From positions 558,001-622,000 of the forward strand of contig NZ_RQXX01000002.1 in the NCBI RefSeq assembly GCF_004011175.1: a DNA stretch of 64,000 nt, in the 5' to 3' direction. Made by a program: the position numbers and the translations under genes. Under the pieces are notes generated by a model. That model worked only from the letters and a program-made list of their open reading frames with translations, did no database searches and was not told the DNA's origin. This DNA is from Mesobaculum littorinae. Its GTDB lineage: Bacteria > Pseudomonadota > Alphaproteobacteria > Rhodobacterales > Rhodobacteraceae. Shown piece by piece: positions 1 to 64,000 of the stretch. Numbering within the stretch: the stretch's first letter is position 1; each line of letters begins with the position of its first letter.

Positions 1-1000
1 CCACCCCCTCGGGCAGGGCGTCGCGGATCGACTGCGCGACCTGCTTCGCATCGCCCACGATCCCCACCGTCACGGCCTTAGTCAGGCCGATGCGGTCGGG
101 GTTGAGGTCGACCTGAATGACCTTCGCGTCCTTCGGCCAGTAGTCGATGCCATAGCCCGGCAGGGTCGAAAAGGGGTTGAGCCGCGTGCCCAGCGCCAGC
201 ACCACGTCGGCGCGCGCGATCAGCTCCATCGCCGCCTTCGACCCGTTATAGCCCAGCGGGCCCACCGACAGCGGATGCGAGCCCGGGAAGGCGTCGTTGT
301 GCTGGTAGCCGCAGCAGACCGGGGCATCCAGCGCCTCGGCCAGCTCGGCCACCGACGGGATCGCGCCCGACAGCACCACGCCCGCGCCGTTCAGGATCAC
401 GGGGAACTTGGCGCTACCCAGAAGCTCGGCCGCCCGTGCCAGCGCGTCGGCGCCGCCCGCGGGACGCTCGAACTCGACGATGGCGGGCAGGTCGATGTCG
501 ATCACCTGCGTCCAGAAATCGCGCGGCACGTTGATCTGCGCGGGGGCCGAGGCACGTTTCGCCTTCTGGATCACGCGGTTCAGCACCTCGGCGATGCGCG
601 ACGGGTCGCGTACCTCTTCTTGGTAGGCGACCATGTCCTCGAACAGCTTCATCTGCTCGACTTCCTGGAACCCGCCCTGACCGATGGTCTTGTTGGCGGC
701 CTGCGGCGTGACCAGCAAAAGCGGCGTGTGGTTCCAGTAGGCGGTCTTCACCGCGGTAACGAAGTTGGTGATGCCGGGGCCATTCTGGGCCACCATCATC
801 GACATCTTGCCGGTCGCGCGGGTATAGCCGTCGGCCATCATGCCCGCGTTGTTCTCATGCGCGCAGTCCCAGAAGCGGATGCCGGCCGCGGGAAAGAGAT
901 CCGAAATCGGCATCATCGCCGACCCGATGATCCCGAAGGCATGCGCGATCCCGTGCCGTTGCAGCACTTTCACGAAAGCTTCTTCGGTGGTCATGCGCAT
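1..1000 (-). CDS. xsc: Sulfoacetaldehyde acetyltransferase, 3' end cut by window
   Basis: Thiamine-diphosphate enzyme that converts sulfoacetaldehyde plus phosphate to acetyl phosphate and sulfite, the desulfonation step of taurine catabolism in the cytoplasm. The first 333 codons are visible. The N-terminus MRMTTEEAFVKVLQRHG, the HENNAGMMADGYTRATGK segment of the ThDP-binding Pyr domain (around residue 50) and the WNHTPLLLVTPQAANKTIG segment are characteristic of Xsc rather than acetolactate synthase. The central domain has begun by the window edge; the C-terminal ThDP/Mg domain lies outside. ATG at 1000 is chosen because AAGGAG lies at 1010-1015; a second in-frame ATG is at 994. It lies 3' of tauR on the same strand, with a putative TauR operator at 1055-1088, so it probably has its own activated promoter. 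Identification is confident; completeness of the gene cannot be judged. Confidence 0.95.
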   Translation of the reverse strand, partial: MRMTTEEAFVKVLQRHGIAHAFGIIGSAMMPISDLFPAAGIRFWDCAHENNAGMMADGYTRATGKMSMMVAQNGPGITNFVTAVKTAYWNHTPLLLVTPQAANKTIGQGGFQEVEQMKLFEDMVAYQEEVRDPSRIAEVLNRVIQKAKRASAPAQINVPRDFWTQVIDIDLPAIVEFERPAGGADALARAAELLGSAKFPVILNGAGVVLSGAIPSVAELAEALDAPVCCGYQHNDAFPGSHPLSVGPLGYNGSKAAMELIARADVVLALGTRLNPFSTLPGYGIDYWPKDAKVIQVDLNPDRIGLTKAVTVGIVGDAKQVAQSIRDALPEGV

Positions 1001-1054
1001 GATGCCGGTCTCCTTGCTGTGGCGGGGCGAAGGTAGGCGCGCGCCGCGTCCTCG

Positions 1055-1088
1055 GATAGGGCCAGCCATGCCCGCGGGATAAGACCAG
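1055..1088 (-). promoter_or_regulatory. Putative TauR operator upstream of xsc
   Basis: Two 11-bp direct repeats, GATAGGGCCAG (1055-1065) and GATAAGACCAG (1078-1088) on the plus strand, start 23 bp apart. The promoter-proximal copy ends 55 bp before the xsc ATG and about 19 bp before a possible -10 (TACCTT on the minus strand, 1034-1039), so it would overlap the -35 region, as expected for an activator. The same pair, at the same spacing and orientation, lies upstream of tpa (6355-6388). TauR is known to activate taurine genes in Rhodobacter. Assignment to TauR is inference from repeat sharing and context. Confidence 0.6.
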
Positions 1089-1193
1089 TTTATGCCGTGA
1101 GGCGACGTGCCCCAGCGCTCCTGCCCGTGCCCCGGGCGGAGCCAGCCAGAGCGTGCAGAGCCTACCAGGTCTCGGTCGCCCTCGGACCCCCGC

Positions 1194-2645
1194 CTAGGCC
1201 AGCGCGGCGGCGATGCGGGCCACGCCCTCGGGAATGCGGTCGGCGGAGATCGAGGAATAGGCCAGCCGGTAGTGATCGCGCGGCGGCCGGGCCCCGGAAA
1301 AGAAGGCCCCGCCCGGTTCGATCAGCACGCCCGCGCTGCGCAGCCGCATCGCCGCCTCTTCGGTGTCGCGGCCCGGGGCGCGCATCCACAGGGACGATCC
1401 GCCATAGGCTCCGCCGCCACCCGCCCGGGTCAGGCCATGCGCAGCGATTGCCTGTTCCAGCACGCGGCGGCGATCGTGCAAGGCCCTCGAGACCCGGCGC
1501 ACCATCGCGTCGTGATGGCCGAGTGACAGGAAATGAGCCGCCGTTCGTTGCACGTGCCCCGGCGGATGGCGCAGCACCGCCAGCCGCAGCGCCCGCGCCT
1601 CGCGGATGAAGGCGGCCGACCCGACGAGGTATCCAAGCCGCAGCCCCGGGAAGAGCGATTTCGAGAACGAGCCGACATGGATCACCCGCCCCTCGGTATC
1701 CAGCGCCTTGAGCGCGGGCAGGGGAGCGGCGGCAAAGGACATCTCGAACTCGTAGTCGTCCTCGACGATCAGGAAATCCTCGGACGCCGCGCGGGCCAGC
1801 AGCGTCTCGCGCCGGTCTCGCGGCATGGTGATCCCGGTGGGGCAGTGATGGCTGGGCGTGACGAAGACGGTGTGCACGCCCTCGGGTATCGCCTCGGCAT
1901 CGAGGCCGCGGTCGTCGACCGGCACGGGCAGCACGGTGCAGCGCGACTGGCCGAGGATGTCGCGCAGGCCCGGGTAGCCCGGCTCCTCGATCACCGCGGT
2001 GCGCCGGGCGTTCAGGAGAACCTCGGACGTCAGCCACAGCGCGTTCTGCGCGCCCATGGTTATCAGGATCTCGTCGGGGTCTGCGCGGATGCCGCGGCGG
2101 GGCAGCAGGCGGTGCGACAGGTAGTCGACCAGCATCGCGTCGTCGCCATCGACGGCGTCCGAGGTCAGTGCGCCGAAATCTCGCGTCCCCAGCGCCCGTA
2201 CCGCGCAGAGCCGCCAGTTGGCATGGTCGAAGAGCGCGGGGTCGGCCTGGCCGTAAAGGAACGGGTAGCGATAGCTGCGCCAATCGGGGGGCTTGCGCAG
2301 CGCGGCACTGTCGGAGAACCGGCGCGCGAGGGCCCGGTTCCAGTCCACCCGGTCTTGGCGCGTCCGCGGCAGGATGCCCGAGGGATGCGGCGCGCCGTCC
2401 GAGACGTAGTAGCCCGAGCGCCCCCGCGCCGTCAGGTAGTCGTCGGCCAGAAGCTCGGTATAGGCCAGCGTCACGGTAATGCGGCTGATGCCCAGATGGG
2501 CGGCCAGCCCGCGGGACGATGGCAGCTTCTCGCCCCGGCGGAAGCGTCCCGACAGGATCCCCTCGGCCACCTGCCGCTGGATCTGGGATTGCAGCGTGCC
2601 GGTGTCGCCGGGGCTCAGGGCGAAGGCTTCGGCAGGGATCGGCAT
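1194..2645 (-). CDS. tauR: MocR-family GntR/aminotransferase-like activator, TauR
   Basis: 483-residue transcription factor with an N-terminal GntR winged helix (about residues 15-80, including RRGEKLPSSRGLAAHLGIS) joined to a fold-type I aminotransferase-like domain (about 110-480). The PLP-binding lysine is K329 in VGSFSKSLFPGLRLGYL, and the VEDDYEFE motif is present, so the effector domain should bind PLP and sense an amine-type ligand. In Rhodobacter, TauR of this family activates taurine transport and degradation genes; its position between xsc and tpa supports that role. The repeats at 1055-1088 and 6355-6388 are its likely targets. Start ATG 2645 gives the standard N-terminus for the family. 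Most related alternatives are GabR/PdxR, which the neighbours argue against. Confidence 0.88.
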   Translation of the reverse strand: MPIPAEAFALSPGDTGTLQSQIQRQVAEGILSGRFRRGEKLPSSRGLAAHLGISRITVTLAYTELLADDYLTARGRSGYYVSDGAPHPSGILPRTRQDRVDWNRALARRFSDSAALRKPPDWRSYRYPFLYGQADPALFDHANWRLCAVRALGTRDFGALTSDAVDGDDAMLVDYLSHRLLPRRGIRADPDEILITMGAQNALWLTSEVLLNARRTAVIEEPGYPGLRDILGQSRCTVLPVPVDDRGLDAEAIPEGVHTVFVTPSHHCPTGITMPRDRRETLLARAASEDFLIVEDDYEFEMSFAAAPLPALKALDTEGRVIHVGSFSKSLFPGLRLGYLVGSAAFIREARALRLAVLRHPPGHVQRTAAHFLSLGHHDAMVRRVSRALHDRRRVLEQAIAAHGLTRAGGGGAYGGSSLWMRAPGRDTEEAAMRLRSAGVLIEPGGAFFSGARPPRDHYRLAYSSISADRIPEGVARIAAALA

Positions 2646-3062
2646 CGGGGCGGGGGTCCAGGGATTGGGCGGTCAGGCAACAGGACGGGCGCGCCCGTTG
2701 TCCCGACTGTAGAAACCTGCAGGCACCGGATGCAAGGCAGGCCGGCGGTCTGCGCGCCCGCTCTGAGGCCACAGCGCCCCGAGCTGCCGGATTTTCCGGC
2801 AGTGCCATGGGGGCGCCGCCGGCGCAGCTGATAGGACGATAACGCCGGGCCCCGGAGCAGGCCTGCACCAGCAGAGCGCCCAGGCGACCGCGTCGCAGAG
2901 AGCTGCCCGCGTTTTTCGTCTTTGTGGGAGAGGCCTAGGGTTTCCTGCCGGTCCGATCCGCGACGCGGGGCTGACCGGGTCCGGTTGTCTGCCGGTGGTC
3001 AAGCAAGCGCCCGGATCACCGGGCGCTTGGGGTGTATCAGGCCGCGTCCGGCCGGGGCGGAC
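2646..3062. other. Intergenic region between tauR and helicase gene
   Basis: About 417 bp upstream of tauR and downstream of the helicase gene, both on the minus strand. It must hold the tauR promoter, but I see no convincing -35/-10 pair. One GATAGGACGAT sequence at 2830-2840 resembles a single TauR half-repeat but has no partner at 23 bp. The only clear element is the hairpin at 3005-3028. Confidence 0.5.
3005..3028 (-). terminator. Intrinsic terminator-like hairpin after helicase gene
   Basis: Perfect 10-bp stem AAGCGCCCGG / CCGGGCGCTT with an ATCA loop, 35 bp beyond the helicase stop codon. The minus-strand tail reads GCTTGCTTGACC, so the T-tract is weak. Confidence 0.6.
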
Positions 3063-4370
3063 TCAGCCGGCGGACCGGGCCGCGGGCTTGCGCCGCCGCG
3101 GGCGCCGCTTGGCGGGCGCGTCCGAGGCGGGCTTGGCCCCCCTGGCCGGGCGTCCACCGCCGTTGCCGCCACCGCGGTTGCCGCGACCGCCCGACTTGCC
3201 CGAGGGCTTGCCGCGTCCGCCGCCCGAGCTGCGTCCGGTGTCGGGCCATGGCGTGCCGCCGGCGACGTCCAGCTCCATCTTCACCTGCTTTTCGATGGCG
3301 CGCAGGTCGCCCATCTCCTCGGCATCGCAGAATGCGACGGCCCGGCCGCTGGCGCCGGCCCGGGCGGTGCGCCCGATGCGGTGCACGTAGGTTTCAGCCA
3401 CGTTCGGCAGGTCGAAGTTGTAGACATGCCGGATCTCGGGGATGTCGATGCCGCGCGCGGCCACATCGGTGGCGACAAGCACCCGGATCTCGCCCGAGCG
3501 GAAGCCGTTCAGCGCACGGTCGCGCTGGCCCTGGCTCTTGTTGCCGTGGATCGAGGCAGCGGCGAAACCCTGCGCCACGAGCCCCTTCATCAGCCGCTCG
3601 GCCCCGTGCTTGGTGCGCGAGAACACCAGCGCAAGCTCGTCGCGGTGGGTGTCGAGCAGCTTGGCCAGAAGCTTGGGCTTGTCGGACTTCTCGACGAAGT
3701 GGACCTCCTGCTCGATCCGGTCGGCAACCTGGCCCGGAGGTGCGACCTCGACCCGGACGGGCGAGGTCAGGTAGGCGCGCGACAGCTCCTCCATCTGTTT
3801 CGGCATGGTGGCCGAAAACAGCATGGTCTGCCGGTCCTTGGGCAAAAGCGGCGCAATCCGGCGCAGCGCATGGATGAAGCCCAGGTCGAGCATCTGGTCG
3901 GCCTCGTCGAGGACGAGGAACCGCGTGGCGTCAAGCCGCACCGCCTTGTTGTCGAGGTGGTCGATCAGCCGCCCCGGGGTCGCGACCAGGATGTCGGTCC
4001 CGCGGGCCAGGCGCTGGGCCTGCCCGCGCGGAGACACGCCGCCGACCACGAGGCCGATGCGCAGCCCCGTGCCCTCGGCCAGGGCGCCCAGGCTTTCGGT
4101 GATCTGGCGGGCCAGTTCGCGCGTGGGGGCAAGGACGAGGCCGCGCACGGTCTTGGGCGCGGCCTTCTCGGGTTCGGCCAGCAGCGCTTCAAGGATGGGC
4201 AGGCCGAAGGCAAGCGTCTTGCCCGACCCGGTCTGGGCAAGCCCCATGACATCGCGGCCCTGCATCGCATGGGGAATCGCCTTCGTCTGGATCGGCGAGG
4301 GATCGGTGATGCCCTGGCGGGCAAGGGCGGTGGTCAGTGCGGGCTGAAGGCCCAGCATGTCGAAGTCCAT
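3063..4370 (-). CDS. DEAD-box ATP-dependent RNA helicase (RhlE-like)
   Basis: 435-residue RNA helicase that unwinds short RNA duplexes with ATP. All core motifs are visible: Q motif SPIQ near residue 27, Walker A AQTGSGKT (45-52), PTRELA (82-87), TPGRL (131-135), DEAD (155-158), SAT (186-188) and HRIGRTARAG near residue 330. The C-terminal tail from about residue 375 is basic and rich in Arg/Gly/Ser, typical of RhlE-like proteins and likely to bind RNA. ATG 4370 (MDFDMLGLQ) is chosen because AAAGGA precedes it and because upstream codons do not resemble the family. The gene sits inside the taurine cluster between tauR and tpa with no known link to taurine. Its exact subgroup (RhlE, CsdA, SrmB) cannot be fixed by eye. 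Confidence 0.92.
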   Translation of the reverse strand: MDFDMLGLQPALTTALARQGITDPSPIQTKAIPHAMQGRDVMGLAQTGSGKTLAFGLPILEALLAEPEKAAPKTVRGLVLAPTRELARQITESLGALAEGTGLRIGLVVGGVSPRGQAQRLARGTDILVATPGRLIDHLDNKAVRLDATRFLVLDEADQMLDLGFIHALRRIAPLLPKDRQTMLFSATMPKQMEELSRAYLTSPVRVEVAPPGQVADRIEQEVHFVEKSDKPKLLAKLLDTHRDELALVFSRTKHGAERLMKGLVAQGFAAASIHGNKSQGQRDRALNGFRSGEIRVLVATDVAARGIDIPEIRHVYNFDLPNVAETYVHRIGRTARAGASGRAVAFCDAEEMGDLRAIEKQVKMELDVAGGTPWPDTGRSSGGGRGKPSGKSGGRGNRGGGNGGGRPARGAKPASDAPAKRRPRRRKPAARSAG

Positions 4371-4645
4371 AAAATGTCCTTTCCACGCGCCTCTGTGACA
4401 CGTGGCGATGCGGACCAGGCGCGATGCCGATCCGGAAATGGGTGCGCGGATGCCGCGGGGCGCGGCATGCAAACGCGGGCCCCAATGCGTGATGTCGGGA
4501 AACTCATGTCAGGTGACGGCCCGGGTGGGACGATTGATCTCGTCCAACTGCTCACGCGGCAGGGGCGGCGTCATCTTCACGAAGGGAAGTGGACCCCGAG
4601 GGCGGGGAAGTCAAGTCCGACCTCTGCCTCGCGTCGGCCGATGGA

Positions 4646-4745
4646 CCGGGGGCTTCGCGCCCCCGGACCCCCGCGGAGTATTTCACGAAGAAGAGAAACA
4701 AGGGGCTTCGGCTTCTCTTCTTCTGAAATACTCCCGCCGGAGGCG
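4646..4745. repeat. Palindromic intergenic repeat, AGTATTT/AAGAAG family
   Basis: Region 3' of tpa. A GC hairpin CCGGGGGC/GCCCCCGG (4646-4653, 4659-4666) is followed by two facing copies of one motif: CGGAGTATTTCACGAAGAAG from 4673, and its near-perfect inverse at 4713-4736. The two arms differ only by a one-base indel on each side and could form a stem of over 20 bp. A third copy lies at 43912-43944, also between genes. The remaining part of the 4371-4798 gap shows nothing recognisable. These elements may act as terminators or mRNA 3'-end stabilisers; that role is inference. Confidence 0.7.
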
Positions 4746-4798
4746 ACAGCCGCGCCCCGCGCGGCCCTTTTAAGCAAACGGCGTGGCGCGTCAGCGCC

Positions 4799-6199
4799 TC
4801 AACTTGACAGCACCCGGGCCAGCGCGGCGTCGATGGTGTCGACGATGCGGTCGATCTCGTCCGCGGTGACGATAAGGGCGGGGCTGAGGCAGAGCGTATT
4901 GTTCCGCCCAGGAAGCGACCGATTGGTGGCGCCGATGATCACGCCGTTGGCCATGCAGTCGGCTACCACGGCCTGTACCTGCAGCTCGGGCAGGGGGCTG
5001 CGGCTGGCACGGTCGGTGACCAGCTCGGCCCCGCAGAACAGGCCCAGCCCGCGGACGTCGCCCACGCAGGCGTGCCTTTCCTTAAGGCGCTCGAGCCCGG
5101 CCATCAGCTGCGCACCGCGGGCCCTGCAGTTCTCCAGAAGTCCTTCGTCCTCGATGATACGCATGTTCTCGAGCGCGGCCGCCGGGCCCGCGGTGCAGCC
5201 CGCGAAGGTCGAGATCGAGCGGTAGTAGTTCAGCGGGTCCGTCGCGTCGTCCTTGAACATCTCGAACACCCGCTCGGTCGTCACGCAGACCGATATCGCC
5301 GCGTAGCCCGAGGCGACGCCCTTGGCCATCGTCACGAAATCCGGCTCGATCCCGTAGTGCTGGTAGCCGAACCATTCGCCCGTGCGGCCCAGCCCGCAGA
5401 CGACCTCGTCGATATGCAGAAGGACGTCGTACTTGCGGCAGATCTCCTGGACCCGCGGCCAGTAGCCCGGGGGCGGCGTGATGACCCCGCCCCCTGCGGT
5501 TACGGGTTCCAGAACCAGGCCTCCCACCGTCTCGGGGCCCTCGCGCAGGATCACCTCTTCGATGGCGTCGGCGGCACGACGGCCATAGGCCTCGCCCGAC
5601 AGCGCGCCCCAGCCCTGTTCGGCGGCATGGTATTCGTTGCAATGCGGCACCTCGACGAAGCCCGGCGCGAAGGGGCCGTACTGAGCCTTGCGCTCCTCCT
5701 GACCGCAGGAGGACAGCGCCCCCAGCGTGGTGCCGTGGTAGTCCCGCGCGCGGTACAGGATCTTGTGCTTGCGCCCGCCATGGCGCTTTTCGGCGATCTG
5801 GCGGATCATCTTGTAGGCGTTCTCGTTCGCCTCGCTGCCCGACGAGGCGTAGAACACCCGGCTCATCCCCGGCATCCTGGCGATCAGCTTCTCGGCGAAC
5901 TGCGCCGCGGGGATCGAGCCCGTGGAGGAGGAGAAGAAGTTCAGCTTGACCAGCTGATCGCGCACCGCGTCGGCGATGCTTTCGCGCCCGTAGCCCACGT
6001 TGACGGTCCAGACCCCGCCGGACACCGCGTCGATGTATTCGCGCCCCGAGATGTCCCAGACGCGGATGCCGCGGCCTTCGGTGATGATGCGGGGATCCAC
6101 CGTTTCGAACGGCTTGTGCTGCACCATGTGGTGCCAGACATGGGCGCGGTCGGCTTCGATGACGTCGCGCGGATCATTGACGTGGAAGGGGAGGGTCAT
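4799..6199 (-). CDS. tpa: Taurine-pyruvate aminotransferase
   Basis: 466-residue class III PLP aminotransferase that transfers the amino group of taurine to pyruvate, giving sulfoacetaldehyde and alanine. The PLP lysine is K293 in MAKGVASGYA; the cofactor-binding ASSGSEANENA (119-129) and HIDEVVCGLGRTG (262-274) segments are intact. The N-terminus FHVNDPRDVIEADRAHVWHH matches the Tpa subgroup rather than generic omega-transaminases. ATG 6199 is preferred over upstream codons that add about 60 unrelated residues. The product feeds Xsc, encoded 3.8 kb away, and the gene is divergent from tauABC. A putative TauR operator lies 156 bp upstream (6355-6388). Function is well supported by sequence and context. 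Confidence 0.93.
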   Translation of the reverse strand: MTLPFHVNDPRDVIEADRAHVWHHMVQHKPFETVDPRIITEGRGIRVWDISGREYIDAVSGGVWTVNVGYGRESIADAVRDQLVKLNFFSSSTGSIPAAQFAEKLIARMPGMSRVFYASSGSEANENAYKMIRQIAEKRHGGRKHKILYRARDYHGTTLGALSSCGQEERKAQYGPFAPGFVEVPHCNEYHAAEQGWGALSGEAYGRRAADAIEEVILREGPETVGGLVLEPVTAGGGVITPPPGYWPRVQEICRKYDVLLHIDEVVCGLGRTGEWFGYQHYGIEPDFVTMAKGVASGYAAISVCVTTERVFEMFKDDATDPLNYYRSISTFAGCTAGPAAALENMRIIEDEGLLENCRARGAQLMAGLERLKERHACVGDVRGLGLFCGAELVTDRASRSPLPELQVQAVVADCMANGVIIGATNRSLPGRNNTLCLSPALIVTADEIDRIVDTIDAALARVLSS

Positions 6200-6694
6200 G
6201 GGGCGCACCCTTTCGGAAAAGCTTCGGGACGACCCCCGGAGCGGACGGTTCGGCCGGCGCGGGGGCAAGGGCGCTTTGGTCTTCGGACACGTCGAAAATG
6301 CAGCGTCCGAAGGGCCAGGCGTTGGGGAAGCTTTGCCTATGCATTCGGCACCCTGATAGGGCCAGATGCCTTGCATGGATGGTGCCAGAACAGCGCGAGC
6401 GGGGCGCCGATCATTCAGCTATGCCGGGCAAGTCATTGAAATTTCGTGTGCCTTAGGCCCGGGTTTTTTGCATCCGCACTGGAAATCGTGCGGTGCGCCT
6501 GTATTTTGAGCGGAGCAAGACGATTGACGGGCGGGGGGCCTGCGGGTTTGCTTTCCGACAACGGCGGCGGGGTTGCATCCCGGTCCGCGTGGCGTTTGTC
6601 CACGCGGTCGTGGACGGGTCCCTGCCTGTCGGACGAAAGCCCGGCATCCGCGATCGGGACCGAGAACGAAAGAGACACCAGGGAGACACGACAG
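6200..6694. other. Divergent control region between tpa and tauA
   Basis: 495-bp region serving leftward tpa and rightward tauABC. It contains the paired repeats at 6355-6388. No clear sigma-70 promoter can be read for either direction, which fits activator-dependent promoters with poor core elements. No small gene is convincing here. Confidence 0.6.
6355..6388 (-). promoter_or_regulatory. Putative TauR operator upstream of tpa
   Basis: Direct repeats GATAGGGCCAG (6355-6365) and GATGGTGCCAG (6378-6388), start to start 23 bp. The first is identical over 11 bp to the proximal xsc repeat at 1055-1065, and spacing and orientation relative to the regulated gene are the same. It could also serve tauA on the other strand, about 300 bp away. 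Confidence 0.6.
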
Positions 6695-7693
6695 ATGACA
6701 TTCGGAAAGACGATGCTGGCCGCGGCCGGGGTCGCCGCGCTTTCGACCGGCATGGCGCAGGCGCAGACCGACGAGATCACCGTGGCCTATTTCCTCGAAT
6801 GGCCGATGCCGTTCCAGTATGCCAAGGCAATGGGCACCTATGCCGACGAGATGGACGTCGACATCAACTGGGTCAGCTTCGACACCGGCACCGCGATGTC
6901 GGCGGCGATGGCCTCGGGCGACGTCCAGCTTGCCGTCAGCCAGGGCGTGCCGCCCTTCGTCGTCGCGGCAAGCGCCGGGCAGGACCTGCAGGCCGTGGCC
7001 GTCGCGGTCAGCTATTCGGAAAACGACAACTGCGTCGTGTCGAGCCAGCTTGAAATCGACAAGGAGTCGGCCGGCGAGCTTGAGGGCGCGAAGGTCGCCG
7101 TGCCGCTGGGCACCGCCGCGCATTACGGGTTTCTTGAACAGATGAAGCACTTCGGCGTCGATGTCGCGTCGCTGAACGTGGTCGACATGGCGCCGCCCGA
7201 AGGCGCGGCGGCCCTGGCGCAGGGCGCGGTCGACATGGCCTGCGGCTACGGCGGCGGCCTGACCCGGATGAAGGAGCATGGCAACGTGCTGCTGACCGGC
7301 GCCGAGAAGGAAGAGCTGGGCATCCTTGTCTTCGACGTGATCTCGGCCCCCGCCGATTTCGTCGCCGAGAACCCCGACCTGGTGGCGCAGTTCCTGAAAG
7401 TCACGGCGGACGCCAACGAGATGTGGAACGCGGGCGAGAACCATGACGAGATGATCGAGGTCATCGCCGAGGACGGCGGGATGGAACTGGACGCCGCCGA
7501 GGCCGCGATTTCGACCATGGTCTTCCCCGGCGTCGAAGAGCAGCTTTCCGACAAGTGGCTGGGCGGCAACGCGCAGACCTTCATGGGCGGCGTGGCCGAG
7601 GTGTTCCTGGACGCAGGCTCGATCGGGGCGGTGCGCGACAGCTACGATGACGCGGTCAACACCGGCCCGCTGGAGCAGGTCGAGGGCATGTAA
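6695..7693 (+). CDS. tauA: Taurine ABC transporter, periplasmic binding protein
   Basis: 332-residue solute-binding protein that captures taurine in the periplasm and delivers it to TauBC. Residues 1-24 form a Sec signal peptide ending in the AQA cleavage site. The mature start DEITVAYFLEWPMPFQYA and the later SGDVQLAVSQGVPPFVVAASAG are typical of the taurine/sulfonate/nitrate binding family. ATG 6695 has GGGAG at 6681-6685. It opens the tauA-tauB-sORF-tauC operon and is divergent from tpa. Two strong hairpins follow it (7703-7765), as is common after abundant binding-protein genes. Taurine specificity is inferred from the flanking tpa, xsc and tauR. Confidence 0.92.
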   Translation: MTFGKTMLAAAGVAALSTGMAQAQTDEITVAYFLEWPMPFQYAKAMGTYADEMDVDINWVSFDTGTAMSAAMASGDVQLAVSQGVPPFVVAASAGQDLQAVAVAVSYSENDNCVVSSQLEIDKESAGELEGAKVAVPLGTAAHYGFLEQMKHFGVDVASLNVVDMAPPEGAAALAQGAVDMACGYGGGLTRMKEHGNVLLTGAEKEELGILVFDVISAPADFVAENPDLVAQFLKVTADANEMWNAGENHDEMIEVIAEDGGMELDAAEAAISTMVFPGVEEQLSDKWLGGNAQTFMGGVAEVFLDAGSIGAVRDSYDDAVNTGPLEQVEGM

Positions 7694-7702
7694 TCCCCGG
7701 CC

Positions 7703-7765
7703 GGTGCCGCGGATCCGCGGCGCCGTAGAATGAGATGCCGCGGCGCGCGTGCCGGCGCGCCGCGG
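7703..7765 (+). promoter_or_regulatory. Two intercistronic hairpins between tauA and tauB
   Basis: First hairpin: GGTGCCGCGG (7703-7712) with CCGCGGCGCC (7715-7724), one G-U pair. Second hairpin: CCGCGGCGCGC (7738-7748) with GCGCGCCGCGG (7755-7765), a perfect 11-bp all-GC stem. There is no T-tract, so these more likely stabilise the tauA 3' end and partly attenuate read-through than stop transcription completely. Confidence 0.65.
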
Positions 7766-7820
7766 CCGCCCCTCCCCGCGGGACGGGCGAGGCAAGATCA
7801 GAGCAAGTTCCGGGAATTCC

Positions 7821-8627
7821 ATGACCAGCCTCAAAATCGATGACGTCTCGATGCGCTTCGACCTGCCCAACGGCTCCTCGGTCCAGGCGTTGCAGAACGT
7901 CTCGCTCGATCTGCAGCAGGGCGAGTTGATGAGCGTCCTCGGCCCGTCGGGCTGCGGCAAGACCACGCTTCTCAACATCGTGGCGGGGTTCCTGGCGCCG
8001 ACCGAGGGTCAGGTGCTTCTGGGCGACGAGGTCGTGCGCGGCCCGGGCCCCGAGCGCGGCATGGTGTTCCAGCAGGGGGCGCTTTTCGAATGGATGAACG
8101 TGCGTGAAAACGTGGGGTTCGGCCCGCGGATGAAGGGCATGCCGAAAAAGGAGAAGGCCGAGGTCGTCGATCACCTGCTCGAGGTGGTCGGCCTGCGCGA
8201 TTTCAAGGAAAAGGCGGTTTACGAGCTGTCCGGCGGCATGCAGCAGCGCGTGGCGCTGGCACGTTGCCTGGCCAATGACCCCGACGTCATCCTGATGGAC
8301 GAACCGCTGGGCGCGCTCGACGCGCTGACGCGCGAAAAGATGCAGGGGCTCGTGCTGAAGCTCTGGAAAGAGACGGGCAAGACGGTGATCCTGATCACCC
8401 ACTCGGTCGAAGAGGCGCTGCTGCTGGGCGAAAGGCTTCTGGTGATGGCGCCGCGGCCGGGGCGGATCCACCGCGAATACCGTCTCCCCTTTGCCGACAA
8501 CGGCGTGAACGCCGACCTGCGCGAGGTGAAGAAGGACCCCGAATACACCCGCACCCGCGAAGAGGTGCTGAGCATGATCTGGGAGATGGAGGAAGAGATC
8601 ATGGGCCGCGCCGAGGACGCCGCATGA
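7821..8627 (+). CDS. tauB: Taurine ABC transporter, ATP-binding protein
   Basis: 268-residue ABC ATPase that powers taurine import at the inner face of the membrane. Walker A GPSGCGKTT is at residues 41-49, the signature LSGGMQQR lies near 138, Walker B ILMDEP follows, and the ALD D-loop and ITHS switch histidine are intact. It belongs to the nitrate/sulfonate/taurine ATPase group. The stop codon overlaps the ATG of a 60-codon ORF (ATGA at 8624-8627). No strong ribosome binding site precedes ATG 7821, so translation may partly depend on the upstream mRNA. Confidence 0.92.
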   Translation: MTSLKIDDVSMRFDLPNGSSVQALQNVSLDLQQGELMSVLGPSGCGKTTLLNIVAGFLAPTEGQVLLGDEVVRGPGPERGMVFQQGALFEWMNVRENVGFGPRMKGMPKKEKAEVVDHLLEVVGLRDFKEKAVYELSGGMQQRVALARCLANDPDVILMDEPLGALDALTREKMQGLVLKLWKETGKTVILITHSVEEALLLGERLLVMAPRPGRIHREYRLPFADNGVNADLREVKKDPEYTRTREEVLSMIWEMEEEIMGRAEDAA

Positions 8628-8806
8628 GCCCGGTTCCCCCAGCCGCCGCCCCCCTCGCGAAGCCCGCCGCGGGGGCGTCCGGGACCGACAGCCCGGGATC
8701 GCGCGCCGCCCGCCGGTCCACCCGGCCCGATGCCCGATCCGATGCCCGTACCCATGACAGACAAGACACGCGCGCGCAGCGCCGTCCCGAGGCAGTGACC
8801 GCATGA
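8624..8806 (+). CDS. Small Ala/Pro/Arg-rich ORF coupling tauB to tauC
   Basis: Sixty-codon ORF (MSPVPPAAAPLAKPAAG...) whose ATG overlaps the tauB stop (ATGA, 8624-8627) and whose stop overlaps the tauC start (ATGA, 8803-8806). It has no hydrophobic segment and no recognisable domain; the N-terminal half is Ala/Pro-rich and the C-terminal half Arg/Asp-rich. The precise overlap at both ends argues that ribosomes pass through it to reach tauC, so it may act as a translational coupling leader even if the peptide has no role. It may alternatively be chance in GC-rich DNA with tauC starting independently. Confidence 0.4.
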   Translation: MSPVPPAAAPLAKPAAGASGTDSPGSRAARRSTRPDARSDARTHDRQDTRAQRRPEAVTA

Positions 8807-10065
8807 CCATTCTTCTGATTTACGTCGCGATCTTCGTGATCGCCTTTCTCGTCGTGCGCGGGGCCACGCGGCTGGTCGCGGCGCGACATGATTACACCTC
8901 GCTCAAGACCGTCACCTTCGGCGACGAAAGCGCGGTGCGGCCGAACCGCGTGGCCTCGATCCTGTCGGTGCTGACGATCTTCGTGATCTGGGGGGCGTTC
9001 ACCGGGTCGAACTGGGTGCCCGTGCACGCGCCGGGGCCCTTCGTGGGCGAGACGCAGTTCACCTATACCGCCGAGCGCGCGGATGGCGCACGCGACGACG
9101 CGACCGTGCATGTCGTCGTCAACCCGCCCGAGGGCGAGCAGGCCGATGCGCCCGAACCCGCCGCGGGCGACGGCTGGGCGCATGACGACGGGCTGGCGGT
9201 GACCGCGTGGCGGTCGTCGCTGATCCGGGTCGACCGCAATGACGACGCCGAAGAGCGGCCGCAGGTCGTGGCGATCGACGGCGAGCCGATCTCGCCCGGC
9301 GGGTCGGTCAAGGTCGCGCACGGCAAGGTCACGCTGTCGGGCAAGGGCACGCCCAACTTCATCCCCGACTCGGGCTGGCAGATGGAGCCGATCTGGCTCC
9401 CCGCGCCCGAGGCGGTGGTGGGCCGGCTGATCGAGATCGCGCAGGACGGCTATCAGAACTCGACGCTGTGGGAGCATCTTTTCTGGTCGCTCTTCCGGGT
9501 GATCCTCGGCTTCCTCTGCGGTGCGCTGGTGGGCATCCCGCTGGGCTATGCCATGGGCCTGTCGAACTGGTTCCGCGGCTGGTTCGACCCGATCGTCGAG
9601 TTCATGCGCCCGGTGCCGCCCTTGGCGCTGATCCCGCTCGTCATCATCTGGGCGGGGATCGGCGAGGTCGGCAAGATCATCCTGCTGTTCCTGGCCGCGC
9701 TCTGGATCATGACGATCTCGGCCCGCTCGGGCGTGTCGGGGGTGGCGGTGTCGAAGGTGCACGCGGCGTTTTCGCTGGGCGCCTCGAAATGGCAGGTGCT
9801 GCGGCACGTGATCATCCCGAACTCGCTGCCCGAAATCTTCACCGGGGCGCGGGTGGCGATGGGCGTCTGCTGGGGCACCGTCGTCGCCGCCGAACTGGTC
9901 GCCGCTGAAAAGGGGGCGGGCATGATGATCATGGTCGCCTCGAAATTCCAGCTGACCGATATCGTCATCATGGGGATCATCCTGATCGGGGTGATCGGCT
10001 ACCTGATCGATATCCTGATGCGGCAGGGCGAAAAGTGGCTGGTGCCGTGGAAGGGCCGGGTCTGA
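8803..10065 (+). CDS. tauC: Taurine ABC transporter, permease with periplasmic insert
   Basis: 420-residue integral membrane permease for taurine. The C-terminal two thirds (about residues 210-415) are a standard BPD_transp_1 domain with the EAA loop around KVHAAFSLGASKWQVL. Enterobacterial TauC is about 275 residues; this protein adds two N-terminal membrane segments (about 3-19 and 50-66) separated by a short loop, then about 120 hydrophilic residues (about 70-195) predicted in the periplasm with alternating beta-like pattern (TQFTYTAER, ATVHVVVNPP, GSVKVAHGKVTLSG). The insert could contact TauA or be specific to Rhodobacterales transporters; that is inference. Start overlaps the small ORF stop. 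A terminator follows at 10144. Confidence 0.9.
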   Translation: MTILLIYVAIFVIAFLVVRGATRLVAARHDYTSLKTVTFGDESAVRPNRVASILSVLTIFVIWGAFTGSNWVPVHAPGPFVGETQFTYTAERADGARDDATVHVVVNPPEGEQADAPEPAAGDGWAHDDGLAVTAWRSSLIRVDRNDDAEERPQVVAIDGEPISPGGSVKVAHGKVTLSGKGTPNFIPDSGWQMEPIWLPAPEAVVGRLIEIAQDGYQNSTLWEHLFWSLFRVILGFLCGALVGIPLGYAMGLSNWFRGWFDPIVEFMRPVPPLALIPLVIIWAGIGEVGKIILLFLAALWIMTISARSGVSGVAVSKVHAAFSLGASKWQVLRHVIIPNSLPEIFTGARVAMGVCWGTVVAAELVAAEKGAGMMIMVASKFQLTDIVIMGIILIGVIGYLIDILMRQGEKWLVPWKGRV

Positions 10066-10143
10066 CGGCGGCGCGGGGCAGTTGACGCAGCTGGCCATTC
10101 TGTCGGCTGGTTCGGCGATCGGCGCTGTCGAGTCCCCGTAGCT

Positions 10144-10177
10144 ACAAGGGCGTCCCGGCGATCCGGGGCGCCCTTGT
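10144..10177 (+). terminator. Terminator of the tauABC operon
   Basis: 15-bp stem ACAAGGGCGTCCCGG / CCGGGGCGCCCTTGT with one wobble pair and a CGAT loop, 79 bp after the tauC stop. The tail CGTGTCTGCTGTCC is T-rich but lacks a run. Confidence 0.72.
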
Positions 10178-10429
10178 CGTGTCTGCTGTCCTCTCGTGCA
10201 GACCTTGGGTTGCCAGCTTCGGCGCGCCCTTCCATCGGGGGGCACGGCCCGGTGCATCCTGCTAAGACACCGCACGACAGCCTCAACCGACATCGCGCGG
10301 AGATGTGGCGACCCGACGGGGTGGGCTCCGACCGTGACTGCATCATCGACGGGCAGGATCCGTGCCGCCCACCGCGACCCGATTGCTGTCGGGCGACGAC
10401 GTGCGCCGCGGCAACGGGCGCCGGGCGGG
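10178..10429. other. Intergenic region between convergent tauC and cyd operon
   Basis: Together with 10066-10143 this makes a 364-bp gap between convergent transcription units. Apart from the tauC terminator I see no gene, promoter or strong repeat in it. A terminator for the leftward cyd operon is not evident. Confidence 0.5.
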
Positions 10430-10525
10430 TCAGCTGATGACGGCGCGCAGGGCCATGGCGACAAGACCGAGGGCCGCGACGCTCAGCACCCAGATCAGGG
10501 CGAACCATCCCAGCTTGCGCCACAT
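10430..10525 (-). CDS. DUF2474 single-helix protein of bd-type oxidase operon
   Basis: Thirty-one residues, MWRKLGWFALIWVLSVAALG and a short remainder, forming one membrane helix (about residues 6-27) with a basic N-terminus. Tiny proteins of this kind (DUF2474) are encoded directly after cydB of cyanide-insensitive bd oxidases and are thought to act like CydX, a third subunit that stabilises the haem-containing complex. The ATG at 10525 overlaps the cydB stop (TGATG), so translation is coupled. Too short for routine gene callers, but length, composition and position agree. Confidence 0.8.
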   Translation of the reverse strand: MWRKLGWFALIWVLSVAALGLVAMALRAVIS

Positions 10526-11544
10526 CAGTGATAGCCCTCGTCGGGGTTCACCTTGCCGCGGAACACCCAGTAGGCGTAGCCGGTGTAGATCAGGATCATC
10601 GGGATCAGAACCGCCGCGCCGACCAGCGTGAAGGCCAGGCTTTCCTTCGGGGCCGCCGCCTGCCAGATCGTCAGGTCGTGCGGCACTATATAGGGGTAGA
10701 AGCTGACGCCGACGCCCGCGTAGCCCAGCACGAACAGCCCCAGCGCCGCGATGAAGGGCATGGCGTCGCGCCCCTGTGTCAGCGCGGTGAACAGCATCCA
10801 CGCCGCCGCCGCGACCAGAAGCGGCACGATCAGGGTAAAGGCGACGGACGGGCTCCACGAAAACCAGCGGCCCAGGTAGACGGGGTGCAGGAACGGGGTG
10901 GCCAGGCTGACCGCGCCGATCAGGACCAGCGTCGCGATGCCGGTCAGGCGCGCGGCCCGCATCGCCAGGTCGCGCACCGGGCCCTCGGTCTTCATGATCA
11001 GCCAGCAGGCGCCCAGCAGGGTATAGCCCACCAGCACCGACACGCCGGTCAGGATCGTGAACGGCGTCAGCCAGTCCCAGCGGCCGCCGCCATAGGCGCG
11101 GCCATCCATCTCGATCCCCTGCACCAGCGCGCCGAGGGCGATGCCCTGCATCAGCGCCGCGAGGCCCGAACCCAGCGTAAAGGCCCAGTCCCAGAACCAC
11201 TGGCCTTCACCCGCGCGCCACCGGTATTCAAAGGCCACGCCACGAAAGATCAGCCCCGCCAGCATCGCAAGGATCGGCACGTAGAGGGCCGGCATCACCA
11301 CCGCATAGGCCAAGGGGAACACGGCGAAAAGCCCGCCGCCGCCCAGCACCAGCCACGTCTCGTTGCCGTCCCAGATGGGCGCCACGGTGTTCATCGCCAG
11401 GTCCCGCTCGCCACCCTTTTCAAGGAAGGGGAACAGGATGCCGATGCCAAGGTCGAAGCCGTCCAGCACCACGTAGGCCAGCACCGCGAAGGCGATCAGG
11501 CCGGCCCAGACGAAGGCGAGGATCTCGAAGCCGTTGCCGTCCAT
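10525..11544 (-). CDS. cydB: Cytochrome bd-type quinol oxidase subunit II
   Basis: 339-residue membrane subunit of a bd-type terminal oxidase, which oxidises quinol and reduces oxygen without pumping protons. It has the family N-terminus FVWAGLIAFAVLAYVVLDGF, the APIWDGNETWLVLGGGG motif near residue 50 and about eight hydrophobic segments. ATG 11544 is one base after the cydA stop, with AAGGAC ahead of it inside the cydA 3' end. It is followed by the DUF2474 micro-gene. The pairing with a short-Q-loop CydA points to the cyanide-insensitive (CioB) subgroup. Confidence 0.93.
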   Translation of the reverse strand: MDGNGFEILAFVWAGLIAFAVLAYVVLDGFDLGIGILFPFLEKGGERDLAMNTVAPIWDGNETWLVLGGGGLFAVFPLAYAVVMPALYVPILAMLAGLIFRGVAFEYRWRAGEGQWFWDWAFTLGSGLAALMQGIALGALVQGIEMDGRAYGGGRWDWLTPFTILTGVSVLVGYTLLGACWLIMKTEGPVRDLAMRAARLTGIATLVLIGAVSLATPFLHPVYLGRWFSWSPSVAFTLIVPLLVAAAAWMLFTALTQGRDAMPFIAALGLFVLGYAGVGVSFYPYIVPHDLTIWQAAAPKESLAFTLVGAAVLIPMILIYTGYAYWVFRGKVNPDEGYH

Positions 11545-11545
11545 G

Positions 11546-13003
11546 TCAGTCGTCCTTCTCGTGGCCGCGGACCGGGGCGCCCTGCGGGGTGGCATCTTCG
11601 TCGTCGGGGTCGTGGCTGTCGCTGTCCATCCCCGCCGCGGGGGTGATCCCCGCGGTGCGGATCGGGCCGTCGGTGATCCGGCCCTTGGCGGTTTCGGGCG
11701 CCCGACCCATCAGCCGCAGGATATAGAAGGTGCCCGCTCCGAAGACGAAGAAGTAGATGACGATGAAGCCAAGGAGCGAGGCGGCGACCGCCGGCATCTC
11801 GATCGGTGAGGCGCTGTCGGCGGTGCGCAGAAGCCCGTAGACGGTAAAGGGCTGGCGGCCGACCTCGGTGGTGATCCACCCCGCGAGCACGGCGACGAAG
11901 CCCATCGGCCCCATCGCCAGCGCCGCCCGCCGCAGCCAGGGCGACTCGTAAAGGCGCCCGCGCATCCGCTGGATCACGCCAAAGGCGCCCAGACCCAGCA
12001 TCGCGAAGCCAAGCGCGACCATCACCCGGAACGACCAGAACACGATCTGGACCGGCGGCTCGTCGGCGTCGTCGATGGTATCGAGCCCGGGCAGGGGGGC
12101 GTTCAGGTCGTGCTTGAGGATAAGGCTCGAGAGTTTCGGGATCTCAAGCGCGTAGTCGATGCGCTTTTCCTCGGGGTTCGGGATGCCGAACAGGATCAGC
12201 GGCGCGCCGTCGGGGTGGCTGTCATAGTGCCCCTCCATCGCCATGACCTTCTGCGGCTGGTGTTCGAGGGTGTTGAGCCCGTGCTCGTCCCCGGCCAGGA
12301 TCTGCAGCGGCGCGGTGACCAGCAGCATCCACATCGCCATCGAGAACATCACCCGCGCCGCCGCGTTCTGCGAGTTGCGGCCAAGGTGCAGCGCCCCGGT
12401 GGCCCCCACGACCAGCGCGGTCGTCAGGTAGGCGGCCAACACCATGTGCACGAGGCGATAGGGGAAGGAGGGGTTGAAGACGATCGCCCACCAGTCCTCG
12501 GGCACGAACTGGCCGACGTCGTTCATCGCGTAGCCCGCGGGCGTCTGCATCCAGGAATTGACCGACAGGATCCAGGTGGCCGACATCAGCGTGCCGACCG
12601 CCACCATCAGCGTCGCGACGAAATGCAGCTTGGGTCCCACCCGGTGGCGCCCGAACAGCATCACGCCCAGGAACCCGGCCTCGAGGAAGAAGGCCGACAG
12701 CACCTCGTAGGCCATGAGCGGCCCCAGAACCGGCCCGGTCTTGTCCGAGAAGACCGACCAATTGGTGCCGAACTGGTAGGACATGACCAGCCCCGAAACC
12801 ACGCCCATCCCGAAGGCGATGGCAAAGATCACCTTCCAAAAGTTGAAGACGCGCAGAAAGACCTCGCGCCCGGTAAAGAGATGCAGCCCGTTCAGAACGG
12901 CGAGAAAGCTCGCCAGCCCGATCGAAAAGGCGGGAAACACGATGTGGAAGGCGACGGTGAAGGCGAACTGGAACCGCGCGAGATCCAATGCGGTAACATC
13001 CAT
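11546..13003 (-). CDS. cydA: Cytochrome bd-type quinol oxidase subunit I, CIO type
   Basis: 485-residue haem-bearing subunit of a bd-type quinol oxidase in the inner membrane. H20 in FTVAFHIVFP corresponds to the axial high-spin haem ligand near the N-terminus, and the RLVHMVLAAYLTTA segment carries the second conserved histidine. The Q-loop begins GDEHGLNTLEHQPQKVMAMEG and is short, the pattern of cyanide-insensitive CioA rather than enterobacterial CydA. The hydrophilic C-terminus is rich in Asp/Gly. ATG 13003 is preceded by AAGGGG; upstream codons are not family-like. The operon would help respiration at low oxygen or in the presence of cyanide or sulfide. Confidence 0.93.
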   Translation of the reverse strand: MDVTALDLARFQFAFTVAFHIVFPAFSIGLASFLAVLNGLHLFTGREVFLRVFNFWKVIFAIAFGMGVVSGLVMSYQFGTNWSVFSDKTGPVLGPLMAYEVLSAFFLEAGFLGVMLFGRHRVGPKLHFVATLMVAVGTLMSATWILSVNSWMQTPAGYAMNDVGQFVPEDWWAIVFNPSFPYRLVHMVLAAYLTTALVVGATGALHLGRNSQNAAARVMFSMAMWMLLVTAPLQILAGDEHGLNTLEHQPQKVMAMEGHYDSHPDGAPLILFGIPNPEEKRIDYALEIPKLSSLILKHDLNAPLPGLDTIDDADEPPVQIVFWSFRVMVALGFAMLGLGAFGVIQRMRGRLYESPWLRRAALAMGPMGFVAVLAGWITTEVGRQPFTVYGLLRTADSASPIEMPAVAASLLGFIVIYFFVFGAGTFYILRLMGRAPETAKGRITDGPIRTAGITPAAGMDSDSHDPDDEDATPQGAPVRGHEKDD

Positions 13004-13419
13004 GCGGCGGCCCCTTGCAAAATCCCGGATCTGACACCGCAGGTAGGTCTGTCGGCCCGCCCCGGCAATGTCGGCTCGCGGTTGCCAATTGTCGCAGGTG
13101 GGCCGGGCAGGGGGCGCAGCGCGGCCGGGCGTCGCGCCGCGGTGTGGACTGCCTGGGGTGGCCAGCGGCGCCGCAGCCCGGCCGGGTGCCTTTCCGGTCG
13201 GGATCCGGTTCAAGGCGCACCCATCCCCCCCGCGGACGGTCGTGGTGACACCCGACGGGGCCCGGAGAGAGCAAGGCGGACGGCGACAGCGTACGGGCCC
13301 GCGCAGGCCGTTCCCATGGCCCCGCGGGCGCCCCGCGACCAAAGCCACCAGCCATCCTGTGCAGGGGCGCGCCGGTCGCGGGGATGGGGGATGCGGGGTT
13401 GGTGGATGCGGGCGACCCG
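13004..13419. other. Divergent gap between cydA and rpsD
   Basis: About 415 bp upstream of the leftward cydA and of the rpsD promoter. I looked for FNR-type (TTGAT-N4-ATCAA) and RegA-type elements and found none that are convincing. No gene is supported here. Confidence 0.45.
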
Positions 13420-13447
13420 TTGACTCCGCCCCGCCGCCGCGTATAAG
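13420..13447 (+). promoter_or_regulatory. Sigma-70 promoter of rpsD
   Basis: TTGACT (13420-13425), 16-bp spacer, TATAAG (13442-13447): five of six matches to consensus in each box, exceptional for this GC-rich window. Predicted start near 13454, giving a leader of about 174 nt. Confidence 0.75.
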
Positions 13448-13453
13448 CGCCGC

Positions 13454-13627
13454 TCGTGCCGTCGACCCCGCCCGGGGACCGCGGTTGCGTCAATTGGTGT
13501 TGGTGGCCCCCGCAAGGGGATGCCTGTCGGCCGCCTCGGGGCATCGCCCCCTTGGGTAAGTGCAGCAGGACAACGCCCTTCCGAAAGCCGCGTTCGCGCG
13601 GCGACACGTAGAGAAGGAGATCAGACG
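13454..13627 (+). promoter_or_regulatory. Structured 5' leader of rpsD
   Basis: Contains a hairpin CCCC-GCAA-GGGG with a GNRA tetraloop (13508-13519). The same GGGG and the following ATGCC can instead pair with GGCATC (13540-13545) and CCCTT downstream (to 13553), so two mutually exclusive folds exist. Ribosomal protein S4 represses its own mRNA in several bacteria; whether this leader binds S4 is a guess. Confidence 0.4.
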
Positions 13628-14248
13628 GTGACCAAACGCACCTCTGCCAAGTACAAGATCGACCGCCGCATGGGCGAAAACATCTGGGGCCGCCCGAAGT
13701 CCCCGGTGAACCGCCGCGAATACGGCCCCGGCCAGCACGGCCAGCGCCGCAAGGGCAAGATGTCGGACTTCGGTCTGCAGCTGCGCGCCAAGCAGAAGCT
13801 CAAGGGCTACTACGGCGACCTGACCGAAAAGCAGTTCCGCCGCATCTTCACCGAAGCCGAGCGGGTGCGCGGTGACACGGGCGAGCTGCTCATCGGCCTG
13901 CTCGAGCGTCGTCTCGACGCCGTCGTCTACCGCGCCAAGTTCGTGCCGACCGTCTTTGCCGCGCGCCAGTTCGTGAACCACGGCCATGTCACGGTGAACG
14001 GCAAGCGCGTCAACATCCCCTCCTACCGCGTGCAGGAAGGTGATGTGATCGAGGTCCGTCAGAAGTCCAAGCAGCTGGTGCAGGTGCTCGAAGCCGTGCA
14101 ACTGCCCGAGCGGGACGTGCCCGACTACCTCGACGTCGACCACTCGAAGATGACCTGCACCTTCGTGCGCACCCCCGGCCTGGGCGACGTGCCCTACCCG
14201 GTGCAGATGGAGCCCAACCTCGTCATCGAATACTACGCGCAGAACTGA
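13628..14248 (+). CDS. rpsD: 30S ribosomal protein S4
   Basis: 206-residue primary 16S rRNA-binding protein that nucleates assembly of the small subunit. The alphaproteobacterial N-terminus [20 protein letters not shown], the [20 protein letters not shown] segment and the S4 RNA-binding domain (about 95-160, including [12 protein letters not shown] and [18 protein letters not shown]) are complete. GTG 13628 is the start: AAGGAG lies at 13614-13619 and no ATG gives the family N-terminus. It is monocistronic, with its own promoter at 13420 and a strong terminator at 14271. Confidence 0.98.
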
Positions 14249-14270
14249 TCCGGTTCCGCCGCAGGTATCC

Positions 14271-14303
14271 AAGGCCGCGCCCCCCGGGGGCGCGGCCTTT
14301 TTT
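14271..14303 (+). terminator. Intrinsic terminator of rpsD
   Basis: GC-rich stem AAGGCCGCGCCCC / GGGGGCGCGGCCTT followed directly by a run of six T (14298-14303), 22 bp after the stop codon. The best canonical terminator in the window. Confidence 0.94.
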
Positions 14304-14358
14304 CGTTGTGGCATGGGGTGCGCATGTTCAGCGGACGGATACCGACCGTCTTACGGAC

Positions 14359-14498
14359 GCGCTTGCCTGCGGCCCGTGGCTTCGCCCGTTCGCCCCCGGA
14401 AAACCGTCCACCGGACGGTTTTCCGGGGGCGCCTGCCTTCGGCCCGGGGCTCCGCCCGTTCGGCGCTGAAAACCGTCTACCGGACGGTTTTCCGGGCG
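14359..14498. repeat. Tandem 70-bp repeat carrying GAAAACCGTC palindromes
   Basis: Two tandem units of 70 bp (14359-14428 and 14429-14498), about 80% identical. Each ends in a long palindrome. In unit 1 the stem is 18 bp and perfect (14392-14409 with 14413-14430, loop ACC). In unit 2 the core GAAAACCGTCT/GGACGGTTTTC has the same ACC loop. The same core recurs after glyS (56274-56298). It lies between convergent rpsD and an EamA gene and could act as a bidirectional terminator, but has no T-tract. Confidence 0.85.
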
Positions 14499-14502
14499 CG
14501 CC

Positions 14503-15435
14503 TCACCCAAAGAAAAGGCGGTGGAGCGCGCGGGCCTGGCTGACCAACAGCCCGGCGATGATCAGAAGAAGCGCCGCGAAGAACCGCCACGGCAGCGCCT
14601 CGCCCAGGAACATGACGCCGAAGATCATCGCCCAGATCGGCACCTGGTAGCTGACGAGGGTCATGAAGACCGGCCCGGCCGACCGGATCGTCACCACGCG
14701 CAACAGCACCGCAAAGGCCGTGGGCAACAGCCCCAGCGCCACGATGGCGACCCCCGGAGCGGCGCCTGCCCAGTGCGGCACGCCCTCGATCGCCAGCATC
14801 GCGGGCACCAGCACCACCGCGCCCACGCACAGCGTGATCGCGGCCATCACGATGGGGTCGACCGGCGGGCAGCGGCGGGTCACGATCGATGCGGTCGCAT
14901 AGAAGACCGCCGCCGAGAAACACGCCACCTGCGCCATGACATGCCCCTCGGCCCCGGCCGAGATCAGCCCCGGCCCGATCAGCACGATGGGGCCGCTGAA
15001 CCCGATCAGCACCCCCAGGACCTGTCGCAGGCTAAGCGTGTCGTCGGTGAAGAAATGTGCCAGCGGCAGCACGAACAGCGGTACTGCCGCCAGCGAAAGC
15101 CCGGCAAAGGCCGAAGGCACGAACTGCTGACCCCATGACAGCAGCATGAAGGGAAGCGCGACCGACACCAGCCCGTTGACCACGAGGTACAGCACCGTGC
15201 GGGGGGCAGGCGCGGGCCACGGCCGCCGCATCGCGAACACCAGCGCAAGAAGGGCGACAGCCCCAAGGCTCGCCCGGGCCGCCGCCACGGTGATCGGGCC
15301 ATAGCCGTCCAGCGCGACGCGCATGACCGTGAAGGTCCCGCCCCAGATCACGCCTAGGACGATCACTGACACCCAGTTCAGGGCGGTGGGCTGGCCGGGG
15401 GCGCCCACGGCGCCGGGGGATGCGGTGCTGGTCAT
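14503..15435 (-). CDS. EamA-family (DMT) transporter
   Basis: 310-residue member of the drug/metabolite transporter superfamily with ten predicted membrane helices arranged as two EamA repeats (first begins near VIVLGVIWGGTFTVMRVAL, second near VACFSAAVFYATASIVTR). Substrate cannot be read from sequence; relatives export amino acids or metabolites. ATG 15435 (MTSTASPG) is chosen; another in-frame ATG at 15495 would add 20 residues, but it falls inside a perfect palindrome (15489-15507) that looks like an operator. Ribosome binding site is weak. The gene ends beside the 70-bp repeats. Confidence 0.82.
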   Translation of the reverse strand: MTSTASPGAVGAPGQPTALNWVSVIVLGVIWGGTFTVMRVALDGYGPITVAAARASLGAVALLALVFAMRRPWPAPAPRTVLYLVVNGLVSVALPFMLLSWGQQFVPSAFAGLSLAAVPLFVLPLAHFFTDDTLSLRQVLGVLIGFSGPIVLIGPGLISAGAEGHVMAQVACFSAAVFYATASIVTRRCPPVDPIVMAAITLCVGAVVLVPAMLAIEGVPHWAGAAPGVAIVALGLLPTAFAVLLRVVTIRSAGPVFMTLVSYQVPIWAMIFGVMFLGEALPWRFFAALLLIIAGLLVSQARALHRLFFG

Positions 15436-15488
15436 CCCATGGGGGATAGGGCGGCTGCCGTGGGTCGACAAGGGAGGGACCGGAAGAG

Positions 15489-15507
15489 AATGCATGCGTC
15501 ATGCATT
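15489..15507. promoter_or_regulatory. Palindromic operator candidate upstream of EamA gene
   Basis: AATGCATGCGTCATGCATT: perfect 8-bp arms with a 3-bp centre, AT-rich against a GC-rich background, 54 bp before the EamA start. Size and symmetry suit a dimeric regulator. No regulator gene is adjacent. Confidence 0.4.
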
Positions 15508-15642
15508 TAGATCGGGCCGCGGTCCCATTTCACACCCCCAGGCCTGATGTCGACCCGGGGCAATGACCCCGGACGTCTTCCCCACTCACTCCCCCCATCA
15601 CGCGACACCCGACACGGCGTTCCGCATATTGCAGGACCCACG

Positions 15643-15673
15643 AAAAAGGGCCCGCCGCGATGCGACGGGCCCC
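15643..15673 (-). terminator. Intrinsic terminator of ilvC
   Basis: On the minus strand: GGGCCCGTCGC / GCGGCGGGCCC stem with one G-U pair, then TTTTTCG. It begins 31 bp beyond the ilvC stop. Confidence 0.9.
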
Positions 15674-15703
15674 TGTTCCGAATGGCAGTCCCGGATCGCG
15701 GGA

Positions 15704-17311
<1,608 letters not shown>

Positions 17312-17315
<4 letters not shown>

Positions 17316-17767
17316 CCGAGCTTGACGACACTGACCGCGCCATCGCGCAGGCGTTGCAGCGCGATGCGACCGTGTCGGCGGGGGCGCTGGGGCGCCAGCT
17401 GGGGCTCAGCCAGCCCGCGACGTGGCGGCGCATCCGGCGGATGGAAGAGGCCGGCATCCTCGCCGGGTGGCGCGCCGATCTGGACCTGCCCGCGCTGGGG
17501 CTGGGGGTGACGGTGTTTCTGGGCGTGAAGCTTGCCACGAAAAGCCGTGTGAGCCTGGAAGAGTTCGAACGCGCGATCTCGGCCATCCCCGAGGTGCAGG
17601 CGGTGGATCACGTGCTGGGGCGCTACGATTACCGGCTGCGTATCACGGCGCGCGACCTTGCCGATTTCGAGCGGGTCCTGCGCCGCCGCCTGATGACCCT
17701 GCCGGGTCTCGGCGATATCGAGGCCAACGTGCTGTTGAGCGAAGAGCGGTTGCCCGGCCCGCTCTGA
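17312..17767 (+). CDS. Lrp/AsnC family transcriptional regulator (second of pair)
   Basis: 151-residue paralogue of the preceding gene, with a helix-turn-helix (about 4-60, LDDTDRAIAQALQRDATVSA, IRRMEEAGILAGW) and a RAM domain (about 68-142). Its ATG overlaps the upstream stop codon. Tandem Lrp genes of similar size are known in Alphaproteobacteria, where partners can form mixed octamers; whether these two do so is not visible. It is convergent with the UbiH-like gene; the 112 bp between them contain no strong terminator. Confidence 0.9.
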
Positions 17768-17879
17768 CGTCGGGCGACCCGATGCGGGGCAGGCCCGCAG
17801 GCAGCGCGCTGCCGCCCGCGGCCCTGTCGGGCGAGGCCCGCGCCCCCCGTGGGGCAGCCCGTCGCCGCTTCGCGACCCC

Positions 17880-19085
17880 TCACTCAGGGTCGGGGCCCAG
17901 TCCGGCAGAGATCAGACGCCGCCGCAGGGGGATCAGGTCGTGCGCCCCGCGCAGCCCGAGGCTGCGGAGCGCTTGGACGGGCGCCGCGTCGCTGCGGCAG
18001 ACCCGGTTGAACAGGTTGATGGCCGTGGCCCGGGCGGCGATATCCCTTTCGCGCGCATGGGCATAACGGGCCAGCGCCCGGGGATCGCCGGGATCCTCGA
18101 CCTCGTCCAGCGCATGGGCCAGCATTGCCACGTCAGCGAGCGAGGTGTTGAGCCCCTGGGCACCGATCGGCGGCAGGACATGCGCGGCCTCGGCCACCAG
18201 CGCCACGCGCCGCGCGGTCAGCTGCCGCGCACGCTGGGTTATGACGGGCCAGACGCGCACCTCGGTCTCGGGGTGCGCGCGGCCCAGGATGTGACAGCTG
18301 CGCCGATCCAGCTCGGCTCCCAGCGCCTCGGGCGCGAGCGCGGCAAGCTCCTGCGCGCGGGCGCCGTCCTCCATCCAGACGATGGCCGAGGCGGCGCGGC
18401 CCGCGTGATCCGGCAGCGGCACCGTCGTGCAGGCGCCGCCGCTGTTATAGACCTCGGTCGAGATCTGCCCGTGCGCCAGGTCGTGCGACACCGCGAAGGC
18501 CAATGCCTTCTGGCCGTAGCGGGTGGTGCGCATGGCGATGCCCGCGGCCTCGGCCACGCGCGAGGCCCGGCCATCGGCGCCGATCACCAGCCGGGCGCGC
18601 AGGCGGGTGCCGTCGGACAGCGTCGCCAGCGCCTCACGCTCGCGCGTCAGCAGGGCGGACAACCCGGCGCCCCAGCGCAGCGTCACCCCCGCGCGGTCGG
18701 CCAGGGCCGCGCCAATCTGGTATCGGGTCAGCCAGTTCGGCAGGTTCCAACCGAAGGCGGGGGCAGGCTCGTCGCCGTCCGGTTCGGGGCGGAAGGTGCG
18801 TTCGGCGCGGATCTCGGGTGGCCAGCCGGCCGTGTCGATGATGCGCAGCGCGTCGAGCGGGGTGGACCGCGGCGCCAGTCGGTCCCACAGCCCGCAGTGT
18901 TCTAGCAGGCGGCGGGCAGGCTGCAGGAAGGCGGTCGAGCGCAGGTCGGCCTCGGGCGCGGTGTCGCGGTCGGGCGGCGCGGCAGGGTCGATCACGGTGA
19001 CCTGCCGGCCCGCCGCCGCCAGCCGGGCGGCCAGCGTCAGCCCGGCGATGCCGCCGCCTGCGATCAGGATATCGGTGTCGTCCAT
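17880..19085 (-). CDS. UbiH/UbiF/UbiL-type FAD-dependent hydroxylase
   Basis: 401-residue flavoprotein monooxygenase of the ubiquinone-biosynthesis hydroxylase family, expected to hydroxylate the quinone ring using NAD(P)H and oxygen. The FAD dinucleotide motif GGGIAGLTLAARL is at residues 9-21, the DG motif is in IGADGRASRVAEAAG, and the second FAD motif reads LVAEAAHVLPPIGAQGLN. The last differs from the canonical GDAAH at its first positions (AEAAH), a change seen in some members. Start ATG 19085 is two bases after the HAD gene stop, so they are likely co-transcribed. Which ring carbon is hydroxylated cannot be assigned. Confidence 0.88.
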   Translation of the reverse strand: MDDTDILIAGGGIAGLTLAARLAAAGRQVTVIDPAAPPDRDTAPEADLRSTAFLQPARRLLEHCGLWDRLAPRSTPLDALRIIDTAGWPPEIRAERTFRPEPDGDEPAPAFGWNLPNWLTRYQIGAALADRAGVTLRWGAGLSALLTREREALATLSDGTRLRARLVIGADGRASRVAEAAGIAMRTTRYGQKALAFAVSHDLAHGQISTEVYNSGGACTTVPLPDHAGRAASAIVWMEDGARAQELAALAPEALGAELDRRSCHILGRAHPETEVRVWPVITQRARQLTARRVALVAEAAHVLPPIGAQGLNTSLADVAMLAHALDEVEDPGDPRALARYAHARERDIAARATAINLFNRVCRSDAAPVQALRSLGLRGAHDLIPLRRRLISAGLGPDPE

Positions 19086-19087
19086 TC

Positions 19088-19747
19088 TCAGATCTCCCGT
19101 CGCGGCACGATCTGGCCCAGGAACGCGGTCAGGTCGTCGGTGTGATGGTGGATATGCGCCAGCTGCATCGGGGCGGGCGCGACGTGGACCGTGCGCAGGC
19201 CGCGTCGGTGCGGCTCGGCCAGGTTGCGCGGGTCATCGTCGAACATCGCGGCGGTGCGGGGGACCAGCCCGTCGCGCCCGAAGACCGCATCATAGGCCGC
19301 CGCCTCGGGCTTGGGACGGAACCCTGCGTGTTCTACGCCGTAGACCGCGTCGAACAGGCCGTCGAGACCGCGGGCCGCCAGCACCCGCGCCGCGTAGGGC
19401 CCCGATCCGTTGGTAAAGACCACCCGCCGCCCGGGCAGCGCCGCGATGTGGCGCACCAGAAGGGCGTCGATCTCGATATGGTCCAGAGTGACGGCGTGGA
19501 CATCTTCGAGATAGGCGTCGGGGTCGACGCCATGCAGCGCCATCAGCCCCGCCAGCGTGGTGCCGTAGCGGACCCAGTAGTCATGGCGCAGGCGATCGGC
19601 CTCGGCCCGGTCGACGCCCAGCTCGCGCATGACCCACGCGGTCATCCTGACCTCCATCTGGTCGAAGAGCCGGGCGGAGGGCGGATAGAGCGTGTTGTCG
19701 AGGTCGAAGACCCATGTGCGGATGTGGCTGAAATGCGAGGCGACCAT
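19088..19747 (-). CDS. HAD-superfamily pyrimidine 5'-nucleotidase-like phosphatase
   Basis: 219-residue haloacid dehalogenase-like hydrolase. Motif I is FDLDNTLYPPSARLFDQ (two catalytic aspartates, near residue 17), motif II is VVFTNGS, motif III lysine lies in FRPKPEAAAY and motif IV is MFDDDPRNL. The DLDNTLYP signature and length match the SDT1/YjjG-like pyrimidine 5'-nucleotidase group, which dephosphorylates (often non-canonical) nucleoside monophosphates. ATG 19747 (MVASHFSHIRTW) gives the family start; upstream codons are Pro-rich. It overlaps no gene but is two bases from the UbiH-like gene and leads that operon. Confidence 0.87.
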   Translation of the reverse strand: MVASHFSHIRTWVFDLDNTLYPPSARLFDQMEVRMTAWVMRELGVDRAEADRLRHDYWVRYGTTLAGLMALHGVDPDAYLEDVHAVTLDHIEIDALLVRHIAALPGRRVVFTNGSGPYAARVLAARGLDGLFDAVYGVEHAGFRPKPEAAAYDAVFGRDGLVPRTAAMFDDDPRNLAEPHRRGLRTVHVAPAPMQLAHIHHHTDDLTAFLGQIVPRREI

Positions 19748-19956
19748 GCCCCGCGATGTAGAGCCTGGCGCGGGACGCGGCAACTGGCAGCTGCGGGGTG
19801 CGGCGGTGGGGCGCGGGGCCGATCGGTGGGCGGTCAGCGGGGCCGGCCCTCGCGGTCAGCCCGCGGGTCGGCGGCTCGGGCCCTGCGGGAAGCGACGACT
19901 TGATCCCGTGGCGCGCGGCGGGATAGGGTCGTGCGGACGACGAAAAGGGGCGGCCC

Positions 19957-20607
19957 ATGGGCGAGACGCGGTCGGGTCAGCGAGACGCGTATCGGCTGAT
20001 CCTCGAAGCCATCGACATCGGTATCTATCGGCCCGGCGACAGGCTCGTGGAAAGCGAACTGGCCGATCGGTTCGGTGTGTCCCGCACCCCGATCCGCGAG
20101 GCGCTTCAACGGCTTGAGACTCAGTCGATCCTCAGCCGCGACGGGCGGTCGCTGATCGTCTCGGCGCTGGATCACAACGCGCTGGCCGAGCTTTACGTCG
20201 TACGGACCGAGCTTGAGGGCCTGGCCGCGCGGCTCGCCGCCCGCCACGCCACGGCCGAGGAGGTGCGGGTGCTGTCGGACATGGCGCGGGAGGATCGCGC
20301 GCTGCTGGGCGACCCGGCCGCGCTTGCCCGCGCCAACCGGCGGTTTCACAAGCAGCTGCACCTGGCCTCGCACAACCGGTTCCTGATGCAGCAGCTGGAC
20401 CTTGTGCACCGGTTCATGGCGCTTCTGGCGACGACCTCGCTGGCGATCGAGGGGCGCGGGGCGGATGCGCTCGACGAACACGACCGCATCGTCGCGGCCA
20501 TCGCCACGGGTGACGGCGATGCTGCGGCGCAGGCGGTGCGCGGCCATATCTCGAAGGCCTTCGAGACCCGGCTGAAATACGACGCTGCGAGGTCCGCCGC
20601 GGAATAG
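19957..20607 (+). CDS. GntR-family regulator, FCD (FadR-like) subgroup
   Basis: 216-residue repressor/activator with a winged helix (about 8-72; YRPGDRLVESELADRFGVSR and TPIREALQRLE are diagnostic) and an all-helical FCD ligand-binding domain (about 80-205) containing the metal-binding pattern with DEHDRIVAAI and HISKAF. FCD regulators sense small organic acids. AAAGGGG at 19944-19950 supports ATG 19957. It is divergent from the HAD gene and convergent with the GT2 gene, and no catabolic operon is adjacent, so its target is unknown. Confidence 0.9.
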   Translation: MGETRSGQRDAYRLILEAIDIGIYRPGDRLVESELADRFGVSRTPIREALQRLETQSILSRDGRSLIVSALDHNALAELYVVRTELEGLAARLAARHATAEEVRVLSDMAREDRALLGDPAALARANRRFHKQLHLASHNRFLMQQLDLVHRFMALLATTSLAIEGRGADALDEHDRIVAAIATGDGDAAAQAVRGHISKAFETRLKYDAARSAAE

Positions 20608-20682
20608 GAGCGGTCAGGGCGGCGGTCGGGCGGACCTCAGGCAAGGCGGCATGCGGGCCGGATCGGTGCGGCCCCAAGGCAG

Positions 20683-22503
20683 CTATTCCGCAGCAATCCC
20701 GAAAACCTCGCCTTCGTTGCCCTCGGGCGGTGGCAGGCGGGGCGGGTCGGGGGCCGGCGGGGCGGGCGGGGCCGCGATCTGCGGCGGGCTCATTCCGTGT
20801 TCGGTCTTGTCCCAGTGGAACGGGCGGACCACGGCTTCGTAAAAGCCGCGATAGGCGGCGATGCACCCCAGCGCGTGGTAGACCCAGAGACAGGGCAGCC
20901 AGAGCAGGGGGCGAAACCCGCCCTGCGCCGCCGCGCCACGTGCCGCCACCAGGACCTGCAGCGCGCTGTAGCTGCACAGCACCCCCAGCAGGGCCGCCCC
21001 CGACGGCGCGATACCAAGTCCCGCCCAGGGTACCGGAACGCCCACGGTAAATAGCCAGAAGCTCCAGAGCAGGGGCGCGGCGGCGAAGTTCGCCAAAGCG
21101 CCCAGAAACAGGACCTGCACGCCAAAGAATCGCCAGGGTCCAAGATCGCGCCACAGCGCCCGCGGCGCCCGCATGTGGACGCCATAGGTCACCGCATAGC
21201 CCTTGAGCCAGCGAGTCCGCTGCTTGATCCACGGCCAGGCGCGGGCGACCGCCTCTTCCCGTGTCACGCTGTCGATCATGCGCGTGCGATAGCCATTGCG
21301 CGCCAGCCGCACGCCCAAATCGGCATCCTCGGTCACGTTATGCGCGTCCCACGCGGCCACGTGCTCCAGCGCGGCACGGCGGAAGAACACCGTCGTGCCG
21401 CCCAGCGGCAGGACCAGTCCCAGCCGTTCTAGCCCCGGCAGCACCGCGCGGAACCAACCCGCGTAGTCCAGCGCGAAACAGCGGGTGATCCAGGTCGCGC
21501 CGCTGTTGTAGTGGTCCAGAACGCCCTGCAGGCAGGCGACCTGTGGCGGCTCGGCGGCGAAACGGGCGGCGATCTTGCGCAGCTGGTCGGGGTCGGGCAG
21601 ATCCTCGGCGTCGTAGATTCCCACGATGTCGCCCCGGCAGAGGTAGAGGGCATAGTTCATCGCCCGGGGCTTGGTCCTCACCGTGCCCCGCGGCACCCGC
21701 ACCGTCCGCGCCCAGGGCGGCAGCCCGTGCGACAGAAGCGCGGCGTCGGTGGCAAGATCCTCTTCTTCCAGCACGACGAGCACCTCGAGCCGGTCGCGCG
21801 GATAGTCCAGCCGACCCAACCGGTCGATCAGGGCAGGCGCGATCCGGCCTTCGCGGTAGAGCGGCACCAGGAGCGAGATCACCGGCAGCCTGTCGTCGGG
21901 CAGGGGCGGCGCCTGCACCGGAGGGGCGGGGCGGGTGAGCGCCAGAAGCGCGGCGCCCTTCAGCAGCCCGTCGATGGCGAGGCTGATCAAGGCGACGGAT
22001 GCCAGCACGCCGCAGGTGGCCGCGGGATAAAGCGAAAGCCCGACCACCGAGAGCGCCGCGAGGGTGGCGACGACATTGCGAACCGCACCAGTCGCAGGGT
22101 GCCGCGAGGTACGGCAGCTGTAGGCCGCCGGAACCCGCGATTCGGCACGGCTGGCGAGGCCCTGCCGTTGGCTGGATAGGAGTATCGCGCGCGCCTCGGG
22201 CGGCGGTACGACGCATAGCCGCACGGGGCCAAGCCGGCGTTCCAGCCACGGGCGCATCTCGTCGAACTGCGGTTCGCCCGCCGTGCCGACAAGCGTGACC
22301 GCCCCCGCACGCTTGAGCGGTACGGTATCGTGCGCCAGGCACCATCCAAGGCCCAGCTGGGCGATCCCGGCGGGATCGGCCGCGGGAGGGTCCGGGGGCA
22401 GAGGCCTGCGTGCGGCAGGGCGCGCCCGGTGCCCGCTGGCCGTCCGCCAGGGGGCTGTGCGCGGCGTTGCCGCGCCTTGGATGGTCGAGAGTTGTGCCGG
22501 CAT
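20683..22503 (-). CDS. Membrane GT2 glycosyltransferase with N-terminal extra domain
   Basis: 606-residue processive-type family 2 glycosyltransferase of the inner membrane. Residues 45-110 (GLGWCLAHDTVPLKRAGAVT...) resemble the small N-terminal domain of type II secretion/pilus ATPases (MshEN-like). Two helices follow (about 145-190), then the GT-A domain (205-440) with DAED (298-301), TEDADLG (391-397) and QRTRWLKG (428-435), i.e. the D, TED and QxxRW motifs of cellulose/hyaluronan synthases. Further membrane segments occupy about 455-570, and the C-terminus is Pro-rich. Polymer or lipid product is unknown. No other polysaccharide gene is adjacent. ATG 22503 is supported weakly by a GGGG stretch. 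Confidence 0.88.
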   Translation of the reverse strand: MPAQLSTIQGAATPRTAPWRTASGHRARPAARRPLPPDPPAADPAGIAQLGLGWCLAHDTVPLKRAGAVTLVGTAGEPQFDEMRPWLERRLGPVRLCVVPPPEARAILLSSQRQGLASRAESRVPAAYSCRTSRHPATGAVRNVVATLAALSVVGLSLYPAATCGVLASVALISLAIDGLLKGAALLALTRPAPPVQAPPLPDDRLPVISLLVPLYREGRIAPALIDRLGRLDYPRDRLEVLVVLEEEDLATDAALLSHGLPPWARTVRVPRGTVRTKPRAMNYALYLCRGDIVGIYDAEDLPDPDQLRKIAARFAAEPPQVACLQGVLDHYNSGATWITRCFALDYAGWFRAVLPGLERLGLVLPLGGTTVFFRRAALEHVAAWDAHNVTEDADLGVRLARNGYRTRMIDSVTREEAVARAWPWIKQRTRWLKGYAVTYGVHMRAPRALWRDLGPWRFFGVQVLFLGALANFAAAPLLWSFWLFTVGVPVPWAGLGIAPSGAALLGVLCSYSALQVLVAARGAAAQGGFRPLLWLPCLWVYHALGCIAAYRGFYEAVVRPFHWDKTEHGMSPPQIAAPPAPPAPDPPRLPPPEGNEGEVFGIAAE

Positions 22504-22564
22504 GGTCAGCCCCCCGGTGACGTGGGGCCAGACTGGGCGCGGTATGCTTAACGGAACGTGAAGA

Positions 22565-22586
22565 TCACCGGGCCGAAGCCCGGTGA
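22565..22586 (-). terminator. Terminator-like hairpin after carA
   Basis: Perfect 9-bp stem TCACCGGGC / GCCCGGTGA around a four-base loop, 8 bp beyond the carA stop on the minus strand. The following sequence TCTTCACGTTCC is only moderately T-rich. Confidence 0.7.
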
Positions 22587-22593
22587 CAGGGGG

Positions 22594-23748
22594 TTAGCGC
22601 TGTTCCATCGCCTGCACGAAGCGCTGGAACAGGTAATAGCTGTCCTGCGGACCGGGGCTGGCTTCGGGGTGGTACTGCACCGAAAACACCGGGCGGTCGT
22701 CCAGCGTGATGCCGCAGTTCGACCCGTCGAAGAGCGACACGTGGCTTTCGGCGACGCCCGCGGGCAGGGTCTGCGCATCCACGGTAAAGCCATGGTTCAT
22801 CGACGTGATCTCGACCTTCCCGGTGGCGAGGTCCTTCACCGGATGGTTGGCGCCGTGGTGGCCGTGGTTCATCTTGACCGTCCGGGCGCCAAGCGCCAGC
22901 GCCAGCATCTGGTGACCGAGGCAGATGCCGAAGATCGGCATGTCGGCGCGGTCCAGCAGCTTGCGCAGGGTCGGCACGGCGTATTCGCCGGTGGCGGCCG
23001 GGTCGCCCGGGCCGTTCGACAGGAACACGCCCTCGGGCTCGTGCGCCAGAACCTCTTCGGCGGTGGCGGTGGCGGGCAGGACGGTGATGTCGCAACCGGC
23101 CGAGGCGAGCGACCGCAGGATGTTCCGCTTGGCGCCGTAGTCGATGGCGACGACGCGGCGACCGGGCGTGTCGCGGCGGGCGTGCCCGCCGGGCCAGGCC
23201 CACAGCATCTCGTCCCACTGGTAGGACTGCGCGCAGGTCACCGTCCGGGCCAGATCCCGGCCGACCAAGCCCGGGAAATCGCGGGCCGCGGCGACCAGCT
23301 TGCCGATGTCGATATTCCCCTCGGGATCATGCGCCAGCGCGACATGCGGCGCGCCCTGACGCCGGATCGCCCGGGTCAGCCGCCGCGTGTCGACGCCGCC
23401 GATGCCGATCTTGCCCCGCGATTTCAGCCAGGCATCCAGGGTTTCCGTCGCGCGCCAGTTCGACGGCTCGGTCGGATCCCACTTGACGACGATGCCGTCC
23501 GCCGCGGGTTCAAGGCTTTCCTCGTCCTCGGGCGTGGTGCCGGTATTGCCGACATGGGGGAAGGTGAAGGTCACGATCTGCCCGGCGTAGGAGGGATCGG
23601 TCATGATCTCCTGGTAGCCGGTCATCGCGGTGTTGAAGCAGAGCTCGGCCTCGGTCTGGCCGGTGGCGCCGAACCCGCGGCCCCAGAAGACCGTCCCGTC
23701 GGCAAGCGCGAGGCAGGCGGTCGGCCGGGTGGCGGGGCTGGCAGGCAT
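22594..23748 (-). CDS. carA: Carbamoyl-phosphate synthase small subunit
   Basis: 384-residue glutaminase subunit that hydrolyses glutamine and channels ammonia to CarB for carbamoyl phosphate, the precursor of pyrimidines and arginine. The N-terminal CPSase domain (LADGTVFWGRGFGATG...) is followed by a class I amidotransferase domain with the nucleophile cysteine in FGICLGHQMLALALG and the catalytic His/Glu in YHPEASPGP. ATG 23748 (MPASPATRP) is used. carB is not in the window. A plausible promoter lies at 23784-23812 and a hairpin terminator at 22565, so it appears monocistronic. Divergent from the GatB/Yqey gene. Confidence 0.97.
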   Translation of the reverse strand: MPASPATRPTACLALADGTVFWGRGFGATGQTEAELCFNTAMTGYQEIMTDPSYAGQIVTFTFPHVGNTGTTPEDEESLEPAADGIVVKWDPTEPSNWRATETLDAWLKSRGKIGIGGVDTRRLTRAIRRQGAPHVALAHDPEGNIDIGKLVAAARDFPGLVGRDLARTVTCAQSYQWDEMLWAWPGGHARRDTPGRRVVAIDYGAKRNILRSLASAGCDITVLPATATAEEVLAHEPEGVFLSNGPGDPAATGEYAVPTLRKLLDRADMPIFGICLGHQMLALALGARTVKMNHGHHGANHPVKDLATGKVEITSMNHGFTVDAQTLPAGVAESHVSLFDGSNCGITLDDRPVFSVQYHPEASPGPQDSYYLFQRFVQAMEQR

Positions 23749-23783
23749 GGGGCAAAGCTCCGTATATACTGGGGGTCGCACGC

Positions 23784-23812
23784 TACCTAGGCGCGCCGCG
23801 CGAGGGCGTCAA
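23784..23812 (-). promoter_or_regulatory. Sigma-70-like promoter of carA
   Basis: On the minus strand TTGACG (23812-23807), exactly 17 bp, TAGGTA (23789-23784). Predicted start near 23777 gives a leader of about 30 nt. Confidence 0.5.
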
Positions 23813-23905
23813 GCCGACCGGGACGCGGCGCCGCAGTTGTTCCCGCGCGGGGTTTCGCATAGCCTGCGCGTTCAGGATCGACCGCTTCGGAATCAGGAAG
23901 ACGTC

Positions 23906-24364
23906 ATGGACATGAGAACCCGCATCTCGGCGGCGTTGAAAGAGGCGATGAAGCAGAAGGACACCGACCGGCTGTCCACGCTGCGGCTGATCAACGCCGC
24001 GATCAAGGACCGCGACATCGCGAGCCGCGGCGAGGGCGAGGATGACATGGTCGGCGATGCCGAGGTGCTTCAGATCCTGGGCAAGATGGTAAAGCAGCGC
24101 CAGGAAAGCGCACGCGCCTACGAAGAGGGCGGACGCCTGGAACTGGCTGAGAAGGAGCGCGCCGAGATCGCGGTGATCGAGCAGTTCCTGCCCCGGCAGC
24201 TGAGCGACGAGGAAACCGCGCGCGCCGTCGACGCGGCCATCGAAGAGACCGGCGCAAGCTCGATCCGCGACATGGGGCGCGTGATGGGCGTGCTGAAGTC
24301 GAAATACACCGGGCAGATGGATTTCGGCGCCGTGGGCCCGACGGTCAAGGCCCGCCTTTCCTGA
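23906..24364 (+). CDS. GatB/Yqey domain-containing protein
   Basis: 152-residue member of the Yqey family (MDMRTRISAALKEAMKQKDT, STLRLINAAIKDRDI, QFLPRQLSDEE). The domain is shared with the tail of the GatB subunit of tRNA-dependent amidotransferase and is thought to bind tRNA; the free-standing protein has no firmly assigned role, though a gene of this type often sits beside carA or rpsU/dnaG. ATG 23906 has CAGGAAG 8 bp upstream; an ATG two codons later is possible. A weak hairpin (24400-24416) follows. Confidence 0.93.
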   Translation: MDMRTRISAALKEAMKQKDTDRLSTLRLINAAIKDRDIASRGEGEDDMVGDAEVLQILGKMVKQRQESARAYEEGGRLELAEKERAEIAVIEQFLPRQLSDEETARAVDAAIEETGASSIRDMGRVMGVLKSKYTGQMDFGAVGPTVKARLS

Positions 24365-24399
24365 AGCCCTGGCGCGGCGGCCTTGCCTGAGCGCGCACA

Positions 24400-24416
24400 G
24401 CAGGCTGAACGCCTGC
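24400..24416 (+). terminator. Weak hairpin after GatB/Yqey gene
   Basis: GCAGGC / GCCTGC stem with a TGAAC loop, then AATTTGCG, 36 bp after the stop codon. Short stem, so termination is uncertain. Confidence 0.4.
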
Positions 24417-24454
24417 AATTTGCGACATCCGCCGCCTGACCGCGGCGGCGCGTC

Positions 24455-25039
24455 CTATCGCGGCAGGCGGGCCAGCCGCCCGGTCAGCTCCTCATGCAGG
24501 CCCTTGCGTTCGTCCGACGACAGGAACGCCCCCAGCTCGACCTCACGCCCGCCGCCGCGCAGGGTGACGTAGTTCTCGACCGGGCCACCGCTTTCGTAGA
24601 TCTCGACCCGAACCCAGTGCGGGTTGGCGTGCCATTCCCGCAGGCGGCCCGACGGGTCCGAGCGGCGCAGCTCGATCCGGTCGGACCAGAGCACAAGCTC
24701 CTCCTGCAGCGTGCCGTCGCGGTAGTTGCGGCGCAGGAAATACCACAAGCCCCAGATCGCCAGCACGACGAAGGGCAGCAGCCCCCACATCGCCATGGTG
24801 CCGACGAAGGCCAGGAGCGGCACCGCGATCAGCGATGCCGCGATGCCGATGGTCCAGGCAAAGCCCTCGGGCGGCATCGACCGGTGCGGCCAGAGGAGGG
24901 CGCGCGCGGCAGGGCGCCCGGCGGCATGGTCAAAGCGGACATGATCGTTCGCTGGGCGTCCGCCGGCATCGCCGTCATGCAAAGGGGCCCCGGCTTGCGC
25001 CGGGGCCCCTTCGTGCATGTCATCCCAGAGGAACGGCAT
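24455..25039 (-). CDS. DUF2244 membrane protein
   Basis: 194-residue protein with two adjacent membrane helices (about residues 62-100, WTIGIAASLIAVPLLAFVG and LLPFVVLAIWGLWYFL) and a soluble C-terminal beta-rich part (ELVLWSDRIELRR...). DUF2244 genes commonly sit beside cytochrome c oxidase genes, and this one starts in the ctaD stop codon (TGATG, 25039-25041), so a role in oxidase function or assembly is likely but unproven. The start MPFLWDD matches the usual MPYEW-like start of the family. Oddly, a 13-bp GC hairpin resembling the ctaD terminator lies within codons 10-20 (24982-25011). Confidence 0.82.
   Translation of the reverse strand: MPFLWDDMHEGAPAQAGAPLHDGDAGGRPANDHVRFDHAAGRPAARALLWPHRSMPPEGFAWTIGIAASLIAVPLLAFVGTMAMWGLLPFVVLAIWGLWYFLRRNYRDGTLQEELVLWSDRIELRRSDPSGRLREWHANPHWVRVEIYESGGPVENYVTLRGGGREVELGAFLSSDERKGLHEELTGRLARLPR
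24982..25011 (-). terminator. Terminator-like hairpin at ctaD/DUF2244 junction
   Basis: Perfect 13-bp stem AAGGGGCCCCGGC / GCCGGGGCCCCTT with a 4-base loop, 28 bp beyond the ctaD stop. On the minus strand it is followed by TGCATG, so only two or three T residues follow the stem. It lies inside the first 20 codons of the DUF2244 ORF, so it probably attenuates that gene. Confidence 0.6.
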
Positions 25040-26712
25040 CAGTGCGCCGGTTCACGGTCCCAGTCGCTGCGCTTGGGGAGCGTTTCAAAGGTATGCTCCG
25101 GCGGCGGCGAGGGCAGCGTCCACTCAAGCGTGTCGGCGTGTTCGTTCCACGGGTTGGGCCGGGTTTCGGGCCGACCGGCAATGATCGCGCGGAAGATGAT
25201 CACGATGAAGAACACGAAGGACGCGAAGCTCAGGATCGCGCCCCAGGACGAGACGTGGTTCCACAGCGCATAGGCCTCGGGGTAGTCGATGTAGCGCCGG
25301 GGCATGCCCTGACGGCCAAGGAAGTGCTGCGGGAAGAACGTCAGGTTCGCACCGATGAACATCATCCAGAAGTGCAGCTTGCCCGCCCATTCGGGGTACA
25401 TCTTGCCGGTCATCTTGGGGAAGTAGAAGTAGATCCCCGCGAAGATGGCAAACACGGCGCCCAGGCTCATCACGTAGTGGAAGTGCGCCACGACGTAATA
25501 GGTGTCGTGATAGGCACGGTCGATGCCGGCCTGGCTGAGCACGATGCCGGTGACGCCGCCGACGGTGAAGAGGAACAGGAAGCCGAAGGCCCAGAGCATG
25601 GGGGTCTTGAGCTCGACCGACCCGCCCCACATCGTCGCGATCCACGAGAAGATCTTGATCCCCGTAGGTACCGCGATGACCATGGTGGCCATCATGAAGT
25701 AGCTCTGCTGCGTCAGGCTCATCCCCACGGTGTACATGTGGTGCGCCCAGACGACGAAGCCCAGAACGCCGATGGCGATCAGCGCCCAGACCATCGGCAG
25801 GTAGCCGAAGATAGGCTTGCGCGAGAAGGTCGCGATGACGTGGCTGATGATGCCGAAGCCGGGCAGGATGATGATGTAGACCTCGGGGTGCCCGAAGAAC
25901 CACAGGATGTGCTGGTAGAGCACCGGGTCGCCGCCGCCCGCGGGCTGGAAGAACGAGGTGCCGAAGTTCCGGTCGGTCAGCAGCATGGTGATGGCGCCGG
26001 CCAGAACGGGCAGCGACAGCAGGATCAGCCAGGCGGTGACGAAGATCGACCACGCGAAGAGCGGGACCTTGAATAGGGTCATGCCCGGCGCACGCATGTT
26101 GAGGAAGGTCGTGATCATGTTGATCGCGCCCAGGATCGACGATGCGCCCGAGATGTGGACGGCAAAGATCGCGAGGTCGGTGGAATACCCGCCCTCGGAG
26201 GTCGAGAGCGGCGGGTAGAGCACCCAGCCGATGCCCGAGCCGAGCTGCCCGTTGCCACCCGGCGCGAAGACCGAGGCGACGGCCATGCAGGTGCCCGCGA
26301 CGTAAAGCCAGTAGCTGAGGTTGTTCATCCGCGGGAACGCCATGTCCGGCGCGCCGATCTGCAGCGGCATGAAGTAGTTGCCGAAGCCGCCGAACAGCGC
26401 GGGAATGACCACGAAGAACATCATCAGGATGCCGTGGGCGGTGATCAGAACGTTCCAGAGATGGCCGTTCGGGGTGCAGTCCTCGACGGCTGCCGGCAGG
26501 AACCGCATGCCTTCCGAGCACATGTACTGCACGCCCGGCTCCATAAGCTCCATCCGCATGTAGACCGTGAAGGCCACAGAGATGAAGCCGACGAGGCCGG
26601 CCGTGAAGAGATAGAGAATACCGATGTCCTTGTGGTTGGTGGACATGAACCAGCGGGTGAAGAACCCGCGTTCGTCGTGTTCACCATGGCCATGGACGGC
26701 TGCGTCCGCCAT
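25039..26712 (-). CDS. ctaD: Cytochrome c oxidase subunit I (aa3 type)
   Basis: 557-residue catalytic subunit of the aa3 haem-copper oxidase, reducing oxygen and pumping protons. Twelve helices are expected. Diagnostic segments are present: [20 protein letters not shown] with a haem a ligand histidine, [14 protein letters not shown] with the D-channel glutamate and the CuB histidine/tyrosine pair, [10 protein letters not shown] with two CuB histidines, and [19 protein letters not shown] with the haem a and a3 ligands. ATG 26712 ([10 protein letters not shown]) has AGGAGG at 26719-26724. Subunits II and III are not in the window, which is normal for Rhodobacter-type ctaD. Followed by overlapping DUF2244. 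Confidence 0.97.
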
Positions 26713-27224
26713 TGGGTGCCTCCTGCTTGCCGTAAAGTCGATAGGGTCCGGTCGGGCCGGGCCCCTGGACTTGATCCATGTCATAGCGGCTTGCGCCAAT
26801 AGCGGCAATGTTGCGATCCGCCGCAGGGGTGGAAAAGTTGTCGCGGGGCCGCGTGCCGCCGCGGCAGGCGGGGTGCGCCCCCGGGGCGCGGGCCACCGGG
26901 TTTTGAGATCCGACCATCCGCGTCGCCGGGTCCGGCGCCTTGCCTGGCCCCCCTGCGGGCGGCACGCAGCCGCCGTGTCGCGTATTCGTGGCGCGGCGAT
27001 CGACGGCAAGCAGGTTTGCCGACGCCCGGGGCCCGTTGGTACGGTTTTGTATGCAAGGCGTTGAAACCGGGCGATTCTGGCTGGTTTTCTCCGCCGCCGG
27101 GTCCTGCTCCGCTCATCACGTCATCTGGGGATGCGCATCGAACCGGCGCGGGACTGCCCCGTTCAGGGCTGGCGCGCCGGGGCGCCTGAGGGTGCGACAG
27201 GGGCGCCCGGCCCGCGCGCGCCGC
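26713..27224. other. Intergenic region upstream of ctaD
   Basis: 512 bp between lipB (whose stop is at 27225) and ctaD, both leftward. It should contain the ctaD promoter, but no strong -35/-10 pair is visible. An AT-richer patch near 27045-27080 and TTGATCCATGTCAT at 26771-26784 (half an FNR-like site only) were considered. No gene is supported. Confidence 0.5.
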
Positions 27225-27878
27225 TCAGATCCGGGCGAAGGCGCCGTCGAACTGTCGGCGCAGCGCGGCGTCAAGATCCTCCATCGTCACCGGGAGGCCT
27301 AGGTCGACAAGGCTGGTGACGCCGTGGCCCCGGATTCCGCAGGGAACGATTCCCTCGAAATGCGACAGGTCGGGTTCGACGTTCACCGACAGTCCGTGGA
27401 ATGTCACCCAGCGGCGGACGCGCACGCCGATCGCGGCGATCTTGTCCTCGCGCGGGGTGCCGTCGGGCAGGGCGGGCTTTTCGGGCCGGTCGACCCAGAC
27501 GCCGACGCGGCCCTCGCGAATCTGGCCGTCGACGTTGAACTCGGCCAGCGCGGCGATCACCCAGGCCTCCATCGCGGCGACGAAGCGGCGCAGGTCGCGG
27601 CCCCGGCGGTTGAGGTCGAGCATCACGTAGGCCACCCGCTGGCCCGGACCGTGATAGGTGTACTGCCCGCCGCGCCGCGCCTCGAAGACCGGAAACCGGT
27701 CGGGATCGGTCAGGTCCTCGCGACGTGCGCTGGTGCCGGCGGTGTAGAGGGGCGGGTGTTCGAGCAGCCAGATCAGTTCGTCCGCGGTGCCCTCGGCGAT
27801 GGCCGCGGCGCGCGCTTCCATTTCGGACAGCGCGGTGTCGTACTCGGTCAGCCCGTCGGAGATACGCCATTCGACCAT
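27225..27878 (-). CDS. lipB: Lipoyl(octanoyl) transferase
   Basis: 217-residue enzyme that moves octanoate from acyl carrier protein to lipoyl domains of 2-oxoacid dehydrogenases and the glycine cleavage H protein. The [21 protein letters not shown] signature (69-89), catalytic K146 ([10 protein letters not shown]) and nucleophile C180 ([13 protein letters not shown]) are all present. ATG 27878 with AAAAGGGGCA before it is chosen; an upstream in-frame extension to 28109 is Pro/Arg-rich and not family-like. Transcribed away from the tRNA-Leu gene. Confidence 0.96.
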
Positions 27879-28125
27879 GCCTTGCCCCTTTTTCCGACCC
27901 GCCCGCCGCTCCCGTGTCGTGGCGACGAAGCCCGCCGGAGCGTCAGACCACCCTGCGCGCGAAGGTGCAAGAGGGCGGGCGGGCAAGGTGTTTGGCGGCG
28001 CGTTCGGCGGGGTTGGCGTGACGTCATCCGGGGTCACCGCGCCGGGGTGGCAGATTCCCCGCGATTCGCCCTTCACATCCCTGCGGGCATCGTCTAAGAG
28101 GCGGCTCACTTGAAGCCTAGACAGT

Positions 28126-28212
28126 GCGGTCGTGGCGGAATTGGTAGACGCGCAGCGTTGAGGTCGCTGTGGGGTAACTCCCGTGGAAGTTCGAGTCTTC
28201 TCGACCGCACCA
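28126..28212 (+). tRNA. tRNA-Leu (anticodon GAG)
   Basis: 87-nt class II tRNA. Acceptor GCGGTCG pairs with CGACCGC, followed by A and an encoded CCA. Anticodon stem CAGCG/CGCTG encloses the loop TTGAGGT, giving anticodon GAG (reads CUC and CUU). A long variable arm (TGGGGTAACTCCCGTG) and TTCGAGT T-loop identify leucine. No processing partner is adjacent. Confidence 0.97.
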
Positions 28213-28327
28213 TCTGCTTCAAGTTTTTCCCCAAGCTAGTGATCGGCCGGCACCGAACAGACCCAGCGTTTTGGCTCGAGTTTAGCGGCTGCGGCGACCT
28301 CTGCCGATCCCGCGGACCCAGCCGGTC

Positions 28328-30064
28328 CTAGAACCCCAGCCGCCGCAATTCGCTGCGGATGCGTTCATAGTCGCGCGGATCCTGGGAAAACCGGCGCGAC
28401 CGCCATGTTTCCGCTGTAAAGTCCGGCTGCACGCGGCGCAGGCGTTCCTTCCAATGGGCCACGGCGCCGGCATCCTCCTGCCGCGCAGCCTCGAGCAGTT
28501 TCGCAAGGTGGGCGCGCGGGTTGCCGGGGTCGAGCGCCAGCGCGTCGTCGATCACCGGGTCGAGCGTCTTGTCCCCGCGCATCAGGCAGGCGACGGCGAG
28601 GTTGGTGCGCAGCCAGTTCGGCGGGTGCCGCGTCAGGCCAAGCGCCTGGTAATACGTGTAGATCTCGTTCTCGATATCGCCGGAATAGCCCATCAGCGCG
28701 GCGTGATATCCCAGAAGCTCGGAGCTGGGCGGGGCGGTGTCGATGATCTCGCCCATCTCGTGCACCGCCTGGCGGAACCGTCCCGACAGGCACAGCAGCA
28801 TCGCCCCCAGCGTCCGCACGAAGTGGTCACGCGGCGCGGTCTGAACGGCGGCGGCATGCAGGCGGCGGGCCTGCGCCTCGACCGCGGCTTCGTCGCGGAC
28901 CCAGTTCAGCCGGATCCCGTCGATCAGCAGGAACGCCAGAGAGGTGACGGGCAGCAGGAAATCCGGTGCCATGTCGATGGCGCTTTGATAGTTGTGGATG
29001 GCGCGGCGGAACGCGGTCTTGTTGCCCTGCATCTCCTGCACGCGCCCCCGCTGGTAGGCGGCCCAGGCCGAAATCCCCACACCGTGGTCAAGCGGAAGAC
29101 GCGTCCAGTCGCCGTCGCTGAGTTCGGAGTAGAAGCCGCCGACGATGCGGCGTGCGACACGTTCGATGTCCGCGGGTCCCAGCCGGCCCGGGGGCACGGC
29201 GATGCGGTCGGACCACAGCGTCAGCTCGGACTTCCCGTCAGACAGTACCGCGTGCACGCGCCCCTCCGACAGGTAGCCGGCCAGAACGTAGTCGGACGCC
29301 ATGTCGCCGCCGCGGTCCACAGACCGTGCGCCCTGTCCCGCGCGGATCGTGAAGATGCCTTCGAAGGCGCGGGCCATGGCGACGACCTCGCGCGTCAACG
29401 CCTCGGCATTGCGCCCCGCGATCCCGCTCAGCTGGCCGAAGGGCTGCACGGTCAACGACGGCGGCCCGACCGGGCGGGCCCGTGCCGCATCGCCCGCGGG
29501 CGCGGTCGGCGGAACACCGAGGATCGGTGGTGGCGGCTTGACGGGCGCCTGCGCCCCGGGTTGCGCCGCGGGCAGGGCCGTGGCCTGGCGTGGGGTGGCC
29601 TGCCGGGCCAGTGCGGCACGCTCCATCCGCAGCCATTCCTCGAAGGCGGGGTCTGGCAGGTCGATCCCCTCCAGAAGCTCGCTCTGCCCGTCCGGGCCGC
29701 CGGTGGGGTTGGCTACCGCGATCGTCGCGGGGTTCAGCGCGACACTGACCGGCCCGATAATCAGCCCTTCCAGGTCGAGACCCGCGAAGTGCTTGCGGAG
29801 CCCCGACAATTCGCGCCTGAGGCTTTGCGCCGCACGGTCTGGGGTGCTTTCGCTCCACAACACGCTTTGCAGCCAGGCCCGCGTGCGCTTGGCATTGGGC
29901 GCGGTGGCCAGCAGCGCCAGAAGCCCCTGCGACTTGCGCGACACGGGCGTGACGTCGGCCCCGCCCCGGGCGGTCAGCGCAAAGCTGCCGTGCAGGGTCA
30001 GCGTCAACAGGGGATCGTCGTCCAGAGACGCCGGACGGTCCCGCACATTGTCGCGATCGGCCAT
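28328..30064 (-). CDS. SARP-like regulator with C-terminal TPR-type helices
   Basis: 578-residue cytoplasmic protein. Residues about 18-110 (LTLHGSFALTARGGADVTPVSRKSQGLLALLA..., AQSLRRELSGLRKHF) match the winged-helix plus start of the activation domain in SARP/OmpR-like activators. A Pro/Ala linker (about 155-210) follows, then a region like the periplasmic-type 'TolB/adenylate cyclase partner' segment (VQPFGQLSG...FTIRAGQGARS), and helical repeats resembling TPRs from about 360 to 560 (AFRRAIHNYQSAIDMAPD, DPVIDDALALDPGNPRAHLA). Such proteins resemble CadC/HilA-type multi-domain regulators without a membrane helix. Target genes are unknown. ATG 30064 is supported by GAGGTGA at 30076-30082. 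Confidence 0.75.
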   Translation of the reverse strand: MADRDNVRDRPASLDDDPLLTLTLHGSFALTARGGADVTPVSRKSQGLLALLATAPNAKRTRAWLQSVLWSESTPDRAAQSLRRELSGLRKHFAGLDLEGLIIGPVSVALNPATIAVANPTGGPDGQSELLEGIDLPDPAFEEWLRMERAALARQATPRQATALPAAQPGAQAPVKPPPPILGVPPTAPAGDAARARPVGPPSLTVQPFGQLSGIAGRNAEALTREVVAMARAFEGIFTIRAGQGARSVDRGGDMASDYVLAGYLSEGRVHAVLSDGKSELTLWSDRIAVPPGRLGPADIERVARRIVGGFYSELSDGDWTRLPLDHGVGISAWAAYQRGRVQEMQGNKTAFRRAIHNYQSAIDMAPDFLLPVTSLAFLLIDGIRLNWVRDEAAVEAQARRLHAAAVQTAPRDHFVRTLGAMLLCLSGRFRQAVHEMGEIIDTAPPSSELLGYHAALMGYSGDIENEIYTYYQALGLTRHPPNWLRTNLAVACLMRGDKTLDPVIDDALALDPGNPRAHLAKLLEAARQEDAGAVAHWKERLRRVQPDFTAETWRSRRFSQDPRDYERIRSELRRLGF

Positions 30065-30250
30065 GTGGTTCGTCACCTCCCGGGTGTCACGCCGGATCAA
30101 AGCTCCCGCACCCAAGGCTGCCGGAGCGGCGGGCCCCGTGGCGGGACGGCTGATAGTCCTCGACGGGGATGTGGCGCGCAACCATTCGCTGACAAGAAAT
30201 CAATTCAGTTTAACAACTCCGCGCTGCGGGCGGGGTGGGAGGGTGGCGGA

Positions 30251-31225
30251 TCAGCCGCCCAGCACCGACTGTGCCAGCCCCAGCCACAACGGCAGGGTGG
30301 CGAAGGAGGCAACCGTCGCGCTGATCATCGCGGCGGCGGTCAGGTTGCCGAGCCCCGCCCCCTGGCCGATGATCGGAAAGATCGAGATCATCGGCGCGGC
30401 GGCAAAGATCAGCCCTGCGGCGCGCATCTCGGGGGGGATGCCGGGCAGGGTCAGCATCAGCACCGCGACCAGCGCGGGATGCAGCAGAAGCTTGGTCGCC
30501 GCGATCCCGGCCACGGGCAGCGGCCCGCCTTCGAACGGCAGCGTCGCCAGCATGCCGCCGATCACGAACAGCGCGACCGGCGCGGCCACCGCCGACATCA
30601 GCTCGAACGCGCGGGTGAAGGGGCCGGGCAGCGGCAGGCCGGTCAGCTTGACCACCAGCGACAGGAAGACCGCGATCAGGATCGGGTTGGTCACCGCCGC
30701 CCGCAGGCTGCGGGCCACCACCCGGCCGCGACGGTTCGGTGCGCCGGCGGGTGCGGTCCCGCCGGCATCGGTTTCGCCGTCGATGTCACCGCGCGACAGG
30801 TCCACCAGCATCAGCGACAGCGGCAGGATCAGCATCGTCTCGACGATCATGCAATGCGCCAGGACCTGCGCCGCGCCGTCTCCGATGACGCTCAGCGCGA
30901 CGGGGTAGCCGATGAAGCCCGAGTTCGAGGCCGAGGCGCCCAGCCCCGCCAGCGCCGCGTGCCCGCGCGGCATCGACAGGGCCCCGCGCGCGGCCGCGAA
31001 GGCCAGCCCCCAGGTCGCCAGCGACCCTGCGCCGTAGGCCAGCAGGTACCGCCACGACAAGGCCGATTCGGACTGCGCCAGCGCATGGAAGATCAGCGCG
31101 GGCAGGGCGATGCGGATCACGAAGGCGCCCAGCGGCGCCACCGACCCGGGGCCCAGGTAGCGCGACCGGATCGCGACGAAGCCCGCGCCGATCAGCAGGA
31201 ACAGCGGAAGGATGGTCGCGATCAT
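30251..31225 (-). CDS. AEC-family transporter (auxin efflux carrier-like)
   Basis: 324-residue membrane permease with about ten helices in two five-helix halves (MIATILPLFLLIGAGFVAIR...; second half from about AVTNPILIAVFLSLVVKLTG). The motif GLGASASNSGFIGYPVALSVI is typical of the AEC (PIN-like, MdcF/MleP) family. Bacterial members move dicarboxylates or similar anions; the substrate cannot be assigned. ATG 31225 gives the family start though no clear Shine-Dalgarno is seen, and longer starts up to 31360 are possible. Confidence 0.88.
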   Translation of the reverse strand: MIATILPLFLLIGAGFVAIRSRYLGPGSVAPLGAFVIRIALPALIFHALAQSESALSWRYLLAYGAGSLATWGLAFAAARGALSMPRGHAALAGLGASASNSGFIGYPVALSVIGDGAAQVLAHCMIVETMLILPLSLMLVDLSRGDIDGETDAGGTAPAGAPNRRGRVVARSLRAAVTNPILIAVFLSLVVKLTGLPLPGPFTRAFELMSAVAAPVALFVIGGMLATLPFEGGPLPVAGIAATKLLLHPALVAVLMLTLPGIPPEMRAAGLIFAAAPMISIFPIIGQGAGLGNLTAAAMISATVASFATLPLWLGLAQSVLGG

Positions 31226-31545
31226 GCGCGCCGCTGCGTCGTCGCGCGGCGCGGGGCCGCGATGGGGGCGGGGCTGGGCATGGTGGCGCGGGCAAGATGG
31301 GGCACGGCTGAGGTCCTGTTGCATGGCCGCCGCGCGGGCGGCCGCTTCGGACCTTCGCATAGGTGCGGGCCGCGGCGACTACAACCCGGGGGTGTCGAAG
31401 CGCGGGCCGGCGGGGCGGGCCGGGGTGAGGCTTTGAGGGAGGTCGCCGGACGGTCCGGTGTGCGGGCCGGGGGGCTTGCGCGGCGGGGCGGGTTGGGTCA
31501 CCTCTGGGCGGCAGGCATGTCCCGAGACGAAAGGTGCAGCGCGGC
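31226..31545. other. Divergent gap between AEC transporter and aroQ
   Basis: 320 bp of very GC-rich DNA. I see no convincing promoter, repeat or small gene. A GTG at 31534 is an alternative aroQ start. Confidence 0.4.
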
Positions 31546-31983
31546 GTGACACGGTCGATCCTGGTCCTGAACGGGCCCAACCTGAACCTTCTGGGCGAAC
31601 GCGAGCCGCAGATCTACGGCGCCGAGACGCTGGCCGATGTCGAGGCACGGTGCCGCGATGTGGCCGCCTCGGCAGGCCTTGCGTGCCGTTGCCTGCAGTC
31701 GAATCACGAAGGCGCGCTGATCGATGCGATCCAGGCGGCGCGGGGCACGGAGGCGGGCATCGTCATCAACCCCGGCGCCTATTCGCATACCTCGATCGCC
31801 ATTCTCGACGCGCTTTCGGCCTACGAAGGCCCGGTGATCGAGGTGCATATCTCGAACATCCACAAGCGCGAGAGCTTCCGCCACACCTCGTACGTGTCCC
31901 GTAGGGCCGAGGCGGTGATCGCGGGATGCGGCACCGAAGGCTATGACTTCGCGATCCGCCGGATCGCCACGCTCATCGCCTGA
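31546..31983 (+). CDS. aroQ: 3-dehydroquinate dehydratase, type II
   Basis: 145-residue dodecameric dehydroquinase, third step of the shikimate pathway. The catalytic tyrosine is in [13 protein letters not shown], the active-site [16 protein letters not shown] and [18 protein letters not shown] signatures are complete. GTG 31546 gives the normal start [19 protein letters not shown] lies 11-12 bp before it. A GTG four codons upstream (31534) is a less likely alternative. A 10-bp hairpin follows at 31995. It is monocistronic and divergent from the AEC gene. Confidence 0.95.
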
Positions 31984-31994
31984 TCCCCAACACG

Positions 31995-32019
31995 CCGCGC
32001 CGGGCCAGACCCGGCGCGG
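31995..32019 (+). terminator. Hairpin after aroQ
   Basis: Perfect stem CCGCGCCGGG / CCCGGCGCGG with a 5-base loop, 12 bp after the aroQ stop. No T-tract. Confidence 0.5.
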
Positions 32020-32266
32020 CCTGGACCCGCTGGGCCCCGCGCAGATCGACGCGACCCGGAACCGCCCCGGGCCGCCCCGGCCCGGGCGGCGCCGATCCGG
32101 CCCGAGTTATCGGGACCTTTACTTTTCCGCGACATGGTCCGCTGCGCAGCCCCTGCGTCGGGGGCCTTGGACGATTCACGGGACCTGCGGCGGATCCACG
32201 CCGCGGCGAAGCGCGCACGCGTCTTCGCCGCCGGTAGCGGCGCGGCTCCATCTGGCGGAGACGAAC

Positions 32267-35200
32267 ATGAAGTTCCACAGTCTATCCTTCAAACTGCCTG
32301 CCCTGATTTCGGTGCTCTGCGCGATCATCGCGCTGCTGATGTCGGTCGAGGGGTATCTGGGTGCGCGCGGCAGCCTGAAAAATGATGCCACCGAACGGCT
32401 GACGCTGGCGCTGCACGCGACCGAACTGCAGCTTGAGAGCTGGTTGCACGAGGTCGAAGAGGATCTGGACGTGCAGGCCGAAAACCCATCGGTCATCGGG
32501 GCGCTGCGCCTCTTCACGATGGCCTGGGACGCGCTGGGGGACGAGGATCGCGCAGCGCTGGTCCGTGCCTACCGCGCCGGCAGCACCGCCGACAGCGACG
32601 CGGCCGCGGCCTACAACAACGTGCATGCCCGGTTCTCACCCTTTTTCGAGGCGTTGCGTGACGCGCAGGGCTACGCCGATGTCCTCCTTGTCGATGCCGA
32701 GGGCCGGGTGATCTACTCGGTCGAGGCCGCCGCCGATTTCGGCACCGTCCTGACGCCCGATGGCGGACCGATGGGCCGCGCGGTGGATCGGGCGCAGACC
32801 GCCGGCGGCAAGACCGTCTTCCAGGATTTCACCAACTACGCGGCCCTCGACGGCACGCCCGCGGCCTTTCTCACGCATGACGTAGCCGACCGCAGCGGCG
32901 CCTCGATCGGCACGATCGTCTACCGCCTGAGCCCCGAGAGCCTGGCCCGGAGCGTCGATACCGCCGCGCTTCTCGGCGATACGGGCCGGATCAACGTCGT
33001 GGGAACCGACCTTCTGCGGCGCAGCGCATCGATGTTCGAAGATGGCGGCGAGGTGCTCGAGCCCTATTACGATCCCGAAACCGCGCAGCGGGTGCTCGAC
33101 TCCGAGGGTCTGACCGTGCTTTCGGTAGCCGACAGCCATGGCGACGCCGTCATGGCAGTGGCCGAGCCCTTCTCCTTCATGGGTACGACCTGGGCGATGA
33201 TTGCCCTGCAGTCGGAAGCCGAGCTGATGGCGCCGGCCCGCGACCTTGCGCGGACCTTCGCGATGTACTTCGCGGTGGCGTTCGTGGTGTCGCTGGTACT
33301 GGGCTTCGTCGCGGCCCGCGGCGTGACCAAGGCACTGGAAAGCGTCACCAAGACGATGGACGAAATCGCCGCCCGCAATTTCGGCGTCAAGATCACGCGG
33401 CTGAAGCGGCGTGACGAGATCGGCGATATCGTGCGGCGGATCGACGAGTTCCGCGATCAGATGGCGATGGCGGCGGTGAACGAACAGCAGGGCCAGTTCC
33501 AGGCCTCGGCCTTCGCCAACTCCTCGACCGCGATGCTGATGGCGGATCTCGACGGCATGATCGTCAACCAGAACAAGGTGTCCGAGGCCTATTTCAGCGA
33601 CAACATGGACGAGGTGCGCAGCGCGCTGCCCGCCTTCCCCGACGGGTCGCTGATCGGGCGGAACATCGACATCTTCCACAAGGACCCGCAGCGGATCCAC
33701 GCCATCCTGCGCGATCGCAGCAAGCTGCCGCACCAGGCGGACGTCCGTCTCGGCAATCTCAACGTGTCGCTGTCCATCTCTCCGATCGTCGACGAGTCCG
33801 GCGCGCATGTAGGCAACGTCCTGGTCTGGGACGACGTGAGCGAGATCCGCACCACGCAGGGCATCATCAACGCCATCCGCCGCAGCCAGGCGGTGGTGGA
33901 ATACGATCTCGACGGCAGGATCCTCGAAACCAACGATGTCATGCTGGACGTCACCGGGTATGGCCGGGACGAGCTGATCGGCCAGCCGGGCAAGATGCTG
34001 GTGGGCGATGGCAACGGGATCAGCGACACCACGTGGTCGCGCATCATCGCGGGCGAACCCTTTGCCGAACGCCTGGCCCGGGTCGACCGCAATGGCAAAC
34101 CGATTTGGATGGACGTCAACTTCAACACCGTGCGCGGGGCTCAGGGGCAACCGATGAAGGTGGTCGAAATCTCCCGCGACGCGACCAGCGAAGAGGAGGC
34201 GCGCCAAGCCTTCGAAGCCGAGCGTGCCCGGACCGCGGCCAGCCAGGACGAGATGATCTCGTCCCTGCGCAACGGGCTGTCGGCGCTGGCCGATGGCAAC
34301 CTGGTCGAGCGGCTCGAAGAACCCTTCTCGCAGGAATACGAACAGCTGCGTGAGGACTTCAACGCCGCCAGCGACCGTCTGAGCGGGGCGATCGGGCAGC
34401 TGGTCGAAGCCGCCGACGCGATCCGCGCCGGGTCGCGCGACATCAGCCAGGCCTCCGACGACCTGTCGCGCCGCACCGAAAGCCAGGCCGCGACGCTCGA
34501 GGAAACCGCCGCCGCGCTCGACGAGCTGACGGCGAGCGTGAAATCCTCGGCCGCCCGGGCGAGCGAGGCCGACACCATCGTGCAGGAGGCGCGGACCAAC
34601 GCCCAGACCTCGGGCGAGGTGGTGGTCGAGGCCGTGACCGCGATGAGCGAGATCGAGAAGTCCTCGGATCAGATCAACCAGATCATCGGGGTGATCGACG
34701 ATATCGCCTTCCAGACCAACCTGCTGGCCCTGAACGCGGGGGTCGAGGCCGCCCGGGCGGGCGAGGCGGGGCGCGGCTTTGCCGTCGTCGCCTCGGAGGT
34801 GCGGGCGCTGGCCCAGCGGTCGTCCGAGGCTGCCAAGGAGATCAAGGCGCTGATCTCGACCTCGTCCAGCCATGTCGAACGCGGCGTCTCGCTCGTCGGT
34901 AAGACCGGCGATGCGCTGAAGGAGATCGTCGACAGCGTCGCCCATATCTCGTCGCTGGTCTCGGAAATCTCGTCGTCGTCCAAGGAGCAGTCCACCGGCC
35001 TGTCCGAGATAAACACCGGCGTCACCCAGCTGGACCAGGTGACCCAGCAGAACGCCGCCATGGTCGAAGAGGCGACCGCGGCCAGCCATTCGCTGCGCGG
35101 CGAGGCGGAATCGCTCGGGGAACTGGCCGGCATCTTCCGCATCACGCGGGGCGAGAGCGGAGGCGGCACGGTCGTCGACCTGTCGCCGCGGGCCCCCGCG

Positions 35201-35299
35201 GGCGGCGCACCGGTCAAGCCGCAGCTGTCGGCCCCGGCGCCTGACGAGGCACCCCGCGCCGCATCCGGCGGCGGTGGCGGCGGGTGGGAAGACTTCTGA
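32267..35299 (+). CDS. Methyl-accepting chemotaxis protein with two PAS domains
   Basis: 1010-residue transmembrane chemoreceptor. One helix (about 12-32) precedes a large periplasmic sensor region (about 35-325), a second helix is at about 330-350 ([20 protein letters not shown]), then HAMP, two PAS domains (about 412-525 and 535-645), a second HAMP-like segment and a signalling domain (about 715-945) whose tip [20 protein letters not shown] is conserved. The C-terminus, after a Pro/Ala/Gly linker, is GWEDF, matching the xWExF tether for CheR/CheB. ATG 32267 has GGCGGAG 6 bp before it. cheD follows 130 bp downstream. Ligand unknown; PAS domains may sense redox or oxygen. Confidence 0.95.
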
Positions 35300-35335
35300 C
35301 CCGCACCGCGATCACGAACGGGGCCGTCCCCCGCA

Positions 35336-35359
35336 ATCCGGCGCCCTCGGGCGCCGGAT
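35336..35359 (+). terminator. Hairpin between MCP gene and cheD
   Basis: Perfect 10-bp stem ATCCGGCGCC / GGCGCCGGAT with a 4-base loop, 37 bp after the MCP stop, followed by ATCTCAC. It may end or attenuate transcription before cheD. Confidence 0.55.
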
Positions 35360-35429
35360 ATCTCACATCCGACACGCTGTCCGCGGCCGCCACGTACCGG
35401 CCCGGGCTGACAGACCCTGAAGAGGCGGC

Positions 35430-35957
35430 ATGACAACAGCGACCCGTAACGTCCCGGTCATTCAGGGCGAATTCCGCGTCACCAGCGATCCGCAGGATAT
35501 TCTGGTGACGATCCTGGGCTCCTGCGTGGCGACCTGTCTCTTCGACGAACAGGCGGGCATCGGCGGCCTGAACCACTTCCTTCTGGCCCGCAGTTCCGAG
35601 CCCGACCAGGCAAGCCTGAAATACGGTGCCTATTCCATGGAGCTTCTGATCAACGCGCTGCTCAAGGGCGGTGCGCAGAAGCGGCGGCTGAAGGCCAAGG
35701 TCTTTGGCGGCGCGCGGATGATCAAGGGGCTGTCGGATATCGGCGATTCGAACGGGCGTTTCGCCATCTCCTTTCTCGCGCATGAAGGGATCCCGGTGGT
35801 GAACACCTCGCTGGGCGGGACCCAGGCGCGCAAGATCCGGTTCGACGCCACGCGGGGCAAGGCGCAGCAGATGCTGGTCGGCGAATCCGCCCTCGCCGCC
35901 TACGAACGCGCCGCGCCGCCTCCTGCGCCGCCCGGCGGCGATGTCGAGCTGTTCTAG
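35430..35957 (+). CDS. cheD: Chemoreceptor glutamine deamidase CheD
   Basis: 175-residue cytoplasmic enzyme that deamidates glutamines on chemoreceptors and thereby tunes adaptation. The catalytic cysteine lies in ILGSCVATCLFD and the histidine in IGGLNHFLLAR; the FGGARMIKGLSDIG and IPVVNTSLGG segments complete the fold. ATG 35430 is preceded by AGAGGCGG. It lies directly after a large MCP gene and away from any che operon, so it may be dedicated to that receptor. C-terminus is Pro-rich. Confidence 0.94.
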   Translation: MTTATRNVPVIQGEFRVTSDPQDILVTILGSCVATCLFDEQAGIGGLNHFLLARSSEPDQASLKYGAYSMELLINALLKGGAQKRRLKAKVFGGARMIKGLSDIGDSNGRFAISFLAHEGIPVVNTSLGGTQARKIRFDATRGKAQQMLVGESALAAYERAAPPPAPPGGDVELF

Positions 35958-36329
35958 GCCGCGGCAGGCGTTCCGCTTAGCGCCCCTGCCGGGTCATCCG
36001 GCCGGGGTCAGGCCTTGTGAGGCGGACGGAACCCGCCCCGATCGTCACGCCGCTTCGGTCGGCACAGGGGCCGCCCCGGGTCGTGACCCGGAACGTGGAG
36101 GCAGCGGCGAACGCTGGCAGCCCGTCCTGGCAGTGCGCCTGGGTGCGCTCCGTCAGGCGCTTGCGGAGGGGGTGCAAGTGGCAGGCCGGCCCGGTGTGGA
36201 CGCGGGCGCCATGGCCGCGCGACCCGTCTGCTGACACATATGCCGCCGGCCGAGGCGTCGCGGACGCTCTCGACCCTGCCTGCCGCCTGCCTGTAGGGTC
36301 GCAGGGGCGCAACCGGACGGAGGGCGAGG
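35958..36329. other. Intergenic region after cheD
   Basis: 372 bp with no ORF that looks coding in any frame, no strong hairpin and no recognisable promoter. A GGCCGGGGT/CCGG-rich start after cheD could form weak stems only. Confidence 0.4.
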
Positions 36330-36812
36330 ATGGGCGTGTCGATCCGCAGCGCGGGGCCAGAGGCCGCCGCGGCCCTCGTGCCGCTGCTTTGCGAGGTGCA
36401 GGGCCTGCATGCCGCGCATCTGCCCGACGACTTCCTGCCGCCGACCGACATCGCCGCCGCCCGCGACTGGCTGGCTTCGTGGCTGGGGCAGGTGGGGGTC
36501 TTCGGTCTGCTGGCCGAGGTGCCCGGCACTTCCGCCCCGGTCGGCTACGCGATCTGCGAAATCGCGGCCCGGCCGCCCAGCTTGCTGCGCCCGGCGTTGC
36601 GCATCGCGACGCTGCACCACATCTGCGTTGACCCCGCTCATCGCCGGCAGGGTATCGCGCGGGCGCTGATCGGCGAGGCGCAGGTGCGGGCGCGGGCCGA
36701 GACCTGCAGCCGGTTCCGCGCCACCTTTCACGATTTCAACCGCGCCTCGGCGGCGCTGATGCGCAGCACCGGGCTGGCCCCGCGCCTGATCGTGTCCGAA
36801 CGCAAGCTTTAG
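36330..36812 (+). CDS. GNAT-family N-acetyltransferase
   Basis: 160-residue acetyltransferase of the Gcn5-related fold. The acetyl-CoA-binding motif is LHHICVDPAHRRQGIARALIGEA (residues about 94-116) with the Q/RxxGxA/G pattern intact, and HDFNRASAALMRSTGL near the end. Substrate cannot be inferred. GGAGGGCGAGG precedes ATG 36330. It converges with a secreted-protein gene across a short 20-bp tandem repeat. Confidence 0.88.
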   Translation: MGVSIRSAGPEAAAALVPLLCEVQGLHAAHLPDDFLPPTDIAAARDWLASWLGQVGVFGLLAEVPGTSAPVGYAICEIAARPPSLLRPALRIATLHHICVDPAHRRQGIARALIGEAQVRARAETCSRFRATFHDFNRASAALMRSTGLAPRLIVSERKL

Positions 36813-36820
36813 GTCGGGCG

Positions 36821-36880
36821 GTCATCGGATGCGGGCGACGGTCATCGGGCGCGGGCGCCCGTCAGACGCTGCGGGCGACG
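36821..36880. repeat. 20-bp tandem repeat, three units
   Basis: Three consecutive 20-bp units beginning GTCATCGGATGCGGGCGACG (36821, 36841, 36861), with a partial fourth entering the stop codon of the next minus-strand gene. It fills the gap between convergent genes. Probably a slippage product. Confidence 0.7.
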
Positions 36881-36881
36881 G

Positions 36882-37289
36882 TCAGACCCCCAGCATCGGG
36901 CCGTTGCATTGCAGCGGCGCGTCGGCCGAGCGGGTTTCGTACAGCAGCGTCTCTTCGGGGTCACCCTCGAACCGCGCCCTGAGGCCAGGACCCTCGCGGT
37001 AGAACTCCCAGCACTGCGGGCTCAGCCCGTCTTCGTATTCGAAGCAGATCATGCCGTCGCGTTCGTACCACGACCCGGTCTTGCACTCGCCTTCCAGGAA
37101 GGACCACAGCACCTGCCGCCCCGGCAGGTACTGCTCGATCCCGTAAGGCACGCCGCCGTTGGAGAAATAGAGAGTCTTGCCACGGGTATAGGCATCGAAC
37201 TCGGCGGCGCTCATCGCGTCCTGCGCGAGGGCGGGAAGGGGTGCGGCGAGGAGGGTGAGCAGGGAGGCAAGGGCGGTGGGACGCAGCAT
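36882..37289 (-). CDS. Secreted conserved hypothetical protein
   Basis: 135 residues with a Sec signal peptide (about 1-22, ending PALA-QD). The mature part has four cysteines (EGECKTGSW, MICFEYE, SPQCWEF, PLQCNGP), which could form two disulfides in the periplasm, and a pattern of aromatic residues. I do not recognise a named family; similar small proteins are common in Rhodobacteraceae. ATG 37289 is chosen because it begins the signal peptide. No function can be proposed. Confidence 0.75.
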   Translation of the reverse strand: MLRPTALASLLTLLAAPLPALAQDAMSAAEFDAYTRGKTLYFSNGGVPYGIEQYLPGRQVLWSFLEGECKTGSWYERDGMICFEYEDGLSPQCWEFYREGPGLRARFEGDPEETLLYETRSADAPLQCNGPMLGV

Positions 37290-37371
37290 GGACGAAACCG
37301 TTACACAGAGGGATCGGATTTGCCAGATGGCAGGGCGGCGGGTGGCGAAAGGTCGCGTGATCACCATGGGG

Positions 37372-38484
37372 TCATCCCGCGGGGCCGGATTGTAGCGCAT
37401 CCAGCCGCGGATGCATCACCCGCTTCCAGCCGCGCGGATAAAGCGCCAGCAGCGCCATCACCGGGACCGAATGCGGCAGCGTCGGCGCGCCGTCCGGCAG
37501 GGTCAGCGCGGTGAAGGGGCGGGCGGGATGCGCGTGGTGGTCGGAATGGCGCGGCGCGTGCAGCATCATCCGCGACGAATAGGGATGCGGCGCGTTCCAG
37601 CTGTGCCGCGCGGCCACGGGTTCGAACCTTCCCGGCGCGATCTCGGCCCGTTGCAGGCCGTAGTGCTGCACGTAGTCCGACAGCAGAAGCTGGATCTGCG
37701 CATGGGCGCAGAGCGCAAGATACCACGCCAACCCGGCCACGCCGCCAATCCCCGCCGCCGCCCCGAGGCACAGCACCGCGCCCAGGAGGTAGCTGCGGTA
37801 GGGATGCGCGCGCCGGGTGGCGCCGCGGGCCAGCAGCTCGGCCTCGGCCCGGTAGCCCGCGCGGAACGATCCCAGCCAGGCCCGCCGGGCGAATCGATGA
37901 AAGGACTCGCCGCGCCGCGCGGTATTGGGATCGGCGGGCGAGCCGACGTGCCGGTGGTGCACCTTGGGGTGGGCCGAGGCATGGTGCCCGAACAACAGCG
38001 AGATGTAGATCCACCGCCCCAGCCGCGCCAGCCCGGCGCCGGGACGGTGGATCAGCTCGTGCGCGTTCGAGTTCGAGACCTGACCGAACCACACCCCCAG
38101 GGCGGCGAAACTGGCCAGCCGAGACAGCCAGCCGGTTCCGGCCTCGCCCGCCAGTTCACCGCCTGCCAGTCCACTGCCTGCAAGTCCACCGCCCGCCAGC
38201 GCCCAGACCGAGAGCGCGAGAAGGGGAAAGTGCACGACCCCCAGCACGACCGACAGGGCGGTGCCCGCGGGAAACTCGGCCTCCATGTCGATGCGGCGCG
38301 ACAGAAGGTCCATCAGACCTGCGAAGACCGTGACGAACAGCAGCGCGGCAAGGCTCCACGCCCCGCCGAGAAGACAGCCCGCGACCAGAACCGGCACGGG
38401 CGCAAGCGTCGCCGCGGGGAACAGCAGATGCGCGCGCCAGGCGGCACGGTCCTGCGGGACAGTCGGGCTGGGGGGCGTGGTCAT
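37372..38484 (-). CDS. AlkB-like membrane diiron hydroxylase (fatty acid desaturase superfamily)
   Basis: 370-residue integral membrane protein with six or so helices and three histidine clusters that bind a diiron centre: NSNAHELIHRPG (HxxxH), HHASAHPKVHHRHVG (HxxxHH) and HSDHHAHP (HxxHH), plus SDYVQHYGL. Order and sequence match the alkane 1-monooxygenase/xylene monooxygenase branch rather than acyl-lipid desaturases. Likely substrate is a hydrocarbon or acyl chain, but no rubredoxin or electron-transfer gene is nearby. A Gly/Ala/Leu-rich loop (about 94-118) is encoded by a 15-bp repeat. A promoter-like extended -10 lies at 38512-38520. Confidence 0.87.
   Translation of the reverse strand: MTTPPSPTVPQDRAAWRAHLLFPAATLAPVPVLVAGCLLGGAWSLAALLFVTVFAGLMDLLSRRIDMEAEFPAGTALSVVLGVVHFPLLALSVWALAGGGLAGSGLAGGELAGEAGTGWLSRLASFAALGVWFGQVSNSNAHELIHRPGAGLARLGRWIYISLLFGHHASAHPKVHHRHVGSPADPNTARRGESFHRFARRAWLGSFRAGYRAEAELLARGATRRAHPYRSYLLGAVLCLGAAAGIGGVAGLAWYLALCAHAQIQLLLSDYVQHYGLQRAEIAPGRFEPVAARHSWNAPHPYSSRMMLHAPRHSDHHAHPARPFTALTLPDGAPTLPHSVPVMALLALYPRGWKRVMHPRLDALQSGPAG
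38146..38205 (-). repeat. 15-bp in-frame tandem repeat inside AlkB-like gene
   Basis: Four 15-bp units (38146, 38161, 38176, 38191), first GCCCGCCAGTTCACC on the plus strand, encoding the peptide GGLAGSGLAGGELAG in a loop between membrane helices. Being a multiple of three, copy-number change would keep the frame. Confidence 0.75.
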
Positions 38485-38511
38485 CGGGCGGATCCTCAGT
38501 CTCTGCCCGCG

Positions 38512-38520
38512 TCTATAGCA
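38512..38520 (-). promoter_or_regulatory. Extended -10 promoter candidate for AlkB-like gene
   Basis: TGCTATAGA on the minus strand (TGn extension plus TATAGA), 28 bp upstream of the start codon. No -35 at good spacing. Confidence 0.35.
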
Positions 38521-38959
38521 GACACCGCGCCGGTCGGCAGTGACAAGCGCGAGATCAGAGCGTTTCCGCACCGGACCCGCCGCCACGGCACCCTGCGACG
38601 CCTGTCGGTGTGCCCGCGCCGCCGGTACCTGAGACTGTGCCGATCCGCCACGCGGCCGCAGGGCCCCCGCGGCGACGTGGCCCGGGCCGGTGCGCAGGTT
38701 ACGCCGGTCCTGCGGGGGATGCGCGCCGCGAGACCCCCGCGATATGTCGGCAGAAGAGGTCTTTGGCGGTCTGCAGGACCGCGCAGCGGCCGATGTCCGC
38801 GGGCCGCGACCCGGGATGATGCGTCTTGGGAAGAAGCGGCGGTTGGCATTGGCCGGGGCCCGATGCCGCCCCGTCTCAGGCCCGGGCAAGGTGGCCAGTT
38901 GCCCTAAAGGCAGGCGGCAGCCACGCGGCGCCGTGCGCCGAACGCGGACCTTTTGGCCG
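38521..38959. other. Intergenic region between GNAT gene and AlkB-like gene
   Basis: About 440 bp between two leftward genes. I see no coding region, repeat or terminator here; open frames are compositionally like shadows of GC-rich DNA. Confidence 0.4.
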
Positions 38960-39487
38960 TCAGGTGCCGCGTGGCGCGCCGAAATGACGATAGACCAGGT
39001 CGTCGGGGCCCGGCCGCGCCGCCGCGGGATCCTGCTGCGCGCCCAGCCGTTCGGCCAGCCGGCGCGAGGCCGCGTTTTCCGCGTCGATATAGCTGACCAG
39101 GGTGGGCAGATCGGCGGTGTCGCGCGCCCAGTCGAGCATCCGCTGCGCGGCCTCTGCGGCGATGCCCCGCCCCTCGGCCCCGTCGTATAGGCACCAGCCC
39201 AGTTCGTGCTCGGGAAAGAGCGGCCCGGCATTGACCGCAATTTGTCCGACGGTACGGCCGCTGTCCCGCTCTTCGATCATCAGCGCGCCGCAACCCAGAA
39301 AGTCCCATTGCGCGTGGTCGGCGCAGAACATGCCCCACGCGGCGGCGGAGGCAAAGGGACCGCCCATGTAGCGCGCGCGAGCCGAGGCCATCAGCGCGGC
39401 ATAGGCGGGCCAGTCGTCGGCCCGCATCGGGCGCAGCCGCAGCCTGTCGGTCGCAAGCGTCGGGGGCGCGGTCGGCGAAAGGGGCAT
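38960..39487 (-). CDS. GNAT-family N-acetyltransferase (RimJ/RimL-like)
   Basis: 175 residues of the ribosomal-protein-acetyltransferase-like GNAT subgroup: TDRLRLRPMRADDWPAYAALM at the start, GWCLYDGAEGRGIAAEAAQRML as the acetyl-CoA loop, and TLVSYIDAENAASRRLAERLGA as the typical C-terminal motif. Substrate is unknown. ATG 39487 is preceded by AAGGAG (39494-39499); a long in-frame extension through ftsY antisense is rejected. Divergent from ftsY. Confidence 0.9.
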   Translation of the reverse strand: MPLSPTAPPTLATDRLRLRPMRADDWPAYAALMASARARYMGGPFASAAAWGMFCADHAQWDFLGCGALMIEERDSGRTVGQIAVNAGPLFPEHELGWCLYDGAEGRGIAAEAAQRMLDWARDTADLPTLVSYIDAENAASRRLAERLGAQQDPAAARPGPDDLVYRHFGAPRGT

Positions 39488-39647
39488 CCAGTCTCCTTGC
39501 AGTCGGACGTCGGGGTGGTGGCTGCGGCTTAGCAGCCCGGCGGGCTGTTGTCTCGGGCCCGGTCGGGCGACGTGCCGGGCGGGCCTGACGGCTTCCATCC
39601 CGCGGCCCGAGCGATTAGGTGAAGGGACAAAGCAGGGGGCCCGTGAA

Positions 39648-41198
39648 ATGTCGTTCTTCTCAAAACTCAAGTCGCGGCTGACGAAATCCTCATCGAAGAT
39701 CGAGGAAGGGCTCGACGCCATCGTCGAAGAGGGCGGCACGCCGGACGAGACACCCGAGCCCGAGCGGCTGCCTGAGAGGCCGCCCGAACCGGCGACCGAA
39801 CCCGAACCGGCGCCCGTGCCGGATCCGGCGCCCGAGCCCGCACCGACCCCGGCTCCCGCGCCACCGTCGGCACCCGACCCCTTTCCGGCACCGCAGGACC
39901 CCGCGCCCGCGCCTCGGCCCGAGGAGATACCCGGCAGCACGCCGCAGGAGACCCCGGTCGAGCGGCCGCAGGAACTGCCCACGCCGCCCGCCACGCCCGC
40001 GACCCCGCCCGAGGGGCCCGGCACGCCCCCTACCTCGGCAACGTCGACCCCGACCCCGGCAACGTCGAGCCCAAGCACTCCGTCCCGGCCTGCAGGGACC
40101 CCGCCCGCACAGCCGTCAGCCGCGCCGTCGGGTGCCGGGGACGCCGGCGCAGGCGCGCCTGCGGCCATGCCCGCGACGTCGCCGACGCCGGCGCGGCCCT
40201 CGGAACCGGCCCCCCGGACCGCCGACGCCGCGCCCACGGCCCGCGCCCCCACCGAGTCTGCAGTGCCCGCAGCGCCCGAGACGCCGCAGGGCGCGCCGCG
40301 CGGCGGGATCCTGGGGCGGTTCTTCGGGCGGCAATCCGAACGGCAGCCCGATCGTCAGGTCGTGCGCCGCACGCTTGACGACGACATGCTGGAAAGCCTC
40401 GAAGAGCTGCTGATCACCGCCGACATGGGTGTCGACACCGCGCTGCGCGTCACCGCGAACATGGCCGAGGGCCGGTTCGGCCAACGCCTGTCGACCGACG
40501 AGATCAAGCGCCTGCTGGCGACCGAGGTCGGCCGGATCATGGAGCCGGTCGCCCGCCCGATGCCGCTTTATCCCGACCGTCCGCAGGTGGTTCTGGTTGT
40601 GGGGGTCAACGGCTCGGGCAAGACCACGACCATCGGCAAGCTCGCCAGCCAGTTCCGCGCCGCGGGCAAGTCCGTCGTCATCGCTGCGGGCGATACCTTT
40701 CGCGCCGCGGCCGTGGAGCAGTTGCAGATCTGGGGCGACCGCGCGGGCGTGCCCGTGCTCAAGGCCGACCAGGGCACGGATCCCGCAAGCCTGGTCTTCG
40801 ACGCGATGACGAAGGCCGAGGCCGACGGCGCCGACCTTTTGCTGGTCGACACCGCCGGGCGGCTGCAGAACCGCGCCGACCTGATGGAGGAGCTGGCCAA
40901 GATCGTCCGGGTGATCCGCAAGAAGAACCCCGACGCGCCGCACAACACGTTGCTGGTGCTGGATGCGACGACGGGACAGAACGCGATCAGTCAGGTCGAG
41001 ACGTTCCAGAAGCTCGCCGACGTCTCGGGCCTCGTGATGACCAAGCTCGACGGCACTGCGAAGGGCGGCATCCTCGTGGCGCTGGCCGACCGGTTCGGCC
41101 TGCCGATCCATGCCATCGGCGTGGGCGAGCAGATCGACGACCTCGCCCCTTTCGACCCCGAGGAGTTCGCCCGCGCGCTGACCGGCCTCGACACGTGA
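39648..41198 (+). CDS. ftsY: Signal recognition particle receptor FtsY
   Basis: 516-residue GTPase that docks SRP-ribosome complexes at the membrane for co-translational insertion. The first 20 residues (MSFFSKLKSRLTKSSSKIEE) are basic and amphipathic. Residues about 30-225 form a Pro/Ala/Glu/Thr-rich linker. The NG domain (about 240-516) has G1 GVNGSGKTTTIGKL near 318, DTFRAAAVEQL, DTAGR near 403, and TKLDGTAKGG. The linker plays the part of the acidic A domain but is unusually long and proline-rich. ATG 39648. First gene of a likely ftsY-EamA-yciB group, with a hairpin after it. Confidence 0.96.
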   Translation: MSFFSKLKSRLTKSSSKIEEGLDAIVEEGGTPDETPEPERLPERPPEPATEPEPAPVPDPAPEPAPTPAPAPPSAPDPFPAPQDPAPAPRPEEIPGSTPQETPVERPQELPTPPATPATPPEGPGTPPTSATSTPTPATSSPSTPSRPAGTPPAQPSAAPSGAGDAGAGAPAAMPATSPTPARPSEPAPRTADAAPTARAPTESAVPAAPETPQGAPRGGILGRFFGRQSERQPDRQVVRRTLDDDMLESLEELLITADMGVDTALRVTANMAEGRFGQRLSTDEIKRLLATEVGRIMEPVARPMPLYPDRPQVVLVVGVNGSGKTTTIGKLASQFRAAGKSVVIAAGDTFRAAAVEQLQIWGDRAGVPVLKADQGTDPASLVFDAMTKAEADGADLLLVDTAGRLQNRADLMEELAKIVRVIRKKNPDAPHNTLLVLDATTGQNAISQVETFQKLADVSGLVMTKLDGTAKGGILVALADRFGLPIHAIGVGEQIDDLAPFDPEEFARALTGLDT

Positions 41199-41235
41199 TC
41201 CGCAGGGTCAGGGGCGCCGGGCCGGTCATCCCCGT

Positions 41236-41273
41236 CGCGCCCGGTCACCCGCGGGCCCGGGCGACCGGGCGCG
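41236..41273 (+). terminator. Hairpin after ftsY
   Basis: Perfect 11-bp stem CGCGCCCGGTC / GACCGGGCGCG, 37 bp after the ftsY stop, with a GC-rich loop. No T-tract. Confidence 0.5.
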
Positions 41274-41436
41274 ATGCGGCGGGCACGGAGGAAGCCGGCG
41301 TAGGCACGCCCCTGCGCTGCGCGACACGATGCTCTGCGCCCCGGGGCGGCGAGCCTGTCGCCTGCACCGCCGGCCCGCGGCCCGTGCCTTGCGGCTTTGC
41401 CTTTTCGCGCGGGGCCGGTGACCGGGCGGTTCCGGC

Positions 41437-42339
41437 GTGAGCGACCTGATCATCAACCTCGACGGCACGGTTGCCGGGCATCGTGCCGCCATGGGGCTGG
41501 CGCTTCTGGCGGCCCTTCTGCACGCGGTCTTCGGAGCGCTGCAGAAAGGCCGCCACGACCCTTGGCTGTCGCGCGGGGCGATCGACGGATGGCTCGTCGT
41601 GCTGTCGGCGCCCGTCGCGCTGTTTCTCGTGCCATGGCCGCAGGGGGCCGAGTGGCGCGTGCTGGCCGGGGCGATGGCGATCCACCTGATCTACAAGCTC
41701 GGGATGGCCACGAGCCTGTCGCGCGGGGCCTTCACCGTGGTCTACCCGGTGGTGCGCGGCACCGGGCCGCTCTTCACCGTCTTCGGCGCGTGGGTAATCT
41801 TCGACGAGGTTTTTGGCCCGCTTCAGTGGCTGGGGGTCGGGGTGCTGCTGGCCGGGATCTTCGGCCTTGCCGCCTACAACCTGCGCCATGTCGAGGTCGG
41901 GCGCGACACGCTGCGGCCTGCGCTGCTGCTGGCCGTGGGAACGGGCGCGATGGTCGCGCTTTACACGACCTACGACGCCTACGGCATCCGGCTGACGCCC
42001 GACCCTTTCACCTTTCTTGCCTGGTTCTTCCTTCTGACATCGCTGGATTTTCCCATCATCGCCGCACTGCGCTACCGCGCCATGACGGCCCCGCCTGCAC
42101 CGGGGCCGCTGCTGGCACGCGGGCTGGTGGGGGCGCTGGTGGCATGGGGCAGTTTCGGATCGGTCATGCTGGCCACCCGGCTCGACAAGGTCGGCGAGGC
42201 GGCGGTCCTGCGCGAAACCTCGATCGTCTTCGCGGCGCTGATCGGCTGGCTGTGGCTGGGCGAAACCGTGGGGCCGCGGCGGATGGTCCTCATGGGTTTG
42301 ATCGCGGCCGGCGCGGTGATAGTAGAATTCGGTGGCTGA
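41437..42339 (+). CDS. EamA-family (DMT) transporter
   Basis: 300-residue drug/metabolite transporter with ten predicted helices in two EamA repeats (ALLAALLHAVFGALQKGRHD; second from ALLLAVGTGAMVALYTTYDA). The motif SRGAFTVVYPVVRGTGPLF is typical of the subgroup lying between ftsY and yciB in Rhodobacteraceae. Substrate unknown. GTG 41437 is the only start giving the expected N-terminus MSDLIINLDGTVAG. It ends 12 bp before yciB, so the two are co-transcribed. Confidence 0.88.
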   Translation: MSDLIINLDGTVAGHRAAMGLALLAALLHAVFGALQKGRHDPWLSRGAIDGWLVVLSAPVALFLVPWPQGAEWRVLAGAMAIHLIYKLGMATSLSRGAFTVVYPVVRGTGPLFTVFGAWVIFDEVFGPLQWLGVGVLLAGIFGLAAYNLRHVEVGRDTLRPALLLAVGTGAMVALYTTYDAYGIRLTPDPFTFLAWFFLLTSLDFPIIAALRYRAMTAPPAPGPLLARGLVGALVAWGSFGSVMLATRLDKVGEAAVLRETSIVFAALIGWLWLGETVGPRRMVLMGLIAAGAVIVEFGG

Positions 42340-42351
42340 GAAGGGCGAGAC

Positions 42352-42957
42352 ATGGCCGAACGGCAGATCAATCCGAAACTCAAGACGGCGCTCGACCTCG
42401 GGCCCGTCGTCCTGTTCTTTCTGGGCTATATCGCCCTGCGCGACCGCGAGTTCGTGATCGGCGGCACGGCCTATTCCGGCTTCGTGCTGATCACCGCGGC
42501 CTTCGTGCCGATCCTTGCGCTGTCGACGCTGGCGCTGTGGCGGCTGACGGGCAGCGTGTCGAAGATGCAGATCGTGACGCTGGTGCTGGTCGTCGTCTTC
42601 GGCGGCCTGACCGTGTGGCTGAACGACGAGCGGTTCTTCAAGATGAAGCCCACGCTGATCTACCTGATCTTTGGCGGCCTTCTGGGCATCGGCCTGCTGC
42701 GCGGGCAGTCGTGGCTGAAGCTGGTGATGGACGGGATGATCCCGTTGGATTCCGAGGGATGGATGATCCTGACGCGGCGGCTGTGTTTCTTCTTTTTGGC
42801 CCTCGCGGTGCTGAACGAGATCATCTGGCGCAGCATGTCGACGGATGCCTGGGTGACGTTCAAGACCTTTGGCCTGACGCTCGCGATCTTCGCGTTCTTC
42901 ATGACGCAAAGCCGCCTCTTCCGCGATCACGGCACCTCGGACCCCGACGAGGGGTGA
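42352..42957 (+). CDS. yciB: Inner membrane septation protein A (YciB/IspZ family)
   Basis: 201-residue polytopic membrane protein with five or six helices. NPKLKTALDLGPVVLFFLGY at the start and FFKMKPTLIYLIFG, LNEIIWRSMSTDAWVTFKTFG later are family signatures. YciB-type proteins are linked to envelope integrity and cell division. It follows the EamA gene by 12 bp with GAAGGGCGAGA as ribosome binding site. A bidirectional hairpin (43000-43026) lies between it and the convergent GST gene. Confidence 0.95.
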   Translation: MAERQINPKLKTALDLGPVVLFFLGYIALRDREFVIGGTAYSGFVLITAAFVPILALSTLALWRLTGSVSKMQIVTLVLVVVFGGLTVWLNDERFFKMKPTLIYLIFGGLLGIGLLRGQSWLKLVMDGMIPLDSEGWMILTRRLCFFFLALAVLNEIIWRSMSTDAWVTFKTFGLTLAIFAFFMTQSRLFRDHGTSDPDEG

Positions 42958-42999
42958 CGGTTGACGCGATATGGATGACTGGTAACGGTCGAGGGGGAG

Positions 43000-43026
43000 G
43001 GATGGCCCGCGGGTAACGGGCCATCC
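43000..43026. terminator. Bidirectional hairpin between yciB and GST gene
   Basis: Perfect 10-bp stem GGATGGCCCG / CGGGCCATCC with a 7-base loop, between convergent genes. No T-tract on either side. Confidence 0.55.
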
Positions 43027-43081
43027 GTGGCGTTGCGAAGGCGCCCGAGGCAGGCCCCGGGGGCGCCGCCCTGCGCGGGCG

Positions 43082-43783
43082 CTACCTTTTGCCGAAGAGC
43101 ACCTCTTGCGCCTTTTTGTCCTGCGTCGCGCTGCGCTTCTCCTCGGCCACCGCCTTGCCCGCCTGGACGGCGGGGCGGTCGCCTACCAGTTTCAGCCAGC
43201 GCGCGAGGTTGGGCTTGTCCTCGAGCGTCTGCTGCTGGCCTTCCCAGAGCGTGGCCCACGGCCAGATCGCCATGTCGGCGATCGAGTAGAAATCGCCCGC
43301 AACATACTCGTTTTCCGCCAGCTGACGGTCGAGCACCCCGTAAAGCCGCCCGGTTTCGGTGCGATAGCGGTCCTTTGCGTAGGGCAGGTCCTGCGGCGGA
43401 TCCATCGCGGGGGCGTATTTCAGGAAGTGGTGCGCCTGTCCGGCCATCGGCCCCAGGCCGCCCATCTGCCACATCAGCCACTGGTCGACCGCGATGCGTC
43501 CGCGTTCGCCGGGGCCGGTGAACTGGCCCGTCTTGCGGGCGAGGTATTGCAGGATCGCCCCCGATTCGAAGATCGAGATCGGCGCGCCGTCGGGGCCCTC
43601 GGGGTCGATGATCGCGGGCATGCGGTTGTTCGGTGCGATCTTCAGGAAGTCGGGCGCGAACTGGTCGCCCGCGCCGATGTTGATGAGCTTCACCTCGTAG
43701 GGCAGGCTCATCTCTTCGAGCGCGATCGAGATCTTCCAGCCGTTGGGCGTGGGCCAGTAGTAGAGGTCGATGGGGGCGGGCAT
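43082..43783 (-). CDS. Glutathione S-transferase (YghU/YfcG-like)
   Basis: 233-residue GST with an N-terminal thioredoxin-like domain (LYYWPTPNGWKISIALEEM; IAPNNRMPAIIDPEG; ISIFESGAILQYLA with the glutathione gamma-glutamyl site ES) and an all-helical C-terminal domain (about 92-215). The TPNGWK start and NNRMPAI motif indicate the nu-class YghU/YfcG group, which has disulfide reductase rather than classical conjugating activity. ATG 43783 has AAGGAAA 6-12 bp upstream. It stands alone on this strand, separated from the next gene by a repeat. Confidence 0.92.
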   Translation of the reverse strand: MPAPIDLYYWPTPNGWKISIALEEMSLPYEVKLINIGAGDQFAPDFLKIAPNNRMPAIIDPEGPDGAPISIFESGAILQYLARKTGQFTGPGERGRIAVDQWLMWQMGGLGPMAGQAHHFLKYAPAMDPPQDLPYAKDRYRTETGRLYGVLDRQLAENEYVAGDFYSIADMAIWPWATLWEGQQQTLEDKPNLARWLKLVGDRPAVQAGKAVAEEKRSATQDKKAQEVLFGKR

Positions 43784-43898
43784 GGGGTTTCCTTCTGTGG
43801 CGTGTCGCGCGCAAGGCTCGGGCAAAGGGCCGCGGGGCGCAAGGGGGCGCGCTTCGTGGCAGATCGGGGCCGGGCCGCCCGGCGTGGTACGGGGTGGG

Positions 43899-43944
43899 CC
43901 CGCCGGGGGACGCCTCCGGCGGGAGTATTTTTGAAGAGAAGAAG
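43899..43944. repeat. Palindromic intergenic repeat, AGTATTT/AAGAAG family
   Basis: Hairpin CCCGCCGGGGG / CCTCCGGCGGG (43899-43909, 43913-43923, one mismatch) followed by AGTATTTTTGAAGAGAAGAA. The right half matches the copy after tpa (4713-4745). On the plus strand the hairpin is followed by five T, terminator-like. Confidence 0.7.
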
Positions 43945-43991
43945 ATGGGGGCGCGAGGGATGTCGTACGGGGGGCGAGCCGCTGTGGCGGG

Positions 43992-44984
43992 TCAGGCGCG
44001 CCGGACGAAGAGCGTGGGCAGCGATGCGGGCGGGGCGAGGAGGCGCGACCAGCGACGGCGCTGCCTTTGGGGCAGGGCCGCGCGGAGGGTCGAGAAGGGC
44101 AGGGCGGGATCCCCGGACAGGACGCGGCGGTAGAGCGGGAAGAGGCCGGCGCGCAGGTAGCCCGACCAATGGCAGATGCGCCGCTCGGGCGCGGCAACGC
44201 GGTGCCCCAGTGCCGCCAGGGCACTCAGCGTCGCCGGATCATCGACCTGCATGTCCAGCCAGTTACCGGCGGGCCGCTTCAGACCCGCGCCCAGCGTGCG
44301 CTCGGGCGCGCAGAGCGCCAATTCCAGAAGCAAGTCGAAGAGGTCGTTTTCCCGGCTGGTGACGTTCAGCCATTCGGCCGAGGCGCCTGCCGGGCTGTCG
44401 AGCGCCCGCCGCGCGTCCGAGCGGAAGGCGGCTGCGAAGAGCAGCACCACCCGCCCGATGGACCCGGGCGGCAGGGCGGTCGCGGCGCGCAAGGCTACCC
44501 GCGCCCCCATCGAATGGGCGATGATCTGCACCGGGCGTCCGCTGCAGGCGTGGAGGTGCCGGACCAGCCGGGCCAGCGCGCCACCTGCCAGCGCCGCCGC
44601 CCGCCAGGCGCGCCAGAGCGACCCGCCGCCGTCCCAGCCAAACCCGATGCAGAGCGGCTCGGCCGTGTCGTCACCGGTCCGGGGGCGGGGGGCGGTCGGG
44701 CGGTGTGGCGGGGCTGCCGCGTCGGGCGCGCCGACGGTGCCCCGCCCGCACCCCAGATGCCGCGGCCAGGAGACGGCCCGGGGCCCCGAGGGGCGGGGAT
44801 CGAGGGACAGGATATGGGCATGCGGCGACAGCTCGGAGATGTCGGGGGTATACTTGAAGCCGTGCACCATCACGATCACGGGGCCGCGGGTGGCGGCCAG
44901 ATGCGGGGCGAGGCGCGCTGCGATGGCGCCGATCTCGTCACTGGCATTCACGGCAAGAAGCGGCATGCGTGCTGACCCCAACAT
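43992..44984 (-). CDS. Alpha/beta-fold hydrolase
   Basis: 330-residue serine hydrolase-like protein. The oxyanion region is VIVMVHGFKYTPDI (about residues 36-50) and the nucleophile elbow is IIAHSMGARVALRA (S near 158, H-S-M-G pattern). The aspartate and histidine of the triad are less obvious: candidates are in DMQVDDPATL and GHRVAAPERRICHWSG. The stretch about 70-108 is Pro/Arg-rich and may be a disordered insert. Substrate unknown. ATG 44984 has AAGGGAC upstream; ATG 44966 is an alternative. Divergent from the metZ leader. Confidence 0.78.
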   Translation of the reverse strand: MLGSARMPLLAVNASDEIGAIAARLAPHLAATRGPVIVMVHGFKYTPDISELSPHAHILSLDPRPSGPRAVSWPRHLGCGRGTVGAPDAAAPPHRPTAPRPRTGDDTAEPLCIGFGWDGGGSLWRAWRAAALAGGALARLVRHLHACSGRPVQIIAHSMGARVALRAATALPPGSIGRVVLLFAAAFRSDARRALDSPAGASAEWLNVTSRENDLFDLLLELALCAPERTLGAGLKRPAGNWLDMQVDDPATLSALAALGHRVAAPERRICHWSGYLRAGLFPLYRRVLSGDPALPFSTLRAALPQRQRRRWSRLLAPPASLPTLFVRRA

Positions 44985-45159
44985 CTTGTGCGTCCCTTGT
45001 CGCGGAAGCTTAAGACGGTGGCATGAAGCCTGGATTACGGCTCCGTGACGGTGCGGGGCTGTCGCGTCTGCGGCTGGGCTGGGTACGCCGGTCCGGCGCT
45101 GGATCGGCGCGGCCCATTCCGTCCCGGCCCGGCTGGGCCGACATTGCGCCGACCGTGGC

Positions 45160-45188
45160 TTGACCCGGCGATTGCACGGGGCTATGCC
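45160..45188 (+). promoter_or_regulatory. Sigma-70 promoter of metZ
   Basis: TTGACC (45160-45165), exactly 17 bp, TATGCC (45183-45188). The predicted start near 45195-45196 coincides with the first base of the riboswitch aptamer. Confidence 0.7.
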
Positions 45189-45195
45189 GCCGGCA

Positions 45196-45250
45196 TCGTG
45201 GCGATTTGTTCACCGGATTGCGGGCCACGTTAAACATGCCGCTAAAGAGG
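45196..45250 (+). promoter_or_regulatory. SAM-II riboswitch (metA RNA motif)
   Basis: CGTGGC (45197-45202) pairs with GCCACG (45224-45229) around GATTTG...CCGGATTGC, followed by TTAAA and GCTAAAGAGG at the 3' end. Conserved positions, spacing of under 60 nt, and placement upstream of a methionine gene in an alphaproteobacterium match SAM-II, an H-type pseudoknot that binds S-adenosylmethionine. Assigned by eye; a covariance-model search would settle it. Confidence 0.85.
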
Positions 45251-45268
45251 TCAGGGATCGTCGTGACG

Positions 45269-45300
45269 ACCCCCGGCGCTCTGGCGATCCGGGGGTTTTT
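45269..45300 (+). terminator. Riboswitch-linked intrinsic terminator
   Basis: ACCCCCGG / CCGGGGGT stem (45269-45276, 45289-45296) with an inner CGC/GCG pair, then TTTTCG. It lies 19 bp after the aptamer and 55 bp before metZ, so SAM probably controls transcription read-through rather than, or besides, translation. Confidence 0.88.
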
Positions 45301-45354
45301 CGTTTCCGGCGGCCACCTGTCGTGGTGCCGGCAGCGCGGCAGGAGGCACGGAAC

Positions 45355-46533
45355 ATGACCGATTGGAACACGCGCACCAAGCTCGTCCACGGCGGCACCC
45401 GCCGCAGCCAGTACGGCGAGGTGAGCGAGGCGATCTTTCTCACCCAGGGGTTCGTCTACGACACCGCCGAACAGGCCGAGGCCCGGTTTCAGCAGCTAGG
45501 CGATGACGAGTTCATATATGCGCGCTACGGCAACCCGACGGTGCGCATGTTCGAAGAGCGTATCGCCATGCTGGAAGGGGCCGAGGACGCCTTTGCCACC
45601 GCCAGCGGCATGGCGGCGGTCAGTGGCGCCCTGACCTCGATGCTGAAGGCGGGCGACCACGTGGTCAGCGCCCGGGCGCTGTTCGGGTCGTGCCTCTACA
45701 TCCTCGAAGAGGTGCTGTCGCGCTTCGGGGTCGAGGTCACCTTTGTCGACGGCACCGACCTGGAAGCCTGGCGCGCCGCCGTGCGTCCCGACACCAGGGC
45801 GGTGTTCCTCGAAACGATGTCGAACCCGACGCTCGAGGTCGTGGACCTGAAATCGGTGGCCGAGATCGCGCACGCGGCAGGCGCGCTCGTGGTGGCCGAC
45901 AATGTCTTTGCCACGCCGATCTATTCCAACGCCATCGCGCTCGGGGCCGACGTGGTGATCTATTCCGCCACCAAGCATATCGACGGGCAGGGCCGCTGCC
46001 TGGGCGGGGTGATCCTGGGCAGCCGCGAGTTCATCCGCAAGACCGCCGAGCCCTATCTCAAGCATACCGGCGCGGCGATGAGCCCGTTCAACGCCTGGGT
46101 GCTGCTCAAGGGTCTGGAAACGCTCGACCTGCGGGTGCGGGCCCAGGCGGAGGGCGCGCAGAAGCTGGCCGAGGCGCTGCACGGCGACGCACGGCTCGCC
46201 CGCGTGATCTATCCGGGCCTGCCCGACCACCCGCAACACGCGCTGACACAGGCGCAGACCGGGTCGGGCGGCACGGTGCTGTCGATCGACCTTGCCGGGG
46301 GGCAGGAGGCCGCGTTCCGGTTCCTGAACGCGCTGACGATCTGCGTGATCTCGAACAATCTCGGGGATGCCAAGAGCATTGCCACCCATCCCGCGACGAC
46401 CACCCACCAGCGTCTGCCGGCGGACCAGAAGACGACTTTGGGCATCACCCCCGGTCTGGTGCGGATCTCGGTGGGGATCGAGGACACCGCCGACCTGATC
46501 GCGGATTTCCGCAACGCGCTTTCCGCGGTATGA
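45355..46533 (+). CDS. metZ: O-succinylhomoserine sulfhydrylase
   Basis: 392-residue PLP enzyme of the Cys/Met metabolism family that makes homocysteine directly from O-succinylhomoserine (or O-acetylhomoserine) and sulfide. PLP lysine lies in YSATKHIDGQGRCLGG, with YARYGNPTVRMFEERIAMLE at the tetramer/active site and DNVFATPIYSN carrying the pyridine-binding aspartate. The GQGR context is characteristic of MetZ against cystathionine gamma-synthase. AGGAGG (45341-45346) supports ATG 45355. Expression is likely repressed by SAM via the upstream SAM-II element and terminator. Sulfite from the taurine pathway, once reduced, could feed this step. Confidence 0.95.
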   Translation: MTDWNTRTKLVHGGTRRSQYGEVSEAIFLTQGFVYDTAEQAEARFQQLGDDEFIYARYGNPTVRMFEERIAMLEGAEDAFATASGMAAVSGALTSMLKAGDHVVSARALFGSCLYILEEVLSRFGVEVTFVDGTDLEAWRAAVRPDTRAVFLETMSNPTLEVVDLKSVAEIAHAAGALVVADNVFATPIYSNAIALGADVVIYSATKHIDGQGRCLGGVILGSREFIRKTAEPYLKHTGAAMSPFNAWVLLKGLETLDLRVRAQAEGAQKLAEALHGDARLARVIYPGLPDHPQHALTQAQTGSGGTVLSIDLAGGQEAAFRFLNALTICVISNNLGDAKSIATHPATTTHQRLPADQKTTLGITPGLVRISVGIEDTADLIADFRNALSAV

Positions 46534-46542
46534 TCGTATCGC

Positions 46543-46576
46543 GGTCCGGGCCCTGCTGCCGCAGGACGCCCGGACC
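46543..46576 (+). terminator. Stem-loop after metZ
   Basis: GGTCCGGGC / GCCCGGACC (9 bp) stacked on CCTGC / GCAGG (5 bp) with a TGCC loop and an AC bulge, 10 bp after the metZ stop. No T-tract. Confidence 0.6.
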
Positions 46577-46700
46577 GGCCCACATACGTCTGCGTGAGAT
46601 TTTTGCAGCAAGGACAAGGAGCATACCCGTCCCTGCCTCCGTAATTTGTAGGAATTTTCCTTAAGAGTACCTATCATGGCTCCCTGGACGGGGGACTGAC

Positions 46701-47804
<1,104 letters not shown>

Positions 47805-47859
47805 ATGCGCGTGGGCGGCGGTGCTAGGCAGGCGGAAGCTTCGTAGGAGATCGCCGCCG

Positions 47860-48417
47860 ATGCCCGGACCCATCGACCTGAGCTGCCGCTGCGGCGCGGT
47901 GGCGGTGCGCGTGGCCGAAGGGCCGGGGATGCGCTGCACCTGCTACTGCGCCGACTGCCGCGGCTATGCCCACCGGTTGGGGAGGGGAGAGATCCTCGAC
48001 CCCGCCGGCGGCACCGAGGTCTATCACACCACACCGGATCTGGTCAGCATAACCCGCGGTGCCGATCGCATCGCCTGCCTGCGGATGACGCAGCGCGGCC
48101 CGTTGCGGTGGTTCGCGGCCTGTTGCAACACCCCGCTCGCGGGCACGCCGCCGACGCGGGCCGTTCCCTTCGTCGGGATCGTTTTGGCCGGCGCGGCCGA
48201 CCCTGAGGCCGCGGGGCGATGCCGGGCCCGGCTGTTTCCGGATGCCGCGACCGCGCCGCTGACCGGGCGTCCCAGGGCGCGCCGCGGTAACGTGGCGGCG
48301 GTGGTGGGCGGCGTCGTCGCGCGCGGGATCGCCGCGCGGCTGGCCGGGCGCCACCGCGACACGCCGTTCTTCGACGCCGCCGGCGCCCCCGTCGCCCAGC
48401 CCGAGCCCCCGGCATGA
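47860..48417 (+). CDS. GFA-like cysteine-rich protein (DUF6151 type)
   Basis: 185-residue protein whose first half carries the zinc-binding cysteine pattern of glutathione-dependent formaldehyde-activating-like proteins: LSCRCGAVAV, CTCYCADCRGYAHRLGRGE and WFAACCNTPLAGTPP. Similar proteins are annotated DUF6151. The C-terminal half (about 115-185) is Arg/Ala-rich with AAVVGGVVARGIAARLAG. Enzymatic role is unproven for this group. AGGAGA lies 9 bp before ATG 47860. The stop overlaps the trkH start (ATGA), so the two are translated together. Confidence 0.82.
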   Translation: MPGPIDLSCRCGAVAVRVAEGPGMRCTCYCADCRGYAHRLGRGEILDPAGGTEVYHTTPDLVSITRGADRIACLRMTQRGPLRWFAACCNTPLAGTPPTRAVPFVGIVLAGAADPEAAGRCRARLFPDAATAPLTGRPRARRGNVAAVVGGVVARGIAARLAGRHRDTPFFDAAGAPVAQPEPPA

Positions 48418-49895
48418 GCGGCGCGGTCCGCCGATCCCGCCCCGTCGCGCTGGACCTGCGTCCGGTCGGCTACGTGATCGGGCTTCTGGTCACCGCGCTG
48501 GGCCTGTCGATGCTGGTGCCGCTGACCGTCGATATCGTCGTGCGCAACGGCTATTGGCCCGACTTCGCCGAGGCCTCGGCGATCACCGCGCTGACCGGCG
48601 CGCTTCTCGCCCTGGCCTGTGCGAACGGCACCAGCGAACGGCTGTCGATCCAGCAGACCTTTCTTCTGACCACCGCGGTCTGGATCGTGCTGCCGATCTT
48701 CGGCGCGATCCCCTTCGTGCTAAGCGAAACCGACGCCAGCGTGACCGACGCGTTCTTCGAGGCCGTCTCGGGCATGACGACGACCGGCTCGACCGTGTTC
48801 TCGGGCCTCGACGATCTGCCGCACGGCATCCTTTTGTGGCGCTCGATGCTGCAATGGTTCGGCGGCATCGGGATCGTCGTCGTCGCCATGGTGTTCCTGC
48901 CGGAACTGCGGGTTGGCGGCATGCAGATCTTCCGCTCGGAAGCCTTCGAGACGATGGGCAAGATCCTGCCCCGCGCGGCCGAGATCGCGGCCCAGATCTC
49001 GTGGATCTACGTCGTGCTGACCTTCGTCTGCTTCCTTGGCTACGTGGCACTGGGGATGTCCAGCTTCGACGCGATCAACCATGCGCTCACCACCATGTCG
49101 ACGGGCGGCTTTTCGACCCGTGATGCCTCCTTCGGGGCGTTCCAGGGCGCGCCGGAATACTACGCCTCGGTCTTCATGATCCTCGCCAGCCTGCCTTTCG
49201 TCCGCTACATCCAGGTGATCGCCGGACACGGGCGACCACTGTTCCGCGACGCGCAGGTGCGGGCGTTCATCTCCGTGATCCTCGTCGTCGTGCTGTTGCT
49301 GGCGGGCTACCAGGTCGCGTTCCTGGGCCGCGGGATCGAGGAGAGCGTGCGCGAGGCGGTGTTCAACGCGACCTCGGTCATGTCGGGCACCGGATTTGCC
49401 AGCGTCGACTACCAGCTCTGGGGGCCCTTCGCGATGGTGGTCTTCTTCACCGTCGGGCTGGTCGGCGGCTGCGCGGGGTCGACCTGCTGTTCGATCAAGA
49501 TCTTCCGCTACCAGATCCTGATTTCGTCGATCCGGGCCCAGATCCAGCGCATCCATTCGCCGCACGGGCTGTTTACGCCGCGCTTTGACGGACGACCGGT
49601 CGACGACGAGGTTCTGAACTCGGTCATGGCCTTCTTCGTGCTCTTCGTCGTGTCGCTGGGGGTGCTGTCGGTGCTGCTGTCGCTGACGGGGCTCGATTTC
49701 ACCACCTCGCTGACGGGCGCGGCGACGGCGATCGCGAATATCGGCCCGGGCCTGGGCGACATCATCGGCCCCGCGGGGAATTTCGCCGCGATCAACCCCA
49801 CGGCGAAGTGGCTGCTGATCGGCGGAATGATCGTCGGGCGGCTCGAGCTGATGGCGGTCTACGTCCTCTTTACCCTGACCTTCTGGCGGACCTGA
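48414..49895 (+). CDS. trkH: TrkH-family potassium uptake protein
   Basis: 493-residue integral membrane potassium translocator. The four pore loops of the superfamily are visible: GMTTTGSTVFSG, MSTGGFSTRD, MSGTGFASVD and ANIGPGLGDI, each with the selectivity glycine. LQWFGGIGIVVVAMVFLPEL and the GCAGSTCCSIKIFR motif are typical of TrkH. It requires a cytoplasmic TrkA regulator, which is not in the window. ATG 48414 overlaps the preceding gene. Converges with the pseudo-protease gene. Confidence 0.94.
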   Translation: MSGAVRRSRPVALDLRPVGYVIGLLVTALGLSMLVPLTVDIVVRNGYWPDFAEASAITALTGALLALACANGTSERLSIQQTFLLTTAVWIVLPIFGAIPFVLSETDASVTDAFFEAVSGMTTTGSTVFSGLDDLPHGILLWRSMLQWFGGIGIVVVAMVFLPELRVGGMQIFRSEAFETMGKILPRAAEIAAQISWIYVVLTFVCFLGYVALGMSSFDAINHALTTMSTGGFSTRDASFGAFQGAPEYYASVFMILASLPFVRYIQVIAGHGRPLFRDAQVRAFISVILVVVLLLAGYQVAFLGRGIEESVREAVFNATSVMSGTGFASVDYQLWGPFAMVVFFTVGLVGGCAGSTCCSIKIFRYQILISSIRAQIQRIHSPHGLFTPRFDGRPVDDEVLNSVMAFFVLFVVSLGVLSVLLSLTGLDFTTSLTGAATAIANIGPGLGDIIGPAGNFAAINPTAKWLLIGGMIVGRLELMAVYVLFTLTFWRT

Positions 49896-50210
49896 GGCGC
49901 AGCCCCGGGCGGCGCGGCAGTCGGGGCCCGACCGAATGGGCGCGACCCGCGACCCTGCGGGAGGCGCGGCGGAGTGGTCTTCCGGAAAGGTTCTTAGGCC
50001 GGCCGAGGCCCCTGGCTGCGCGGTCTACGCCCCCTCATCAGAACGTTTTGGGGACGTTGACGTAAGTCGTCACGCAGCGGCAGCGCGCCGTTCCGACCCG
50101 ACCGGACAGAACAGCCGCCCGAACGGAACAGGGGCACCGCCCGACGCGATGCCCCTGTTCATGGTGCCGTTTTCCCGGCGGATCGGCCGGGTGCCTGACG
50201 CGGCGGGCGG
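49896..50210. other. Gap between convergent trkH and pseudo-protease genes
   Basis: 315 bp. Contains the hairpin at 50126-50160; no gene is supported. A terminator for trkH on the plus strand is not obvious. Confidence 0.5.
50126..50160 (-). terminator. Terminator-like hairpin after pseudo-protease gene
   Basis: Perfect 11-bp stem GAACAGGGGCA / TGCCCCTGTTC with a 13-base loop, 51 bp beyond the stop on the minus strand, then CGTTCGG. Confidence 0.6.
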
Positions 50211-52397
50211 TCAGTCCCAGCAGCTGACCAGCACGGTCATGCCGCCGGCCTTGCGCCCCAGCTGATCGGGGTTGAGCGTGCTGCGATCCTCGGCCTCGGA
50301 CACCTGCACACCCTCGCGCCCCAGAAAGGCGGCGATTGTGTCGCTGTCGGCGGCGAAGGACACGCCGTCGGGCAGGACCCGACCGCCATCCTCGTTTCGC
50401 GGCAGAAGCATTCCCAGGACCGCGCCGGTGGCATCGAGCACCGGGCCGCCCGCGTCGCCGGGCTGGGTTCCGACTTCGAGCCGGCGCACGGTGTCCGCCC
50501 CGTCGAGCCCGCGCAGGTCCGCCAGCCGCCCGAAGGTCAGGCTGGGCGCGCCCAGCACCCCTTCGTAGGAAAACCCGGACACGGCGACTTCGCTCTGCAG
50601 GCGTGGCGTCGCGGTCTGAAGGCGGGCGTAATCGCTCGGGGACAGCGGCGATTGCGGCCGCAGCAGCGCCAGGCCGCTGGCGTCGTCCTGCGCCGCGATC
50701 TCGGCCTCGACGGCTTCGTCCAGCGTGATCCGCCCGCAAGAGCCCAGGATGTCCGAGGTGGTCAGCACCATGCCCGCGGCATCGACGTAGAAGCCCGAGC
50801 GCGACAGCTCGGGCCGGCGGATCTGCAGGCCGGCCAGTAGATCGACGCGCTGCGTCTCGTCCGGGGCGCCGACGCGGTCGGGCATCACCACGCCCGGGAT
50901 CGGCGCGAAGCTCTGGCGCATCTCGTCCAGCACCCGCGCGCGCCGCTCTTCGTCGCCGCGCGGCCAGATCAGCGTGAAGCCCTTGACCGACCCGTCGACC
51001 AGCCCGGCCTCGGTATGCGAGACGAAGTCGGCGTTCTGCCCCTCCAGCCGGAACACGGTGTCGTCGCGGTCGCGCGGGCCGTCCTGCGGCACGATCTCGA
51101 GCGTCTGCATGACGTCGTAGAGCCCTGCCAGCGTGTCGCCGTCGCCGTCCTGCGAAATCAGCAGGACGCGGTAGGCGGCGCCGTCCTCGATGGCATCGTA
51201 ATGGGCGAAGGGCGGCTCGTAGCGGGAAAACTCGACCAGGGCGGTCGGCATCCGCATCTCGATCCCGGCGGTATCGTCGCGCACGAGGTCGAGCCCGAGG
51301 CCTTCGAGGATGGCGTTGTAGTCCGCCATCAGCTCGTCGCGCTGGCGGGTCGTCAGGACGCCGGTGACGTCATATCCCTTCCGTGCCTGCCAGTCGCCCA
51401 TCGCGGCGCGGGTGCCGCGACCGAAGGCGCCGTCGATGGCGGCGTCGTAGACACCCGCCCACTGCATCGCGCGCTGCAGGGCGCGGCGTTCTTCGCCGCT
51501 CAGGCCCGCCTCGCTCTGCCGGGCTTCGGCGACGGTTTCATAGACCGGGGCGGGGCCTTCCTCTTCCACGCGGGCGGCGTAGGCCCGGGCCAGGGCGGCG
51601 CGCTGCGCAGTGGTCAAAACGCCTGTGGGGTCGGCGCCCACGTCGGTTTGCCAGTCCGACATCGCGGCGCGGGTCGACCGGCCGAAGGCGCCGTCGATCG
51701 GGCCGCGGTAGAAGCCCAGCCGCCGCAGCGCGCGCTGAAGCTCGCGCCGCGCCTCGCCGTCGAGCGCGCGTTCTGACTGGCGCGCCTCGGCCACGGTCTC
51801 GGTGTCGGCCGCCGTTTGGGACGACGTGTCGCTCGTTGTTCCGGTGGCGGTTCCGGTGGAAGCTTCAGTGGCGGGCTGGCCGGCTTCCGGCGCAGTGTCG
51901 CCGGTGCGCGCGCCAGCCGCGTCCTGGGCGGCGACGACGGCATCGGCCAGCGCATCCTCGGCGGCCGAGGGCGCATCGGCGGTTGCGTCCTCCGCGTCGC
52001 CCTCGGTGTCCGGCGCATCGGGGAGGGCCTGCGCAGTGTCGACGCCGGCGGGCTCTTCCCCCTCGGCGGGCCAGAAACGGGTGCCGAAGCTTTGGCCATC
52101 GGTGACGAAGCTGTCGCCCGGGATCAGCCCGCGGCGCCGCAGGTCGCTGCGCGTCGCGGCGGCGGCGTCCTCGGTCAGCGGGCCGACGGTGATCGCGTAC
52201 CACGCGCTGCTGCCCAGCCGGAATCCGGCGACATCCTCGATCTGGCCGGCGTAATCGCGCGCGGCCTCGACCGCCTCGGCCCGGGAGGGTTGCGCCTCGA
52301 TCTGCAGCCAGACGTCCTGTGCCGTCGCCGCACCGGCCACAAAACCCGCGGCGCCGACGGTGTAGGCCGCAAGAAGCAGCCGGATAACTCTACTCAT
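50211..52397 (-). CDS. Exported peptidoglycan-binding protein with inactive trypsin-like domain
   Basis: 728 residues. Signal peptide 1-26 (ATA-QD cleavage), a SPOR-like region (about 28-100), an acidic Ala/Asp-rich linker (about 115-200), and two peptidoglycan_binding_1 repeats (about 203-272 and 288-357) sharing ETVAEARQSE and IDGAFGRSTRAAM-type motifs. A middle domain (about 370-510) is unassigned. The C-terminal 190 residues resemble a trypsin/DegP fold: VDAAGMVLTTSDILGSCGRI, DDASGLALLRPQSPL and TQPGDAGGPVLDATGAVLG. At the His and Ser positions this protein has Ser-Asp and Ala (GDAGG for GNSGG), so it should not be proteolytic. Probably a periplasmic wall-binding scaffold. Similar proteins may be misnamed serine proteases. 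Confidence 0.82.
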   Translation of the reverse strand: MSRVIRLLLAAYTVGAAGFVAGAATAQDVWLQIEAQPSRAEAVEAARDYAGQIEDVAGFRLGSSAWYAITVGPLTEDAAAATRSDLRRRGLIPGDSFVTDGQSFGTRFWPAEGEEPAGVDTAQALPDAPDTEGDAEDATADAPSAAEDALADAVVAAQDAAGARTGDTAPEAGQPATEASTGTATGTTSDTSSQTAADTETVAEARQSERALDGEARRELQRALRRLGFYRGPIDGAFGRSTRAAMSDWQTDVGADPTGVLTTAQRAALARAYAARVEEEGPAPVYETVAEARQSEAGLSGEERRALQRAMQWAGVYDAAIDGAFGRGTRAAMGDWQARKGYDVTGVLTTRQRDELMADYNAILEGLGLDLVRDDTAGIEMRMPTALVEFSRYEPPFAHYDAIEDGAAYRVLLISQDGDGDTLAGLYDVMQTLEIVPQDGPRDRDDTVFRLEGQNADFVSHTEAGLVDGSVKGFTLIWPRGDEERRARVLDEMRQSFAPIPGVVMPDRVGAPDETQRVDLLAGLQIRRPELSRSGFYVDAAGMVLTTSDILGSCGRITLDEAVEAEIAAQDDASGLALLRPQSPLSPSDYARLQTATPRLQSEVAVSGFSYEGVLGAPSLTFGRLADLRGLDGADTVRRLEVGTQPGDAGGPVLDATGAVLGMLLPRNEDGGRVLPDGVSFAADSDTIAAFLGREGVQVSEAEDRSTLNPDQLGRKAGGMTVLVSCWD

Positions 52398-52618
52398 TCT
52401 TTGTCCGTATTTCTTGACGCGTTCAATCGCCGCGAAGGAAGCCCGCCCCCGGCGTCCACCCTATCACCCCGGATGGGGGGCGCACGTCAAGAATGCGGGC
52501 CTGCGTCGGGGGGCCGCGATTGACCCTTGTTGCCCTTCTGCCTATGCAGTGCCCGCACGAGGGGGCAGGCCCCCCGGAACGGGTGCGGAGACGATCCGCG
52601 AAGGGAACGGCGACACAC

Positions 52619-53554
52619 ATGGCAACCGGCGGACCGGCGGACAAACCGCGCAGCTTTCAAGAGATCATCCTGCGGCTTCAGGCCTACTGGGCGGCACAGG
52701 GCTGCGCCATCCTGCAACCCTACGACATGGAGGTCGGCGCGGGCACCTTCCACCCGGCCACCACGCTGCGCGCGCTGGGGCCGACGCCCTGGGCCGCGGC
52801 CTATGTCCAGCCCTCGCGCCGCCCGACCGACGGGCGCTACGGCGACAGCCCGAACCGCTGGCAGCACTACTACCAGTTCCAGGTGCTCATCAAACCCTCG
52901 CCCCCCGATTTCCAGGCGATCTACCTGGGCAGCCTCGAGGCCATCGGCATCGACATGTCGCTGCACGACATCCGCTTTGTCGAGGATGACTGGGAAAGCC
53001 CGACGCTGGGCGCCTGGGGTTTGGGTTGGGAGGTCTGGTGCGACGGCATGGAGGTGTCGCAGTTCACCTATTTCCAGCAGGTCGGCGGGCATGACTGCCG
53101 CCCCGTTTCGGGCGAGCTGACCTACGGGCTGGAACGGCTGGCGATGTACGTGCTGGGCTATGACGACGGCAACGCGATGCCCTTCAATGACCCCGGCGCG
53201 CCGATCCCGCTGACCTATGGCGACGTCTTCCGCGAGGCCGAGGCGCAGTATGCGCGCTGGAATTTCGACGTGGCCGACACGCACATGCTGATGCGCCATT
53301 TCGAGGATGCCGAAGCCGAGTGCGCCCGCATCCTGTCGGAACCGGCCCTGGACCTCAAGACCGGGCGCCGCATCGTCATGGCGCAGCCCGCCTACGACCA
53401 GTGCATCAAGGCCAGCCACTTGTTCAACCTGCTCGATGCGCGCGGCGTGATCTCGGTCACCGAACGGCAGGCCTACATCGGGCGCGTGCGCGCGCTGGCC
53501 AAGGCCTGTGCCGATGCCTACCTGCTGACCGAGGCGGGGGGCTTTTCCGCATGA
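52619..53554 (+). CDS. glyQ: Glycyl-tRNA synthetase alpha subunit
   Basis: 311-residue catalytic subunit of the bacterial alpha2beta2 glycyl-tRNA synthetase, a class II enzyme. [57 protein letters not shown] and [29 protein letters not shown] are all family-defining. ATG 52619 has AGGGAACGGCGA upstream. It heads a glyQ-DUF6446-glyS operon with short gaps. Divergent from the pseudo-protease gene. Confidence 0.98.
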
Positions 53555-53576
53555 TCGCCAGCGATCCGGTCCGGTC

Positions 53577-54095
53577 ATGAACGGCAAGCTTCTCGGAGGA
53601 TCCATCGTGGGGATCGCGCTCGTCGCCGGTGCGGCGCTTTACTATCTGCAGGTCTATGCCTTCTACGACGAGGTCGAATTCACCCCCGACGCGATCCGCA
53701 TGACCCCGGTCGCGACCGGTCAGCCGGAATCGATGCCGGCCGAGGATTTCGAGGCGATCGACGCCGACAGCTCGCCCCTGCGCTACCGCGCCTGCTTCCG
53801 CCTCCCTCTGTCGCAGCCGACGCTGACCGAAACCTACGAGATCTACGACAATCCCGAGCCGCTGACCGCGCCGCCCTGGTTCGACTGCTTCGATGCCGGC
53901 GCGGTCGAGGCGGCGCTGGAGAGCGGCGAGGCGATGGCCTTCCTGGGCGAGCACAACGTCTCTTACGGCGTCGACCGGGTGATCGCCGTCTTCAACGACG
54001 GCCGCGCCTATGCGTGGCACCAGCTCAATGACTGCGGCGAACTCGACTATGCCGGCAACCCGGTGGGCGAGGCCTGTCCCCCGCGCGAGGAATAA
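53577..54095 (+). CDS. DUF6446 single-pass membrane protein
   Basis: 172 residues: one N-terminal membrane helix (about 5-24, LLGGSIVGIALVAGAALYYL) and a soluble, probably periplasmic domain with three spaced cysteines (RACFRLPL, WFDCFDAG, LNDCGELD plus EACPPREE). A gene of this type lies between glyQ and glyS in many Rhodobacteraceae and is catalogued as DUF6446, with no known function. It starts 22 bp after glyQ and ends 2 bp before glyS, so it is part of the operon. A synthetase-related role is not implied by the sequence. Confidence 0.85.
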   Translation: MNGKLLGGSIVGIALVAGAALYYLQVYAFYDEVEFTPDAIRMTPVATGQPESMPAEDFEAIDADSSPLRYRACFRLPLSQPTLTETYEIYDNPEPLTAPPWFDCFDAGAVEAALESGEAMAFLGEHNVSYGVDRVIAVFNDGRAYAWHQLNDCGELDYAGNPVGEACPPREE

Positions 54096-54097
54096 TC

Positions 54098-56263
54098 ATG
54101 CCCGACCTTTTGATCGAACTCTTCAGCGAAGAAATCCCGGCGCGCATGCAGGGGCGTGCGGCCGACGACCTGAAACGCCGCGTCACAGACGGGCTGGTCG
54201 AGGCGGGGCTGACCTACGCCTCGGCGGGTGCCTTTTCGACCCCGCGGCGGCTGGTGCTGTCGGTCGAGGGGCTGACCGCCGAAAGCCCCGCCCAGACCGA
54301 GGAACGCAAGGGCCCCCGCGTCGATGCCCCCGACAAGGCGATCGAGGGCTTCCTGCGCTCCACCGGGCTTGCGCGCCAGGATCTGGAAACGCGGTCCGAG
54401 AAGAAGGGCGAGGTCTATTTCGCCGTGATCCGCAGGCCCGGGCGTCCTGCGCGCGACATCGTGGCCGAGGTTCTGGAAACCGTCGTGCGCGGCTTTCCCT
54501 GGCCCAAGTCGATGCGCTGGGGCGCTGGCGAAATGCGCTGGGTGCGGCCGTTGCACCGGATCCTGTGCCTGCTGTCGGACGAGGCCGGCGCTGAAATCGT
54601 GCCGCTGGAAATCGACGGGATCCGGGCGTGCGATGTGACCGAGGGCCACCGCTTCCTGAGCCCCGGCGAATTCTCGGTCTCGGGATTCGAGGATTATGCC
54701 GCCAAGCTGCGGCGCGCCTATGTCGTTCTGTCGCCCGCCGAACGGGCCGAGGCGATCCGCGCCGACGCCGATACGCTGGCCTTCGCCGCGGGGCGCGAGG
54801 TGGTCGAGGATCGCGCGCTGCTGGCCGAGGTCGCGGGACTTGTCGAATGGCCGGTGGTGCTGATGGGGGCGATCGGGAAAGACTACCTCGACCTGCCGCC
54901 AGAGGTGCTTCAGACCTCGATGCGCGAACATCAGAAGTTCTTCAGCGTCCGCTCCCCCGGGGCCGCGGGGGACGATGTTCAGATCACCCATTTCATCACC
55001 GTGGCCAACCGCGAGACCGCGGATGACGGCGCCACTATCCTTGCCGGCAACGGCCGCGTGCTGGCCGCGCGGCTGGCCGATGCCAAGTTCTTTTGGGACA
55101 ACGACCTGCGGGTCGCCCGCGACGGCATGGCGCCCTGGCTCGAGGCGCTGTCGCAGGTGACCTTCCACGCCCGGCTGGGCAGCGTCGCCGACCGCAGTGC
55201 GCGGATCGCGCGGCTGGCGCGGCGGCTGGCCCCCGTGACCGGCGCCGACCCCGACACCGCGGCCGAGGCCGCGCGGCTGGCCAAGGCCGACCTGACCTCG
55301 GAGATGGTCTACGAGTTCCCCGAGCTTCAGGGCGTGATGGGGCGCTATTATGCGCAGGCCGCGAGGTTCGGCCCCGAAATCGCGGATGCGGTGCGCGACC
55401 ATTACAAGCCCCTCGGCCCCTCGGACGAGGTGCCGGAAGGCCCGGTGACGCAGGCCGTGGCGCTGGCCGACAAGATCGAGATGCTGCGCGCCTTCTGGGC
55501 GATCGACGAAAAGCCCACCGGCTCGAAGGATCCCTTTGCCCTGCGGCGCGCGGCGCTGGGCGTGATCCGGCTGTGCCTGGCCCACGGGCTGCGCCTGCCG
55601 CTTCTCGAAGTTCTGGGCCGCAATCCCGACGAGGCGTCCGACCTGGCGCAGACCTCGGACCGGCTGCTGACCGAAGAGCTCGCCTCGGGCGGGGCCGGGC
55701 TACCGGGCGATCCCGCGCGACCCTCGCCCGAGATCGCGGCGGATCTTCTGGGCTTCTTCCATGACCGTCTCAAGGTGCACCTGCGCGACGCGGGCCTGCG
55801 GCATGACGTGATCGACGCCTGCCTCGCGATGCCGGGCAGCGACGACCTCGTGGGACTCGTCCGCCGGGCCGAGGCTCTGGGCGCGGTGCTGGGCACCGAC
55901 GAGGGCGAGAACCTGCTGCAGGGGTTCCGCCGTGCCAACAACATCCTCGCCCAGGCAGAAGAGAAAGACGGGGTCGAATACTCCTTCGGTCCCGACGAGA
56001 AGTTTGCCGAGGCGGACGAGGAAAAGGCACTTTTCGCCGCGCTCGACCGGGCCGAGGCGATTATCGCCCCTGCGCTTTCCTCCGAGGATTTTGCCACGGC
56101 GATGGCGGCGATGGCGGATCTGCGCGCCCCGATCGATGCGTTCTTCGAGGCGGTCCAGATCAACACCGACAACCAGATCATCCGCCGCAATCGCCTGAAC
56201 CTTCTGGGCCGCATCCGGCAGGTCTGCGGCGGTGTCGCCGACCTCACCCGCATCGAGGGGTGA
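54098..56263 (+). CDS. glyS: Glycyl-tRNA synthetase beta subunit
   Basis: 721-residue tRNA-binding subunit of the tetrameric glycyl-tRNA synthetase. LLIELFSEEIPARMQGRAAD at the N-terminus, TPRRLVLSVEGL, MRWGAGEMRWVRPLHRILCL, TSMREHQKFFSV, FFWDNDLRVARDGMAPWLEA and ELQGVMGRYYA are typical; the C-terminal anticodon-binding domain with NTDNQIIRRNRLNLLGRI is complete. Length is normal. ATG 54098 follows DUF6446 by two bases. The stop codon lies at the edge of a palindromic repeat (56262-56306) that may end the operon transcript. Confidence 0.97.
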   Translation: MPDLLIELFSEEIPARMQGRAADDLKRRVTDGLVEAGLTYASAGAFSTPRRLVLSVEGLTAESPAQTEERKGPRVDAPDKAIEGFLRSTGLARQDLETRSEKKGEVYFAVIRRPGRPARDIVAEVLETVVRGFPWPKSMRWGAGEMRWVRPLHRILCLLSDEAGAEIVPLEIDGIRACDVTEGHRFLSPGEFSVSGFEDYAAKLRRAYVVLSPAERAEAIRADADTLAFAAGREVVEDRALLAEVAGLVEWPVVLMGAIGKDYLDLPPEVLQTSMREHQKFFSVRSPGAAGDDVQITHFITVANRETADDGATILAGNGRVLAARLADAKFFWDNDLRVARDGMAPWLEALSQVTFHARLGSVADRSARIARLARRLAPVTGADPDTAAEAARLAKADLTSEMVYEFPELQGVMGRYYAQAARFGPEIADAVRDHYKPLGPSDEVPEGPVTQAVALADKIEMLRAFWAIDEKPTGSKDPFALRRAALGVIRLCLAHGLRLPLLEVLGRNPDEASDLAQTSDRLLTEELASGGAGLPGDPARPSPEIAADLLGFFHDRLKVHLRDAGLRHDVIDACLAMPGSDDLVGLVRRAEALGAVLGTDEGENLLQGFRRANNILAQAEEKDGVEYSFGPDEKFAEADEEKALFAALDRAEAIIAPALSSEDFATAMAAMADLRAPIDAFFEAVQINTDNQIIRRNRLNLLGRIRQVCGGVADLTRIEG

Positions 56264-56306
56264 TCCGCGCCCGGGAAACCGTCCAGTGGACGGTTTCCAG
56301 CGGATC
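56262..56306. repeat. GAAACCGTCC palindrome at end of glyS
   Basis: Core stem GGAAACCGTCC / GGACGGTTTCC (56274-56284, 56288-56298, loop AGT), enclosed by GATCCGC / GCGGATC (56262-56268, 56300-56306). The core is the same as in the repeats at 14392-14430 and 14468-14492. The remainder of the gap to 56636 holds an AT-richer patch around 56485-56515 but no clear promoter or gene. Confidence 0.8.
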
Positions 56307-56636
56307 ACGGGCGCGAGCCCCGGGTTTTGCGAGGGCAATGGCTCGGTCGGCCCGTGGCGGGGGGCGGCGGTGGGCGCCCCGATCCGAGCGGAGCCTCAGC
56401 CGCGTGAGGCCTGTCGGGGTCCTTTGGAACCGGTCATGTCGCTCCTCGGTGCAGCCATCTGGGACGGGCCGCTACGGGCCTCTGTAGGATTTAATTTCTG
56501 CAATCTCTGCATGGCCCGTGCCGGGCCACCAATGGTGCTCGGGGGCGTCGCACCGATGCCGACCGTGGGGCAGGGCGGCTGACAATTTGCCCCCGACGCC
56601 AGCCGCGCTATGGTGGGGTTGAGGGGGAATGCTGCG

Positions 56637-59198
56637 GTGCAGAAACATATCGAGATTTCCGACGTCGTGCGGATCACGCCCACCGCGTCCGTTTCTGTCG
56701 GCGCCTACGGGGGGCGTGCGAAGTGCCTGCAGCGCCTGATCCGTCTGGGGCTGCCCGTGCCCGCGACCGCCGCGCTCAGCTTTCGCGCGGTGCGGGCCAT
56801 CGCGGCGGGCGACATGCTGGACCCCGAACCGCTGCTGGCCGCGGTCGACGATGCGCCGCTTCTGTCGGTGCGCCCCTCCAGCGAGGATCCCGACTGGGGC
56901 GGGCCGGGGGCGATCCTCAACATCGGGATGAACGATGCCCGCCACGCCGAGCTGACCGAAACGCTGGGGCCCGCGGCGGCCGATGCTCTCTACGCCCGCT
57001 TCATCCACAGCTTCGCCGTGCATGTCGCCCGGCTCGACCCCGGGCCGTTTGACCTGCCGTGCCGGCCCGACCGCGCGACGATTTCCGCCATGCTGCAAGC
57101 CTACGAGACCGAGCGCGAGGATATCTTTCCCCAGGATCCCACCGCGCAGTTGCAGGATGTCCTGCGGTCGATGGCGCGGGAATGGGACGGGCCCACCGCG
57201 CGGCTTCTGCGCGGTGCCAGGGGCGCGCCGGCCGAGGCGGGGCTGGGTCTTGTCGTGCAGGCGATGTCGCTGGGGCTGGGGGCGCCCGAGGCGGGGGAAA
57301 GCGGATCGGGCGTGATCCAGTTCGTGTCGGGCCGCACCGGCCTGCCGCAGATCACCGGGCGCTACCTGCCGCAAAGCCAGGGGCGCGAGGCGCTGGACGG
57401 CCGCAACGACGCGATGATGCTGACGCGCGATCCGCGCGGGCCCTCGCTGCAGGACCACTGCCCCGAGGTGTTCGACGAGCTTCTGCGCGCGGGCGATCTG
57501 GCCCGGGCGCGGCTGCGCGAAGAGATGCAGATCGAGTTCACGATCGAGGCGGGCCGTCTTGCCTTCCTCGACGCCGTGCGCGTCACCCGCAACGCCCGCG
57601 CGGCTGTCCGCATCGCGGTTGCGCTGGCGGTGGACGGCATCATCCCCGAGGCCGAGGCGGTGCTGCGCATCCCGCCCGCGGCGATTTCCCAGATGCTGCA
57701 CCCGCAGGTGGATGCCGAGGAGGACGGCGACCTGCTGGCCCGTGGCATCGCCGCCTCGCCCGGTGGCGCGGTGGGGCGGCTGGCCTTCAGCTCGCGCGCG
57801 GCGCAGGGGTTCGCGCTGCGCGAAGAGCCCTGCATCCTGGTGCAACGCGAAACCTCGCCCGACGACGTGCGCGGCATGCACGCGGCGCGCGGCGTGCTTA
57901 CCGAAAAGGGCGGGGTAACGAGCCATGCCGCGGTGATCGCGCGCGGGCTGGGCCTGCCCTGCGTGGTGGGGGCCACCGGTCTGGCCATCGACCGCCGCCG
58001 CCGCGAGATGACGCTGGCCGACGGGCGGCGCCTGCGCGAAGGCGACCTGGTCACGCTTGACGGGACCTCGGGCCTGGTCCTTGGCGGGGCGGCGAAGCTG
58101 GTGCAGCCGGCCTTCGACGATGCCTTCCGCACGCTTTTGGGCTGGGCGGACGAGGCGCGGGACATCGGCGTGCGCGCCAATGCCGACACCGCGACCGAGG
58201 CCGAGGTCGCGCGCGGCTTCGACGCCGAGGGGATCGGGCTGTGCCGGACCGAGCACATGTTCTTCGAAGGCGACCGTCTGTCGGTAATGCGCGAGATGAT
58301 CTTTACCGACAGCGCGCCGGACCGGGCCGCTGCGCTGGCGCGGCTGCTGCCGATGCAGCGCGCCGATTTCGAACGTCTCTTCGCGATCATGCGCGGCCGG
58401 CCCGTCTGCATCCGCCTGCTCGACCCGCCGCTGCACGAGTTCCTGCCATCGGGCCGCGATGCGCTGCACGATCTGGCTGAGGCGCTGGCCCTGCCGCTCA
58501 GCGAGGTTACCGCGCGGGTGGAATACCTGTCGGAGTTCAACCCGATGCTGGGGATGCGCGGCGTGCGGCTGGGGCTCGTCGTGCCCGAGATATACGACAT
58601 GCAGGCCCGCGCCATCTTCGAGGCCGCGGTCGCCGTGGGCGACGTCGTGCCCGAGGTGATGGTGCCGCTGGTCTCCGCCAGCCGCGAGGTCGAGCTGGTG
58701 CGCGGCCGGATCGACGCCGTTGCCGCCGCGGTGCGGGCCGAGGCGGGGACCGGCCCCGGCGCCGATCTCGAGTATCGGCTGGGCGTCATGGTCGAAACCC
58801 CGCGCGCCGCGCTCAGGGCAGGCGACATTGCCGCGCAGGCCGCGTTCCTGAGTTTCGGAACCAACGACCTGACGCAGATGACCTACGGCCTGTCGCGCGA
58901 CGACGCCGGGCGGTTCATGGGCACCTATGTCAAGCAGGGAGTCTTTCCCGAGGACCCGTTCCTCAGCCTCGACGAGGACGGGGTCGGCGAGCTTCTGACG
59001 CTGGGCGCGCGGCGGGGGCGCGAGGGCAAGCCCGACATCACGCTGTCGGTCTGCGGCGAACATGGTGGCGATCCGCAATCCATCGCCTTCTGCCGCAGGG
59101 CGGGATTTAACTACGTGTCATGCTCGCCCTACCGGGTGCCGATGGCAAGGCTGGCCGCGGCGCAACTGGCAATCCGCGACCGGGCCGCCGTTCGCTAG
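56637..59198 (+). CDS. Divergent pyruvate phosphate dikinase-like PEP-utilising enzyme
   Basis: 853-residue homologue of PPDK (pyruvate + ATP + Pi to PEP + AMP + PPi). The swivelling domain keeps the phospho-histidine motif LTEKGGVTSHAAVIARGLG (H near residue 428) and the C-terminal barrel keeps the catalytic cysteine in LSVCGEHGGDPQS and substrate motifs CRTEHMF and SFGTNDLTQM. The nucleotide-binding half is degraded: GGRAKCL for GGKGANL, SVRPSSEDP for the usual SVRSGA, and the LQTR segment reads FLDAVRVTR. It may not use ATP as normal PPDK does. GTG 56637 follows GAGGGGG by 9 bp; ATG 56610 is a longer alternative. Stands alone after glyS. Confidence 0.85.
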   Translation: MQKHIEISDVVRITPTASVSVGAYGGRAKCLQRLIRLGLPVPATAALSFRAVRAIAAGDMLDPEPLLAAVDDAPLLSVRPSSEDPDWGGPGAILNIGMNDARHAELTETLGPAAADALYARFIHSFAVHVARLDPGPFDLPCRPDRATISAMLQAYETEREDIFPQDPTAQLQDVLRSMAREWDGPTARLLRGARGAPAEAGLGLVVQAMSLGLGAPEAGESGSGVIQFVSGRTGLPQITGRYLPQSQGREALDGRNDAMMLTRDPRGPSLQDHCPEVFDELLRAGDLARARLREEMQIEFTIEAGRLAFLDAVRVTRNARAAVRIAVALAVDGIIPEAEAVLRIPPAAISQMLHPQVDAEEDGDLLARGIAASPGGAVGRLAFSSRAAQGFALREEPCILVQRETSPDDVRGMHAARGVLTEKGGVTSHAAVIARGLGLPCVVGATGLAIDRRRREMTLADGRRLREGDLVTLDGTSGLVLGGAAKLVQPAFDDAFRTLLGWADEARDIGVRANADTATEAEVARGFDAEGIGLCRTEHMFFEGDRLSVMREMIFTDSAPDRAAALARLLPMQRADFERLFAIMRGRPVCIRLLDPPLHEFLPSGRDALHDLAEALALPLSEVTARVEYLSEFNPMLGMRGVRLGLVVPEIYDMQARAIFEAAVAVGDVVPEVMVPLVSASREVELVRGRIDAVAAAVRAEAGTGPGADLEYRLGVMVETPRAALRAGDIAAQAAFLSFGTNDLTQMTYGLSRDDAGRFMGTYVKQGVFPEDPFLSLDEDGVGELLTLGARRGREGKPDITLSVCGEHGGDPQSIAFCRRAGFNYVSCSPYRVPMARLAAAQLAIRDRAAVR

Positions 59199-59435
59199 GG
59201 TCTTTCGCTGGGGCCGGTCGGTCAGAATCCGCGCAGTTTAACCCCCTGTTATCCTTGATCTCGTAACTGCTGCGGCAGGGTTTCGCCGGGGAAGTCACCC
59301 TGCGACAGGTTGACCGGTTTTACCTTGGAACCCGCTTTGTCACATAACCGGCTGCACGACTGGCCCGGGCCGGTCACGCGACCGCTATCGCGTGGCGGGC
59401 CCGACGGGGGCCTTTGGGAAGACTGAGGAACGACC

Positions 59436-60185
59436 ATGAACCGACCGATCTCGATCGGCGCGGCGATGCGCTGCGCTGTCCTGACAGCGGCTGTGGCCTG
59501 CACGGCGGGGGCGCCGCGCCCGGCTGCCGCCGACGTTGTGATCAGCACGTCGAACAATCCGGCCATGCCGCTGGCCGACGACTTTGCCGCCGCGCAGAAG
59601 GCGGAAAAGCCTGATGCCGGGGACATCGACCCGGTGCTGGCGGCGCTGCTGGGTCCGGAGGCGCCGGAGGTCCGGATGAAGCGCAACGGCGATCTGGTCC
59701 GGTTGATCGGCCCCCGTGGCGCCCCGCCCATGCCCGAGGTGCCCGAGATCGACTATACCGTCGCCTTCGTCGCCGACCTGCCCGAGGCTTCGGGCGGCGA
59801 GGACTGGCAGTGCCTGACCGAGGCGCTCTATTTCGAGGCACGCGGCGAAACCGTGCGCGGCGTCGCCGCGGTGGCCGAGGTGATTCTCAACCGCGTAGAA
59901 AGCTCCCGGTTCCCGGGGTCGGTCTGTGCCGTGGTCCGGCAGGGCACGGGCAAGAAATATCAGTGCCAGTTCAGCTATACCTGTGACGGCCACGACGAGG
60001 CCGTGCACGAACGCGCCGCCTGGACCCGCGTGGGCAAGATCGCCAAGCTGATGCTGGACGGCGCGCCGCGCGATCTGACCGAGGGCGCGACCTACTACCA
60101 CACCGCTGCCGTGCGCCCCGGCTGGGCCGGCCGCTTTGCGCTGACCGCGACGATCGGGGCGCACCTGTTCTACAGCAACGGATAA
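59436..60185 (+). CDS. Cell wall hydrolase, SleB family
   Basis: 249-residue exported peptidoglycan hydrolase. A signal peptide spans about 1-32 (APRPAAA-DVV). The hydrolase_2/SleB domain (about 125-245) contains CLTEALYFEARGE with the catalytic glutamate, GVAAVAEVILNRVESSRFPGS, CAVVRQ, CQFSYTCDG and ATYYHT. The segment 33-120 is a Pro/Asp-rich linker. Enzymes of this family are lytic transglycosylases or amidases; here it is likely involved in wall remodelling. ATG 59436 is preceded by TGAGGAA. The 237-bp gap before it shows TTGACC at about 59309 but no clear -10. Confidence 0.9.
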   Translation: MNRPISIGAAMRCAVLTAAVACTAGAPRPAAADVVISTSNNPAMPLADDFAAAQKAEKPDAGDIDPVLAALLGPEAPEVRMKRNGDLVRLIGPRGAPPMPEVPEIDYTVAFVADLPEASGGEDWQCLTEALYFEARGETVRGVAAVAEVILNRVESSRFPGSVCAVVRQGTGKKYQCQFSYTCDGHDEAVHERAAWTRVGKIAKLMLDGAPRDLTEGATYYHTAAVRPGWAGRFALTATIGAHLFYSNG

Positions 60186-60221
60186 CCCGCGTCGCCGCCC
60201 GGCTCCGGTACCCCGGGGGGC

Positions 60222-60305
60222 GCCTGCGGCCCTTCATGTACTGGAGGTGCAGGGACGGTGGCGGGGTTCCCCTCCGTCTGCGTTGCAGGCCGAGATGTAT
60301 ACATG
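60222..60305 (+). ncRNA. Candidate pseudoknotted RNA element upstream of folB
   Basis: Between SleB gene and folB. A bulged hairpin GCAGGGACGG...CCGTCTGC with inner GGGG/CCCC (60249-60281) is flanked by two interleaved helices: GCCTGC (60222-60227) with GCAGGC (60285-60290), and CATGTA (60235-60240) with TACATG (60300-60305, extendable by three C-G pairs). The order a-b-a'-b' is that of a pseudoknot. I cannot match it to a known riboswitch; it lies about 290 bp upstream of folB. It could be a chance fold in GC-rich DNA. Nothing else is recognisable in the 60186-60596 gap. Confidence 0.3.
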
Positions 60306-60596
60306 GGGGTGGTGTTTCAGGCAGCTCAAGCCGCGATCCGGCCGGTCCGCAGACCGCGAAAAGCGGCCTCCGTGTCCTGCGCCGCGCCGCCGGTCCAGCC
60401 CTGCCCGCCCGGGGCCTCGCGCCGGCCCCTGGGCGCCGCTTTCGTAGCCGACATCCAGCCGCCCACGGGCCCCACCGGCCCGCTTCCGCGCGGCCATGCG
60501 TCGCGCAGGTCGGGGGCGGCGGGGCGGCTCTGCCTCTGTGCAAGGGCGTTTGCGTCCTGTAGGAGGTCTGCGTCGCGACGGGGAGGATGCCGCACT

Positions 60597-61517
60597 ATGA
60601 TCGACGAGACGAAGCTCGCCTTCGCGCATCCCGAGGATCGCGCCCAGGCCACGGCGCCGAACGCACGCGACCGAATTTCGCTGCGCGACCACGTGGTCGA
60701 GGTCGAGATCGGCGCCTTCCAGCCCGAGCGGGGCACCACCCAGCGCGTGCGCTTCAACGTGGTGGTCGAGGTGCGCCCCAGCGACGCGTTCGAGACCGAC
60801 GATGTCGACAAGATCCTGTCTTACGACACCCTGACCGATGCCATCGCCGCCGAACTGGCCGCCGAGCGTCTGAACCTGCTTGAGACCCTGGCCGAGAGGG
60901 TGGCGCTGCGGATCCTGGACGAGCCCGCCGCGCTGCGCTGCTTCGTGCGGATCGAAAAGCTTGACCGCGGGCCCGGCGCGCTGGGGGTCGAGATCATGCG
61001 CGAGGCGGCCGACGAACGTCCCCCCGCCTCGGACCGCGACGCGCCGCATCCGCGCGTCGTCTACCTGTCGAACGACGCCGTCGCCTCGGACCAACTGCCG
61101 GGGTGGCTGGATGCGCTCGAGGCCGACGGCACGCCGACGATCCTCTGCGTCGGGCCCGCCGACATGGCGCGGCCTGTGTCGGGGGCAAAGCCCGCGCAGC
61201 GGCGGATCGACCTCTTGGCGATCGAGCAGAACGCCTGGGTGCTGGCCGGGCGCGATCCGCGCTGCCTGGTGGTGTCGACCCGGACCGAACTGGACTGGGC
61301 GATGCGTCATGGCCGGATCACGGTCTGGGCGCCGTCCAAGATCGTCCTCGACGCGGTCGAGGCGCCGCCGGCGGGGCCCGTCGCGTCGGTGCGTCTGGCG
61401 CAGTGGTTCGCCGAGACGATGCACGCGGTGGAGATCGTGCTGGCGGGTGCGGCCCCCGATGGTGGCGCGGACCTGCCCCTGCGCCGGGTCGACGCCGCGG
61501 CCGCGACGCTTCTGTGA
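60597..61517 (+). CDS. folB: Dihydroneopterin aldolase with C-terminal extension
   Basis: 306-residue protein. Residues about 27-135 are a FolB domain (RISLRDHVVEVEIGAFQPER, DKILSYDTLTDAI, LNLLETLAERVALRIL, RCFVRIEKLDR), which cleaves dihydroneopterin to 6-hydroxymethyl-dihydropterin and glycolaldehyde. The remaining 165 residues (VVYLSNDAVASDQLPGWLDA...) are not FolB and I do not recognise them; normal FolB is about 120 residues. GGGAGGATG at 60580-60588 supports ATG 60597. The stop overlaps the folP GTG start (GTGA). Next step enzyme FolK is not encoded here, so the extension is not an obvious FolK fusion. Confidence 0.9.
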   Translation: MIDETKLAFAHPEDRAQATAPNARDRISLRDHVVEVEIGAFQPERGTTQRVRFNVVVEVRPSDAFETDDVDKILSYDTLTDAIAAELAAERLNLLETLAERVALRILDEPAALRCFVRIEKLDRGPGALGVEIMREAADERPPASDRDAPHPRVVYLSNDAVASDQLPGWLDALEADGTPTILCVGPADMARPVSGAKPAQRRIDLLAIEQNAWVLAGRDPRCLVVSTRTELDWAMRHGRITVWAPSKIVLDAVEAPPAGPVASVRLAQWFAETMHAVEIVLAGAAPDGGADLPLRRVDAAAATLL

Positions 61518-62548
61518 GCGTATCGTCCCCCTTGCGCGCCCTGCGCCCGATCCCCCGGCTTGGCCTGCCGCGCGGAACCGGAGGGCTTCCTCTCGCGGGC
61601 AGTGCGACGGTGTGGTTCGATATGGTCGAATATCTTGCGCGGGGGGAGGCGCCCCGGACCCTGCCGCTTGACGCGCTGACCGACGAGGAACGCGCGCGCC
61701 TGTCGGCGCCGCGTCCCCGCTGGGCCGGGTTGGGGCTAGACCGGCCCCGGATCATGGGGATCCTCAACGTCACGCCCGACAGCTTTTCCGACGGCGGCGC
61801 CTTTGACGGGGCCGATCGGGCGCAGGCGCATGCCCGCGTGATGCAGGCGGACGGGGCCGCGATGCTCGACATCGGCGGGGAAAGCACGCGCCCGGGCGCG
61901 GTGACCGTGCCGGTGGAGGACGAGATCGCGCGCACCGCGCCGGTGATCGCCGCCCTGCGCGCGGCCGGGGTGGCTCTGCCGATCTCGATCGACACCCGCA
62001 AGGCGCCGGTGGCCGAGGCCGCGCTTGCCGCGGGCGCGACGGCGGTCAACGACGTGTCGGCCATGCACTACGACCCGGCGATGGCCGAGGTCGTCGCGGC
62101 CCGCGCCGCCCCGGTCGTGCTGATGCACACGCAGGGCGGGCCCGAGACGATGCAGGACGATCCGCGCTACGACGACGTGCTGCTGGACGTACACGACCAC
62201 CTGGCCGCGCAGGTCGCCGCGGCCGAGGTGGCGGGCATACCGCGCGACCGCATCATGGTCGATCCGGGGGTCGGCTTCGGCAAGACGGTGGCGCACAACC
62301 TCGCGCTGCTGGCACGGCTCAGCCTGTTCCACAACCTGGGCTGCGCGGTTTTGCTGGGCGCCTCGCGCAAGGGGTTCGTCGGGCGGATCGGCGGGGCGGC
62401 GGAGCCCCGCGCACGAATGCCCGGTTCGGTCGCGGTCGCGCTTGCCGGCGCGGCGCAGGGCGTGCATATGCTGCGCGTTCATGATGTGGCAGAGACGGTC
62501 CAGGCGCTCGCGCTCTGGCAGGCGGTAACGACAGGAGAAGCCCCATGA
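61514..62548 (+). CDS. folP: Dihydropteroate synthase
   Basis: 344-residue enzyme joining 6-hydroxymethyl-dihydropterin pyrophosphate to p-aminobenzoate; target of sulfonamides. The TIM barrel shows [63 protein letters not shown] and RVHDV. About 75 residues precede the barrel, longer than in E. coli (about 20), and resemble the extension seen in related bacteria. GTG 61514 overlaps the folB stop; the stop overlaps glmM (ATGA), giving a tightly coupled folB-folP-glmM operon. Confidence 0.96.
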
Positions 62549-63900
62549 CCCGCAAGTTTTTCGGAACCGACGGCGTCCGCGGACGCGCCAACACGTCGCC
62601 GATGACGGCCGAGATGGCGCTGCGGCTCGGGGCCGCGGCCGGACGGTACTTCCGCAAGGAGGGCGGCACCTCGCACCGCGTGGTGATCGGCAAGGACACC
62701 CGACGGTCGGGCTACATGTTCGAAACCGCGATGACCGCGGGCTTTACCAGCGTCGGCATGAACGTTTTCCTGCTGGGCCCGGTGCCGACGCCCGCGGTGG
62801 GTCTTCTGACCACCAGCCTGCGCGCCGACGTGGGCGTGATGATCTCGGCCAGCCACAATCCGCATTACGACAACGGGATCAAGTTCTTCGGGCCCGAGGG
62901 CTTCAAGCTGTCGGACGAGGCCGAGGCCGAGATCGAGGCGCTGCTCGAGGCCGGGACCGTGCCCGCGCAGCCCGAGAATATCGGCCGCGCCAAGCGAATC
63001 GACGACGGTCGTTTCCGCTATGGCGAGCGGGTCAAGGCCACCCTGCCGCCGGGCACCCGGCTGGATGGCATGCGGGTGGTGATCGACTGCGCCAACGGCG
63101 CCGCCCACCGCGTCGCGCCCGAGGTCCTGTGGGAGCTTGGCGCCGAGGTCATTCCGCTGGGGACCGAACCCGATGGCTTTAACATCAACGCCGGCTGCGG
63201 CTCGACCGATGTCGAGCGTGCGGCGACGCTGGTGCGCGAACGGCGGGCCGACGTCGGCATTTGCCTCGATGGCGATGCCGACCGGGTGATGATCCTCGAC
63301 GAGAACGGCGAGGTTGCCGACGGCGACCAGATCATGGCGCTCTTCGCGCTGCGGCTGGCCGAAGAGGGGCGCCTGGCGGGCAACACGCTGGTCGCGACGG
63401 TGATGTCGAACCTCGGGCTCGAACGGCACCTGTCGGCGCGCGGCATCGGCCTGCACCGTACCGCCGTGGGCGACCGCTACGTGGTCGAGGCGATGCGCGC
63501 GGGCGGCTACAACCTGGGTGGCGAGCAGTCCGGCCACATCGTGATGACCGACCATGCCACCACCGGCGACGGCCTGATCGCCGGGTTGCGCTTTCTCAGC
63601 GAGATGGTGCGCACCGGCCGCCCCGCCAGCATGCTGCGCCAGCAGTTCCAGACGGTGCCGCAAAAGCTGCGTAACGTGCGGTTCATGGCGGGCTCGACCC
63701 CGCTTGAGGCGAAACCGGTGAAAGAGGCGATCCGCGCGGCCGAAGAGCGTCTGGGAAATGGCGGGCGGATCCTGATCCGCAAGTCCGGGACCGAACCGCT
63801 GATCCGCGTGATGGCCGAATGCGGCGACACGGCGATCCTGTCCGAGGTCGTCGACAGCATCGTCGACGAAATCGCCGCCGCCGCGGGCGCCGAGGCCTGA
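62545..63900 (+). CDS. glmM: Phosphoglucosamine mutase
   Basis: 451-residue enzyme interconverting glucosamine 6- and 1-phosphate for UDP-GlcNAc, peptidoglycan and lipopolysaccharide synthesis. The phosphoserine S103 is in [18 protein letters not shown], the Mg-binding loop is DGDADRVMI, the sugar-binding loop GGEQSGHIV and the phosphate-binding [14 protein letters not shown]. The start [16 protein letters not shown] is standard and overlaps the folP stop codon. The folP-glmM order is conserved in many Proteobacteria. Nothing recognisable follows in the last 100 bp of the window. Confidence 0.98.
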
Positions 63901-64000
63901 CTCCTTCCCCGCGACGCCGGGTCACACCCGCGTCGCAACCTCGCGCAGGCAAGGGCGCCGCGCCGGACGGATGGTCCGACAGGGCAGGCGAGACGGGTCT

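Follow-up and report, generated by a model that had tools for sequence, protein, structure and literature searches.

GTAG REPs, which occur with RAYT transposases, are described in the main text of Di Nocera 2013 (PMC3733652) as short palindromes with complementary changes in their stems that lie mostly downstream of coding regions and form clusters, and the same text reports that their tetranucleotide tag often supplies the stop codon (TAG) of the flanking gene. For CGTC REPs, it describes a CGTC tag adjoining a stem of 8-9 bp, a loop of 4-5 nt, a CCA tail and an arrangement mainly as head-head dimers, and section 16 of PMC3733652 states that some TIR repeats of TIRYT (Y1) transposases have the common motif GGGGWSAS. 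The names Rhodobacter, Paracoccus, Ruegeria, Roseobacter, Silicibacter, Dinoroseobacter, sphaeroides and Rhodobacterales are absent from this main text, its species being listed in figures. According to the abstract of PMC2817692, REPs are present in more than 100 copies per genome, and passages of PMC12306157 report that ribosomes stall at REPs lying no more than 15 nt from a stop codon.

The window analysed here is a stretch of 64,000 nucleotides from Mesobaculum littorinae, in which three palindromes of a common core had been predicted at two sites from the letters alone. The palindromes belong to a family of elements of ~66 bp, and we consider this element, at a probability of roughly 70%, to be non-coding, mobile and REP-like, with a GTGA tag and directional insertion at G-TGA.

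Palindromes, element units and neighbouring genes in the window

The three palindromes are real and lie at 14391-14431 (palindrome 1), 14468-14492 (palindrome 2) and 56274-56298 (palindrome 3). They had been called perfect, which holds for the first, although its stem around the loop ACC measures 19 bp and not 18, while the second has one non-complementary pair (T/G) adjoining the loop; the third has an 11-bp stem with the loop AGT. Palindromes 1 and 2 are 94% alike over 36 nt and form the tandem repeat that had been predicted, with a spacing of 69 bp instead of 70. Each palindrome represents just the inner stem of the ~66-bp element, which also comprises outer arms and a second hairpin. Unit 1 (~66 bp; 14444-14509, minus strand) reads GGGTGAGGCGCGCCCGGAAAACC... 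on its strand and is matched by the covariance model over 14432-14511 with 91.5 bits, a score from a model built partly from unit 1 itself. Head-to-tail with it, at the same 69-bp spacing, lies unit 2 (14362-14442, minus strand; C12:572362-572442 in contig coordinates), which holds palindrome 1, scores 68.8 bits and is without the GGGGTGA tag. A possible degenerate third unit (GCGCGTCCGTAAGACGGTCGGTATCCGTC; 14325-14362, minus strand) is an uncertain reading by eye, and the covariance model reported no match there. The glyS copy (56257-56322, plus strand; GGGGTGATCCGC...) is matched over 56255-56335 with 87.8 bits, the copy itself being among the model's sequences. When up to two mismatches are allowed, CCGTCCNNNGGACGG matches the window no more often than expected (12 matches versus 14.3).

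Both full copies in the window, unit 1 and the glyS copy, end a gene. Units 1 and 2 are flanked by rpsD and, convergent to it, an EamA-family transporter gene (14503-15495, minus strand; PF00892, 5e-33); the transporter gene ends on unit 1, whose TGA is its stop codon (14503-14505, minus strand). Likewise, glyS, encoding the glycyl-tRNA synthetase beta subunit (54098-56263, plus strand; its ortholog L070 matches PF02092), ends ...TRIEG* on the element, the TGA at 56261-56263 (plus strand) serving as stop codon. The palindromes had been described as lying 3' of genes, and the position at gene ends is borne out, but the TGA of the element is itself the stop codon and does not merely lie 3' of it.

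Boundaries and fold of the element

In 106 copies, the conserved stretch spans positions -28 to +37 relative to the loop (37 counted from the first loop base) with sharp limits, and the flanks are near random; this set is what remains of 134 hits after removal of copies with an inner stem below 7 bp or identical 120-bp surroundings. The consensus reads GGGGTGAGSSSC-GYCYNGG-AAANNGTCC-NNN-GGACNNTTT-CA-GSSSCGAAC-GGGCGGAGCCC-CGG. The fold of one strand consists of an outer stem, formed by GTGAGSSSC and GSSSCGAAC, a bulge of 6 nt, an inner stem of 10 bp that closes a 3-nt loop, and a second hairpin of 4 bp. In a MAFFT alignment of 77 copies, 86.4% of the cells are paired and changes on both sides are found at 17 of the 22 pairs. 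Double changes amount to 217 cells, as compared to 64.7 (sd 5.5) in shuffles, none of 500 shuffles reaching this number, and to at most 49 in slid controls. The 77 rows were taken from 97 references, include only the glyS copy among those of the window, were found with a model containing the fold and were required to have at least 9 inner pairs, which means that pairing of the inner stem partly reflects the selection of rows. More independent evidence comes from the outer arms, which were not used in picking the rows and have 363 of 385 cells paired and 106 double changes in these copies; the second hairpin is paired in 283 of 308 cells.

Within the outer stem, GA faces GA at two positions in 66/77 copies, probably as tandem G-A pairs, with Watson-Crick partners there in three rows, and the closing G-C is present in 74/77. 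A crossing pairing of GCCCG with CGGGC, considered for ten copies of the own genome, pairs 62.5% of cells versus 85% for the nested second hairpin, which was retained. An asymmetric fold with paired changes suggests that one strand acts in folded form, as RNA, as DNA during transposition, or as both. Searches of 18 loci against Rfam 15 gave no match above the gathering cut-off, the hits otherwise being sub-threshold, and the lack of an Rfam match rules out a known structured RNA family, HEARO included.

Copies in the genome and spread among relatives

A genome-wide search for the core had been proposed, and AAACCGTCYNNNGGACGGTTT has six forward and five reverse matches in the 3.97-Mb genome, while the reversed, uncomplemented control has none on either strand. 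The pattern AANNGTCCNNNGGACNNTT gives 13 forward and 13 reverse matches (control 0 + 0), among which stem positions change in pairs, and a shorter pattern with two mismatches allowed gives 18 + 17 (control 0 + 3). A covariance model built from ten own-genome copies has 12 matches in this genome, corresponding to at least 11 distinct places, since one match is the reverse reading of unit 2. Both clusters examined in the own genome, that of the window and that at C17:192068/192137, are head-to-tail, and tandem units of 61-69 bp are found in several genomes.

In a set of 61 genomes (the own and 60 relatives), the pattern AANNGTCCNNNGGACNNTT is present in 18, of which 17 belong to the same family, with changes that are mostly paired; judging from the named glyS relatives, this family is most likely Rhodobacteraceae. 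With the covariance model at E 0.01, at least 102 of 198 Rhodobacteraceae genomes match the element, and across the class at least 8 of 289 genomes do, three of them members of the family and five (of at most 285) from outside it; these counts are lower bounds, as strict filters were used and at most 23 (family) or 16 (class) candidates were scored per genome. The highest counts per genome are at least 62 matches in G221 and at least 35 in G137, while the window's genus is unevenly populated, with 12 model matches here versus 0 and 2 in two congeneric species. Thus, copies are neither restricted to the window sites nor lacking conservation in relatives, the outcome that the original prediction had named as speaking against it.

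Of the five matching genomes outside the family, four (L285 in G339, L287 in G296, L288 in G043 and L289 in G437) look like true relatives when inspected by eye. They have in common GGTGAG, GTCCGGTGGAC and a paired arm ending AAC, and may represent subfamilies of a wider alphaproteobacterial group. In two genera, a second palindromic block, GGCGCTGCCCGGCG...CGCCGGGCGG, follows the element (L091-L093, L054 in G221 and L057 in G179), a mosaic arrangement resembling BIMEs. Several contigs of G221 start at the element.

Other repeats are present in the window. At 4675-4752 and 43904-43944, GGAGTATTT is followed by GAAGA-rich stretches, two of the copies forming an inverted pair adjoining CCTCCGGCGGGAG, and CCCGGAGTATTTGG strings resembling GGAGTATTT lie 3' of glyS in L156 and L188. 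Two 111-nt repeats, 76% alike and 261 bp apart, are found at 51388-51759.

Overlap with stop codons

A coding-like frame runs up to the tag in 38 of 86 classed copies, the tag TGA being in frame in 32 and out of frame in six, while in the remaining 48 no such frame reaches the tag. The classed set excludes stems below 7 bp, duplicates, 20 rows without the tag and one copy too near an end. Four of the six out-of-frame copies (L061, L075, L225 and L226) lie within IS3 orfA. Compared to an expectation of one third, the excess of in-frame tags has p = 1.4e-13 without the four IS3 copies and 1.4e-10 with them, values that are optimistic if any copies were inherited, because some of the 32 share a gene across genomes. 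The codon preceding the TGA is GGG in 27/32, GAG in 4/32 and GTG in 1/32, and TAA and TAG each replace the TGA in one gene-ending copy.

A separate count of 103 copies finds a stop exactly on the tag in 27, one base off in four and inside the element in two. In the same count, 22 other same-strand stops are scattered upstream versus 20 convergent ones, and none of the 20 convergent stops falls on the far end of the element. The genes ended by the element are mostly unrelated: among ten scanned, three encode EamA and two Trypsin_2 proteins, the other scanned gene ends belonging to TrkH, molybdopterin-binding, response regulator, AMP-binding and glycyl-tRNA synthetase proteins. In the deposited annotation of one plasmid, the algA CDS terminates at the TGA of the element.

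Occupied and empty sites

For glyS, algA and a J-domain gene, relatives without the element end the gene at the equivalent codon. For glyS, this is seen in the two congeneric species, in G003 and in 24 of 25 named relatives examined (of 80). The element is carried by glyS in four genomes, namely the own, G154 of another genus, a Litoreibacter MAG and bacterium F11138, and differences in the arms of these four copies suggest that they are separate arrivals. Among named glyS genes, two of four ending GGGTGA carry the element versus 0/67 with other ends (71 ends read); the association has a Fisher value of 0.0025, computed with 2/4 versus 0/66. The glyS end could be located in 70 of the 80 loci; L172 was read by hand, and L156 gave a hit to a different palindrome. 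One of the glyS records, L174, is titled Nocardioides marinus DP1N28-1 although its glyS is 66% identical to that of the window, and it is probably mislabelled or a mixed assembly.

With the element, the J-domain gene here closes on NFTG*; its counterpart in a congeneric species, which has no element there, reads NFQG*, and among other relatives the ends vary by about one residue. For algA, the end is AKG* both with the element and in the single relative compared. Recurrent use of a gene is seen for an EamA gene and a Trypsin_2 gene, each in two genera. The empty glyS and algA sites read GGCTGA and not GGGTGA, and the G before TGA may thus be either a target requirement or brought in by the element, both being possible.

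Presence and absence among relatives is also found in IS3, in IS5 and in a Leisingera intergenic region, with a net difference of 52-58 bp. By our own reading of these diverged pairs, 5-8 bases of the empty sites are lost in the occupied form, which a simple insertion does not explain, and the pairs are too diverged to decide the matter. Insertion of the IS200/IS605 type should not cause loss of target bases. MITEs carry the terminal inverted repeats of a resident IS and are flanked by a target-site duplication. No such duplication is visible between occupied and empty sites, the diverged pairs blurring the ends of the insertion, and no active transposition was seen among the sites compared.

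The kinship of copies points in the same direction as these sites. The nearest relative of a copy lies in the same genome in 28 of 54 cases, as compared to 2.5 in shuffles with a maximum of 9.5; six of the 77 copies were omitted as IS3-borne, IS3 peptides being found in five of them and not in L212. Taken together, occupied and empty sites and same-genome neighbours favour gain and local amplification over inherited orthologous hairpins.

Plasmids, phages and insertion sequences

Eleven plasmid records match one copy, four of which were opened, and the Rhodobacter capsulatus plasmid pRCB133 carries a copy of the element. Among phage records, one 86-base query gave no match. In IMG/VR, where assignments may include host DNA, the strict pattern has no match and a laxer pattern finds 33 stretches (L312-L344), and phages are therefore possible carriers. 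The stop rule is not seen in these 33 stretches, where in-frame and out-of-frame tags number 16 each and one tag is unclassed; they amount to few independent events because they fall mostly into two recurring sets, in which the element is either translated at the 3' end of a gene or follows an unassigned gene ending LLMG or LIMG. In ten stretches opened, a coding frame runs through the element in six and stops at its TGA in four. Five of the six read-through frames have the common C-terminus FSRERAEP plus two residues, and the two of this type that were scanned match a Cas4-domain exonuclease (phrog_1990), while two scanned genes stopping at the TGA have no family match.

Diverged IS3 copies have the element, in recognisable or degenerate form, just before the orfA stop (L061, L099, L100 in G214, L074, L075, L023, L269 and L270), and in L061 and L100 it is read in frame and forms the C-terminus of orfA where orfA meets orfB. 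IS3 elements use frameshifting at this junction. In the own genome, inner hairpins without the outer arms and GAAC are recognised by eye at L025 (C1:338991), L026 (C1:356533) and L033 (C19:43768), inside IS3 orfB remnants at the segment ENGYCES of intact copies, and a further inner hairpin without outer arms, also read by eye, lies within an orfA-like stretch at L030 (C17:78735).

The search for a mobilising enzyme

A link to RAYT-like transposases had been suggested and finds no support. The own genome has no Y1_Tnp gene, and such genes are present in 18 of 198 family genomes; the element occurs in 12 of the 18 genomes with Y1 versus 90 of the 180 others (p = 0.22, no significant association), a tally that takes both 198-genome samples as the same genomes. 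No element was found near the 10 Y1 loci searched. RAYT as the mover was consequently set aside.

How the element may have spread and what it may do

The family of copies with its common fold and sharp ends, the multi-copy and family-wide spread, the occupied and empty sites, the similarity of copies within a genome, the frequent overlap of tag and stop and the lack of terminator-like sites at the elements support the mobile half of the original prediction of a mobile or protein-bound element. We propose that the element inserts in one orientation at (G)G-G-TGA, and that insertions on stop codons would survive because they leave the protein unchanged, while most others inside genes would be purged. 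By analogy and with less confidence, the folded single strand could serve as substrate for a trans-acting transposase that works like the IS200/IS605 and RAYT enzymes, and a hairpin that begins at the stop codon could act on the host mRNA by blocking decay or slowing termination. Such an effect on mRNA would be plausible because REPs near stop codons have been reported to stall ribosomes. A more specific form of the proposal, which we hold only tentatively, is that the G-TGA stop is itself the target, so that gene ends could be colonised without damage to the protein, by an element that acts as a folded strand, is moved by a non-RAYT enzyme, provides mRNA hairpins open to selection and is carried between species by phages and insertion sequences.

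Four other explanations can be weighed against the insertion of a mobile element. A vertically inherited 3'-UTR hairpin, starting at stops and selected as a stabiliser of mRNA or as a regulator coupled to termination, would account for the strong compensatory change and for the exact stop overlap in unrelated genes, and the ribosome stalling reported for REPs close to a stop (within 15 nt; passages of PMC12306157) also speaks in its favour; yet the distribution is patchy, with 12, 0 and 2 model matches in one genus and empty sites in most relatives examined, the nearest relatives often share a genome, and off the tag there is no clear orientation bias (22 same-strand upstream stops versus 20 convergent), which makes this explanation unlikely. 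Similarity within genomes, as well as tandem units of 61-69 bp in several of them, could also have arisen by gene conversion or by recombination among existing copies, new sites being born slowly and without transposition. However, new sites in unrelated genes need a placing step, and conversion alone cannot explain arrival at existing stops, so that we regard this account as quite unlikely.

It could also be speculated that the element was originally a piece of an IS3-type element and has spread mainly by hitch-hiking in insertion sequences, since it is found at the orfA end of IS3 copies from several genomes, three of equal score in G214 for example, and IS5-type transposase genes carry it on two plasmids (the R. 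capsulatus right flank being matched by eye). Against this stand the stop-codon copies in ordinary genes and the existence of IS3 copies without the element (L267 and L268). Moreover, in the entire set the conserved stretch is sharply delimited to ~66 bp, and because conservation is confined to this length, insertion sequences do not generally surround the element; hitch-hiking as the main route is thus very unlikely. Strong hairpins 3' of genes would finally be expected of ordinary intrinsic terminators, which the original prediction had already doubted, and this identity can practically be ruled out: no terminator-like match (a GC-rich hairpin with a T run) is found at the elements, the terminator of rpsD is a separate, ordinary one (14271-14303, plus strand; a 13-bp stem at 14271-14299, then TTTTC), and sequence and structure are both conserved across genera.

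With insertion of a mobile element at G-TGA as the preferred reading, the Rhodobacteraceae, including genetic workhorses such as Rhodobacter capsulatus, gain a REP-like family of defined make-up, the insertion of which can be put as a simple hypothesis. If the target coincides with a stop, as this hypothesis has it, it becomes testable whether REP-like repeats lie near stops by their site of insertion or by function there. The presence of copies in a genome without a Y1/RAYT gene points to another mobilising enzyme or to one that has been lost.

Comparison with known systems

The literature searched, with subscription journals mostly outside it, holds no description of the element family, and one motif string led to a single unrelated PCR paper. 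HEARO and IscB-type relatives of IS605 insert directly after ATGA or GTGA, a rule that a literature search did not confirm; unlike HEARO, the element is 66 bp long, contains no gene and has no Rfam match. CerM-type repeats of Caulobacter contain GANTC methylation sites, whereas GANTC occurs in 0/77 copies of the element. The 5' end of the element, GGGGTGAG, fits the GGGGWSAS motif of TIR repeats, although this motif is short and no Y1 gene adjoins elements at the 10 loci searched.

Resemblance to CGTC REPs lies in the mainly alphaproteobacterial distribution, the lack of a known dedicated transposase, the A/T pairs that begin the stem and a short CA-like tail. In contrast to CGTC REPs, the loop has 3 nt, the units are arranged head-to-tail, and CGTC, found in 43/77 copies, lies 4 nt off the inner stem, inside the outer arms. 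With GTAG REPs, the element shares a palindrome with compensatory changes, the position at gene ends, an end tag supplying the stop, and clusters. It differs from them in its GTGA(G) tag, with GTGA in 66/77 copies and GTAG in 1/77, in its outer arms, second hairpin and head-to-tail tandems, and in the absence of a Y1/RAYT gene from the genome. Its numbers are also lower than those of REPs with more than 100 copies, with at least 11 distinct copies in the own genome and at least 62 matches in the genome that has most. By its defining features, the element is therefore neither a GTAG nor a CGTC REP, and it appears to work like a REP.
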